Part shown: positions 1-37,100 of the stretch, piece by piece
Position numbering within the stretch: position 1 is the stretch's first letter
Layout: the number at the start of each line of letters is the position of its first letter
DNA from: Rhodococcus yananensis
GTDB lineage: Bacteria > Actinomycetota > Actinomycetes > Mycobacteriales > Mycobacteriaceae
Reading direction: 5' to 3'
DNA length: 37,100 nucleotides
NCBI RefSeq assembly: GCF_020515525.1
Contig: NZ_JAIYEP010000044.1
Coordinates: 1 to 37,100 of the forward strand
Notes under the pieces: model-generated
Seen by the model: the letters and a program-made list of their open reading frames with translations, nothing else
Database searches by the model: none
What the model was told of the DNA's origin: nothing
Translations under genes and position numbers: made by a program

Positions 1-118
1 TGTCGAGTACGAGGCCGCCTACTGGGCAAATCACTCGGCGGCCGACTACCGTGAGACACCGGTCCTCGCTGAGGCTGGAACCAGATAGCTGAGCCTCCGC
101 CGAACTCGGGGCGATTCA
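1..118 (+). mobile_element. Right end of an IS3-family insertion sequence (cut by window edge)
   Basis: The right terminus of an IS3-type element. It carries the last codons of its transposase (2-88) and then about 30 non-coding bases ending CTCGGGGCGATTCA at 105-118. IS3-family elements end in TCA at the right and begin TGA at the left, and the reverse complement TGAATCGCCCCGAG has the usual look of an actinobacterial IS3 terminal repeat. At 119 the sequence changes directly into the IS1182-type transposase gene on the opposite strand, so this element inserted into it. The left end lies outside the window, so a target duplication cannot be checked here. Confidence 0.6.
2..88 (+). CDS. IS3-family transposase (OrfB/integrase), C-terminal 28 residues only
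   Basis: An open frame runs in from the left edge and ends at TAG 86-88. It reads VEYEAAYWANHSAADYRETP and a few more residues. The EYEAAYWA-type tail, followed by a short disordered end, is typical of the C-terminus of IS3-family DDE integrases, where a PAEYE or PVEFE motif precedes an aromatic pair. The catalytic core lies outside the window. The stop codon is 30 bp from the inferred IS end, the normal spacing for this family. Identification rests on a short tail plus the terminal repeat, so it is probable rather than certain. Confidence 0.5.
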   Translation, partial: VEYEAAYWANHSAADYRETPVLAEAGTR

Positions 119-1503
119 CCCTGTGCGCGCTGGCGGTGCTGGCGTTGCAGCACATGGTGCTCGCCCAGCAGCACCGAGCGGCCGGATTGTGAGGTGGTGC
201 ACCGCTGGCGCAGCGGACACTGCCGGCAGGCCGCACCGAACTTCGCCCGGCCCTGCGGCGACACTGTCCGCGTGACATCAGCCGGGCAGGTCAACGTGTT
301 TGCCGCGGCATCGAAGGTGAAGTCATCCAGACCAAACCCGCCCTCCACAGCGGGCCTGGTCGGCCAGGGTTTGACCAGGGGCAGCCACTGCTTTCCGGCG
401 AGGGTGGCCAGCATGTCTCCGGTGGCGTACGCCGAGTCTCCGAGCACTTCAATGTGTTCGACGTCTGTAGTGGTGGGATCTGTGGTCACCAGGTCCGCAC
501 CGACGGCGGCGTCGGAATTGTCCGGACCGCTGGCCCGAGTCAGCCGGGCCGCAGTGGTCAGCCCGGTATCGGGTTCGACCACGATGTGGGCTTTGAACCC
601 GTCCTGGCGACGCTGCTGGGTCTTGTGCGCGTGCCGGGCATCGGGGTCCACGGTAGAGATCACCCGGTCCGGGACGGTGCGGCGGGCGATGCGCCACCGG
701 CCGTCGGTGCCATCGGAATCCTCGGCGGGCTCGACGTCCTGGCCGGCGACCAATGCCAGCAGCGCCACCGCCTCGGCTGGTCTGCCGCCGGCGGCGGTGA
801 TCGCCTCAACATCCAGAGCCTCAAGCAGTGCCAGAGCGTCTGCGACCAGGGCCGAGACCAGCTCGTCGCGGGCGGCCTGGTCATCCCAGGCGATACGCGG
901 CTTACCGGCCTCGGAGCAATCGTGCCCGCACACCGCCGCCAACCGGGTGCACTCGGAGGCGATCAGCTCTTTCGCGCCGGGCACTTCGCGGCCGACCCGC
1001 CTGATCTGGGCGATGAGTTGGGTGATCGTGTCCTGACGGGCCACCGCATCATCCAGAACCGTCGAGTCCAGTGCGCGGCGGGTCTTAGTCTTGACCGCTC
1101 CGGTCTCGGCGATGACCTGGCGCACCACCTCGAAGATCCGCTGCGGATTCTCGCTGGCGGCCAGCCGGCGCCGCCAGTAAGTCAACGTCGACGAGTCGAC
1201 GCCCTTGGCATCGACCGCGTACCCGCACGCGGCCTTCCACCGCAGGTCAAACGTCAACGCATCCACGGCCTCCCGGTCGGAGTGCCCAAACAGAGCCTGA
1301 AGCACGATGACCGAGGCGATCACCTCCCCCGGGATCGACGGCCGGCCCCGGCCCGAGGGAAACAGATCGGCGAACAACTCCGCCGGGAACAAGCGACCCC
1401 GATGCTCGGCCAGCAACGCGAACACGCTGCCGGGCTCGAGCAGATGCCCCGCCACCGACACCACATCCAGCAACTCACGCTGCCGATCCCACTCACCCTG
1501 CAT
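46..1503 (-). pseudogene. IS1182-family transposase, 3' end truncated by the IS3 element
   Basis: The protein starts MQGEWDRQRELLDVVSVAGH and contains the N-terminal DUF772-like region (GRPSIPGEVIASVIVLQALF, near residues 53-72). It then has the first catalytic Asp region (ALDSTVLDDAVARQDT), a long insertion, the second Asp (HIEVLGDSAYATGD) and a Cys-rich stretch (CPADV...CRQCPLRQRCTT). Homology stops after the VLQRQHRQRAQ motif at about 119. The remaining 24 codons, down to the stop at 46, are antisense IS3 sequence. Full-length members continue with a VERSIAWL-type segment that supplies the catalytic Glu; this is lost, so the DDE triad is incomplete and the product should be inactive. The true remnant is 119-1503. 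Confidence 0.8.
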
Positions 1504-1567
1504 GAACCAAGTATTTTCGGGCCCGGGTCACCCCGTGGGGCGGACACCCTGATTGTTCAGCAGTCTC
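119..1567 (-). mobile_element. Remnant of an IS1182-family insertion sequence
   Basis: The remnant consists of the truncated transposase gene and about 65 bp upstream of its start codon. The outer boundary near 1567-1570 is inferred from the point where the antitoxin-like reading frame (1568-1696) abruptly ends. The other end was lost to the IS3 insertion at 118/119, so terminal repeats and target duplications cannot be compared. The exact right boundary is uncertain by several bases. Confidence 0.5.
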
Positions 1568-1696
1568 CTAGCGCAGCTTCTCGACGTCGTAGCCGACCGT
1601 GGCCTCGTCCGCCCACTCCTCGATCATCGCGTCCGCGACGGGCTTGCCGTTGATCGTCTCCCCGGACATACCCAGGATCGAGCGGGCCGCCGACAT
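1568..1696 (-). pseudogene. Truncated ribbon-helix-helix antitoxin-like gene (N-terminal part)
   Basis: A 42-codon frame downstream of qcrB ends ETINGKPVADAMIEEWADEA, then TVGYDVEKLR and a stop. The block NGKPVxDxMIxxWADEAxxGYDVExLR resembles the N-terminus of small actinobacterial RHH/CopG-type antitoxins, which continue with a RRGR linker and a DNA-binding arm. Here the frame stops just where RRGR would be expected, at the edge of the IS1182 remnant, so the DNA-binding part was probably removed by insertion. No matching toxin gene is visible. The start could be ATG 1696 or ATG 1669; neither has a clear ribosome binding site. The assignment is from motif memory only. Confidence 0.35.
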
Positions 1697-1792
1697 CGCG
1701 GTAGGGCAGTCGGACGTCGCCGAGGTCGGGGAACTGCTCTGCCTGTTCGATCATGACCGCACGACAGGTCCACAGTACGAGCCACGAACGAC

Positions 1793-1831
1793 GGGAGAGG
1801 CCCCGAACCGTGCTGGTTCGGGGCCTCTCCC
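1793..1831 (-). terminator. Strong hairpin terminator after qcrB
   Basis: A near-perfect stem: 1793-1809 pairs with 1815-1831 (GGGAGAGGCCCCGAAC against its complement, 17 bp with the closing C-G) around a 5-nt loop. It lies 24 bp beyond the qcrB stop codon. There is no long U-run, as is common in actinobacterial terminators. It separates the respiratory operon from the mobile DNA. Confidence 0.75.
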
Positions 1832-1854
1832 GTGAGTATCGGACGAGCCGAGGA

Positions 1855-3516
1855 TCAGTGGATCGCGTTGCCACTTTCGTCTGCGTCGTCATCGGACTTG
1901 CCGTGCACGCGGTCCTGGTACTCCTTCAGGACGGTGCGCTGCTTGATCTCGGCCTCGTGGTGGGCGGCCTCGAGGGCTGCCGATTCGTCGGCCGGATCCG
2001 CGCTCCACCAGCTGCCCGCACCGGGCTTGCCGGCGCTGCCGAGGCGGTTCATCCGCTTCGGCACGGTCGCGCCCTGGTAGTCGAGCGGAACCGGGTGGCC
2101 GTGGTCGTCGACCGGGCCGAGCGGCTGGTGGATCTCGATGTACTCGCCGTGCGGCAGGCGACGGACGATACCCGTCTCGATGCCGTGCTCGAGCACCTGA
2201 CGGTCGCTGCGCTGCAGCCCCAGGCAGAACCGGTAGGTGATGTAGTACACGAGCGGCGGCAGCACCACCATGCCGATACGGCCCATCCACGTCGTCGCGT
2301 TGATCGAGATGTCGAACTTGAACGCGATCAGGTCGTTGATGCACATCAGCGTCAGGACCAGGTAGAAGGTCAGCGCCATCATGCCCAGACCGGTGCGGAC
2401 CGGGGCGTCACGCGGACGCTGCAGCAGGTTGTGGTGTGCGTCGTCCTTCGAGAACTTCTTCTCGATCCACGGGTACGTGGTGAGGATGACGAACACCAGG
2501 CCCATGATCACGGCGACCCAGAACACGGCCGGGATCGTGTAGCGATCGAACAGGTAGATCTCCCACGCCGGCCAGGTACGGGCCAGACCGTCCGTCCACA
2601 TCATGTAGAAGTCGGGCTGCGAACCGGCCGAGACCTGCGACGGGTTGTACGGGCCGATGTTCCACACCGGGTTGATCTGCAACAGACCGGACATCAGGGC
2701 GAGGACAGCGAACGTCATCGCGAAGAACGCGCCGGACTTGACGGCGAACACGGGGAGGATGCGGACACCCACGACGTTGTTCTCGGTGCGGCCGGGGCCG
2801 GGGAACTGCGTGTGCTTCTGGTACCAGACCAGCGCGAGGTGCGCGGCGATCAGGGCGAGGATGATGCCCGGGATCAGCAGGATGTGCAGCACGTAGAACC
2901 GCGGGATGATCAGGTCGCCGGGGAAGTCGCCACCGAAGATCGCCCAGTGCAGCCAGGTACCGATGATCGGCACCGACAGGGTGATGCCGGAGAACGCGGC
3001 GCGCAGACCCGTACCGGACAGCAGATCGTCGGGCAGCGAGTACCCGAAGAAGCCCTCGAACATCGCGAGGATGAGCAGCAGCGATCCGATGACCCAGTTC
3101 GCTTCACGCGGGCGTCGGAACGCGCCGGTGAAGAAGATGCGAAGCAGGTGCACGATGATCGACGCCGCGAACATCAGCGCCGCCCAGTGGTGGATCTGGC
3201 GGACGAACAGGCCGCCGCGGACCTCGAACGAGATGTTCAGTGTCGTCTCGTAGGCGCGGGACATGCCCACACCCCGCAGCGGGGTGTACACGCCGTCGTA
3301 CGTCACGTGTGCCAGCGACGGGTCGAAGAACAGGGTCAGGAACACACCCGAGATCAGCAGGATGATGAAGCTGTACAGCGCGACTTCACCCAGCAGGAAC
3401 GACCAGTGTGTCGGGAAGACCTTGTTGATCTGCCGGCGGATGCCGGGCGAGAGGTGATAACGAGAATCGAGGTTCTCGCCCACCTTCGCAGCGTGGGATT
3501 GTGTTGCAGTACTCAC
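1855..3516 (-). CDS. qcrB: Cytochrome bc1 complex cytochrome b subunit
   Basis: Membrane core of complex III. It oxidises menaquinol at the Qo site and passes electrons through two b hemes; in actinobacteria it works in a bc1-aa3 supercomplex. The 553-residue protein has the expected set of transmembrane helices, paired heme-ligand histidines in helix B (H109 or H110 with H123) and helix D (H211 with H226), and the actinobacterial PDFY version of the Qo-site PEWY motif at 301-304. A long hydrophilic C-terminal tail (about 430-553) is typical of this phylum. The start is GTG at 3516, overlapping the qcrA stop as GTGA, so the two are translationally coupled. Last gene of ctaE-qcrC-qcrA-qcrB. 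Confidence 0.97.
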
Positions 3517-4640
3517 GGGCGACGCTCCCAGAAGGCCGGTCCGAGCGCTTCGATGAAGTCACCGTTGGCGACGAGGAAGCCCTCTTCGTTCACTGTAATG
3601 GGCAGCTGCGGCAGGGCACGAGCAGCGGGGCCGAACACCGGCTTGCCGTACTCCAGCGCATCGAACTGCGACTGGTGGCACGGGCAGAGGATCCGGTTGG
3701 TCTGCTGTTCGTACAGCGACGTCGGGCAGCCGAGATGCGTGCAGATCTTCGAGTAGGCGAAGTAGTCGCCGTAGTTGAAGCTCTCCTGGCCCTTGCGCTT
3801 GACGGCGTTCTCGGCGTCCTCCGTGCGCAGACGGATCAGCATGACCGCGTTGCGGATGCCGCGCAACCCGTCGAGCAGCGCGTGATCGTCGCCGCGGTCG
3901 GTCTCCCGGAACGGGAAGACCGTCTCCATACCGCCGGCGTCGAGATCCTCGGGCCGGACCAGCACGATGTCCTGCGGGCGACCGGTGTCGCGGCGAAGGT
4001 AGATGGTCTCACCCTCGTAGCGCGGGGTCCAGCCGGACACCCACAGCGGCGACTTGTCCCCCTCGGCCCACGGGTTCTTGATCAGGCCGCCGAGCGGCAT
4101 GATCAGCCCGACGCCGAGCGCGCCACCGCCGAAGATCGCGGTGCGCTTGATCAGCTTGCGGCGGGGCAGCGTCGAGGTCTCGAGCGAATCGGAGAGCTCG
4201 GCGACGATCGTCTTGCGATCGACCTCGGCGGACGGCCCGTCGTGGCGATCCTGGATCGAGACCTCTTCGGGAATGAACTTCTTGGTGAACTGCACAGCGC
4301 CGACACCGACACCGAGGATCGAAAGACCCAGCGTCAGGCCCAGCACCGGCGTGTAGAAGCTGTACCACCGGTAGTTCTGGTCGCCGATGCCCTGGTACTC
4401 CCACGGCCAGAACAGGTACGCGAGGATGAACGCGACACCGGAGATGCCGGCGAGGATGAACCAGAACGCGACGTTGCGCTCCGCGCGCCGTTCGGCGCGG
4501 GTGCCCTCGACGGGCCACCGATCCTTGCGGAACGCGACATCGACGCCGTCGAGTTTCGTACCGAGCGCGACGAGGTCGTCGCGGCTCATCTGGTCGAGGT
4601 TTTCGATGGAGTGCTTGTTCGGCGTGTCGCCGCTGCTCAT
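3513..4640 (-). CDS. qcrA: Cytochrome bc1 complex Rieske iron-sulfur subunit
   Basis: Carries electrons from menaquinol at the QcrB Qo site to the diheme cytochrome c. The C-terminal Rieske domain shows both cluster motifs, CTHLGC (about residues 300-305) and CPCHQSQF (about 319-326), which give the two Cys and two His ligands. The N-terminal half has three hydrophobic helices, the long actinobacterial form instead of the single anchor found in proteobacteria. I prefer ATG 4640 ([17 protein letters not shown]), which overlaps the qcrC stop as ATGA; a frame-consistent upstream start at 4658 would lie inside qcrC. About 375 residues. Confidence 0.95.
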
Positions 4641-5509
4641 GACCTTGCTCCGATCCACAGTGCGGCGCCGACGACTGCGACGATGCCGACAGCGAACACC
4701 GCGGGACCTTCGGCACCCGGACCGAAGCCGCCGAGCCCGTAACCGCCCGGATCCTGGGTCTCGGCGGCGGACTTGATGTACGCGATGATGTCTTGCTTCT
4801 CCTCGACCGTCAGCTGACGGTCGGAGAACTTCGGCATGTTCTGGGGGCCCGTGAGCATGGCGGTGTAGATCTGCTGCTCGCTCGCGGGATCCAGATTGGG
4901 TGCGAACTTGCCACCGGAGAGGGCGCCACCACGGCCGGTGAAGTTGTGGCAGGAGGCGCAGTTCTGGCGGAACAACTCGCTACCGCGACCGATGTCGTTG
5001 CCGCGGAGCGACGACTGGGCGATGTCGCCGTTCTCGTCGCGGATGATGGTGGGGCCACCACCGTTCGCCTGGATGTAGGCGCCGAGCGCGTCGATCTGGC
5101 CGGCGTCGAACTTGGGGTCCTTGCGCTGGGCCTGGGCCTCGTTCCGGGCCATCGGCATACGGCCGGAGGACACCTGGAAGTAGACGGCGGCCTCGCCGAC
5201 GCCGATCAGGGACGGACCGCGGTCCTGGACGCCCTGAAGATTGACGCCGTGGCAGGTGACACAAGAAGTCTCGTAGAGCTGCTTGCCCTCACGGATCAGC
5301 GCGTTCTGGTCGTCCTGCGCGATCGCGACCTGCGGCTCGGGCGTCAGGGCGGACGCGAGGAAGCCGGCGCTGAGCAGGCCGAGGGCGAGCACGAGGGCGC
5401 CGGTGACACGGCGCCGGAGCTTGCGCTGACGGCGGGACTTGGCAGCAGGGGCTGCCGAGGATCGACCGGGCATGTCACCCTCGGGTGCGAGAGGTGGGGA
5501 TGAACTCAT
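4637..5509 (-). CDS. qcrC: Cytochrome bc1 complex diheme cytochrome c subunit
   Basis: Electron carrier that replaces both cytochrome c1 and a soluble cytochrome c in actinobacteria, handing electrons directly to the aa3 oxidase. Two CxxCH heme-binding motifs are visible: CVTCH at 83-87 and CASCH at 184-188. A membrane anchor follows the basic N-terminus (about 35-55) and a second lies at the C-terminus (about 268-287), with the heme domains outside the membrane. 290 residues, normal for the family. The start has an AAGGGA ribosome binding site about 8 nt upstream. It overlaps qcrA by 4 nt and follows ctaE by 64 bp. Confidence 0.96.
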
Positions 5510-5573
5510 CTGTATCCCTTTTTGTATGTCGGGACGGACTGGACGTCAGGGGGCTGCCTGGGCGTTCAGCTGG

Positions 5574-6188
5574 CTAACGGATGAAATAGATCGTGGCAAA
5601 CAGCGCGATCCACACGATGTCGACGAAGTGCCAGTAGTACGACACCACGATCGCCGCGGTGGCCTGCGCGGGCGTGAACTTGCTGACCTTGGTGCGGAAC
5701 AGCAGGAACACGAAGGCGATGAGACCGCCGATCACGTGCAGCCCGTGGAAACCGGTCGTGATGTAGAACACCGAGCCGTACACGCTGCCCGGGATCGTCG
5801 TACCGTGTTGGACCAGGTGGAAGTACTCGTAGCCCTGGCCGAGCACGAAGAACGTGCCCATTGCGAGGGTGACGATGTACCACCGCCGGAGACCGAACAC
5901 GTCGCCGCGTTCCGCGGCGAAGACACCCAGCTGGCACGTGAACGAGGACGCAACCAGCACCAGCGTCACCGGCACGGCCAGCCACAGGTTCAGTTCGGTG
6001 GGCGGCGGAGGCCACATGCCCTCCGGTGCCTGTGCCCGCGCCACGAAGTACATGGCGAAGAGCCCTGCAAAAAACATGAGCTCACTGGACAACCACACGA
6101 TGGTGCCGACGCTGACCAGGTTGGGCCGGTTCAACGAGTGCACGCGCTGTGTGATTGCAGATCCTGAAGTCCCTACTGCGCTCGTCAC
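5574..6188 (-). CDS. ctaE: Cytochrome c oxidase subunit III (aa3-type)
   Basis: Integral membrane subunit of the terminal aa3 oxidase that stabilises subunit I and its proton uptake. 204 residues with five or more hydrophobic helices and the conserved subunit III stretches [20 protein letters not shown] near residues 35-54 and FHGLHVIGG in the second half. First gene of the ctaE-qcrCAB operon, a conserved actinobacterial arrangement that places a complex IV subunit with complex III. The start is GTG 6188, with a CATACT box 7 nt upstream on the same strand, which suggests a leaderless transcript. Confidence 0.95.
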
Positions 6189-6195
6189 GCTGGCT

Positions 6196-6201
6196 AGTAT
6201 G
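6196..6201 (-). promoter_or_regulatory. Putative -10 box of ctaE (CATACT)
   Basis: On the minus strand CATACT is followed by 7 nt and then the GTG start of ctaE. This geometry puts the transcription start at or next to the start codon, a leaderless arrangement. The 137-bp gap to the divergent gene at 6326 holds no other clear promoter. Confidence 0.4.
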
Positions 6202-6325
6202 ACCCGTCGTAGTACGTGATGGGCAATCGGGGCCGAAATCGGCGCGTCTCAGCAGCTCCCGAGAAGCGTTTCTGCAGCGGAGACAGGGTTGCGAGCCGAT
6301 CCCCGCGCCGTGCGATCGTGGTGAC

Positions 6326-6781
6326 ATGAGCACTGGAACAGGGATGTGGGCGCGGTTGCGGACGTGGGTGACGGGCAACCGCACCGAACCTTTGGACCCC
6401 ACCCGCACCGACCTCGTGATCGTCGTGGCTTCCTTCGACGACGCCGAGGCGTGCTCGACCGCTCTGGAACGCGGAGCCGACGGCACGCCCCGCTGGACGG
6501 AAGACGCGGAGGCGGTGCTGCGGCACCACCTCGAGCTGCCGATCGCCGCGGTCGACGAGGCGATCGCTCTGGCGGGGCAGGACGGATACGTCCGGGTGCC
6601 GGCGACCGGGGGACCGTCGGATCCGGAGCCCGCCGACCGGGTGTCGCTCATCCTGCAGCGAGTGCAGGTGCTCGACGCGCTCCACTGCGCCCAGGAGAAG
6701 TCCCGGATGGCCTCGCTCGCCCAGCGGCTCGGCGGTGACGCACACGGATGGGATGCCCTGCAGCCCGGTACGGCGGACTGA
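6326..6781 (+). CDS. Conserved hypothetical protein (function unknown)
   Basis: A 151-residue soluble, acidic protein with no signal peptide or membrane helix. It starts MSTGTGMWARLRTWVTGNRT and has an alpha/beta-looking core (DLVIVVASFDDAEACSTALE, then about 50-90 with hydrophobic repeats), followed by a helical C-terminal part (DRVSLILQRVQVLDALHCAQ). I do not recognise a characterised family. It sits between divergent ctaE and co-directional trpD. Codon use and GC-rich third positions match its neighbours, so it looks like a real gene. The ATG start follows a GTGGTGAC sequence with no strong ribosome binding site. Confidence 0.7.
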   Translation: MSTGTGMWARLRTWVTGNRTEPLDPTRTDLVIVVASFDDAEACSTALERGADGTPRWTEDAEAVLRHHLELPIAAVDEAIALAGQDGYVRVPATGGPSDPEPADRVSLILQRVQVLDALHCAQEKSRMASLAQRLGGDAHGWDALQPGTAD

Positions 6782-6833
6782 CCGGCGCGACGCACCGACC
6801 GGACGGCCGTGCGGACACCGGCCACCGCGTCGC

Positions 6834-6839
6834 TAAGCT
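6834..6839 (+). promoter_or_regulatory. Putative -10 box upstream of trpD (TAAGCT)
   Basis: TAAGCT fits the actinobacterial TAnnnT -10 form. The transcription start would be near 6846, just before the two dyads at 6850-6892. No convincing -35 element is seen. Confidence 0.35.
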
Positions 6840-6849
6840 CTCCGGGCGT

Positions 6850-6892
6850 GGACACACACGGTGTCCGCAGCTGCGTGGACACGGCAGTGTCC
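6850..6892. promoter_or_regulatory. Two GGACAC/GTGTCC dyads in the trpD leader
   Basis: Two inverted repeats lie in tandem: GGACAC-N5-GTGTCC at 6850-6866 and GGACAC-N4-GTGTCC at 6877-6892, with centres about 26.5 bp apart. A further single GGACAC lies at 6813-6818. They fall between the putative -10 box and the trpD start, where a repressor could act, or they could form RNA hairpins. The cognate factor is unknown. Confidence 0.35.
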
Positions 6893-6925
6893 GGTTGGGA
6901 GCGAGTTGCGGTGGAGGCGGGTGCG

Positions 6926-7999
6926 ATGAACGTGAGGCGACGAACGGACGAGGTGGCCTCGAGCTGGCCCGCGGTGCTCGGCGCACTGACCGGTGGACGT
7001 GACCTGACACGCGACGAAGCCCGGTGGGCGATGGACGAGATCTTCTCCGACAACGCGAGCCCCGCGCAGATCGCGGCGTTCGGTGTCGCACTGAAGATGA
7101 AGGGGGAGACCCCCGAAGAACTGAGGGCCCTCGCCGACACGATGCTCGGCTACGCCCACCTCGTGCCCGTCGACGACGACACCGTCGACATCGTGGGTAC
7201 CGGCGGCGACCGGGCCAACACCGTCAACATCTCGACGATGGCCTCGCTCGTGGTCGCGGCGACGGGAATCCGCGTCGTCAAGCACGGCAATCGCGCCGCC
7301 TCGTCGAAGAGCGGCGGCGCCGACGTGCTCGAAGCACTCGGAATACACATCGACCTCGGACCCGAGCAGGTTGCCGAATCGATCGCCGGTGCGGGCATCG
7401 GCTTCTGCTTCGCGCCGGTCTACCATCCGGCCCTCCGATTCGCGGCCGCACCCCGCAAACAGATCGGCATTCCGACCGTCTTCAACGTGCTCGGACCGCT
7501 CACCAACCCGGCCCGGCCGCGGGCCGGTCTCATCGGATGCGCGTTCGAACCGCTCGTGCCGACGGTCGCGGGTGTGCTCGCCCAGCGAGGCAACAGTGCT
7601 CTGGTGGTGCGTGGAGACGACGGACTCGACGAACTGACGACATCGACGACGTCGACCGTGCACGTCGTGTCGGGCGGCGACGTGCGTGTCGAGACCCTCG
7701 ATCCGACGCGCCTGGGGATCCCCCGGGTGCCGTTGGATGCGCTGCGCGGCGGAGACGCGGACGAGAACGCGGCGATCGCGCGACGGATGCTCGCCGGTGA
7801 GACCGGCGCGGTACGCGACGCCGTCGTGCTCAACGCGGCCGGGGCCATCGCCGCGTTCCGGGGCCTCGACGGGTCGCTCGAGGACGCGATGGCCGCGGGC
7901 GTGGAGGCCGCGACGGCGGCGATCGACGGCGGCGGAGCCGCCCGGGTTCTCGAGAAGTGGGCCGAGGTCACGACCCGGCTCGGTGCTGACGGGCGCTGA
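6926..7999 (+). CDS. trpD: Anthranilate phosphoribosyltransferase
   Basis: Second step of tryptophan synthesis: joins anthranilate and PRPP to give phosphoribosyl-anthranilate. The product shows the diagnostic glycine-rich PRPP loop [16 protein letters not shown] (about residues 90-105), then [19 protein letters not shown], and [15 protein letters not shown] further on, all hallmarks of the TrpD family. I chose ATG 6926 because a GGAGG ribosome binding site (6912-6917 region) lies 8 nt upstream and the N-terminus then aligns with a normal TrpD of about 357 residues. The frame stays open further upstream, but those codons overlap the dyads. The stop codon lies inside the first copy of a 25-bp tandem repeat. 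Stand-alone, not in a trp operon here. Confidence 0.95.
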
Positions 8000-8100
8000 C
8001 AAGCGCGGTGCTGACGGGCGCTGACAAGCGCGGTGCTGACGGGCGCTGACACGCGCGGTGCTCACGGGCGCCGGCAAGCGCGGTGCTCGCGCGCGTCGAC
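7981..8100. repeat. 25-bp tandem repeat, four full copies plus one partial
   Basis: The unit begins CGGTGCTGACGGGCGCTGAC and ends AAGCG. Copies lie at 7981-8005, 8006-8030 (identical), 8031-8055 (one or two changes), 8056-8080 (more diverged) and a degenerate fifth from 8081. The first copy contains the trpD stop codon (7997-7999), so the array grew outward from the gene end. Each unit boundary has a self-complementary GCGC...GCGC pair around TGACAA that could form a short hairpin. It lies between the converging trpD and Lrp-domain genes. Confidence 0.85.
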
Positions 8101-8171
8101 GGGAAGGGCCCCGCGGTACGGACGAGTCGGTGCCGCGGCGGGCCGGTCACCGAGGGCACCGCGGGGAGCCG

Positions 8172-8447
8172 TCAGTCGCCGATGGAGAACCCGGCCTCGA
8201 CGTCAGCGCTCGAGTAGGACTGGAACGCGATGTGCGTGACGGTCTTCTCGACGCCCTCGACCTTGTTGATGCCGCGGGTGACGACGTCGGCGATCTGCGC
8301 GTGGTCGCGGACACGGACGACGGCGACGAGATCGACGTCGCCCGCGCACGAGTACACGGTGTCGACCCCGGCGAGATCGGCGACCGCCTGCGCGGTCTCC
8401 GGGATGCGGTGGGCGTCGGCGTCGATCAGGACGATGGCATTGATCAT
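8172..8447 (-). CDS. Stand-alone Lrp/AsnC ligand-binding (RAM) domain protein
   Basis: A 91-residue protein that matches only the C-terminal effector-binding domain of Lrp/AsnC regulators and lacks the helix-turn-helix. The alpha/beta pattern MINAIVLIDADAHRIPETAQ, then VDTVYSCAGDVDLVAVVRV and VEKTVTHIAFQSY, is typical of the RAM fold, which forms dimers and higher oligomers and binds amino acids. It probably senses a small molecule or pairs with a full-length Lrp protein encoded elsewhere. It lies 12 bp downstream of the nuclease gene on the same strand, so the two are likely co-transcribed. The ORF is complete and normal for stand-alone RAM proteins. Confidence 0.88.
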   Translation of the reverse strand: MINAIVLIDADAHRIPETAQAVADLAGVDTVYSCAGDVDLVAVVRVRDHAQIADVVTRGINKVEGVEKTVTHIAFQSYSSADVEAGFSIGD

Positions 8448-8459
8448 GAGGGCACCTTA

Positions 8460-10235
8460 TTACCTTCCTCCGGTGCTGGTCGCGTAGGCCGCGCCTGGGA
8501 CGTCGGGAGCGCCCTCGGCGGCGACACGTGCGTCACGGGCGATGCCCGCCCAGCTCTCCCACCGGCCGGCTCCGCCGACCGACTCGTGCCAGCCGTGGGA
8601 GGTGCGGACTATTCGGACACCGTCCTCGTCGAGCCATCGCGTGATCAAGCCCAGTTCCTCGGCGGGTGCACCCCGCAGCGGTCCGGGGTGCGGTCGCACG
8701 GTCTCGGCGGCAGCGACGATCGCATCGACGACGGGCATCGGCGCCACTCCGCGCGCTGCGACACCGGCCGACGCGAGCCGGCCCGCCCGCACGACCGCGA
8801 ACTCCCAGCCTCCCTCCGCCCGGGGTCGCGCGGCGACGAGTTCGTCGATCGCGGCGACGGCGGCGAGGCGCTGCGTGCGTCGTAATGCCCGGACCGCGTC
8901 GGCGGTGCGGTCCCGCAGGCGCGCGGCGTTCTCGAACAGTTCCTCCCGCGCGAGCCCGGCGATCCGGTCGGCGGCGGTGCGCAACACCGCGTCGTCGCGA
9001 CCGTGGAGCACCGCGCGGAGGCGCTCGACCTGCGCTGCGTACTGCTCGGCGGTCTGCACACCGTGTACCGCCGCCGTGCAGGCACCGACGGCATCCGCCG
9101 CACACCGATCGCCGTGACGCGCGGTGCGCCCGATCCGGCGGGTGCACGAGCGTATCCCGCAGAATTCGGCGAGGGTCGCCGCCACCTCGGTGGCGGCGGA
9201 ACGCGCGGAGAACGGCCCGAGTGCGTCGTCGCCCGCGGTGCGCGAGATCGCGAGACGCGGGAACGCCTCGTCCGTGAGAACCGCCCACCAGCCGCGCGTC
9301 GGATACTTCGAACGCCGGTTGTACGGAGGTGCGTGCGCAGCGAGGAGACGCAACTCGCGTACACCCGCCTCGAGTCGGTGCGCGCATTCGACATGGTCGA
9401 CGCGCGTGGCCAGCGCGACCATCTCACGCATCCGTGATCGGGTGTCGGAACCGGTGAAGTACGACCGTACGCGTCGGTGGAGGTCGACCGCGGTACCGAC
9501 GTAGAGGACCTCGTCGGACGGTCCGCGGAAGAGATAGACGCCCGGACGGTGCGGTAGATGCGCGGCGAGCGTGCGTTTGGCGCGGTGTTCCGCGCCGACG
9601 GCGGGGACGTAGTCGCGCAACTCGGTGAGGCTGTGCACACCCAGATTCCCGACTCGCTCGATCAGTGCGTGGAGGACGTCGACGGTGGCGCGGGCGTCGT
9701 CGAGCGCACGGTGGGTGGGTCGGGTCGACACGTGGAACAGCTCCGCGAGGGCCGAGAGTTTGACCGACGGCGCCTCGTCGCGGCCCAGGACGCGCCGCGC
9801 GAGCTTCACCGTGCACACCACCGGGAAATCCGGCCAGGTGGATTCGCAGTGAGCGGTGGCGGCCTTCAGGAAACCGATGTCGAACCCGGCGTTGTGGGCG
9901 ACGAGGACGGATCCTGCGGCGAACTCCAGGAAGGACGGGACGACCTGTTCGATCCGGGGTGCGTCACGAACCATCGCGGTGGTGATGCCGGTGAGGTGGA
10001 CGATCTGCGGTGGAATGGGCCGACCGGGGTCGACGAGTGTGGCGAACTCTCCGAGCACCTCGCCACCGCGGACCTTCACCGCACCGATCTCGGTGATCGC
10101 GTCGTGTCCGGCCTTGCCGCCCGTGGTCTCGAGGTCGACCACCACGAACGTCGTCTCGCGCAGCGGCGTGCCCAGTTCGTCGAGGGCGAGTTGGACACCG
10201 GGCGCGGTGGAGGTCGGGGACGGGAGCGACGCCAT
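8460..10235 (-). CDS. DEDDh exonuclease fused to a UvrC-like GIY-YIG region
   Basis: N-terminal domain: DnaQ-like 3'-5' exonuclease with ExoI VVDLETTG, Exo[13 protein letters not shown] and Exo[17 protein letters not shown], giving the DEDDh residues. Next comes a GIY-YIG-like module ([20 protein letters not shown] with R and E further on) related to the N-terminal nuclease of UvrC, then a long helical region with a UVR-like stretch. The C-terminal RNase H-like nuclease and HhH of true UvrC are not recognisable. Same architecture as M. tuberculosis Rv2191; a DNA repair or proofreading role is inferred. ATG 10235 is preferred: a TACGCT -10 box lies 7 nt before it, implying a leaderless mRNA; GTG 10265 is the in-frame alternative. 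About 591 residues. Confidence 0.88.
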
Positions 10236-10242
10236 GGCCGAG

Positions 10243-10248
10243 AGCGTA
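10243..10248 (-). promoter_or_regulatory. Putative -10 box of the DEDDh nuclease gene (TACGCT)
   Basis: TACGCT on the minus strand is followed by 7 nt and ATG 10235, the leaderless spacing seen at several other genes in this window. Confidence 0.4.
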
Positions 10249-10537
10249 GGCACCGTCGCCGACACGGCCGTCGGGTGGGCGCCTACGCGGCGCCCCGAGC
10301 CGACGCGCCCGAGGCGATGAGACGAGTATCACACGGGGTTGTCGATGCGCGTCGGGCGGCGGGTGCGCCCCGGCTCCGCAGCGCGGTCGCGGCGGCCGGA
10401 AGGGTGGCGTCCGGGCGGGTTGCGCGCGGCCTCGGGAGGCCGTCGGATTGCGGGCCCGAACAGTGCGGATGCGGCCCCGCGGGTGCTCTGGGGGTGCGGT
10501 GGTGGCGGCGCGTGCGGGTGACCGCCGCCCGCGTGCT

Positions 10538-10554
10538 GTTACCGCACCGTTATC
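10538..10554 (+). promoter_or_regulatory. GTTACC-N5-GTTATC direct repeat, MtrA-like
   Basis: Two near-identical half sites with an 11-bp period, upstream of the riboswitch-controlled cell-wall hydrolase gene. GTWACC direct repeats of this spacing resemble those proposed for the OmpR-type regulator MtrA, which controls peptidoglycan hydrolases in actinobacteria. The link to MtrA is an inference from motif shape and target type. Confidence 0.35.
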
Positions 10555-10632
10555 GACGGGGTCCGTGGATGCCGCGAAAAGCCGTGAATCCGCTGAATCG
10601 GACATTCTCCACCGGTCGCGTTTGGCATCACC

Positions 10633-10660
10633 GTGGCCGTTTCGTAACCTTATCGAGACC
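10633..10660 (+). promoter_or_regulatory. Promoter block with GTAACC site, shared with the second NlpC gene
   Basis: Contains GTGGCC-N5-GTAACC with an 11-bp period. CGTAACCTTATCGAGACC at 10643-10660 is identical to 11546-11563 in front of the paralogous hydrolase gene. TAACCT (10645-10650) could act as a -10 box, giving a transcript that starts near 10657, just ahead of the riboswitch. Confidence 0.45.
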
Positions 10661-10707
10661 GAGCGGTGAAGTTGGTCGGCCCGAACCAGACGGGCCGGAG
10701 CCGCACG

Positions 10708-10857
10708 GCGACCGCCTAATCGGGCGCTCCACACGGGCGTTCGAGCCGGGGACCCACGAGTACTCGGGGTGAATCCCCTCAGCTTCGTCCGAAGCGAGGG
10801 GTAGGGCTGATCTTCCGCCCGAACCCGTCAGCTAACTCGGTCGGCGGGTAACGGAAG
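10708..10857 (+). ncRNA. ydaO/yuaA-type c-di-AMP riboswitch
   Basis: The leader contains the strongly conserved blocks of this class in order: CCGCC-TAATC (10712-10721), GCCGGGGACCCA, then GGGGTGAATCC, GGTAGGGCTGAT, and CCCGAACCCGTCAGCTAACT, closing with TCGGCGGGTAAC. The 5' CCGCC can pair with the 3' GGCGG as P1, and CTTCCG (10812-10817) can pair with CGGAAG (10852-10857). Members of this class bind cyclic di-AMP and in actinobacteria commonly precede cell-wall hydrolase genes; here the hydrolase starts 20 nt downstream. No classical terminator follows, so translational control or an overlapping structure is possible. Confidence 0.9.
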
Positions 10858-10876
10858 AAATGGAGAACATCCCCTC

Positions 10877-11449
10877 GTGGTCTCGCAGAGCAGCAAGAAC
10901 ACCGTGCGCCGCGCGGTTGTCACCGGTGCACTCGCCCTCGGTGCCGTCACCGTCACCGCCGGCCCCGCGATGGCAGAGCCCATCGAAATCCCGGGCGTCG
11001 GAACCTTCGAACTTCCCGCCGGCGTGAGCCTTCCGCCGGAGGTCACCAATCTCATCCCGCAGGGACCCGAGGCGGCTCCGTCGCAGTTCGTCGCGCCGTT
11101 CACGTCGGTCGGTCAGCGTGCGGCCGACGTCGCGCAGAGCAAGATCGGCTCCCCGTACGTGTACGGCGCGACCGGACCGAACGCGTTCGACTGCTCCGGG
11201 TTGGTGCAGTGGGCCTACGAGCAGGTCGGCGTCAGCGTCCCGCGGACGAGCTATCAGCAGGCTGCGGCCGGCAGTGCCGTGTCGCTCGACCTCCTGCAGC
11301 CCGGCGATGTCGTGTCGTTCTACGGCGGCAGCCACACCGGCATCTACATCGGCAACGGCAACATCGTCCATGCCTCGACGTCCAGCCAGCCCGTGAAGGT
11401 CGCTCCGCTGTACTCGATGCCCGTGGACGGCGCGCGCCGCTTCGCCTGA
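10877..11449 (+). CDS. Secreted NlpC/P60 peptidoglycan endopeptidase (short paralogue)
   Basis: Cleaves peptide stems of peptidoglycan outside the membrane. 190 residues: signal peptide about 1-33 (AVVTGALALGAVTVTAGPAMA), a short linker, then an NlpC/P60 domain with the catalytic Cys in FDCSGLVQWAY, the first His in GSHTGIYIGNG and the second in IVHAST. The start is GTG 10877 with a GGAGAA ribosome binding site at 10862-10867. Its first codons (MVSQSSKNTVRRAVVTGAL) align with those of the next gene, supporting this start. It is controlled by the c-di-AMP riboswitch upstream and has its own terminator. Related to the C-terminal domains of RipA/RipB-type proteins but lacks a coiled-coil region. 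Confidence 0.93.
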   Translation: MVSQSSKNTVRRAVVTGALALGAVTVTAGPAMAEPIEIPGVGTFELPAGVSLPPEVTNLIPQGPEAAPSQFVAPFTSVGQRAADVAQSKIGSPYVYGATGPNAFDCSGLVQWAYEQVGVSVPRTSYQQAAAGSAVSLDLLQPGDVVSFYGGSHTGIYIGNGNIVHASTSSQPVKVAPLYSMPVDGARRFA

Positions 11450-11465
11450 TCGAGTTGACGACGAC

Positions 11466-11500
11466 GGGGGTGGCCCGGCCTGTGCGGCCCGGCCACCCCC
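11466..11500 (+). terminator. Hairpin terminator after the first NlpC/P60 gene
   Basis: GGGGGTGGCC (11466-11475) pairs with GGCCACCCCC (11491-11500). An inner GGCC/GGCC stem lies beyond a C-C mismatch, with a TGTGC loop. It lies 17 bp after the stop codon and separates the two paralogues into independent units. Confidence 0.75.
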
Positions 11501-11535
11501 GAGTCGTTTCCGCTACCGGTGAGTAGACATCGGCC

Positions 11536-11563
11536 GGTACCGCTCCGTAACCTTATCGAGACC
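11536..11563 (+). promoter_or_regulatory. Promoter block of the second NlpC/P60 gene
   Basis: GGTACC-N5-GTAACC (11536-11552, 11-bp period) runs into the 18-bp block CGTAACCTTATCGAGACC (11546-11563), which is identical to the one before the first paralogue. It lies 25 bp upstream of the inferred start codon. This suggests the two genes share a regulator. Confidence 0.45.
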
Positions 11564-11587
11564 TTCGCGGAAAGGATGTCGAGCGTC

Positions 11588-12634
11588 GTGGTCTTCGGCA
11601 GCATCAAACAGGCCGTGCGGACGGTCCTCGTGACGGGTCTGCTCGTGGTTCCGTGCGTCGCGGCGTCCCCCGCGGTAGCCGACCCCGTCGGCGACAGCCC
11701 GACCGCGCAACTCGAACACCTCGCCGAGCTCTCGCGACGGTCCGAACAAACCTCCGAGGCATTGCACAACGCGACCATCGATCTCGACGCCCGCGTCGCC
11801 GAACAGCACGAGACCGAGGCGCGCGCCGCCGCGGACCGTGATGCGCTCGCCGCGGCCCGGGCCGAGGTCGCCCGGTTCCGCCCCGCCGTCGACAAGCTCG
11901 CGCAGGCCAACTACCGCGGCGCCCGCACCAACCGACTCTTCGCCGTCATGATCAGCGACTCGCCGCAGCAGCTGCTCGACCAGATGGTGCTCCTCGACGT
12001 CCTCGGCCGTCAGACCGACCGGGACGTGGACGAGTTCCGCGCCGCGTCCGCTGCCGCCGCCGACGCCGCAGCAGCGTCGGAACGGTCCGCCGAGGACGCA
12101 CGGATCGCCGCCGAACACGCGCAGACCCTCCGCGACGACCTGCAACGGCAGGAAGACGACCTCGAGACCCGGATCCAAGCGGTCCTCGATGCGTTCGACG
12201 ACCTCAGCGACGAGGAGAAGGCGATCCTCGCCGGCACACCGTTCCCGCCGGGACTCGACGCCGACAAGATCATGGAGCACCTTCGCCCCGGCAGCGGATC
12301 GGGTGCGCTCAGCGCCGCGCTGACCCGCATCGGCGACCCCTACGTGTGGGGCGCGACGGGCCCCGACCAGTTCGACTGCTCGGGTCTGGTGGTGTGGGCC
12401 TATCGGCAGGTCGGCAAGACCCTCCCGCGATCGAGCCAGGCACAGGCACAGGGCGGCACCCCGGTCTCCCGTGCCGACCTCCAACCCGGCGACGTCGTCG
12501 TCTTCTACGACGACGCCTCCCACGTCGGGTTGTACGCCGGGGACGGCAACATCGTCCACGCCTCCACCTTCGGGGTGCCCGTGAAGGTCCAGTCGATGGA
12601 CAGCTTCCCGTTCCACAGCGCCCGTCGCTACTGA
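11588..12634 (+). CDS. Secreted NlpC/P60 endopeptidase with N-terminal coiled coil (RipA/Rv2190c-like)
   Basis: Peptidoglycan D,L-endopeptidase, likely acting at septation. A signal peptide (TVLVTGLLVVPCVAASPAVA) is followed by a long helical coiled-coil region (about 40-210, rich in Ala/Glu/Arg heptads). A short linker (DEEKAILAGTPFPPGLDADK) leads to a C-terminal NlpC/P60 domain with the Cys in FDCSGLVVWAYRQ and His residues in ASHVGLYAGDG and IVHAST. The coiled coil is typical of the RipA-type autoinhibitory or partner-binding arm. GTG 11588 is chosen because MVFGSIKQAVRTVLVTG then aligns with the N-terminus of the preceding paralogue, and GGAAAGGA lies upstream; ATG 11576 is the alternative. 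About 348 residues. Confidence 0.92.
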   Translation: MVFGSIKQAVRTVLVTGLLVVPCVAASPAVADPVGDSPTAQLEHLAELSRRSEQTSEALHNATIDLDARVAEQHETEARAAADRDALAAARAEVARFRPAVDKLAQANYRGARTNRLFAVMISDSPQQLLDQMVLLDVLGRQTDRDVDEFRAASAAAADAAAASERSAEDARIAAEHAQTLRDDLQRQEDDLETRIQAVLDAFDDLSDEEKAILAGTPFPPGLDADKIMEHLRPGSGSGALSAALTRIGDPYVWGATGPDQFDCSGLVVWAYRQVGKTLPRSSQAQAQGGTPVSRADLQPGDVVVFYDDASHVGLYAGDGNIVHASTFGVPVKVQSMDSFPFHSARRY

Positions 12635-12663
12635 CACAGCCGCCGGATCGAGGCACGCGCCCC

Positions 12664-12669
12664 TACACT
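12664..12669 (+). promoter_or_regulatory. Putative -10 box of the metallopeptidase gene (TACACT)
   Basis: TACACT is followed by 6 nt and then GTG 12676, so transcription would begin at the start codon (leaderless). Confidence 0.45.
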
Positions 12670-12675
12670 GTCGCC

Positions 12676-14004
12676 GTGCCCGCGACCCCGCAGTCCCCGC
12701 TCGCCCGGGGCCCGCGCCGCCGCATCGCCGCGATCGGTCCGGTCACCGTCGTCGTGGTGGTCGTCGTGGCGGTGATGCTCGCGGTGACACCGGAGCGCGG
12801 CGACACCACCCGCGTGGACCGGCGGGAGTTGCAGTCGCTGCTCGACCGGTGGTCCACCGCAGTCCGGGCCGCAGATGTCGAGGCGTTGACCTCCGTCGTG
12901 GACGCCACCGCCGCCGACCTGCTGGACTCCGAACGGCGCCGTGCCGACGCACTCGCGAGTGTGCCGACGGACGAATTCGGCTACGTGCTCGGTCCCGCTC
13001 TCACCGTGCCCGCCGACATCTCCGACCGGTACGGCACGGCCACGGTCCGTACCCACGCCGTCGAACTGCGCTACGCGCTGGCCGGTGTCGACGCCGACAC
13101 CACCACCGAACCCGTCACCGTGTCGTTCGTCCACCGGCCCGGCGGCTGGCGCATCGCCGCCGACGACCCGATCCCGGGACGCTCCGTGACCTGGCGCGGC
13201 CCCTGGGACCACGGTCCGCTGGCGGTGAACGACGTAGCGACGGCCGGCGGCCGCAGCCTCGTCCTCGCACATCCCGACCGTGCGGAGTTCGCCGCGTCCG
13301 TCCGCGCCGAACTACCCGATGCCGTCGACGCGGTGTCGGACCTGTGGGGCACCGCATGGCCGCAACGCACCGCGATCGTCGTGACCTCCACCCGCGCCGA
13401 GTTCACCGACCTGGTGGGAACCCGGCACGATGGCGACGACATCGCGGCCGTCGCGATCTCCGACGCCGTCGACCCCGGCGCAGCGCACGCCACCGGGCAG
13501 CGGATCGTCTTCAACCCCCTCGCCGGGGACCGACTCACCGCGGCGGGACTGCGCGGTGTACTCAGGCACGAGCTGACCCACATCGCCACCCGGGCGCACA
13601 CCGTCGACGGCGCCCCGATGTGGATCCTCGAGGGCTACGCCGACTACGTCGGCCACCGAACGGATCCGCCCGCCGCCCCGACGGGCTCGGACCTCCGGCG
13701 CAACGCCCCCGGCCTCGTCGCCGACCTCGCCCGCACGGGCACACCGACCGCGCCCCCGGCCGACGCCGAGTTCGGTGATCCGCAACGTTCGCGTGTCGCC
13801 TACGAGGCTGCGTGGTCGCTGGCCGCCTTCGTCGCCGACCGGGCGGGGGAGAGCGCCCTGACCGAGCTGTACCGGCAGTTGGCCGCCGCACCGGCCGACA
13901 CCGTCCGCACCGACCATGTCGTCGAGGACATCCTCGGTGTCACCACCGGCGAACTCGCCGACAGCTGGGGCAGCTGGTTGCGCGACCTCCTCGCCGCGCC
14001 CTGA
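12676..14004 (+). CDS. Membrane-anchored HExxH metallopeptidase-like protein
   Basis: A 442-residue protein with a single N-terminal membrane segment (residues about 20-38, VTVVVVVVVAVMLAV), so the bulk is extracytoplasmic. A middle region (about 45-190) resembles the SnoaL/NTF2-like or DUF4440-type folds seen in exported actinobacterial proteins. The C-terminal part has a zinc protease signature: HELTHIATRAH near residues 298-308, followed by ILEGYADYVGHR, which supplies a plausible third ligand Glu. This is the gluzincin (peptidase MA-like) pattern. The substrate is unknown. It lies between a cell-wall hydrolase and pimB, equivalent to Rv2189c in M. tuberculosis. The GTG start follows a -10 box with leaderless spacing. 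Confidence 0.8.
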   Translation: MPATPQSPLARGPRRRIAAIGPVTVVVVVVVAVMLAVTPERGDTTRVDRRELQSLLDRWSTAVRAADVEALTSVVDATAADLLDSERRRADALASVPTDEFGYVLGPALTVPADISDRYGTATVRTHAVELRYALAGVDADTTTEPVTVSFVHRPGGWRIAADDPIPGRSVTWRGPWDHGPLAVNDVATAGGRSLVLAHPDRAEFAASVRAELPDAVDAVSDLWGTAWPQRTAIVVTSTRAEFTDLVGTRHDGDDIAAVAISDAVDPGAAHATGQRIVFNPLAGDRLTAAGLRGVLRHELTHIATRAHTVDGAPMWILEGYADYVGHRTDPPAAPTGSDLRRNAPGLVADLARTGTPTAPPADAEFGDPQRSRVAYEAAWSLAAFVADRAGESALTELYRQLAAAPADTVRTDHVVEDILGVTTGELADSWGSWLRDLLAAP

Positions 14005-14034
14005 CCTGTCCGCACACCCACCGGTGTCACCGCC

Positions 14035-14040
14035 TACGGT
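14035..14040 (+). promoter_or_regulatory. Putative -10 box of pimB (TACGGT)
   Basis: TACGGT is followed by 6 nt and ATG 14047, giving a leaderless start. Confidence 0.4.
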
Positions 14041-14046
14041 GTAGCC

Positions 14047-15240
14047 ATGCCGCGAACACTGCTGGTGACGAACGACTTTCCGCCCCGACCCGGGGGGATC
14101 CAGTCGTATCTGCGGGCGTTCGCCGCCCAACTGCCCGCCGACGACCTCGTCGTGTACGCGCCGCGGTGGCGCGGAGACAGCCACACCAGGTACGACGCGG
14201 CGCAGCCGTTCGAGGTCGTCCGCCACCCCACCACCTTGATGCTGCCCACCCCCGCCGTCGCGCGGCGTGCCGCACGGCTGCTCACCGACACCGGATGCGA
14301 CACCGTGTGGTTCGGGGCGGCAGCACCACTGGCGTTGCTCGCACCCGGGCTGAGACGCGCCGGCGCCCACCGCATCATCGCGAGCACCCACGGCCACGAG
14401 GTGGGGTGGTCGATGGTTCCCGGTGGACGCCGGGCGCTGCGCAGGATCGGTGAGACCGTCGATGCCGTCACCTACGTCAGCCGCTACACCCGGAGCCGGT
14501 TCGCGTCGGCGTTCGGTCCCGAAGCGGGACTCGAACACCTGCCGTCCGGAGTCGACACCGAGCTCTTCCGCCCCGATCCGGCGGCCCGCGCAGAACTGCG
14601 TGCCCGCTACGGCCTCGGCGACCGGCCCACCGTGCTGTGCCTGTCGCGGCTCGTCCCCCGCAAAGGCCAGGACGTCCTCATCCGGGCGCTACCCGAGATC
14701 CGCAGGCGCGTCGACGGCGCTGCCCTCGTCATCGTCGGCGGCGGACCGTACGAGGAGCGGCTGCGTGCACTGGCCCGGGACACCGGAGTCGCGGACGACG
14801 TCGTGATCACCGGCGGTGTGCCCGCGGCGGAGCTGGCGGCGCACCACACCCTCGGGGACGTCTTCGCGATGCCGTGTCGTACCCGGGGCGCGGGATTGGA
14901 CGTCGAGGGGTTGGGCATCGTGTATCTCGAAGCATCGGCGACCGGAATCCCGGTGGTCGCGGGCCGTTCCGGTGGTGCACCCGAGACGGTGCGCGACGGG
15001 GAGACGGGATACGTCGTGGACGGCACGTCGGTGTCGGCGGTCGCGACGGCCGTCGGCGGCCTGCTCGCCGATCCCGACCGGGCTGCCGCGATGGGTGCGG
15101 CGGGTCGGCGTTGGGTGTCGGAGCAGTGGCGCTGGGACGTGCTCGGCGGGAAGCTGCGTGGGCTGCTCGACGGCGCTCCGGGGTCCGGTGCGGCACCGAC
15201 GACCCGGGGTGAGAACCCCGGCGGTCCCGTCGGTATGTGA
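14047..15240 (+). CDS. pimB: GDP-mannose-dependent alpha-(1-6)-phosphatidylinositol monomannoside mannosyltransferase
   Basis: Adds the second mannose to phosphatidylinositol monomannoside (PIM1 to PIM2) on the cytoplasmic face, an early step to PIMs, lipomannan and lipoarabinomannan. GT4 family with GT-B fold: N-terminal acceptor domain beginning LLVTNDFPPRPGGIQSYLRA, and C-terminal donor domain with VLCLSRLVPRKGQDVLIRAL and the EX7E-type motif EGLGIVYLEASATGIPVVAG. 397 residues, close to the mycobacterial enzyme. Same position as Rv2188c, followed by two SRPBCC genes as in M. tuberculosis, although the fadD15 gene found next to it there is absent here. Confidence 0.93.
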   Translation: MPRTLLVTNDFPPRPGGIQSYLRAFAAQLPADDLVVYAPRWRGDSHTRYDAAQPFEVVRHPTTLMLPTPAVARRAARLLTDTGCDTVWFGAAAPLALLAPGLRRAGAHRIIASTHGHEVGWSMVPGGRRALRRIGETVDAVTYVSRYTRSRFASAFGPEAGLEHLPSGVDTELFRPDPAARAELRARYGLGDRPTVLCLSRLVPRKGQDVLIRALPEIRRRVDGAALVIVGGGPYEERLRALARDTGVADDVVITGGVPAAELAAHHTLGDVFAMPCRTRGAGLDVEGLGIVYLEASATGIPVVAGRSGGAPETVRDGETGYVVDGTSVSAVATAVGGLLADPDRAAAMGAAGRRWVSEQWRWDVLGGKLRGLLDGAPGSGAAPTTRGENPGGPVGM

Positions 15241-15251
15241 AGCTGTCCGGC

Positions 15252-15644
15252 GTGAGCAGCATTCAGGTGGCCGACCAGACGTTCATCGCCGCGAGCCCCG
15301 ACCGCATCGCCGAGGCCGTCGCGGCACCGGGCCGGTGGCGTGTGTGGTGGCCGGATCTCGCCTTGACCGTGCGTGAGGACCGGGCCGAGAAGGGAATCCG
15401 GTGGGCGGTCACCGGTCCGCTCGACGGCACGATGGAGGTGTGGATCGAACCCGCACTCGACGGGGCGATCGTCCACTACTTCCTTCACTGCGAGCCCACG
15501 GGGGTGGCACCCGATCGTGTCGCGACGCTCGATCTCGCCGGGATGAACCACGACCGCCGGGTGGCCGGCAAGAGGATGACCTTCGAGGTCAAGCAGCGTC
15601 TCGAAGCGGGACGGCCGGCGGGGGAACCGCCCCGCACCGCGTAG
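15252..15644 (+). CDS. SRPBCC (polyketide cyclase/START-like) family protein, Rv2186c-like
   Basis: About 130 residues with a START-like helix-grip pattern: FIAASPDRIAEAVAAPGRWR, then WWPDLALTVREDRAEKGIRW, a beta-rich middle and a long C-terminal helix (ATLDLAGMNHDRRVAGKRMTFEVKQRLE). Such folds bind hydrophobic ligands in a deep cavity. The ligand is unknown; the position between pimB and the second SRPBCC gene suggests a lipid-related role. GTG 15252 gives the N-terminus seen in relatives. GTG 15237, overlapping the pimB stop codon, is an in-frame alternative that adds five residues. Confidence 0.8.
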   Translation: MSSIQVADQTFIAASPDRIAEAVAAPGRWRVWWPDLALTVREDRAEKGIRWAVTGPLDGTMEVWIEPALDGAIVHYFLHCEPTGVAPDRVATLDLAGMNHDRRVAGKRMTFEVKQRLEAGRPAGEPPRTA

Positions 15645-15680
15645 GCGCACCTCGGATCGGAACCCGGATACCCTACCGCT

Positions 15681-15703
15681 ACGGTGTCCGGAGAGGACAC
15701 CGT
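15681..15703. promoter_or_regulatory. Perfect 9-bp inverted repeat at the promoter of the second SRPBCC gene
   Basis: ACGGTGTCC at 15681-15689 and GGACACCGT at 15695-15703 flank GGAGA. A TACGGT -10-like box at 15680-15685 overlaps the left arm, so a bound protein would block the promoter. The GTGTCC/GGACAC words are the same as in the trpD leader dyads, in the opposite order. Confidence 0.4.
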
Positions 15704-15733
15704 GCGGGACGGACGAAAGGGAGCCTTCGTCGA

Positions 15734-16171
15734 ATGGCAGAGAAGACCAGACGGTCGATCACCATCGATGCGCCGGCCGAACGGGTGATGGCCGTGATCG
15801 CGGACTTCGACAGTTACCCCACGTGGGTCGAAGCGGCACAGAGCGTCGAGGTCCTCGATCGGCTTCCCGACGGCAGAGCAGCACGCGTCCGATTCGTGCT
15901 CGACGCGGGAATCGTCAAGGACACCTACGTGCTGCGCTACCGGTGGGCCGGGGACGGGCGCGCCGTGAGCTGGGAGCTCGAGAGCGGCGAGATCCAGAAG
16001 GCGCAATCGGGTAGCTACGTCCTCGGCGACGCCCCGGGTGGCGGCACCGTCGTCGACTACGAACTGACCGTGGACCTGACGATCCCCATGATCGGCCTGT
16101 TCAAACGGAAGGCAGAGAAGGTCATCACCGACACCGCCTTGAAGGAATTGAAGAAGCAGGTGGAAGACTGA
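15734..16171 (+). CDS. SRPBCC family protein, TB16.3 (Rv2185c) homologue
   Basis: 145 residues beginning MAEKTRRSITIDAPAERVMA, with VIADFDSYPTWVEAAQSVEV and a C-terminal amphipathic helix (GLFKRKAEKVITDTALKELKKQVED). It has the helix-grip fold of the START/Bet v1 class, a hydrophobic ligand carrier or cyclase-like protein; no catalytic role is established. Length and sequence match the abundant mycobacterial protein TB16.3. AAAGGGAG lies about 10 nt upstream of ATG. It is followed almost without gap by the ATPase gene, and both may be read from the promoter with the 15681-15703 dyad. Confidence 0.88.
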   Translation: MAEKTRRSITIDAPAERVMAVIADFDSYPTWVEAAQSVEVLDRLPDGRAARVRFVLDAGIVKDTYVLRYRWAGDGRAVSWELESGEIQKAQSGSYVLGDAPGGGTVVDYELTVDLTIPMIGLFKRKAEKVITDTALKELKKQVED

Positions 16172-16206
16172 ACGCGCGGCAGGAACCCGGATCCGCGCGG
16201 ATCCGG

Positions 16207-17391
16207 ATGTTCCTGGGCAAGGGCGGCGCGGGCAAGACCACTCTGGCCGCCGCGACCGCCGTCCGTCTCGCCGCGGACGGACCGGTGCTCCTGGTCTCGC
16301 TCGATCGTGCGCACTCCACCACCGGGGTACTCGGCGTACCCGCAGGATCCGGGATCCGTTCGGTCGCGCCCGGTCTCGACCTGATCGAGATCGACAGCCT
16401 GGAACTGCTCGAGCGTCGCTACACCACGCTGTCGACCCTGGCGTCCGCCGTCGGCGGACACGACCACGCAGGGAACTTCCACCTCCCCGATCCCGCGGAG
16501 ATCACCGGGCTGCCCGGAGCGCAGGACATCCTCGCCCTCACGGAGGTCGCGGCGCTCGCCGACGACGGACGGTGGGGCACCGTGATCGTCGACGCACCGG
16601 CGTCGGCCGATACGTTCGCGATGCTCACCGCGCCGCACACCGTCCTCGGATACATGGAGCGGATCTGGCCGCAGCACAGCCGCATCGCCGCGGCGACGGG
16701 ACCCGACCCGCGGCTCGCGGTCGTCGTCGCACTGTTCGACCGGATCCTCGCCGCCGTCGACGCGGCGCGTGCCGTGCTCGAGGACCGCTCCCGCACCGAC
16801 GTCACCCTCGTCGCGAACCCGGACCGTGCCGGGCTGTCGGAGCTGCGCAGGCTCCGGTCGTGGACCGCGCTCGCCGGTCTGCGGCTGCGCGAGGTAATCG
16901 TCAACGGCATCCTGCCCGATCTCGGCTCGGACGACTCGGCAGGCCGATGGTTGACGGCGCGGCGGAACGCCCAGCGCCGCGTCCTCGACGAGATGATCGA
17001 CACCCTCGTCGAGGCCCCCGTCCGCGTGTGCGCGCAGGCGGAGGACGAACCGGTGGGGACGGCGTCCCTCGGCGCGCTCGCCGACTCCATCGAGGAAACC
17101 GTCGGGACCCGGCCGAACGGCGGTGCCGACGACCCGCCGGTGCGGATCCGGCACGATTCGGGGACGGGAGTGGACGCGGTGTACACCTTGCGAATGCACC
17201 TTCCCCTCGCAGATCCGTCGACACTGACCCTCGGCCGCACCGGAGACGACCTCGTCGTCGGGGCCGACGGCGCGCGTCGTCGCATCCGGCTGGCGTCGGG
17301 GCTGCGGCGGTGCACCGTCGCAGGAGCCGAGTTCGACGGCACCGGACTGCTCGTACGTTTCGCTCCGGACCCGGAGGTGTGGCCCTCGTGA
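16207..17391 (+). CDS. ArsA/GET3-like P-loop ATPase (Rv2184c-like)
   Basis: Deviant Walker A near the N-terminus, FLGKGGAGKTTLAAATAVRLA, with the signature Lys of the ArsA/MinD/GET3 class (KGGAGKT). The switch region VSLDRAHSTTGVLG and the Walker B/switch II-like VIVDAPASADTFAMLTAP follow. The C-terminal 100 residues (VYTLRMHLPLADPSTLTLGR to the end) resemble the beta-rich tail of bacterial ArsA-like proteins. The cargo is unknown; arsenite Cys residues are not evident. ATG 16207 is close to the P-loop. The frame extends to a CTG at 16168 overlapping the upstream stop as CTGA, adding LNARQEPGSARIR, which may be the real start. It overlaps the next gene by 4 nt. Confidence 0.85.
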   Translation: MFLGKGGAGKTTLAAATAVRLAADGPVLLVSLDRAHSTTGVLGVPAGSGIRSVAPGLDLIEIDSLELLERRYTTLSTLASAVGGHDHAGNFHLPDPAEITGLPGAQDILALTEVAALADDGRWGTVIVDAPASADTFAMLTAPHTVLGYMERIWPQHSRIAAATGPDPRLAVVVALFDRILAAVDAARAVLEDRSRTDVTLVANPDRAGLSELRRLRSWTALAGLRLREVIVNGILPDLGSDDSAGRWLTARRNAQRRVLDEMIDTLVEAPVRVCAQAEDEPVGTASLGALADSIEETVGTRPNGGADDPPVRIRHDSGTGVDAVYTLRMHLPLADPSTLTLGRTGDDLVVGADGARRRIRLASGLRRCTVAGAEFDGTGLLVRFAPDPEVWPS

Positions 17392-17789
17392 CCACCGACC
17401 ACGACGCGTTGCTCGCGGATCTCCGGGTGCTCGCCGACACCGTGCTCGACCGGATCGAGGGGATCGTCGCGCAGATCGCCGACCCCGCCGTGCCGCACGC
17501 CGCGCACGACGGGGATCCCGACGGTGCCGAGACGCGCACCCGCCCGGACGGCGCATCGTGCGCCTGGTGCCCGATCTGCGCGCTCGCCGCGCTCATCCGC
17601 GGCGAGAACCACGAACTCCTCACCCGTCTCGCCGCGCAGATCGCCGCCCTGATCGCGATGATCCGCGAACTCCTCGCGCGGCTGCTCCCCGCCGCATCGG
17701 GCGACACCGGCGGACCCGACGTTCCCCCACCGGCGGCACCACCGGACGGTGGTGGCTTCGAACGCATCGCCGTGACGATCAGGCCGTGA
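17388..17789 (+). CDS. Small CxxC-containing protein (Rv2183c position), function unknown
   Basis: 133 residues starting at GTG 17388, which overlaps the ATPase stop as GTGA and has GGAGGTG 10 nt upstream. The centre has a striking Cys cluster, CAWCPICALAALIRGEN (about residues 58-74), with two CxxC steps, flanked by long amphipathic helices (LLADLRVLADTVLDRIEGIV before, LLTRLAAQIAALIAMIRELL after). The tail is Pro/Gly-rich. The helices and Cys knuckle suggest a small metal-binding or redox partner protein. Tight coupling points to a partnership with the ATPase. I do not recognise a named family. Confidence 0.75.
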   Translation: MTTDHDALLADLRVLADTVLDRIEGIVAQIADPAVPHAAHDGDPDGAETRTRPDGASCAWCPICALAALIRGENHELLTRLAAQIAALIAMIRELLARLLPAASGDTGGPDVPPPAAPPDGGGFERIAVTIRP

Positions 17790-17793
17790 CACC

Positions 17794-18777
17794 GTGTCGG
17801 ACCCACACGTGCTCACCATCGGAATCGACGTCGGAGGCACCAGCATCCGCGCCTCCGTCGTCGACGGGGCAGGGGAGGTCGTCGACTCCGCTCGGGCACC
17901 GACACCGGTGTCCGTCTCGGCCCTCGAGGATGCTCTGCACCGCGTGGTTCGTGACCTCGCGGAACGACACAGGGTGTCGGCCGTCGGACTCGCCGTCGCC
18001 GGGTTCGTCACCGCGGACCGACGCGGCGTGCGCTTCGCACCGCACCTTCCGTGGCTCGACGCGCCCGTCGCAGATCGGCTCGCCCGACGGTTCGCGCTGC
18101 CGGTGACCCTCGAACACGACGCGAACGCCGCCGCATGGGCGGAGTACCGGTTCGGTGCAGCGGCCGGCGCGGGCATCACGGTGATGGTGGCGCTCGGAAC
18201 CGGGATCGGTGCCGCACTGCTGCTCGACGGTCGTCTCTTCCGGGGTGCGCACGGAATCGCCCCCGAACTGGGGCACCTGCAACTCGTTCCCGGTGGGCGC
18301 CCCTGTCCGTGCGGCAAGCACGGATGCTGGGAGCGGTACTGCAGCGGCACCGCCCTCGTCGACATCGCCGTCGAGATGCTCGCCACCGACCCGGCGAGAT
18401 CGCAACTCGCGACCGAGGCAGCCGGCGATCCGGGATCGCTCACCGGCCGCCGGATCGCCGGAGCCGCCCACGACGGCGACCCGCTCGCGCTCGCCGCGAT
18501 GGCCGAGTTCTCCCGGTGGCTCGGACTCGGCCTCGCGATCGTCGCCGACGTGTACGACCCCGAACTCGTCGTGATCGGCGGGGGAGTGTCGGGATCGGCG
18601 TCACTGTTCCTCGACGACGCGCGCGAGCACTACGCGGCGGCCACCACAGGCGCCGGGCATCGGCCCCTCGCCCGTGTCCGGACCGCTCAGCTGGGTGACG
18701 CCGCCGGGCAGATCGGTGTCGCCGACCTCGCCCGTCGCGCACTCGGGAACGCCCCCGAACGGACCCGGCCGGAGTGA
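17794..18777 (+). CDS. ROK family glucokinase
   Basis: Phosphorylates glucose or a related sugar. N-terminal phosphate-binding IGIDVGGTSIRASVVDGAGE, the catalytic-Asp segment LEHDANAAAWAEYRFGA, the GTGIG loop (MVALGTGIGAALLLDGRL), EGxH-like GIAPELGHL, and the ROK zinc motif CPCGKHGCWERYCSG are all present in order. 327 residues, usual for ROK glucokinases, with no N-terminal DNA-binding domain, so it is a kinase and not a ROK repressor. The GTG start lies 4 bp after the preceding stop, so it is co-transcribed with the ATPase/CxxC pair. ATP versus polyphosphate preference cannot be judged. Confidence 0.9.
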   Translation: MSDPHVLTIGIDVGGTSIRASVVDGAGEVVDSARAPTPVSVSALEDALHRVVRDLAERHRVSAVGLAVAGFVTADRRGVRFAPHLPWLDAPVADRLARRFALPVTLEHDANAAAWAEYRFGAAAGAGITVMVALGTGIGAALLLDGRLFRGAHGIAPELGHLQLVPGGRPCPCGKHGCWERYCSGTALVDIAVEMLATDPARSQLATEAAGDPGSLTGRRIAGAAHDGDPLALAAMAEFSRWLGLGLAIVADVYDPELVVIGGGVSGSASLFLDDAREHYAAATTGAGHRPLARVRTAQLGDAAGQIGVADLARRALGNAPERTRPE

Positions 18778-18850
18778 GATTCTCGTCACGAAGGGCCGCC
18801 TCACGTGCATACCGGCACGCCACGACGTGCGTGTGACCGGTGAGGCGTCG

Positions 18851-18856
18851 TAGAGT
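18851..18856 (+). promoter_or_regulatory. Putative -10 box of the acyltransferase gene (TAGAGT)
   Basis: TAGAGT precedes a 5' leader of about 45 nt that contains the inverted repeat CCGCGGG...CCCGCGG and a GGGAAGGA ribosome binding site before ATG 18906. Confidence 0.35.
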
Positions 18857-18905
18857 CGAGCCGCGGGCGGGCTGTGTCCCGCGGATCGATCCCGGGAAGG
18901 ATGCC

Positions 18906-19697
18906 ATGTGGTACTGGCTGTTCAAGTACGTCCTGCTGGGCCCGTTGCTGTGGCTCATGGGCAGGCCCACCTACGAGGGTGGCGAGAACATCCCCACGAA
19001 CGGCCCGGCGATTCTGGCGAGTAACCACCGCGCCGTGCTCGACTCGTTCTACCTGCCGTTGCTCGTGCGGCGACGCATCACCTTCCTCGCCAAGAGCGAG
19101 TACTTCACCGGCACCGGACCCAAGGGCGCGTTCCAACGCTGGTTCTTCTCGTCGGTCGGGCAGGTCCCGATCGACCGGACCGGCGCCGACGCCGCCCAGG
19201 ACGCGCTCAACGCCGGGGTTCGCGTGCTCGACCAGGGCAAACTGCTCGGGATCTACCCGGAGGGAACCCGTTCGCCGGACGGTCGTCTGTACAAGGGCAA
19301 GACCGGTCTGGCACGCCTCGCACTCGAGACCGGCGTCCCCGTCATTCCGGTCGCCATGATCGGCACCGACAGGATGAACCCGATCGGCTCCAAGATGTGG
19401 AAACCCGCCAAGGTCACCGTCCGGATCGGCGAACCCATCGACTTCTCCCGATTCGAAGGCATGGGCGGCAACCGCTTCGTCGAGCGCACCGTCACCGACG
19501 AGGTGATGTACGCACTGATGCAGTTGTCGGGGCAGGAGTACGTGGACGTCTACGCGGCGTCGCTCAAGGACACCGGGACGAAGGGCGACGCACCGGAACA
19601 GACCGGCACCGCCGCCGTGCGCGCCGTCGGTTCCTCGGACGGCGACCCGGCCGACCACCCGGCCGACGCGCGCATTCCCGACACCCGCGCGGGCTGA
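18906..19697 (+). CDS. 1-acyl-sn-glycerol-3-phosphate acyltransferase (PlsC family, Rv2182c-like)
   Basis: Transfers a fatty acyl chain to lysophosphatidic acid or a related lipid at the inner membrane leaflet. A hydrophobic N-terminus (WYWLFKYVLLGPLLWLMG) is followed by the catalytic NHxxxxD motif in ASNHRAVLDSFYLPLL, the substrate motif KGAFQRWFFSSVGQVPIDR, and the third motif IYPEGTRSPDGRLYKGKTG. The C-terminal 35 residues are low-complexity. ATG 18906 with GGGAAGGA upstream gives 263 residues. The position between a sugar kinase and the exoribonuclease matches M. tuberculosis Rv2182c; the mannosyltransferase gene Rv2181 found nearby there is not present here. Confidence 0.9.
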   Translation: MWYWLFKYVLLGPLLWLMGRPTYEGGENIPTNGPAILASNHRAVLDSFYLPLLVRRRITFLAKSEYFTGTGPKGAFQRWFFSSVGQVPIDRTGADAAQDALNAGVRVLDQGKLLGIYPEGTRSPDGRLYKGKTGLARLALETGVPVIPVAMIGTDRMNPIGSKMWKPAKVTVRIGEPIDFSRFEGMGGNRFVERTVTDEVMYALMQLSGQEYVDVYAASLKDTGTKGDAPEQTGTAAVRAVGSSDGDPADHPADARIPDTRAG

Positions 19698-19756
19698 CGG
19701 GGACGCGGCGTCGTCGCGGCGGGTGGCGCCCGACTCGTCCCGGAACCGTCGCGGCA

Positions 19757-19762
19757 TAATGT
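19757..19762 (+). promoter_or_regulatory. Putative -10 box of the exoribonuclease gene (TAATGT)
   Basis: TAATGT is followed by 6 nt and GTG 19769, a leaderless spacing. Confidence 0.45.
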
Positions 19763-19768
19763 CCGCAC

Positions 19769-21692
<1,924 letters not shown>

Positions 21693-21700
21693 CCGAGAGC

Positions 21701-21733
21701 GGGCCGTCGCCGGGTGCACACCGGTGACGGCCC
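21701..21733 (+). terminator. Hairpin terminator after aroG
   Basis: GGGCCGTCGCCGG (21701-21713) pairs with CCGGTGACGGCCC (21721-21733) with one G-T pair around a GTGCACA loop, 9 bp after the aroG stop. It lies between convergent genes and may act for both strands. Confidence 0.65.
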
Positions 21734-21736
21734 GAG

Positions 21737-21754
21737 CCGTCCGATCGCGGACGG
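21737..21754. terminator. Second hairpin between aroG and pknL
   Basis: A perfect 7-bp stem, CCGTCCG/CGGACGG, with an ATCG loop. It lies 15 bp from the pknL stop, so it may terminate pknL transcription on the minus strand. Confidence 0.5.
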
Positions 21755-21769
21755 TCGGCGCGGACCCCG

Positions 21770-23842
21770 TCAGGGCAGAGCCGTGAGCACCACCGTGGAG
21801 CCGGGTTCGGCGCGGGAACCCGCTCCGGGACTCTGACCGACGACCACCGACAGATCGGTGTCCGCGACCTGCCGCACCTCGATCTCGAACCCGAGGCGCA
21901 CCAGTTCCTCCCGCGCCGACGCCAACGAACGCCCCAACATCGACGGGACCTTCACCGCGTTCGACACCAGCAACGTGACGGTGCTGCCCGCCGACACGGT
22001 CGTTCCCGCCTCGGGATCGGTGCCGGCGACCAACTCGCCGTCCACATCGGGATCGAACACCTCCCGCTGTCCCGCGACCGTCACTCCGGACTCGTCGAGC
22101 ACCCGACGGGCCTCGTCGACCGTGTGTCCCGCCAGGTCGGGCAACTCGACCGGGGCGAACCCCTTGCTGACGATCACCTTCACCTGCGAGCCGACGGCCA
22201 GCACGGTGCCCGGTGCGGGGTCGAGCGCGGCGACGCCGCCCTCGGGAACAGTGGAGCTGAAGGCCGAACCCCCGTCGACGGGTTCGAACGTCCGCTTACG
22301 CAACTCCTGGTCGACGGTGTTGCGGTCGCCGCCGCCGGGAATCGACGGCACCGTCGGTCTGCCCAGCGACACCAGCAACGCGACGGTGCCACCGCGCGCG
22401 GCCCGGGAACCGAACGCGGGGTCGGTGCCGAGCACCGTGTCCGCGCCGATGTCGTCGGAGTACTCGCCCCGGATGTCGGTGGACAGGCCCGCCGCCTCCA
22501 GCGCGGCGACGGCCTCGCCCTGCCCCAGCCCCCGGACGTCCGGCACATCGGTGAACCGACCCGACCCGAGCCACCATCCGGCCAGGCCCAGCACCAACGC
22601 GACCACCACGATCAACACCGCCCACACGGTGGTCGTGCGTCGGGTGTGTCGCCGCCGGTCGAGGTAGGCACTGCGGTCGTCCGGTGCGCCGCCGGGCGGG
22701 GAATCCGACCGGGGATGGGCGGCGGTGACGACCTTGGTGTGCTGGGTCGGCGCGACCGGAACCGCAGGACGTTGCTGCCCCGAGAGCGGTTCCGGCGGCG
22801 ACGCGTGGTGATGAACGACCGTCGGCGCCGCGTGTTGCTGAGACACCGGCGGCTGCTGGGACACCGCGACCGTCGGGTCGGTGCCGGGATGCGGCTCGGA
22901 TGTGAGCACCGTCGTCCTCGGTGCGGGATCGGACGCGGCAGGGTCGGCTCCCGGCCCGGACTGTCCGGTGCCCGCGGCCGAGACCACCGGCTTCGGTGCG
23001 GGCACCCGATACCGCGGCAGATCGAGTCGATCCACGACGTCCGTCAGCGCGGCCGCCATCGCAGCGGCATCGTCGAACCGCTCGTCGGGTTCGCGTTCGG
23101 TTGCGTGCCGTACCAGATCGTCGAACTCCGCCGGCACCCCCTCGATCCACGCACTCGGATCCGGTACGTCCTTCTCGACGCGCTGATACGCGATGGACAG
23201 CGAGGTGTCGCCGGTGAACGGTGTGCGGCCGGTCAACATCTCGAACAGCAGGATCCCGGTCGAGTAGACGTCGCTGCGCGCGTCGGCGGCACCCGTCGTC
23301 ACCTGCTCGGGCGACAGGTAGGCGGCGGTGCCGAGGATCACGCTGCGGGACGTGGTGTTCGCCGCTGCCACGGCGCGCACCAACCCGAAATCCGCGATCT
23401 TCACCTCACCACCGCGCGACACGAGGACGTTCTCCGGCTTGACGTCGCGGTGCACCAACCCCGCGCGGTGTGCCACGGCCAGCGCACCGAGGACGGGCGC
23501 GGCAACGGCCGCGGCGGCGTGCGGTGGCATCGGTCCGCGCTCGCGCAGCAGTTCGCGCAGGGTCCCACCCTCGACGAGCTCCATCACGAGGAAGACGTGG
23601 TCGCCGTCCTGCCCCTGGTCGTACACGGCGACCAGACCCGGATGAGTGAGCCGGGCGACCGCGCGGGCCTCGAACTCGAATCGCGACAGGAACTGCGGAT
23701 CGGCTGCGAACTGCGAGTCCATCACCTTCACCGCGACGGGACGATCGAGTCGCAGGTCGGTTCCCCGATAGACGGTCGACATCCCGCCGCGGGCGATGCG
23801 CGACTCGATGCGATAGCGCCGGTCGAGGACGGTGCCGACCAT
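21770..23842 (-). CDS. pknL: Ser/Thr protein kinase PknL with PASTA repeats
   Basis: Cytoplasmic kinase domain, about residues 1-270: glycine loop ARGGMSTVYRG, VAVKVM lysine, HRDVKPENVL catalytic loop, DFGLVRA, then TAAYLSPEQ and DARSDVYSTGILLFEMLTGRTPF. A Pro/Ser/Thr/His-rich linker of about 130 residues leads to one membrane helix (TVWAVLIVVVALVLGLAGWWLG). The outer part has four PASTA repeats, the second degenerate, of the type that binds muropeptides or lipid II. The M. tuberculosis PknL lacks the PASTA region; the long form matches corynebacterial and rhodococcal relatives. ATG 23842 with AGGAGG 7 nt upstream is preferred to GTG 23863. It is divergent from its likely substrate gene. Confidence 0.94.
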   Translation of the reverse strand: MVGTVLDRRYRIESRIARGGMSTVYRGTDLRLDRPVAVKVMDSQFAADPQFLSRFEFEARAVARLTHPGLVAVYDQGQDGDHVFLVMELVEGGTLRELLRERGPMPPHAAAAVAAPVLGALAVAHRAGLVHRDVKPENVLVSRGGEVKIADFGLVRAVAAANTTSRSVILGTAAYLSPEQVTTGAADARSDVYSTGILLFEMLTGRTPFTGDTSLSIAYQRVEKDVPDPSAWIEGVPAEFDDLVRHATEREPDERFDDAAAMAAALTDVVDRLDLPRYRVPAPKPVVSAAGTGQSGPGADPAASDPAPRTTVLTSEPHPGTDPTVAVSQQPPVSQQHAAPTVVHHHASPPEPLSGQQRPAVPVAPTQHTKVVTAAHPRSDSPPGGAPDDRSAYLDRRRHTRRTTTVWAVLIVVVALVLGLAGWWLGSGRFTDVPDVRGLGQGEAVAALEAAGLSTDIRGEYSDDIGADTVLGTDPAFGSRAARGGTVALLVSLGRPTVPSIPGGGDRNTVDQELRKRTFEPVDGGSAFSSTVPEGGVAALDPAPGTVLAVGSQVKVIVSKGFAPVELPDLAGHTVDEARRVLDESGVTVAGQREVFDPDVDGELVAGTDPEAGTTVSAGSTVTLLVSNAVKVPSMLGRSLASAREELVRLGFEIEVRQVADTDLSVVVGQSPGAGSRAEPGSTVVLTALP

Positions 23843-23984
23843 CCGGTCGCCTCCTGCGGTCACCCGGTGTACCCCCGTGTCTCGTATGGTGGTGGCTGGC
23901 GGTGCCGGGGTCCGGCGCCGTGACGTCGATCGTAGCGACGCGGCCCGACCGGCAGTCGCCTACATCTCTGCTCACCGACGGCGA

Positions 23985-23990
23985 TACCGT
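23985..23990 (+). promoter_or_regulatory. Putative -10 box of the Rv2175c-type gene (TACCGT)
   Basis: TACCGT is followed by 7 nt and GTG 23998; leaderless. The 155-bp divergent region also carries the pknL promoter, not clearly resolved. Confidence 0.35.
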
Positions 23991-23997
23991 GGTGGAT

Positions 23998-24369
23998 GTG
24001 AGTACCATTCCGTTCTGCGACGACGTCCTCGACAGCTCCGTCCCGGTGCTGCAGCTCGTCGACGTGGCCAAGCAACTCGACCTCGTCATCACCCGGGTCC
24101 ATCAACTGCTCCACGATCGGCGGCTGCTCGCCGTCAAACGCGACGGGGTGCTCGGCGTCCCGGAAGCGTTCTTCGACGACACCGGGGCGGTCCTCAAGGG
24201 GCTGCCGGGCCTGATCGCGGTTCTCCACGACGGGGGATTCGGCGACGAAGAGATCCTCGAATGGATGTTCCGGCCCGACCCGACCCTTGCCGGGGGCAGC
24301 CCGATCGCCGCCATGCGCACCCATTCGGCGCGGGAGGTGATGCGCCGGGCGCAGGCCCTGGCGTTCTGA
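23998..24369 (+). CDS. Winged-helix DNA-binding protein, Rv2175c family
   Basis: 123 residues. The helix-turn-helix region is VLQLVDVAKQLDLVITRVHQ followed by LLHDRRLLAVKRDGVLGVPE. The C-terminal half is KGLPGLIAVLHDGGFGDEEI then WMFRPDPTLAGGSPI and an end helix. In M. tuberculosis Rv2175c is a DNA-binding substrate of PknL, phosphorylated on an N-terminal Thr, which lowers DNA binding; the adjacent, divergent location is conserved here. The N-terminus is shorter than in M. tuberculosis when GTG 23998 is used (VSTIPFCDD); a Thr at position 3 is the only N-terminal Thr. It ends 13 bp from the converging crtB. Confidence 0.88.
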   Translation: MSTIPFCDDVLDSSVPVLQLVDVAKQLDLVITRVHQLLHDRRLLAVKRDGVLGVPEAFFDDTGAVLKGLPGLIAVLHDGGFGDEEILEWMFRPDPTLAGGSPIAAMRTHSAREVMRRAQALAF

Positions 24370-24382
24370 TCGCGCGTCCCGG

Positions 24383-25342
24383 TCACCGCCCGGTCCCGGG
24401 CCTGCCGCGGTGCGGCCACAGACCCCCGCACGCGTCGGTGAGCAGCTGCGTCGCGACGACCGCCGCGCGGGTGCGCCCGGGCACCGCGGCGCGGCGATCG
24501 ATGCGGAAGCCGGATGCTTCGACCTCGTCGAGAATCCGCGAATACAACACGAACGCGGTGCGGATCGCCGGACCGATCCGCGGCGGCAGCAGCGCGAGCC
24601 CCGGGTGCGCCCGGCGGTATTCGGCGCGCGTCAACGCGACGGCGTGCGCGAGCGCCCGACGCACCCGCGGATCGGGGAGCGCACCGCCGCGGGCCCGCAG
24701 CAGCATCTCGTCGTCGACCCCGTAGGCGGCCCACAGATCGGCCGGTAGGTACATCCGGCCGCGGTCGAGATCCTCGCCGACGTCACGGACGAAGTTGGTC
24801 AACTGGAACGCTTCACCGAGGGCGCGGGCGTAGGGGGCCGCGCGTTCGGGGTCGGTGACACCGAAGACCGGCAGCAACTGCAGACCGATGACGGCCGCCG
24901 AACCGTACGTGTATTCACGCAGTTCACGCATGGAGCGGTAGCGCACACGGTGCTCCGGTGTGCCGGGGACGTCCATGCGCATCGATCGGGCGAACGCCTC
25001 GAAGAGTTCGACGGGAATCGCATACCGATCGATGGTGTCCACGAGCGCACGAACCACCAGACCGGTCTCGTCCGGCGCACCCGGGTCGCCCGCCAACCCG
25101 GCGTGGAGTCGGGCGAGGGCGTCGTCCACACCGCGGGCTGCTGCTCCGGGATCGTCGACGGCGGTCACGTCCACGATGTCGTCGACGAGCCGGGCGAAGC
25201 CGTACAGCGCGTGGACGCCGCGGCGCCGCGGCTCGGGCAGCAGCCGCGCCGCGAGATGATAGGTGCGTCCGTGCTGCGCGGACAACGCGGCGCAGAAGCG
25301 GAATCCGGCATCCAGTTCGCGGGCCGCGGTCGGGTCCGACAT
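24383..25342 (-). CDS. crtB: Phytoene synthase
   Basis: Condenses two geranylgeranyl diphosphates to 15-cis-phytoene, the committed step to carotenoids. Squalene/phytoene synthase fold with both Asp-rich motifs: FARLVDDIVDVT near residues 56-67 and NFVRDVGEDLDRGRMYLPAD near 168-187, plus YTYGSAAVIG between them. 319 residues from ATG 25342. It starts 8 nt after the mptA stop, so the two are co-transcribed. Last gene of the crtE-crtI-mptA-crtB operon. Membrane-associated enzyme. Confidence 0.94.
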   Translation of the reverse strand: MSDPTAARELDAGFRFCAALSAQHGRTYHLAARLLPEPRRRGVHALYGFARLVDDIVDVTAVDDPGAAARGVDDALARLHAGLAGDPGAPDETGLVVRALVDTIDRYAIPVELFEAFARSMRMDVPGTPEHRVRYRSMRELREYTYGSAAVIGLQLLPVFGVTDPERAAPYARALGEAFQLTNFVRDVGEDLDRGRMYLPADLWAAYGVDDEMLLRARGGALPDPRVRRALAHAVALTRAEYRRAHPGLALLPPRIGPAIRTAFVLYSRILDEVEASGFRIDRRAAVPGRTRAAVVATQLLTDACGGLWPHRGRPGTGR

Positions 25343-25350
25343 CGGCACGA

Positions 25351-26886
25351 TCAGGTGCTGTCGGCGGCTGCGGAGGCCGGGGCGACCGCATGCCCGCCGG
25401 TGCGTGCCCGGAGCCGCAGGGGATCGCGCTCGGTCAACGCGCGTGCGGCCACCCACGACGCGAACACCGCGAGTGCCACGTGCGCGAGGTTGTACATGCC
25501 GATCGACCCGTCCGGGTTGAAGATCAGCATCAGCCACGTGGAGAGCGCGACGAGGACGGTGAGGGTCCGGGTGGACATCGCGAACGCCGCGGCGACAGCG
25601 AGAGGCCACGAGTAGTACCAGGGCAGCGCCGCGGGGGACAGCAGGGTGACCGCGGTCAGGACCACGACGATCCCGAACACCGCGTCACGCTCGGTGCGGC
25701 GGTACCGCCACCACGCCGCGACGAGGATCACGACGAGCGCCACCATGCAGATCATCCGAGTCACGTCGAGGACGGAGCCCAGGCGCCACGGGGTGACCCA
25801 CGTGACCACGTGGGCCATCATCGTCGGCAACGACAACCAGTTGATGATCTTCGACGAACCGGACAGGGCGGTGAGCCAGCCGATCCCGACGCCCGCGGCG
25901 AGTGTCGCGGCGCCGAACACCGCCGCGAACACCGCACCCCCGATACCCGCGGCCTTGACGAACAGCCGGATCGGCGACGGGGGTTCGCGCCCGTCCTCGC
26001 GTGCGCGATCGCGTTCGTGCACCATCCACACCCACACCAGGAACGGCAGCGCGAGCCCGGCGGTCGCCTTGATGGCGGCGCCCAGCGACACCAGGGCGAT
26101 GCCGCTGACGTGCCGTCCCTCGAGGACCAGCACGATTCCCGCGACCATCAACCCGACCATCAACAGTTCGTTGTGCACACCGCCGACGAGGTGGACCAGC
26201 ACCAGCGGATTGAGGACCGCGAGCCACAACGCCACCGACGGGTCGCCGCCCATCCTCCGGGCCAGCCGGGGGATCGCCCACGCCATCAGTACGAGGCCGG
26301 GCAGCATCGTCACGCGCCACAGCCAGGTGCCCGTGACGACATCGTCGCCGGTGAGCGACGTGATCCCCGCGCCGAGCAGCAGGTGCACCGGACCGTACGG
26401 CGTCGTCGTCGTGGTCCACACGTTGCTGACGTTGTCCAGCAGCACACCCGGGTTGACGACGGGGCCCTCGGAGTACGGATCGAAACCGTCGCGCAGCATG
26501 GCGCCCTGCGCGAGATACGAGTAGGCGTCGCGGCTGAACATCGGTGTCGCGACCAGCAGCGGCACCGTCCAGGCAGGTAGCACCGTCCACAGGTCGCGTA
26601 GCGTCGTCTCCTTCGCGAGGGTGGCGCGGCCCAGCCGCACCCACGCGCCGACCATCACCAGGACCCCGACCCACACGAGGATCGTGGACAACAGATTGCC
26701 GTGCCCGAACCGCAGCCACGACAGGTACATCGATTCCAGCAGCGGGTCCACCCGCCGGGTGCTGCCCGCCCCGAAGCTGCCGAACGCGAGCAGTGCCGCG
26801 CCGCACGCACCGAGCAGTGCGGCGTTGCCCGCCGGGCTGCGGAGGAACGAGACCGACCTGGACGTCGACACGCCGGGGGACGACAT
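25351..26886 (-). CDS. mptA: Alpha-(1-6)-mannopyranosyltransferase MptA
   Basis: GT-C membrane mannosyltransferase that extends the alpha-1,6-mannan core of lipomannan/lipoarabinomannan using polyprenyl-phosphomannose outside the membrane. 511 residues with a dozen or so hydrophobic helices. The first outer loop carries the catalytic-acid region ATPMFSRDAYSYLAQGAMLR followed by GFDPYSEGP, typical of MptA/MptB; PYGPVHLLLGAGITS and GGVHNELLMVGLMVAG follow. ATG 26886 has GGAGGAAA 8 nt upstream, and a TAGACT box overlaps the crtI stop codon. Equivalent to Rv2174. Unusually, it is flanked by crtI and crtB in the same operon. Confidence 0.93.
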   Translation of the reverse strand: MSSPGVSTSRSVSFLRSPAGNAALLGACGAALLAFGSFGAGSTRRVDPLLESMYLSWLRFGHGNLLSTILVWVGVLVMVGAWVRLGRATLAKETTLRDLWTVLPAWTVPLLVATPMFSRDAYSYLAQGAMLRDGFDPYSEGPVVNPGVLLDNVSNVWTTTTTPYGPVHLLLGAGITSLTGDDVVTGTWLWRVTMLPGLVLMAWAIPRLARRMGGDPSVALWLAVLNPLVLVHLVGGVHNELLMVGLMVAGIVLVLEGRHVSGIALVSLGAAIKATAGLALPFLVWVWMVHERDRAREDGREPPSPIRLFVKAAGIGGAVFAAVFGAATLAAGVGIGWLTALSGSSKIINWLSLPTMMAHVVTWVTPWRLGSVLDVTRMICMVALVVILVAAWWRYRRTERDAVFGIVVVLTAVTLLSPAALPWYYSWPLAVAAAFAMSTRTLTVLVALSTWLMLIFNPDGSIGMYNLAHVALAVFASWVAARALTERDPLRLRARTGGHAVAPASAAADST

Positions 26887-26952
26887 GGATCCGATTTCCT
26901 CCCCCGGAAGGTGTGGCGCAGGTGTGCGTCTGACGTAGAACGATGACACAGT

Positions 26953-28527
26953 CTAGTGGAGACCCGGACCGGTGCCCCGCCGGGCATGGCGTCGGCGTTC
27001 CACGCCGAGGCGTTCGGCGGCCAGCCGACCGGACAGAAGCACGGTCGGTACGCCCACCCCCGGCACCGTCCCCGACCCCGCCAGCACCACACCGGGATGG
27101 CGCGGATCGACGTTGCGGCGGCGGAACGGCCCGGTCTGACGGAACAGGTGAGCGCCGGCGAACGGACTGCCCGCCGACATCCCGCGGGACCGCCACGTCG
27201 CGGGGGTGTCCACGTGATCCACGCGGAATTCGTCCGAGATACCCGAATATCCGCGGTGCTCGAGGACCGTCACCAACTCCCGCGCGTACGGGCCGGAGAG
27301 GGCGTCCCAATCCAGCGGCGCACTGTCCAGATTCGGGCAGGGCGCCAGCACCGACAACGGTTCGTGCTCCGCGCCCTCCCGGTCGAACAGCTGCCCGGAA
27401 TCCGACAGCGCGGGCCGGGTGATCAACAGGGACGGGTCGGACATGAGCCGGCCACGACCACGCGGCGCGGTGATCTCCGCGAACGTCTCCTCCCAATGCT
27501 CTCCGAAATCGATCACATGGTGACGTTGCGCCGCCCAGGTGCGGGTGGTCGCCGTCGGCACGCTGCCGTGCAGGACCACCGCGGACGGTGACGCCACCAC
27601 CCGACGTCGCCGGGGCCCGAGCAGCGCATCGACCACCGGAAGATCCGGGGTCAGGACGAGGGCATCACACCGATGACGGGCCCCGCCGGAATCCACCGCC
27701 GCGGTCACCCGGCGACCGGCACGATCGACGGACACCACCTCGGTGTCCGTGCGGAGTGTGCCTCCGGCCGCGACGAACGCCTCCGCCATCACCTGCGCCA
27801 CCCGGCGCATCCCGCCCTCCACCGCGTACACCCCCAGCGACGTGTCCATGTGCGCGATCGCGGCGTACACGGCCAGTGCGCGTGACGGCGCCACCCCCGC
27901 GTACAACGCCTGGAAGGTGAACACCCGCCGCAGCCGCGGGTCCCGGATCCGGCGACCCACCTGCCCACCCAACCGGCCGAAGGCGCCGAGCCGTACCAGC
28001 CGTGTCAGATCGGCGACGGCGCCGCGTGAGGACACCAGATCCAGCGGCGAATCGAAACTCGCATCCATGAACCGATCGAATTCGGCGTCGAACACCTCCG
28101 CCAGCCACCGCCGCAGCCGCAGGTACCGGCGTGCCTCGTCGCGGCCGCACACCCGCGTGACCTCGGCGGCCATCGCGTCCGGATCCGAGAACACATCCAA
28201 GGTGGTGCCGTCCGCGAACCGCGCGTGATAGGCAGGGGAGAGCAACGTCGTGCGCAACGGCGGCTCCACCGACGAGAAGTCCGCGCCCACCGCCGCGAGC
28301 GCGTCGGCGATCAACTCGGGCATCGTCAGGACCGTCGCCCCGTTGTCGATCTCGTAACCCGGACCCCGATACGCGCCGACCCGGCCGCCGACCGACGACT
28401 CGCGTTCGAGGACGGTCACGTCCCGGCCCGCCCCGACGAGATGCAACGCGCACGACAGCCCCGCCAGCCCCGCCCCGACGACGACGACACGCTGCGCGTC
28501 GGGCACCGTACGCAGCCCGGACCTCAC
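26953..28527 (-). CDS. crtI: Phytoene desaturase (CrtI family)
   Basis: FAD-dependent desaturase/isomerase that introduces conjugated double bonds into phytoene, normally up to lycopene. N-terminal dinucleotide fold [24 protein letters not shown] with [16 protein letters not shown] central part includes [20 protein letters not shown], and the C-terminal FAD/bacterial-type desaturase signature is [24 protein letters not shown]. 524 residues from GTG 28527, which overlaps the crtE stop as GTGA. It ends 66 bp before mptA. Desaturation number cannot be inferred. The same fold includes diapocarotene desaturases, but the crtE/crtB partners point to C40 substrates. Confidence 0.92.
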
Positions 28528-29618
28528 GCGATACGACGGGTCGCGGCGACCGCGGCATCCCGCAGGAGAGCCTTGCCGGGGTCCGTTGCGGACGACGCGT
28601 CGAGTGTCTCGAACGCACGCTCCGTCAACGCGGTGATCCGCTCCTCGACACGGTCGACGGCGCCGAGTCCGATCAACAACTCCCGCAGTTCCTCGACCTG
28701 CCCGTCGGTGAGGTCGCTGCCGATCGCGTCGCGCAGGACCGCCGCGGCGACCCGATCGGTGGCATCGGCGGCCTCGAGTGCGGCAGCGAACAGCACGGTG
28801 CGTTTGCCGGCGCGCAGATCGTCCCCGGACGGTTTGCCCGTCACCTCGGGGTCGCCGAACACCCCCAGGAGGTCGTCGCGCAGCTGGAAGGCCAGACCGA
28901 TGTCGGTACCGAACCGCCGGTACGCATCCACCAGGGCATCGTCGGCGCCGGCGAGAACCGCCCCGATGTGCAGCGGCCGCTCGATCGTGTACGCGGCGGT
29001 CTTGTACCGGTTGACCCGGGTCGCGGCCTCCACCGACTCGTCGGCCGACACCTCCCCGGCGATGTCCAGGAACTGACCGCCGAGCACCTCCGTGCGCATC
29101 GCCGACCACACCGGCGACACCCGGGCGAGCGCCGCCCCGTCGAGACCCGACTCGCGCAGCATGTCGTCGGCCCACACCAGCGACAGATCACCGAGGATGA
29201 TCGCGACCGCCTCGCCGAAATCCGCCGGGTCGCCGCGCCACCCCGCGCTCCGATGCCGATCCGCGTACTCCATGTGCACCGTCGCGAACCCGCGACGTGT
29301 CGTCGACGCGTCGATGATGTCGTCGTGGATCAGCGCACCCGCCTGCACCAGTTCGAGTGCCGAACACGCCCGCAGAACCGAATCGGCACCGGGCGCGGCC
29401 GGATCACCACCGGCACCGATCCATCCCGTCCACGCGAACGACGGGCGTACCCGTTTGCCGCCGCGCAGAACGAAGGCTTCCAATGCGGTCACGGCGTCCC
29501 GGTAACCACCGCCGACCGACGTGACGATCGGTGCTCGGGATTCGAAGAACTGCCGCAATGCGTCCTCGACGAATTCGGGCTGCAACGCGACGGGCACGGG
29601 GGCGGATCCGGTGGACAG
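28524..29618 (-). CDS. crtE: Geranylgeranyl diphosphate synthase (polyprenyl synthetase)
   Basis: Makes C20 GGPP from IPP and shorter allylic diphosphates, precursor for CrtB. The first Asp-rich motif is in ALIHDDIIDASTTRRGFATVH, the second in LAFQLRDDLLGVFGDPEVTG; GGKRVRPSF and GGQFLDIAGE are also conserved. About 364 residues. The start is unusual: an AGGAGG site at 29625-29630 lies 6 nt before CTG 29618 (LSTGSAPVPVALQ); GTG 29597 is the nearest standard start but is 27 nt from AGGAGG. Equivalent in position to idsA2 (Rv2173) of M. tuberculosis. First gene of the crt-mptA operon, divergent from metF. Confidence 0.9.
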   Translation of the reverse strand: MSTGSAPVPVALQPEFVEDALRQFFESRAPIVTSVGGGYRDAVTALEAFVLRGGKRVRPSFAWTGWIGAGGDPAAPGADSVLRACSALELVQAGALIHDDIIDASTTRRGFATVHMEYADRHRSAGWRGDPADFGEAVAIILGDLSLVWADDMLRESGLDGAALARVSPVWSAMRTEVLGGQFLDIAGEVSADESVEAATRVNRYKTAAYTIERPLHIGAVLAGADDALVDAYRRFGTDIGLAFQLRDDLLGVFGDPEVTGKPSGDDLRAGKRTVLFAAALEAADATDRVAAAVLRDAIGSDLTDGQVEELRELLIGLGAVDRVEERITALTERAFETLDASSATDPGKALLRDAAVAATRRIA

Positions 29619-29735
29619 GGTGTTCCTCCTGGTCGGGTGCTCGCAACAGCCCGCGACGACGCGGACGGCACCGGTATCAACCCTATCCGTCCCACGATGT
29701 GGTCGGCAGATGACCGGTCCTGGAACAGGGCATCC

Positions 29736-29741
29736 TATGCT
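29736..29741 (+). promoter_or_regulatory. Putative -10 box of metF (TATGCT)
   Basis: TATGCT is followed by 6 nt and ATG 29748; leaderless, leaving no room for a leader riboswitch. Confidence 0.45.
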
Positions 29742-29747
29742 GGTCCA

Positions 29748-30710
29748 ATGGCTAGTGACCCGGGCACCGAGTCGCGCACCCCGTCGATCGTCGATCGGCT
29801 GGCTCCCGCGCGCAGCGGACGCATCCCCTTCTCCGTCGAGTTCTCGCCGCCGCGCGACGCAGACGCCGAGGCGCGGCTGTGGCGTGCAGTCCGGGTCTTC
29901 GAGCGGCTCGGACCCGCGTTCGTGTCCATGACCTACGGTGCCGGCGGATCCACCCGCGACCGCACCGTCCGCGTCACCGGCCAACTCGCCGAGGAGACGA
30001 CGCTGCTGCCCGTCGCGCACCTGACGGCGGTCGGCCACAGCGTCGACGAACTCCGCGCGATGGTCGGCGCCTACGCGGACCGGGGAATCACCAATATCCT
30101 CGCACTGCGCGGCGACCCGCCCGGAAACCCGCTCGGCGACTGGGTCAAACACCCCGAGGGCCTCGAGCACGCCGACGAACTCGTTCGTCTCGTCCGTGAA
30201 CTCGGGGACTTCCACGTCGGTGTCGCCTCCTTCCCCGAAGGACACCACCGGTCGCCGGACCTCGACCACGACACCCGGTACCTCGCCCACAAGCTCCGCG
30301 CCGGGGCCGAGTACTCGATCACCCAGATGTTCTTCGACGTCGAGCACTACCTGCGGCTTCGGGATCGTGTCGTCGCACTGGACGCTGAGCAGGGACTCAA
30401 ACCGATCATCCCCGAGATCATGCCGATCACGTCGCTGCGGTCGGCACGCCGAAGCCTCGAACTGTCCGGGTCGCGGCTTCCCACCGCGCTCGAAGAACGC
30501 CTCGTCCGCGCCGCCGGTGACGGTCCGGAAGAGAACCGTGCAGCGGTGCGCGAGGTCGGTATCGACGTCGCCACCGAGATGTGCGAGCGGCTCATCGCCG
30601 AGGGTGCACCGTGCCTGCACTTCATCACCCTCAACTTCGCGCGGGCCACCGGCGAGGTACTCGCCCGGCTCGGGATCGAGATGGAGGCGCCCGCCGCACA
30701 ACCGGCCTGA
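29748..30710 (+). CDS. metF: Methylenetetrahydrofolate reductase
   Basis: Reduces 5,10-methylene-THF to 5-methyl-THF for methionine synthesis. FAD-dependent TIM barrel: IPFSVEFSPPRDADAEARLW with the Glu of the SxEFxPP motif, then VSMTYGAGGSTRDRTVRVTG, LALRGDPPG, FHVGVASFPEGHHRSPDL, LRAGAEYSITQMFFDVEHYL, and PCLHFITLNFARAT near the end. 320 residues. The only plus-strand gene between the two carotenoid operons, as in the equivalent mycobacterial order where it is opposite to idsA2 and lppM. The start at ATG 29748 is supported by the -10 box. Confidence 0.94.
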   Translation: MASDPGTESRTPSIVDRLAPARSGRIPFSVEFSPPRDADAEARLWRAVRVFERLGPAFVSMTYGAGGSTRDRTVRVTGQLAEETTLLPVAHLTAVGHSVDELRAMVGAYADRGITNILALRGDPPGNPLGDWVKHPEGLEHADELVRLVRELGDFHVGVASFPEGHHRSPDLDHDTRYLAHKLRAGAEYSITQMFFDVEHYLRLRDRVVALDAEQGLKPIIPEIMPITSLRSARRSLELSGSRLPTALEERLVRAAGDGPEENRAAVREVGIDVATEMCERLIAEGAPCLHFITLNFARATGEVLARLGIEMEAPAAQPA

Positions 30711-30715
30711 CGGTC

Positions 30716-30732
30716 ACCGGACCCCGTCCGGT
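30716..30732 (+). terminator. Short hairpin after metF
   Basis: A perfect 7-bp stem, ACCGGAC/GTCCGGT, with a CCC loop, 5 bp after the metF stop codon and between convergent genes. Confidence 0.45.
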
Positions 30733-30766
30733 CCGTCCGGCGATCCGGGTGTGCCGACTCCGGTCG

Positions 30767-31867
30767 TCAGGGCAGCACTCGACCCTTCCACCGTGCCCCA
30801 CCCGATCTCCGTAATCGCAGGGACATCGCCGTCAACGCTGCGAACACCACGACCGATGCGGGGTGGGCGATCGCAGACGCCACATCACCGGTGGTGGGCC
30901 GGCCCCCGCGTTCGGTTCCGGCGGCCACGGCACGGGACGTCACCGCTGCCGCCGCACCGGCCAGTCCCCACACGCGGAGCCGGCCGCTCCCGGTGATCGC
31001 AGCGACCGGCGGAACCAGATAACCGAGCGTGTACACGGCGACGACCACGCCGGCGCCCAGCGGGGAGCCGAACGCCGACCACAACCAGCGTGTGTAGCCG
31101 CGCACGAGCGCGGCATCGCCGGTGTACATCCGGCACGACACGTGCGGTGCCGCCGCGGCGACCATCGTGCGTGCACCTGCGCGGCGCAACACCCGGGCGA
31201 GATCGAGATCGTCCGTCGCGCTCCCCGCGACCGCGGCGTGGCCTCCGGCCTCCGCGTACGCCTGGCCGTCCACCACCAGGAACTGGCCGCATGCCACGAC
31301 CATCGACGGCCGCGACGACCGGTGGGACACCGCGACGGGCAGACTCGAGAACCACGACCAGAACAACAACGGCTGCACCAGTCGTTCGAGGAGAGAACCC
31401 GCCACCTGCCGAGGCCACGGCGACACCAGCGCCGCCCCCGAGTGGCGAAGCAGGTTCACCGCCGACGCGATCGCATCCGGACCCAGGCGCACATCGGCGT
31501 CGACGAACACCACGACGCCGTCGGACGGAAGTCCACCCCGCTCCCGGAACGCGAACGAACAGGCGGCGGCCTTCCCCGTCCAACCGGCAGGCGGGCCGTC
31601 CTCGGACCGGACGACGGTGAACCGGGAATCTCCCCCGGCCGCGTCGCGCGCGACCTCGCCGGTGCCGTCGGTGGATGCATCGTCGACGATGTGCACCGTC
31701 AGGCGCGGCACCCCCCGCTGCGCCCGCAGATCGCCGACGACATCGGCGATGCGACGGGCCTCGTTCCGCGCGGGAACGACCACGGCGACCGACTCCGCCA
31801 CCTGCGCACCCGGGGTGAGTCGCGGCAGCGTGGCACGGTTGACCGCCGCGACGACGGCGCCGGCCAC
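30767..31867 (-). CDS. GT2-family glycosyltransferase, probable carotenoid glycosyltransferase
   Basis: Membrane GT-A enzyme of about 366 residues. The N-terminal hydrophobic stretch is VAGAVVAAVNRATLPRL. A catalytic domain follows with VAVVVPARNEARRIADVVGD, TVHIVDDASTDGTGEVARDA, GWTGKAAACSFAF, the DxD motif in VVVFVDADVRLGPDAI, and an acidic motif in SATDDLDLARVLRRAG. C-terminal membrane helices come last. It resembles CruC/CrtQ-type enzymes that glucosylate carotenoid hydroxyls. Last gene of the GNAT-crtO-cruF-lppM operon, so it would act on the C-1' hydroxyl made by CruF. Start uncertain: GTG 31867, or a CTG at 31939 overlapping the lppM stop. Confidence 0.8.
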   Translation of the reverse strand: MAGAVVAAVNRATLPRLTPGAQVAESVAVVVPARNEARRIADVVGDLRAQRGVPRLTVHIVDDASTDGTGEVARDAAGGDSRFTVVRSEDGPPAGWTGKAAACSFAFRERGGLPSDGVVVFVDADVRLGPDAIASAVNLLRHSGAALVSPWPRQVAGSLLERLVQPLLFWSWFSSLPVAVSHRSSRPSMVVACGQFLVVDGQAYAEAGGHAAVAGSATDDLDLARVLRRAGARTMVAAAAPHVSCRMYTGDAALVRGYTRWLWSAFGSPLGAGVVVAVYTLGYLVPPVAAITGSGRLRVWGLAGAAAAVTSRAVAAGTERGGRPTTGDVASAIAHPASVVVFAALTAMSLRLRRSGGARWKGRVLP

Positions 31868-31935
31868 GGCGATGGACGTCCCCGCCGCGACACTTGCCGC
31901 CGCCGCGCTGTTCGCTCGCGCCGAGGAACCGGGGG

Positions 31936-32667
31936 TCAGGACTCGTCCCGATCCCGTGCCGACACCCGGGTGGGCGCGGGATTGCGGTTGAACCACGCCA
32001 TCGCGGCGACGATCAGTGCCACGGAGACGGTCGCCGCCGCGACGATGCCCGCCCACCCGGCGAAACCGCGCGTGTTCGGGTCCGAATACCGCACCTCCGC
32101 CCGCAGTGTCGTCACCTCGCCGGCCGGAAGCTTCCACGTCACGATCGAATCCGATTCGCGGGTGCCGTTGGTCGTCGCGACCCTCGCCGGGAACGCGATC
32201 GTCACCTGCACGTCGGTGCCCTGGGTCGGTGCGGATTCGAGATCGACCCGGCCCGTCAGCGACACGACGTCCCCGGCGCGCTGCAACGAGAGCTGGAACG
32301 AGCCGGCGCTCTGATCGGACATCGTCGTCAGTTGCTGGATGTCGCCGAACGTGAGATCGCTGAAGAACACCTGGCTGCCGACGTACCCGTCCTGCGAGTA
32401 CTCCTGGACGCGGACCTTCCCGGCCAACGTCGAGGGCACCGTCAACTCGGGTCCCTTGTCGGTCTCGTCGGCGGGGATCGTCGCCGCGACGATCTGCCCC
32501 GACACACGATCATCGGACGAGATGCCCAGCGTCGCCTGCACACGCAGACACCCGGTCAGCGCGGGGATCATCAGGAGGAGGAGACCGACCGCAGCGACGA
32601 CCCGGCGGCGAACGGACTGGAAGGGCTGCTGCACGTCGACCATCGTGCCAGGCGCGGGCGAGGACAT
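31936..32667 (-). CDS. lppM: LppM family (DUF3153) membrane lipoprotein
   Basis: Exported lipoprotein: basic N-terminus, hydrophobic segment VVAAVGLLLLMIPALTGC with the lipobox LTGC and acylated Cys at position 40. A beta-rich outer domain of about 150 residues follows, then a C-terminal membrane helix (GWAGIVAAATVSVALIVAAMAW). Matches M. tuberculosis LppM (Rv2171), which has a lipid-binding domain and is reported to affect phagosome modulation and PIM/LAM processing. 243 residues; ATG 32667 overlaps the cruF stop as TGATG. Here it is embedded between carotenoid genes. A weaker internal start exists at 32643. Confidence 0.92.
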   Translation of the reverse strand: MSSPAPGTMVDVQQPFQSVRRRVVAAVGLLLLMIPALTGCLRVQATLGISSDDRVSGQIVAATIPADETDKGPELTVPSTLAGKVRVQEYSQDGYVGSQVFFSDLTFGDIQQLTTMSDQSAGSFQLSLQRAGDVVSLTGRVDLESAPTQGTDVQVTIAFPARVATTNGTRESDSIVTWKLPAGEVTTLRAEVRYSDPNTRGFAGWAGIVAAATVSVALIVAAMAWFNRNPAPTRVSARDRDES

Positions 32668-33488
32668 CAGACCAACCGGCGCGTTCCGGCGCGTCGTCGC
32701 CCGCGTGTCGCGCGCCGCGCGGACATCGTCGACCACACGAGAGGCAACCCGAGCGTGCCCATCGCCACCAGGCCGTAGAGCGCGGAGAACCGCAACTCGG
32801 GTGCGTCGAGGAACACCAGATGCGCCAGGGCGGAACCCAGCCACGTCCACAGGAACAGCGCGACGGGCACGCCGTCGCCGGGTACGTCGCCGGGGCGCGC
32901 ACAGCGCCGGTCGACGAAGTGCAGCGCCACGGCCATCAGCGCCGCGACGAGCAGCCAGCCCGCATAGTTCGTCACGGGAATGTGCAGCAACCCGGGCAAA
33001 CCCGGCCCCCCGCACCACGACCACTGCCCGTCCGCGACCATCTGCGGATCCAGATACAGGTCCCAGCCGACCATCGCGACCACCACCGCCGACAACCGTG
33101 CCGGGACCGAACGCCACACCCGCTCGGCGACACACCAGATCGGGTACATTCCCGCGGTCCACGCGAACGGAACCACCAGCGGTACGTCGAGCAGCGACGG
33201 CCCGATCCGATCGACGGCGTACGTGTAGCAGCCGTACGGCACACCCGTCGCCGTGCCGACAACCTCCGACACGAAGCCGACACCCGCCGTGATCACCAGC
33301 AGCGCCCCCGCCCACCGCGGTCCGCGGGTCACCGTCGCGTGCACCAGGCATGTCGCGGCCGACAGCACCACGACAGCGACGGTCACCGCGTCCCGCGCGG
33401 AACCGTCGGTCAGGGGATAGAGGATCTGCGCACCGATCGTCGCGGCGGCGAGCGCCCACGGCGCCGCGACGCCGGGTGTCGGGGTCAC
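32667..33488 (-). CDS. cruF: Carotenoid 1',2'-hydratase (CruF, DUF422 membrane protein)
   Basis: Integral membrane protein of about 273 residues with seven or so hydrophobic helices and the conserved family stretches FVSEVVGTATGVPYGCYTYA, AVVVAMVGWDLYLDPQMVAD, WSWCGGPGLPGLLHIPVTNY and WLGSALAHLVFLDAPEL. CruF adds water across the 1',2' double bond of a linear psi end, giving a tertiary hydroxyl that can be glycosylated. This requires a carotenoid with at least one uncyclised end. GTG 33488 is supported by GGAGG 4 nt upstream. 37 bp after crtO and overlapping lppM. Confidence 0.88.
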   Translation of the reverse strand: MTPTPGVAAPWALAAATIGAQILYPLTDGSARDAVTVAVVVLSAATCLVHATVTRGPRWAGALLVITAGVGFVSEVVGTATGVPYGCYTYAVDRIGPSLLDVPLVVPFAWTAGMYPIWCVAERVWRSVPARLSAVVVAMVGWDLYLDPQMVADGQWSWCGGPGLPGLLHIPVTNYAGWLLVAALMAVALHFVDRRCARPGDVPGDGVPVALFLWTWLGSALAHLVFLDAPELRFSALYGLVAMGTLGLPLVWSTMSARRATRGRRRAGTRRLV

Positions 33489-33525
33489 GGTGCCTCCCGA
33501 TCCGGGCCCCGCAGTGCTGCCCGTC

Positions 33526-35121
33526 TCACCGCGTCGGCCGCCGCCACCCGCGGCGCAGCCATCCGCCCCGCGCATCGCCGAGCGCGATCCGTGCGGCGCT
33601 GCGTCCGCTCGCGCCCGAGACACCACCGCCGGGATGGGTCGACGCTCCCGTCAGGTACAGCCGGTCCGCGCCCGGGACGCGATGACCGGCGAGTTCGGGT
33701 GCCGGTCGCCAGAAGAACATCTGATCGAGCGACATCTCGACGTGCATCACGTTTCCGCCGATCATCCCGAGTTCCCGCTCGATGTCGACCGGTGTCTGCG
33801 TGTGGACGTGGCGGACATCGGAGGAGAATCCCGGAGCCCACGTGTCCATCTCCCGGAGGATCCGGTCGGTCTCCGACTTCGCCACCGCGGCCCAGTCGCG
33901 GCCGCCGGAGAGCCGATGGGGATACCACTGCGACCACAGGGTGACCTGGTGTTCCCCCGCGGGGGCGATCGACGGGTCGAGCGCGGTGAAGCTCATCGCG
34001 AGCACGGCCGGTTCGGGGGGAAGATCACCGGCGAGCGCGGATCCGTGTGCGCGCCTCAACCGGGCCCGGTCGTCGACGAGCAACTGCAGTCCGGTGGTGT
34101 CGCCGCCGTCGCCGGGGGCACCGCGATAGCGCGGCAGCGACCCCGTGGCCAAGCGGAGCACCATGCCGATTCCCGGGCCCACCCGGATGCGGCGCCGCCA
34201 CGTCTCGAGCGTCGCGTGGTCGAAACCGCCGCGTTCGAGCAGGTCGAGTGTGGTGAGGATGTGACATCCCGCTGTCACGGTGCGGGCGGAGACCACGCGT
34301 CCCGATTCGGTGAGCACCGACCAGTGGTCACCCGCGCGGCGGATGGCGGTGACGGAGTCACCGCACGTGACGGTCCCCCCGTCGGATTCGAGGCGGGAGG
34401 CGAGGGCCCGGGTGAGGGCACCGCTGCCGCCGACGGCGCGTCCCGGCGGCAGCGTGTGCATGAGGGCCGCGAACCCGACCATCGGTGCGGTGCCGGGTTC
34501 GGACATCGGCGGGCCCGACTGGGCGCCGAACCACGCGAGGGCGGCCTTGAGCGGTTCGTCGTCGAAGTACTCGTCGAGGAGCGCATCACCGGTGGTGAGG
34601 AACGCGCTGGACAGGGCGAGGCCACCGCCGTCGGCATCCAGTCCCCAGAACGAGGACAACAGGTGCCGACCCGTGGGCTCGGCGGTGAACGACTTCATCA
34701 CCGCGGCGCTGCGCGGAGCCCAGTCCGCGACGAACCGGCGGTAGGCGTCGGCGTCCCGCGTCCCGCACGCGGCCTCGATCGACGCGCACGTGCGGTCGAG
34801 ATCGCGGTGGAAGACGATGCCGGGGCGGTCGCTGCCCTGCGGGGACGGGGCGAAGGCCCACGGGTCGCAGTCCAGGTACCGCAGGCCGTGCGCGCCCAGA
34901 TCGAGTTCCTCGACGATCCCGGAGTGGCGGATCATGATGTGGGCGGATGAACCGCGATCGACCGCGTGCCCGGGGAACCGTTCGACGGTGGAGACCGCGC
35001 CGCCGAGGACGGTGTCGCGTTCGAGGACCTCGACGGACCAGCCCTCGCGAGCCAGATAGCACGCGGCGACGAGAGCGTTGTGCCCGGAACCGACGACCAC
35101 CGCGTCGAGGACGCTGCTCAT
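33526..35121 (-). CDS. crtO: CrtO-type carotenoid ketolase (FAD-dependent, CrtI-like)
   Basis: 531 residues. N-terminal FAD-binding VLDAVVVGSGHNALVAACYL followed by EVLERDTVLGGAVST. The middle part includes PGTAPMVGFAALMHTLPPG and GGSGALTRALASRLESDGG, and the C-terminus YLTGASTHPGGGVSGASGRS. This pattern (GSGHN, GGA, STHPGGG) separates CrtO/CruO ketolases from phytoene desaturases. CrtO adds a 4-keto group to a beta-ionone ring. A related amine-oxidase-fold dehydrogenase cannot be fully excluded, but the position next to cruF and the GT supports the call. ATG 35121 overlaps the GNAT stop as ATGA. Confidence 0.85.
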   Translation of the reverse strand: MSSVLDAVVVGSGHNALVAACYLAREGWSVEVLERDTVLGGAVSTVERFPGHAVDRGSSAHIMIRHSGIVEELDLGAHGLRYLDCDPWAFAPSPQGSDRPGIVFHRDLDRTCASIEAACGTRDADAYRRFVADWAPRSAAVMKSFTAEPTGRHLLSSFWGLDADGGGLALSSAFLTTGDALLDEYFDDEPLKAALAWFGAQSGPPMSEPGTAPMVGFAALMHTLPPGRAVGGSGALTRALASRLESDGGTVTCGDSVTAIRRAGDHWSVLTESGRVVSARTVTAGCHILTTLDLLERGGFDHATLETWRRRIRVGPGIGMVLRLATGSLPRYRGAPGDGGDTTGLQLLVDDRARLRRAHGSALAGDLPPEPAVLAMSFTALDPSIAPAGEHQVTLWSQWYPHRLSGGRDWAAVAKSETDRILREMDTWAPGFSSDVRHVHTQTPVDIERELGMIGGNVMHVEMSLDQMFFWRPAPELAGHRVPGADRLYLTGASTHPGGGVSGASGRSAARIALGDARGGWLRRGWRRPTR

Positions 35122-35747
35122 CGCGGTACCTCCGACCGGCCGGACGAGGGATCGGGATCGAGGGGGAGGCGGCGTCCGAGGACCGCGAACGCGCGGGCGT
35201 CGCCGGTGAAGACGAACCGTCGCACGACGTCTTCGAACCCGGCGCGTCGGTACAGGCGCCACGCCCGGTTGTCCTCCTCGGGGACCTCGGGTGTCGACAG
35301 CAGGACGGTGCGTTCGGTGCGGTCGTGCAGAAGCCGCCGCAGCAGGGCCTCACCGATTCCGTGACCCTGCGCCTCGGGATGCACGTGCAGTTCGGTCAGC
35401 TCGAAGTAGTCGTCGAGGATCTCGTCGATCCGGTCGGAGGGGAGGCCGACGTGCCGCATACCGGTCCGCACCTGTTGGTTCCACCACTGGTGGGGGTTCC
35501 CCCGGTAGCCGTAGGCGATGCCCACGGGTGTGCCGGGAGCATCGGGCAGCGCGGCCGCGACGGCTTTCCATCCGCTCCGGCCGGCGTGCTCGGACCACAT
35601 CGGTGCCCGGTGGTGCTCGGTGCCGCGCGGGTAACGCATCGCGGTGACGTAGATGGACAGGAGTGCGGGTAGGTGTGCCCGGAAGTCGGCCGGGGTCAGG
35701 TCGAAGAGGATCGGTTTCGCGACGTACCGATTCGGGTCCGTGCTCAT
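35118..35747 (-). CDS. GNAT family N-acetyltransferase (Rv2170-like)
   Basis: 209 residues. The acetyl-CoA pyrophosphate loop is in ELHVHPEAQGHGIGEALLRR (QGHGIG), with the following helix and NRAWRLYRRAGFEDVVRRFVF as motif B. The N-terminal half (PILFDLTPADFRAHLPALLS, then MRYPRGTEHHRAPMWSEHAG) is the substrate side. M. tuberculosis Rv2170, next to lppM there, has been reported as a protein lysine acetyltransferase acting on isocitrate dehydrogenase; transfer of that function is inference. First gene of the minus-strand operon GNAT-crtO-cruF-lppM-GT. Its promoter region faces the SOS box. ATG 35747 is preferred because it gives the usual length. Confidence 0.88.
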   Translation of the reverse strand: MSTDPNRYVAKPILFDLTPADFRAHLPALLSIYVTAMRYPRGTEHHRAPMWSEHAGRSGWKAVAAALPDAPGTPVGIAYGYRGNPHQWWNQQVRTGMRHVGLPSDRIDEILDDYFELTELHVHPEAQGHGIGEALLRRLLHDRTERTVLLSTPEVPEEDNRAWRLYRRAGFEDVVRRFVFTGDARAFAVLGRRLPLDPDPSSGRSEVPR

Positions 35748-35770
35748 GTGGGGACGGAGACCGCCTTCCC

Positions 35771-35801
35771 TTGACGACGTGTCGGTGGGTGCAGGTATAT
35801 T
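35771..35801 (+). promoter_or_regulatory. Plus-strand promoter TTGACG / TATATT
   Basis: -35 TTGACG at 35771-35776 and -10 TATATT at 35796-35801, spacer 19 bp; one of the best sigma-70-like promoters in the window. The transcription start would be near 35808, directly at the SOS box, and transcription would run toward the HEPN gene. Confidence 0.6.
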
Positions 35802-35808
35802 GAATACG

Positions 35809-35824
35809 TCGAACGCATGTTCGA
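35809..35824. promoter_or_regulatory. Perfect SOS box (LexA operator)
   Basis: TCGAACGCATGTTCGA, a perfect match to the actinobacterial LexA consensus TCGAAC-N4-GTTCGA. It lies at +1 to about +17 of the plus-strand promoter, an ideal place for repression, and within the divergent region in front of the GNAT-crtO operon. Confidence 0.8.
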
Positions 35825-35885
35825 TGTCGGGTATCCGGGGGGATGGCCGAGGGAAGCGGCCATCCCCCCGGATCTCACCGGGTGA
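35817..35885 (+). other. Possible 22-codon leader ORF across the hairpin
   Basis: ATG 35817 opens a 22-codon frame that ends at TGA 35883-35885 and spans the whole hairpin. No ribosome binding site; the ATG would lie about 9 nt from the predicted transcription start. Unproven. Confidence 0.15.
35833..35873 (+). terminator. Perfect 16-bp hairpin in the leader of the HEPN gene
   Basis: ATCCGGGGGGATGGCC (35833-35848) pairs completely with GGCCATCCCCCCGGAT (35858-35873) around a 9-nt loop. It starts about 25 nt after the predicted transcription start and 59 bp before the HEPN start codon. It could be an attenuator, a terminator for a short RNA, or a stable 5' structure. No U-run follows. Confidence 0.6.
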
Positions 35886-35931
35886 AGTCGCGCCGGCCCA
35901 CGACGCGACCGGAGAGTGAGGGGGATGCGAT

Positions 35932-36408
35932 ATGACCTCGCGAAGCATCGCGGGTTCCGGGGGCGTCGCCGGTTCCGGGATACGGCGCGCGACCGGGGCG
36001 TGTGGGGGTCGGCCCGTGTCCGCCCGAGCCTCGACGTTGCTGCGTCGCGCCGACGCCCTGTTGTCCGATGCGGTCGGCGCCGAACCGGCCGAACGGTTTC
36101 GCCTGGCGTACCTCGCCGCGCTGCGTGGCGCCGGTGCGGTCGTCGCGGCAGCCGAACTGGGTGCTCCGCGGCCGCCTCGGCGTCCCGCGACCCGCAACGC
36201 GTGGGTCCTGATGGCCCGCGCCGCCGACGACTTCGCGGGTTGGGCCGACTTCTTCGCCGACCGGTCCGCCGTGCGAGCGCAGGTGGAGGCGGGTGTTGCG
36301 CGAGTCGTCGATGCGGGAGAAGCCGATCGGTTCTTCGGTGAGGTCGGCCGCTTTCTCGGCGACGTGGAGCGGTACATCGCGGCCGACGAAGTATCGTCGA
36401 ACGGGTGA
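35932..36408 (+). CDS. SAV_6107-family HEPN-fold protein
   Basis: 158 residues, mostly helical: VSARASTLLRRADALLSDAV, FRLAYLAALRGAGAVVAAAE, NAWVLMARAADDFAGWADFF and RFFGEVGRFLGDVERYIAAD. This pattern fits the SAV_6107 family assigned to the HEPN fold and found widely near the mraZ/dcw region of actinobacteria. The protein contains no His at all, so the R-x4-6-H catalytic motif of HEPN RNases is absent and enzymatic RNase activity is unlikely. ATG 35932 follows a GAGGGGG ribosome binding site. It is driven by the promoter with the SOS box, with the hairpin in its leader. Function unknown. Confidence 0.82.
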   Translation: MTSRSIAGSGGVAGSGIRRATGACGGRPVSARASTLLRRADALLSDAVGAEPAERFRLAYLAALRGAGAVVAAAELGAPRPPRRPATRNAWVLMARAADDFAGWADFFADRSAVRAQVEAGVARVVDAGEADRFFGEVGRFLGDVERYIAADEVSSNG

Positions 36409-36491
36409 CTTTCGGCCGGGACGGACTGCCCGTTCCGGTGCCGCGGTCGAACTCACTTGCGGAGTTGGTGGTCCCGGACGAAATGTACTCG

Positions 36492-36497
36492 TATTAT
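36492..36497 (+). promoter_or_regulatory. Putative -10 box of the DUF3040 gene (TATTAT)
   Basis: TATTAT in an A/T-rich patch that stands out from the GC-rich surroundings; the predicted start near 36504 gives a leader of about 77 nt. No clear -35 at normal spacing. Confidence 0.45.
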
Positions 36498-36580
36498 TGA
36501 TTCAGGAAGCCGTCAAAGTCGGCTCCCCGTCGGATCGCCCCACGATCCGACGGCCACCGTTTAGTGCCGGGGGAGGTACC

Positions 36581-37012
36581 GTGCCACTCTCCGAGCACGA
36601 GCAGCGCATGCTCGAACAGATCGAGAGCGCGCTCTATGCTGAGGATCCCAAGTTCGCCTCGACCGTCCGCGGAAGCCGGTTGGGGATAGCGTCGAACCGG
36701 CGGCGGTTTCAGGCCGGCGCGCTGTTCGTCTTGGGTTTGACATTGCTCATCGCGGGAGTTGCGCTTCCGCTCAAGCCGGGTGGGTTCCCGGTCATCAGCT
36801 TGCTCGGGTTCCTCGTGATGTTCGGTGCGGGAGTCCTGTTGCTGGTGGGCGGTCGCGGACGCGCCGCGTCGCATTCGGGGTCGGCGGGTGCCGACGCTCC
36901 GAAGGGTGGTTCCGCGTCCTCGCGGGACCGGAAGCACAGCCAGAAGAAGCAGTCGGGCGGATTCACCCACCGGATGGAGGAGCGATTCCGGCGGCGGTTC
37001 GAACAGGGCTGA
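36581..37012 (+). CDS. DUF3040 domain membrane protein (Rv2169c-like)
   Basis: 143 residues. The N-terminal cytoplasmic motif PLSEHEQRMLEQIESALYAE followed by DPKFASTVRG is the DUF3040 signature. Two adjacent membrane helices follow (AGALFVLGLTLLIAGVALPL and ISLLGFLVMFGAGVLLLVGG), then a basic, Ser/Gly-rich tail. GTG 36581 with GGGAGG 4 nt upstream. DUF3040 genes typically lie just before mraZ and the cell division (dcw) cluster, which would be expected to the right of this window. Function unknown; an envelope or division role is inferred from context. Confidence 0.9.
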   Translation: MPLSEHEQRMLEQIESALYAEDPKFASTVRGSRLGIASNRRRFQAGALFVLGLTLLIAGVALPLKPGGFPVISLLGFLVMFGAGVLLLVGGRGRAASHSGSAGADAPKGGSASSRDRKHSQKKQSGGFTHRMEERFRRRFEQG

Positions 37013-37073
37013 TCGTGTACAGCAGGGGAGGGGTGCGGCACCGCCGCTGAACCCACCCGTGTCGCAGAAGAGC

Positions 37074-37095
37074 GGCGCACCCACCCGGGTGCGCC
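37074..37095 (+). terminator. Hairpin terminator after the DUF3040 gene
   Basis: A perfect 9-bp stem, GGCGCACCC/GGGTGCGCC, with an ACCC loop, 61 bp after the stop codon at the window edge. Confidence 0.6.
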
Positions 37096-37100
37096 GATCG

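Follow-up and report, generated by a model that had tools for sequence, protein, structure and literature searches.

The promoter of the SAV_6107-type HEPN gene in the analysed DNA (the whole stretch of 37,100 nucleotides, hereafter the window) is very probably a composite damage switch, at which PafBC would activate and LexA would repress transcription, and which is followed by a hairpin in the leader. The sites, their conservation, their orientation and their near-fixed spacing are observed directly, as are the genes for LexA and the adjacent pafA-pafB-pafC genes in the same genome; from these we infer binding by PafBC and LexA and induction of the gene in the host. Coordinates are given in Table 1.

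Table 1. Features of the HEPN promoter region and of the neighbouring genes (positions in the window).
Feature	Positions	Strand	Evidence and remarks
TTGACG, possible -35, 19-nt spacer	35771..35776	+	present in only part of the relatives
PafBC / RecA-NDp motif TGTCGGTG-N8-TATATT, -10 at 35796-35801	35780..35801	+	perfect match
LexA operator (SOS box) TCGAACGCATGTTCGA	35809..35824	.	no mismatch; coincides with the predicted transcription start for HEPN
Leader hairpin, 17-bp stem, loop AGGGAAG at 35850-35856	35833..35873	+	folding, covariation; R2 match 35838-35868
SAV_6107-type HEPN gene	35932..36408	+	PF18726, 93.5 bits vs curated cut-off 27.2, E 1.2e-26
GNAT acetyltransferase gene, divergent from HEPN	35118..35747	-	start codon 35747 is the author's choice
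CrtO-like carotenoid oxidoreductase gene, adjoins GNAT	33526..35121	-	neighbour, outside the damage promoter
DUF3040 / SCO2097-family gene	36602..37012	+	neighbour

The gene identities proposed in the earlier note (HEPN_SAV_6107, GNAT, crtO, cruF and lppM) were borne out, the minus-strand genes beside HEPN being assigned by domain and family matches as GNAT, CrtO-like, CruF-like and LppM. The FAD enzyme was nearest to CrtO and the carotenoid-synthesis protein nearest to CruF, and both are named only as "-like" because they score below the NCBIfam curated cut-offs. A few bases are common to the GNAT and CrtO-like genes. The true start of the HEPN gene is uncertain, since its first ~28 residues are without counterpart in the aligned relatives. 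In R. ruber the gene order is HEPN, DUF3040, MraZ, MraW, which places HEPN just before mraZ-mraW of the division/cell-wall cluster.

The SOS box was confirmed as the exact match to the actinobacterial operator that had been claimed for it. A single perfect TCGAACNNNNGTTCGA palindrome is present in the window, where shuffles predict 0.02; the 4.25 Mb genome contains three, and the reversed control pattern was found there 0 times. When up to two mismatches were allowed, 909 box sites per strand were counted in the genome against 75 for the reversed control; weak sites therefore say little, and only near-perfect ones count. Boxes with one and two mismatches lie 5' of this genome's lexA, whose product has a LexA DNA-binding domain and an S24 domain, so this type of operator is probably in use in the genome.

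Of 61 family genomes sampled, 59 carry PF18726, and each of the 59 loci was inspected. Within the 500 nt that precede the HEPN domain, the best site was perfect in 34 loci, within one mismatch in 47 and within two in 52, and elsewhere within these loci only two sites in all had at most one mismatch. Seven loci are box-less by the 500-nt rule (L061-L064, L068, L070 and L072), with a two-mismatch site 492 nt away in L072 when 700 nt are allowed. Conservation of the box upstream of HEPN in relatives, named as a check in the earlier note, was thus found in 52 of 59 family loci (at most two mismatches). With regard to operator membership, the site combines the TCGAACNNNNGTTCGA palindrome, overlap with the predicted start and conservation 5' of the same gene. 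Across the class, PF18726 was present in 171 of 246 genomes (7 of them in the family), and other families were sampled with 69 of 164 genomes, comprising the 30 best-scoring and 39 chosen for family spread. Within 500 nt, the best site in these 69 loci had no mismatch in 27, one in 6, two in 12 and three or more in 24, leaving 36 loci with no box within one mismatch; with 27 of 69 perfect, the association of the box with HEPN is old, not universal.

The promoter described earlier as TTGACG-19-TATATT has its elements as stated, and the description was incomplete in that it missed a PafBC motif on the same -10. A sigma-70 scan of 35600-36000, which allows only 16-18 nt spacers, called no promoter. 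The PafBC motif of M. tuberculosis is given, in the accessible part of the source, as TGTCGG (or TGTCAG, TGTCAC)-N10-TANNNT, with direction being important (PMC8151990). A search for the form TGTCRG-N10-TANNNT on the HEPN strand of the 59 family loci (190,889 positions) gave 34 perfect matches in as many of the 52 boxed loci, all lying at the box against 0.20 expected. The motif starts 29 nt before the box in 25 loci, 30 nt in 7 and 40 nt in 2; 24 loci match the stricter TGTCRGTG form perfectly. This near-fixed distance in 34 of 52 loci makes control by an activator and a repressor on one promoter probable. When the 52 loci were aligned on the box (including L073 and L074, whose two-mismatch sites may be due to chance), the columns best conserved beyond it were, on the HEPN strand, those of the -10 TATATT and of the GAA that succeeds it; a TGTCGG block was conserved more weakly. 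In a set of 11 named loci, partly overlapping the family set and with the incomplete L258 left out, the seven Rhodococcus loci all have a perfect box, a PafBC motif (at most one mismatch) and a hairpin 22 nt past the box; a box together with a hairpin is seen in one of the three non-Rhodococcus loci, and the other two show only the box (1 and 2 mismatches).

A conserved stretch, CAACCTCCGCRA, was observed between box and hairpin in seven loci (L025, L026, L032, L033, L049, L054 and L056), six of which have no PafBC motif (L033 has one), and in none of the other 251 loci. It may be an additional element of the leader or a regulator site.

Damage induction of the HEPN gene, as predicted in the earlier note, is well supported by the conserved box, by the directional promoter and by cg2381 of C. 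glutamicum, the orthology of which is drawn from synteny. PF18726 is present in C. glutamicum, used here as a control genome, and the HEPN-DUF3040-MraZ-MraW order of R. ruber matches the location of cg2381 near mraZ (cg2378), so that cg2381 is the probable ortholog of HEPN. Jochmann 2009 is reportedly the cited source for the inclusion of cg2381 in the LexA regulon. In C. glutamicum treated with ciprofloxacin, cg2381 was up by 3.86 log2 and was named as a LexA-regulon gene, according to the portion of the report available (PMC5055667). LexA control of the HEPN gene is, through this orthology, probably already known in C. glutamicum.

Between the box and HEPN, 38 of the 59 family loci carry a hairpin, with GAGGGAAGC at its tip in 35 and a close variant in 3; seven of the hairpins were added to this set by hand. 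All 38 are in boxed loci, and the hairpin is missing from 14 of the 52 boxed loci, from the 7 box-less loci and from all 69 loci of other families. Its absence from the 14 boxed and 69 other-family loci indicates that it is not needed for HEPN function. In the window, the folding z-score for 35800-35945 was -4.8. Two models were built from the 38 hairpins, R1 from 33 and R2 from 30, with five identical 31-mers and the three variant-loop hairpins (L048, L052 and L055) left out of R2.

Covariation was assessed on the alignment A2, the rows of which were chosen by AGGGAAGC and a G-C closing pair, so that the loop and the innermost pair are constant by selection. In the remaining, unselected stem (30 distinct hairpins), 87.2% of cells were paired against 62.9% in shuffles, and the cells changed on both sides numbered 98 against 32.1 +/- 4.8, the shuffles ignoring the relatedness of the sequences. 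Changes on both sides affected 10 of 12 stem pairs, a count reached by 18 of 500 shuffles. The covariation score was 0.645, compared with 0.182 in shuffles and 0.09-0.23 with slid partners, and, apart from the count of pairs changed on both sides, the four measures used were reached by 0 of 500 shuffles. Stems differ even inside the window's own genus (L031 versus L018). It is strongly supported that the hairpin is an RNA structure under selection.

Two further roles for the leader were considered and set aside. An upstream open frame, of 22 codons from an ATG in the box, is at odds with the varying frame of the loop and with the many boxes without ATG, and pairing of the loop with the downstream mRNA showed no excess, the longest match averaging 2.1 compared with 3.2 for shuffled sequences.

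The hairpin could act as a terminator or attenuator, so that most damage transcripts would end early as a short SOS RNA and some would reach HEPN. The stem is very stable, and at L166 (and L168, by likeness) a degenerate box and hairpin have no evident same-strand gene downstream, both of which would suit such a role. The intrinsic terminator test, however, gave neither a T-run nor a terminator call, and a conserved loop on a stem of free sequence is not expected of a terminator; we regard early termination as unlikely. Our preferred guess is instead that a protein bound to the loop would tune the stability or translation of damage-induced mRNAs.

The earlier note had also suggested that the GNAT-crtO-cruF-lppM genes might respond to damage; this proved weakly supported, as the proximity of the box to the GNAT start favours it and conservation and motif direction speak against it. 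In its full form, LexA would repress both HEPN and the GNAT-crtO-cruF-lppM operon from a two-way operator, and damage would alter pigments. In 45 of the 52 boxed loci, 30-84 nt separate the box from the extrapolated GNAT start, a gap in which a GNAT promoter would overlap the box, so that LexA might affect GNAT incidentally. Divergent GNAT is also the neighbour of HEPN in 59 of 59 family loci, with a crtO homologue beside GNAT in 49 of 59. Yet GNAT and HEPN stay divergent without a box in 7 of the 59 loci, and the GNAT-crtO-HEPN order is kept in three of these (L062-L064), which indicates that the crtO-GNAT neighbourhood is stable on its own. In genus g29, HEPN_SAV_6107 was not found in any of the 13 genomes among those listed, and GNAT is kept without a box in 6 of 6 genomes checked (best sites with 3-4 mismatches). 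In other families the GNAT query matched at 4 of 69 loci, two of them with a perfect box, and 25 of 27 perfect boxes had no GNAT match within ~1.5 kb, a search by which diverged GNATs could be missed. The PafBC motif is directed at HEPN only, and no gene of cg2382-cg2390 appears in the ciprofloxacin table of changes >1 log2 for C. glutamicum (PMC5055667, as far as the source was available). LexA control of GNAT in its own right is doubtful, and the two-way operator with its effect on pigments is distinctly improbable.

Control by LexA only, in which the TGTCGG motif would have arisen by chance within a conserved spacer and PafBC would be inactive at this promoter, would agree with the 18 of 52 boxed loci from which the PafBC motif is absent. 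It is hard to reconcile with the near-fixed spacing of the motif in the other 34, and with the window's own genome, where 14 perfect TGTCRGTG-N8-TANNNT motifs were found (the window's included; reversed control 0), three of them at the recA, uvrA and SRAP genes. The same genome holds the Pup-ligase gene pafA, followed by adjacent genes for PafB- and PafC-type WYL proteins, the latter with a Pfam HTH; the motif in the direction of the gene and the encoded PafB and PafC are two of the marks of a PafBC promoter, and we consider LexA-only control very unlikely. One other comparable arrangement was observed among the 14 motifs, at L230 (G000:C58:2515), where a two-mismatch LexA-like box lies at +31. 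The genome's own recA (L223) contains a LAGLIDADG endonuclease domain inside its open frame, and RecA therefore probably carries an intein.

Under the composite switch, which we prefer, LexA would sit on the start site and PafBC would be inactive in the absence of damage. Upon damage, PafBC would activate through TGTCGG-N10-TATATT while LexA leaves, giving a sharp two-key induction; with activation by PafBC and repression by LexA, strong expression would need both damage pathways. The transcript would start with a leader holding the long hairpin with the AGGGAAG loop.

A search of the 61 whole family genomes with R2 gave 48 sites at E <= 0.1 in 38 genomes, 35 of them at HEPN and 13 elsewhere. 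It is most improbable that the inverted repeat, in place of being an RNA structure, serves as a DNA target of a dimeric regulator or is a mobile repeat. Protein binding to the DNA is conceivable for every long inverted repeat, and some genomes hold extra copies, but the stem sequence is not conserved and nevertheless covaries, all 38 hairpins are on the side of the box that is transcribed, and the match at E <= 0.1 is single in the window's genome and in 30 of the 38 matching genomes, and so is not a spreading repeat. Seven of the 13 non-HEPN sites have the exact loop, and five of these seven also have a box within two mismatches; the best LexA-like sites, 25-37 nt before the R2 match, have 0, 0, 0, 1, 2, 3 and 3 mismatches, with two pairs of close homologues among them (L166/L168, three mismatches each, and L169/L173, perfect). 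In the remaining six copies, neither the exact loop nor a box with at most two mismatches is present, and one of them, L210, has a three-mismatch site, so that three mismatches alone prove little. Box and loop at a distance of 20-50 nt were found in 87 of 351 family genomes, with 0 for the reversed control.

In genus g21, box and AGGGAAG hairpin were observed together in four genomes (L169, L173, L186 and L187). In L169 and L173 they lie away from HEPN and before an MFS transporter gene (by Pfam in L169, by likeness in L173), and in L186 there is no MFS frame just downstream. The sampled HEPN loci of this genus (L065 and L069) have the box and lack the hairpin; box and hairpin seem to be re-used as a unit in g21. 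In genus g14, L166 and L168 have a three-mismatch LexA-like site, a -10-like TATCAT just after it and then the hairpin, with an SRAP-like gene upstream in L166 (by eye); this element could be a small SOS RNA. Further copies of box and hairpin are found on short contigs, namely G050:C2 (L183 and L206, the latter near a large helicase-like gene), G024:C42/C43 (L171, L182, L207 and L213) and G041:C2 (L167 and L208), which are perhaps plasmids or other mobile DNA.

Searches beyond these sets yielded no further credible copies. Among 148 sampled genomes of the class, two outside the family matched at E <= 0.01; a stable GGGAAG hairpin was missing from their loci, and these matches were ascribed to chance, as were ten R1 matches in the window's genome beyond the window (E 0.09 to 8), which had no GGGAAG hairpin with a box within two mismatches. 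A phage origin of box and hairpin was also rejected, with 0 matches in viral contigs. On these searches the hairpin is, as far as sampled, specific to the family, located mostly at HEPN and usually SOS-linked elsewhere.

The active site of HEPN ribonucleases is R-X4-6-H, and this motif was not conserved, by eye, in 20 aligned sequences. The catalytic motif of the SAV_6107 family is likewise listed as not conserved in the available part of the family account (PMC3710099). Without a catalytic motif, the HEPN protein is less likely to cleave RNA than to bind RNA or protein, and binding to nucleic acid or protein is its probable mode of action. A sequence search for relatives of solved structure gave one weak match (2hsb, E 0.15), which was set aside.

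These results bring into the DNA-damage response a HEPN protein that is uncharacterised, conserved widely among actinobacteria and probably controlled by two pathways at once, and the leader hairpin, which is supported by covariation, coupled to SOS boxes and without Rfam match, is directly testable. If the hairpin controls the fate of the mRNA, it would add to the actinobacterial SOS response a post-transcriptional layer of a kind not met in the literature searched, as far as its text was available. A more far-reaching reading, offered only as speculation and with little confidence, is that the AGGGAAG hairpin represents a new class of damage-leader RNA, the loop of which would be bound by a protein (perhaps HEPN itself) as a post-transcriptional layer of SOS, and which would be re-used at other SOS promoters, e.g. 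that of the MFS gene. In the accessible open-licence literature, no paper was found that ties the SAV_6107 HEPN to PafBC or describes the leader hairpin, and the word HEPN is absent from the main text of the S. venezuelae LexA paper.

The hairpin resembles the structured leaders of Rfam in being a hairpin in a 5' leader with a conserved loop, and differs from them in having no match at the gathering score (Rfam 15; 0 matches in 17 relatives, and all window matches sub-threshold). The protein is a member of the HEPN-M (SAV_6107) family by Pfam score and shares its non-conserved catalytic motif; the family account, in its available part, is without a link to damage (PMC3710099), whereas a probable damage promoter is the feature here. 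The C. glutamicum LexA regulon has in common with the present system the probable HEPN ortholog cg2381, a LexA-regulon gene induced by ciprofloxacin (PMC5055667, available part), and it differs in that neither a PafBC motif nor the hairpin was seen in three sampled loci (L071, L073 and L074) of the small-genome genus g3, which we took to be Corynebacterium. Several genes are described as carrying both PafBC and LexA motifs, with recA under both pathways (PMC8223512, accessible text), and the motif TGTCGG-N10-TANNNT is the same, so that dual control by PafBC and LexA is of a known kind. In the genome's own recA, a one-mismatch box lies 87 nt from the motif; at the HEPN promoter the box lies on the predicted start site of the PafBC core, and what stands out is the placement of both sites on one core promoter with near-fixed spacing across genera.
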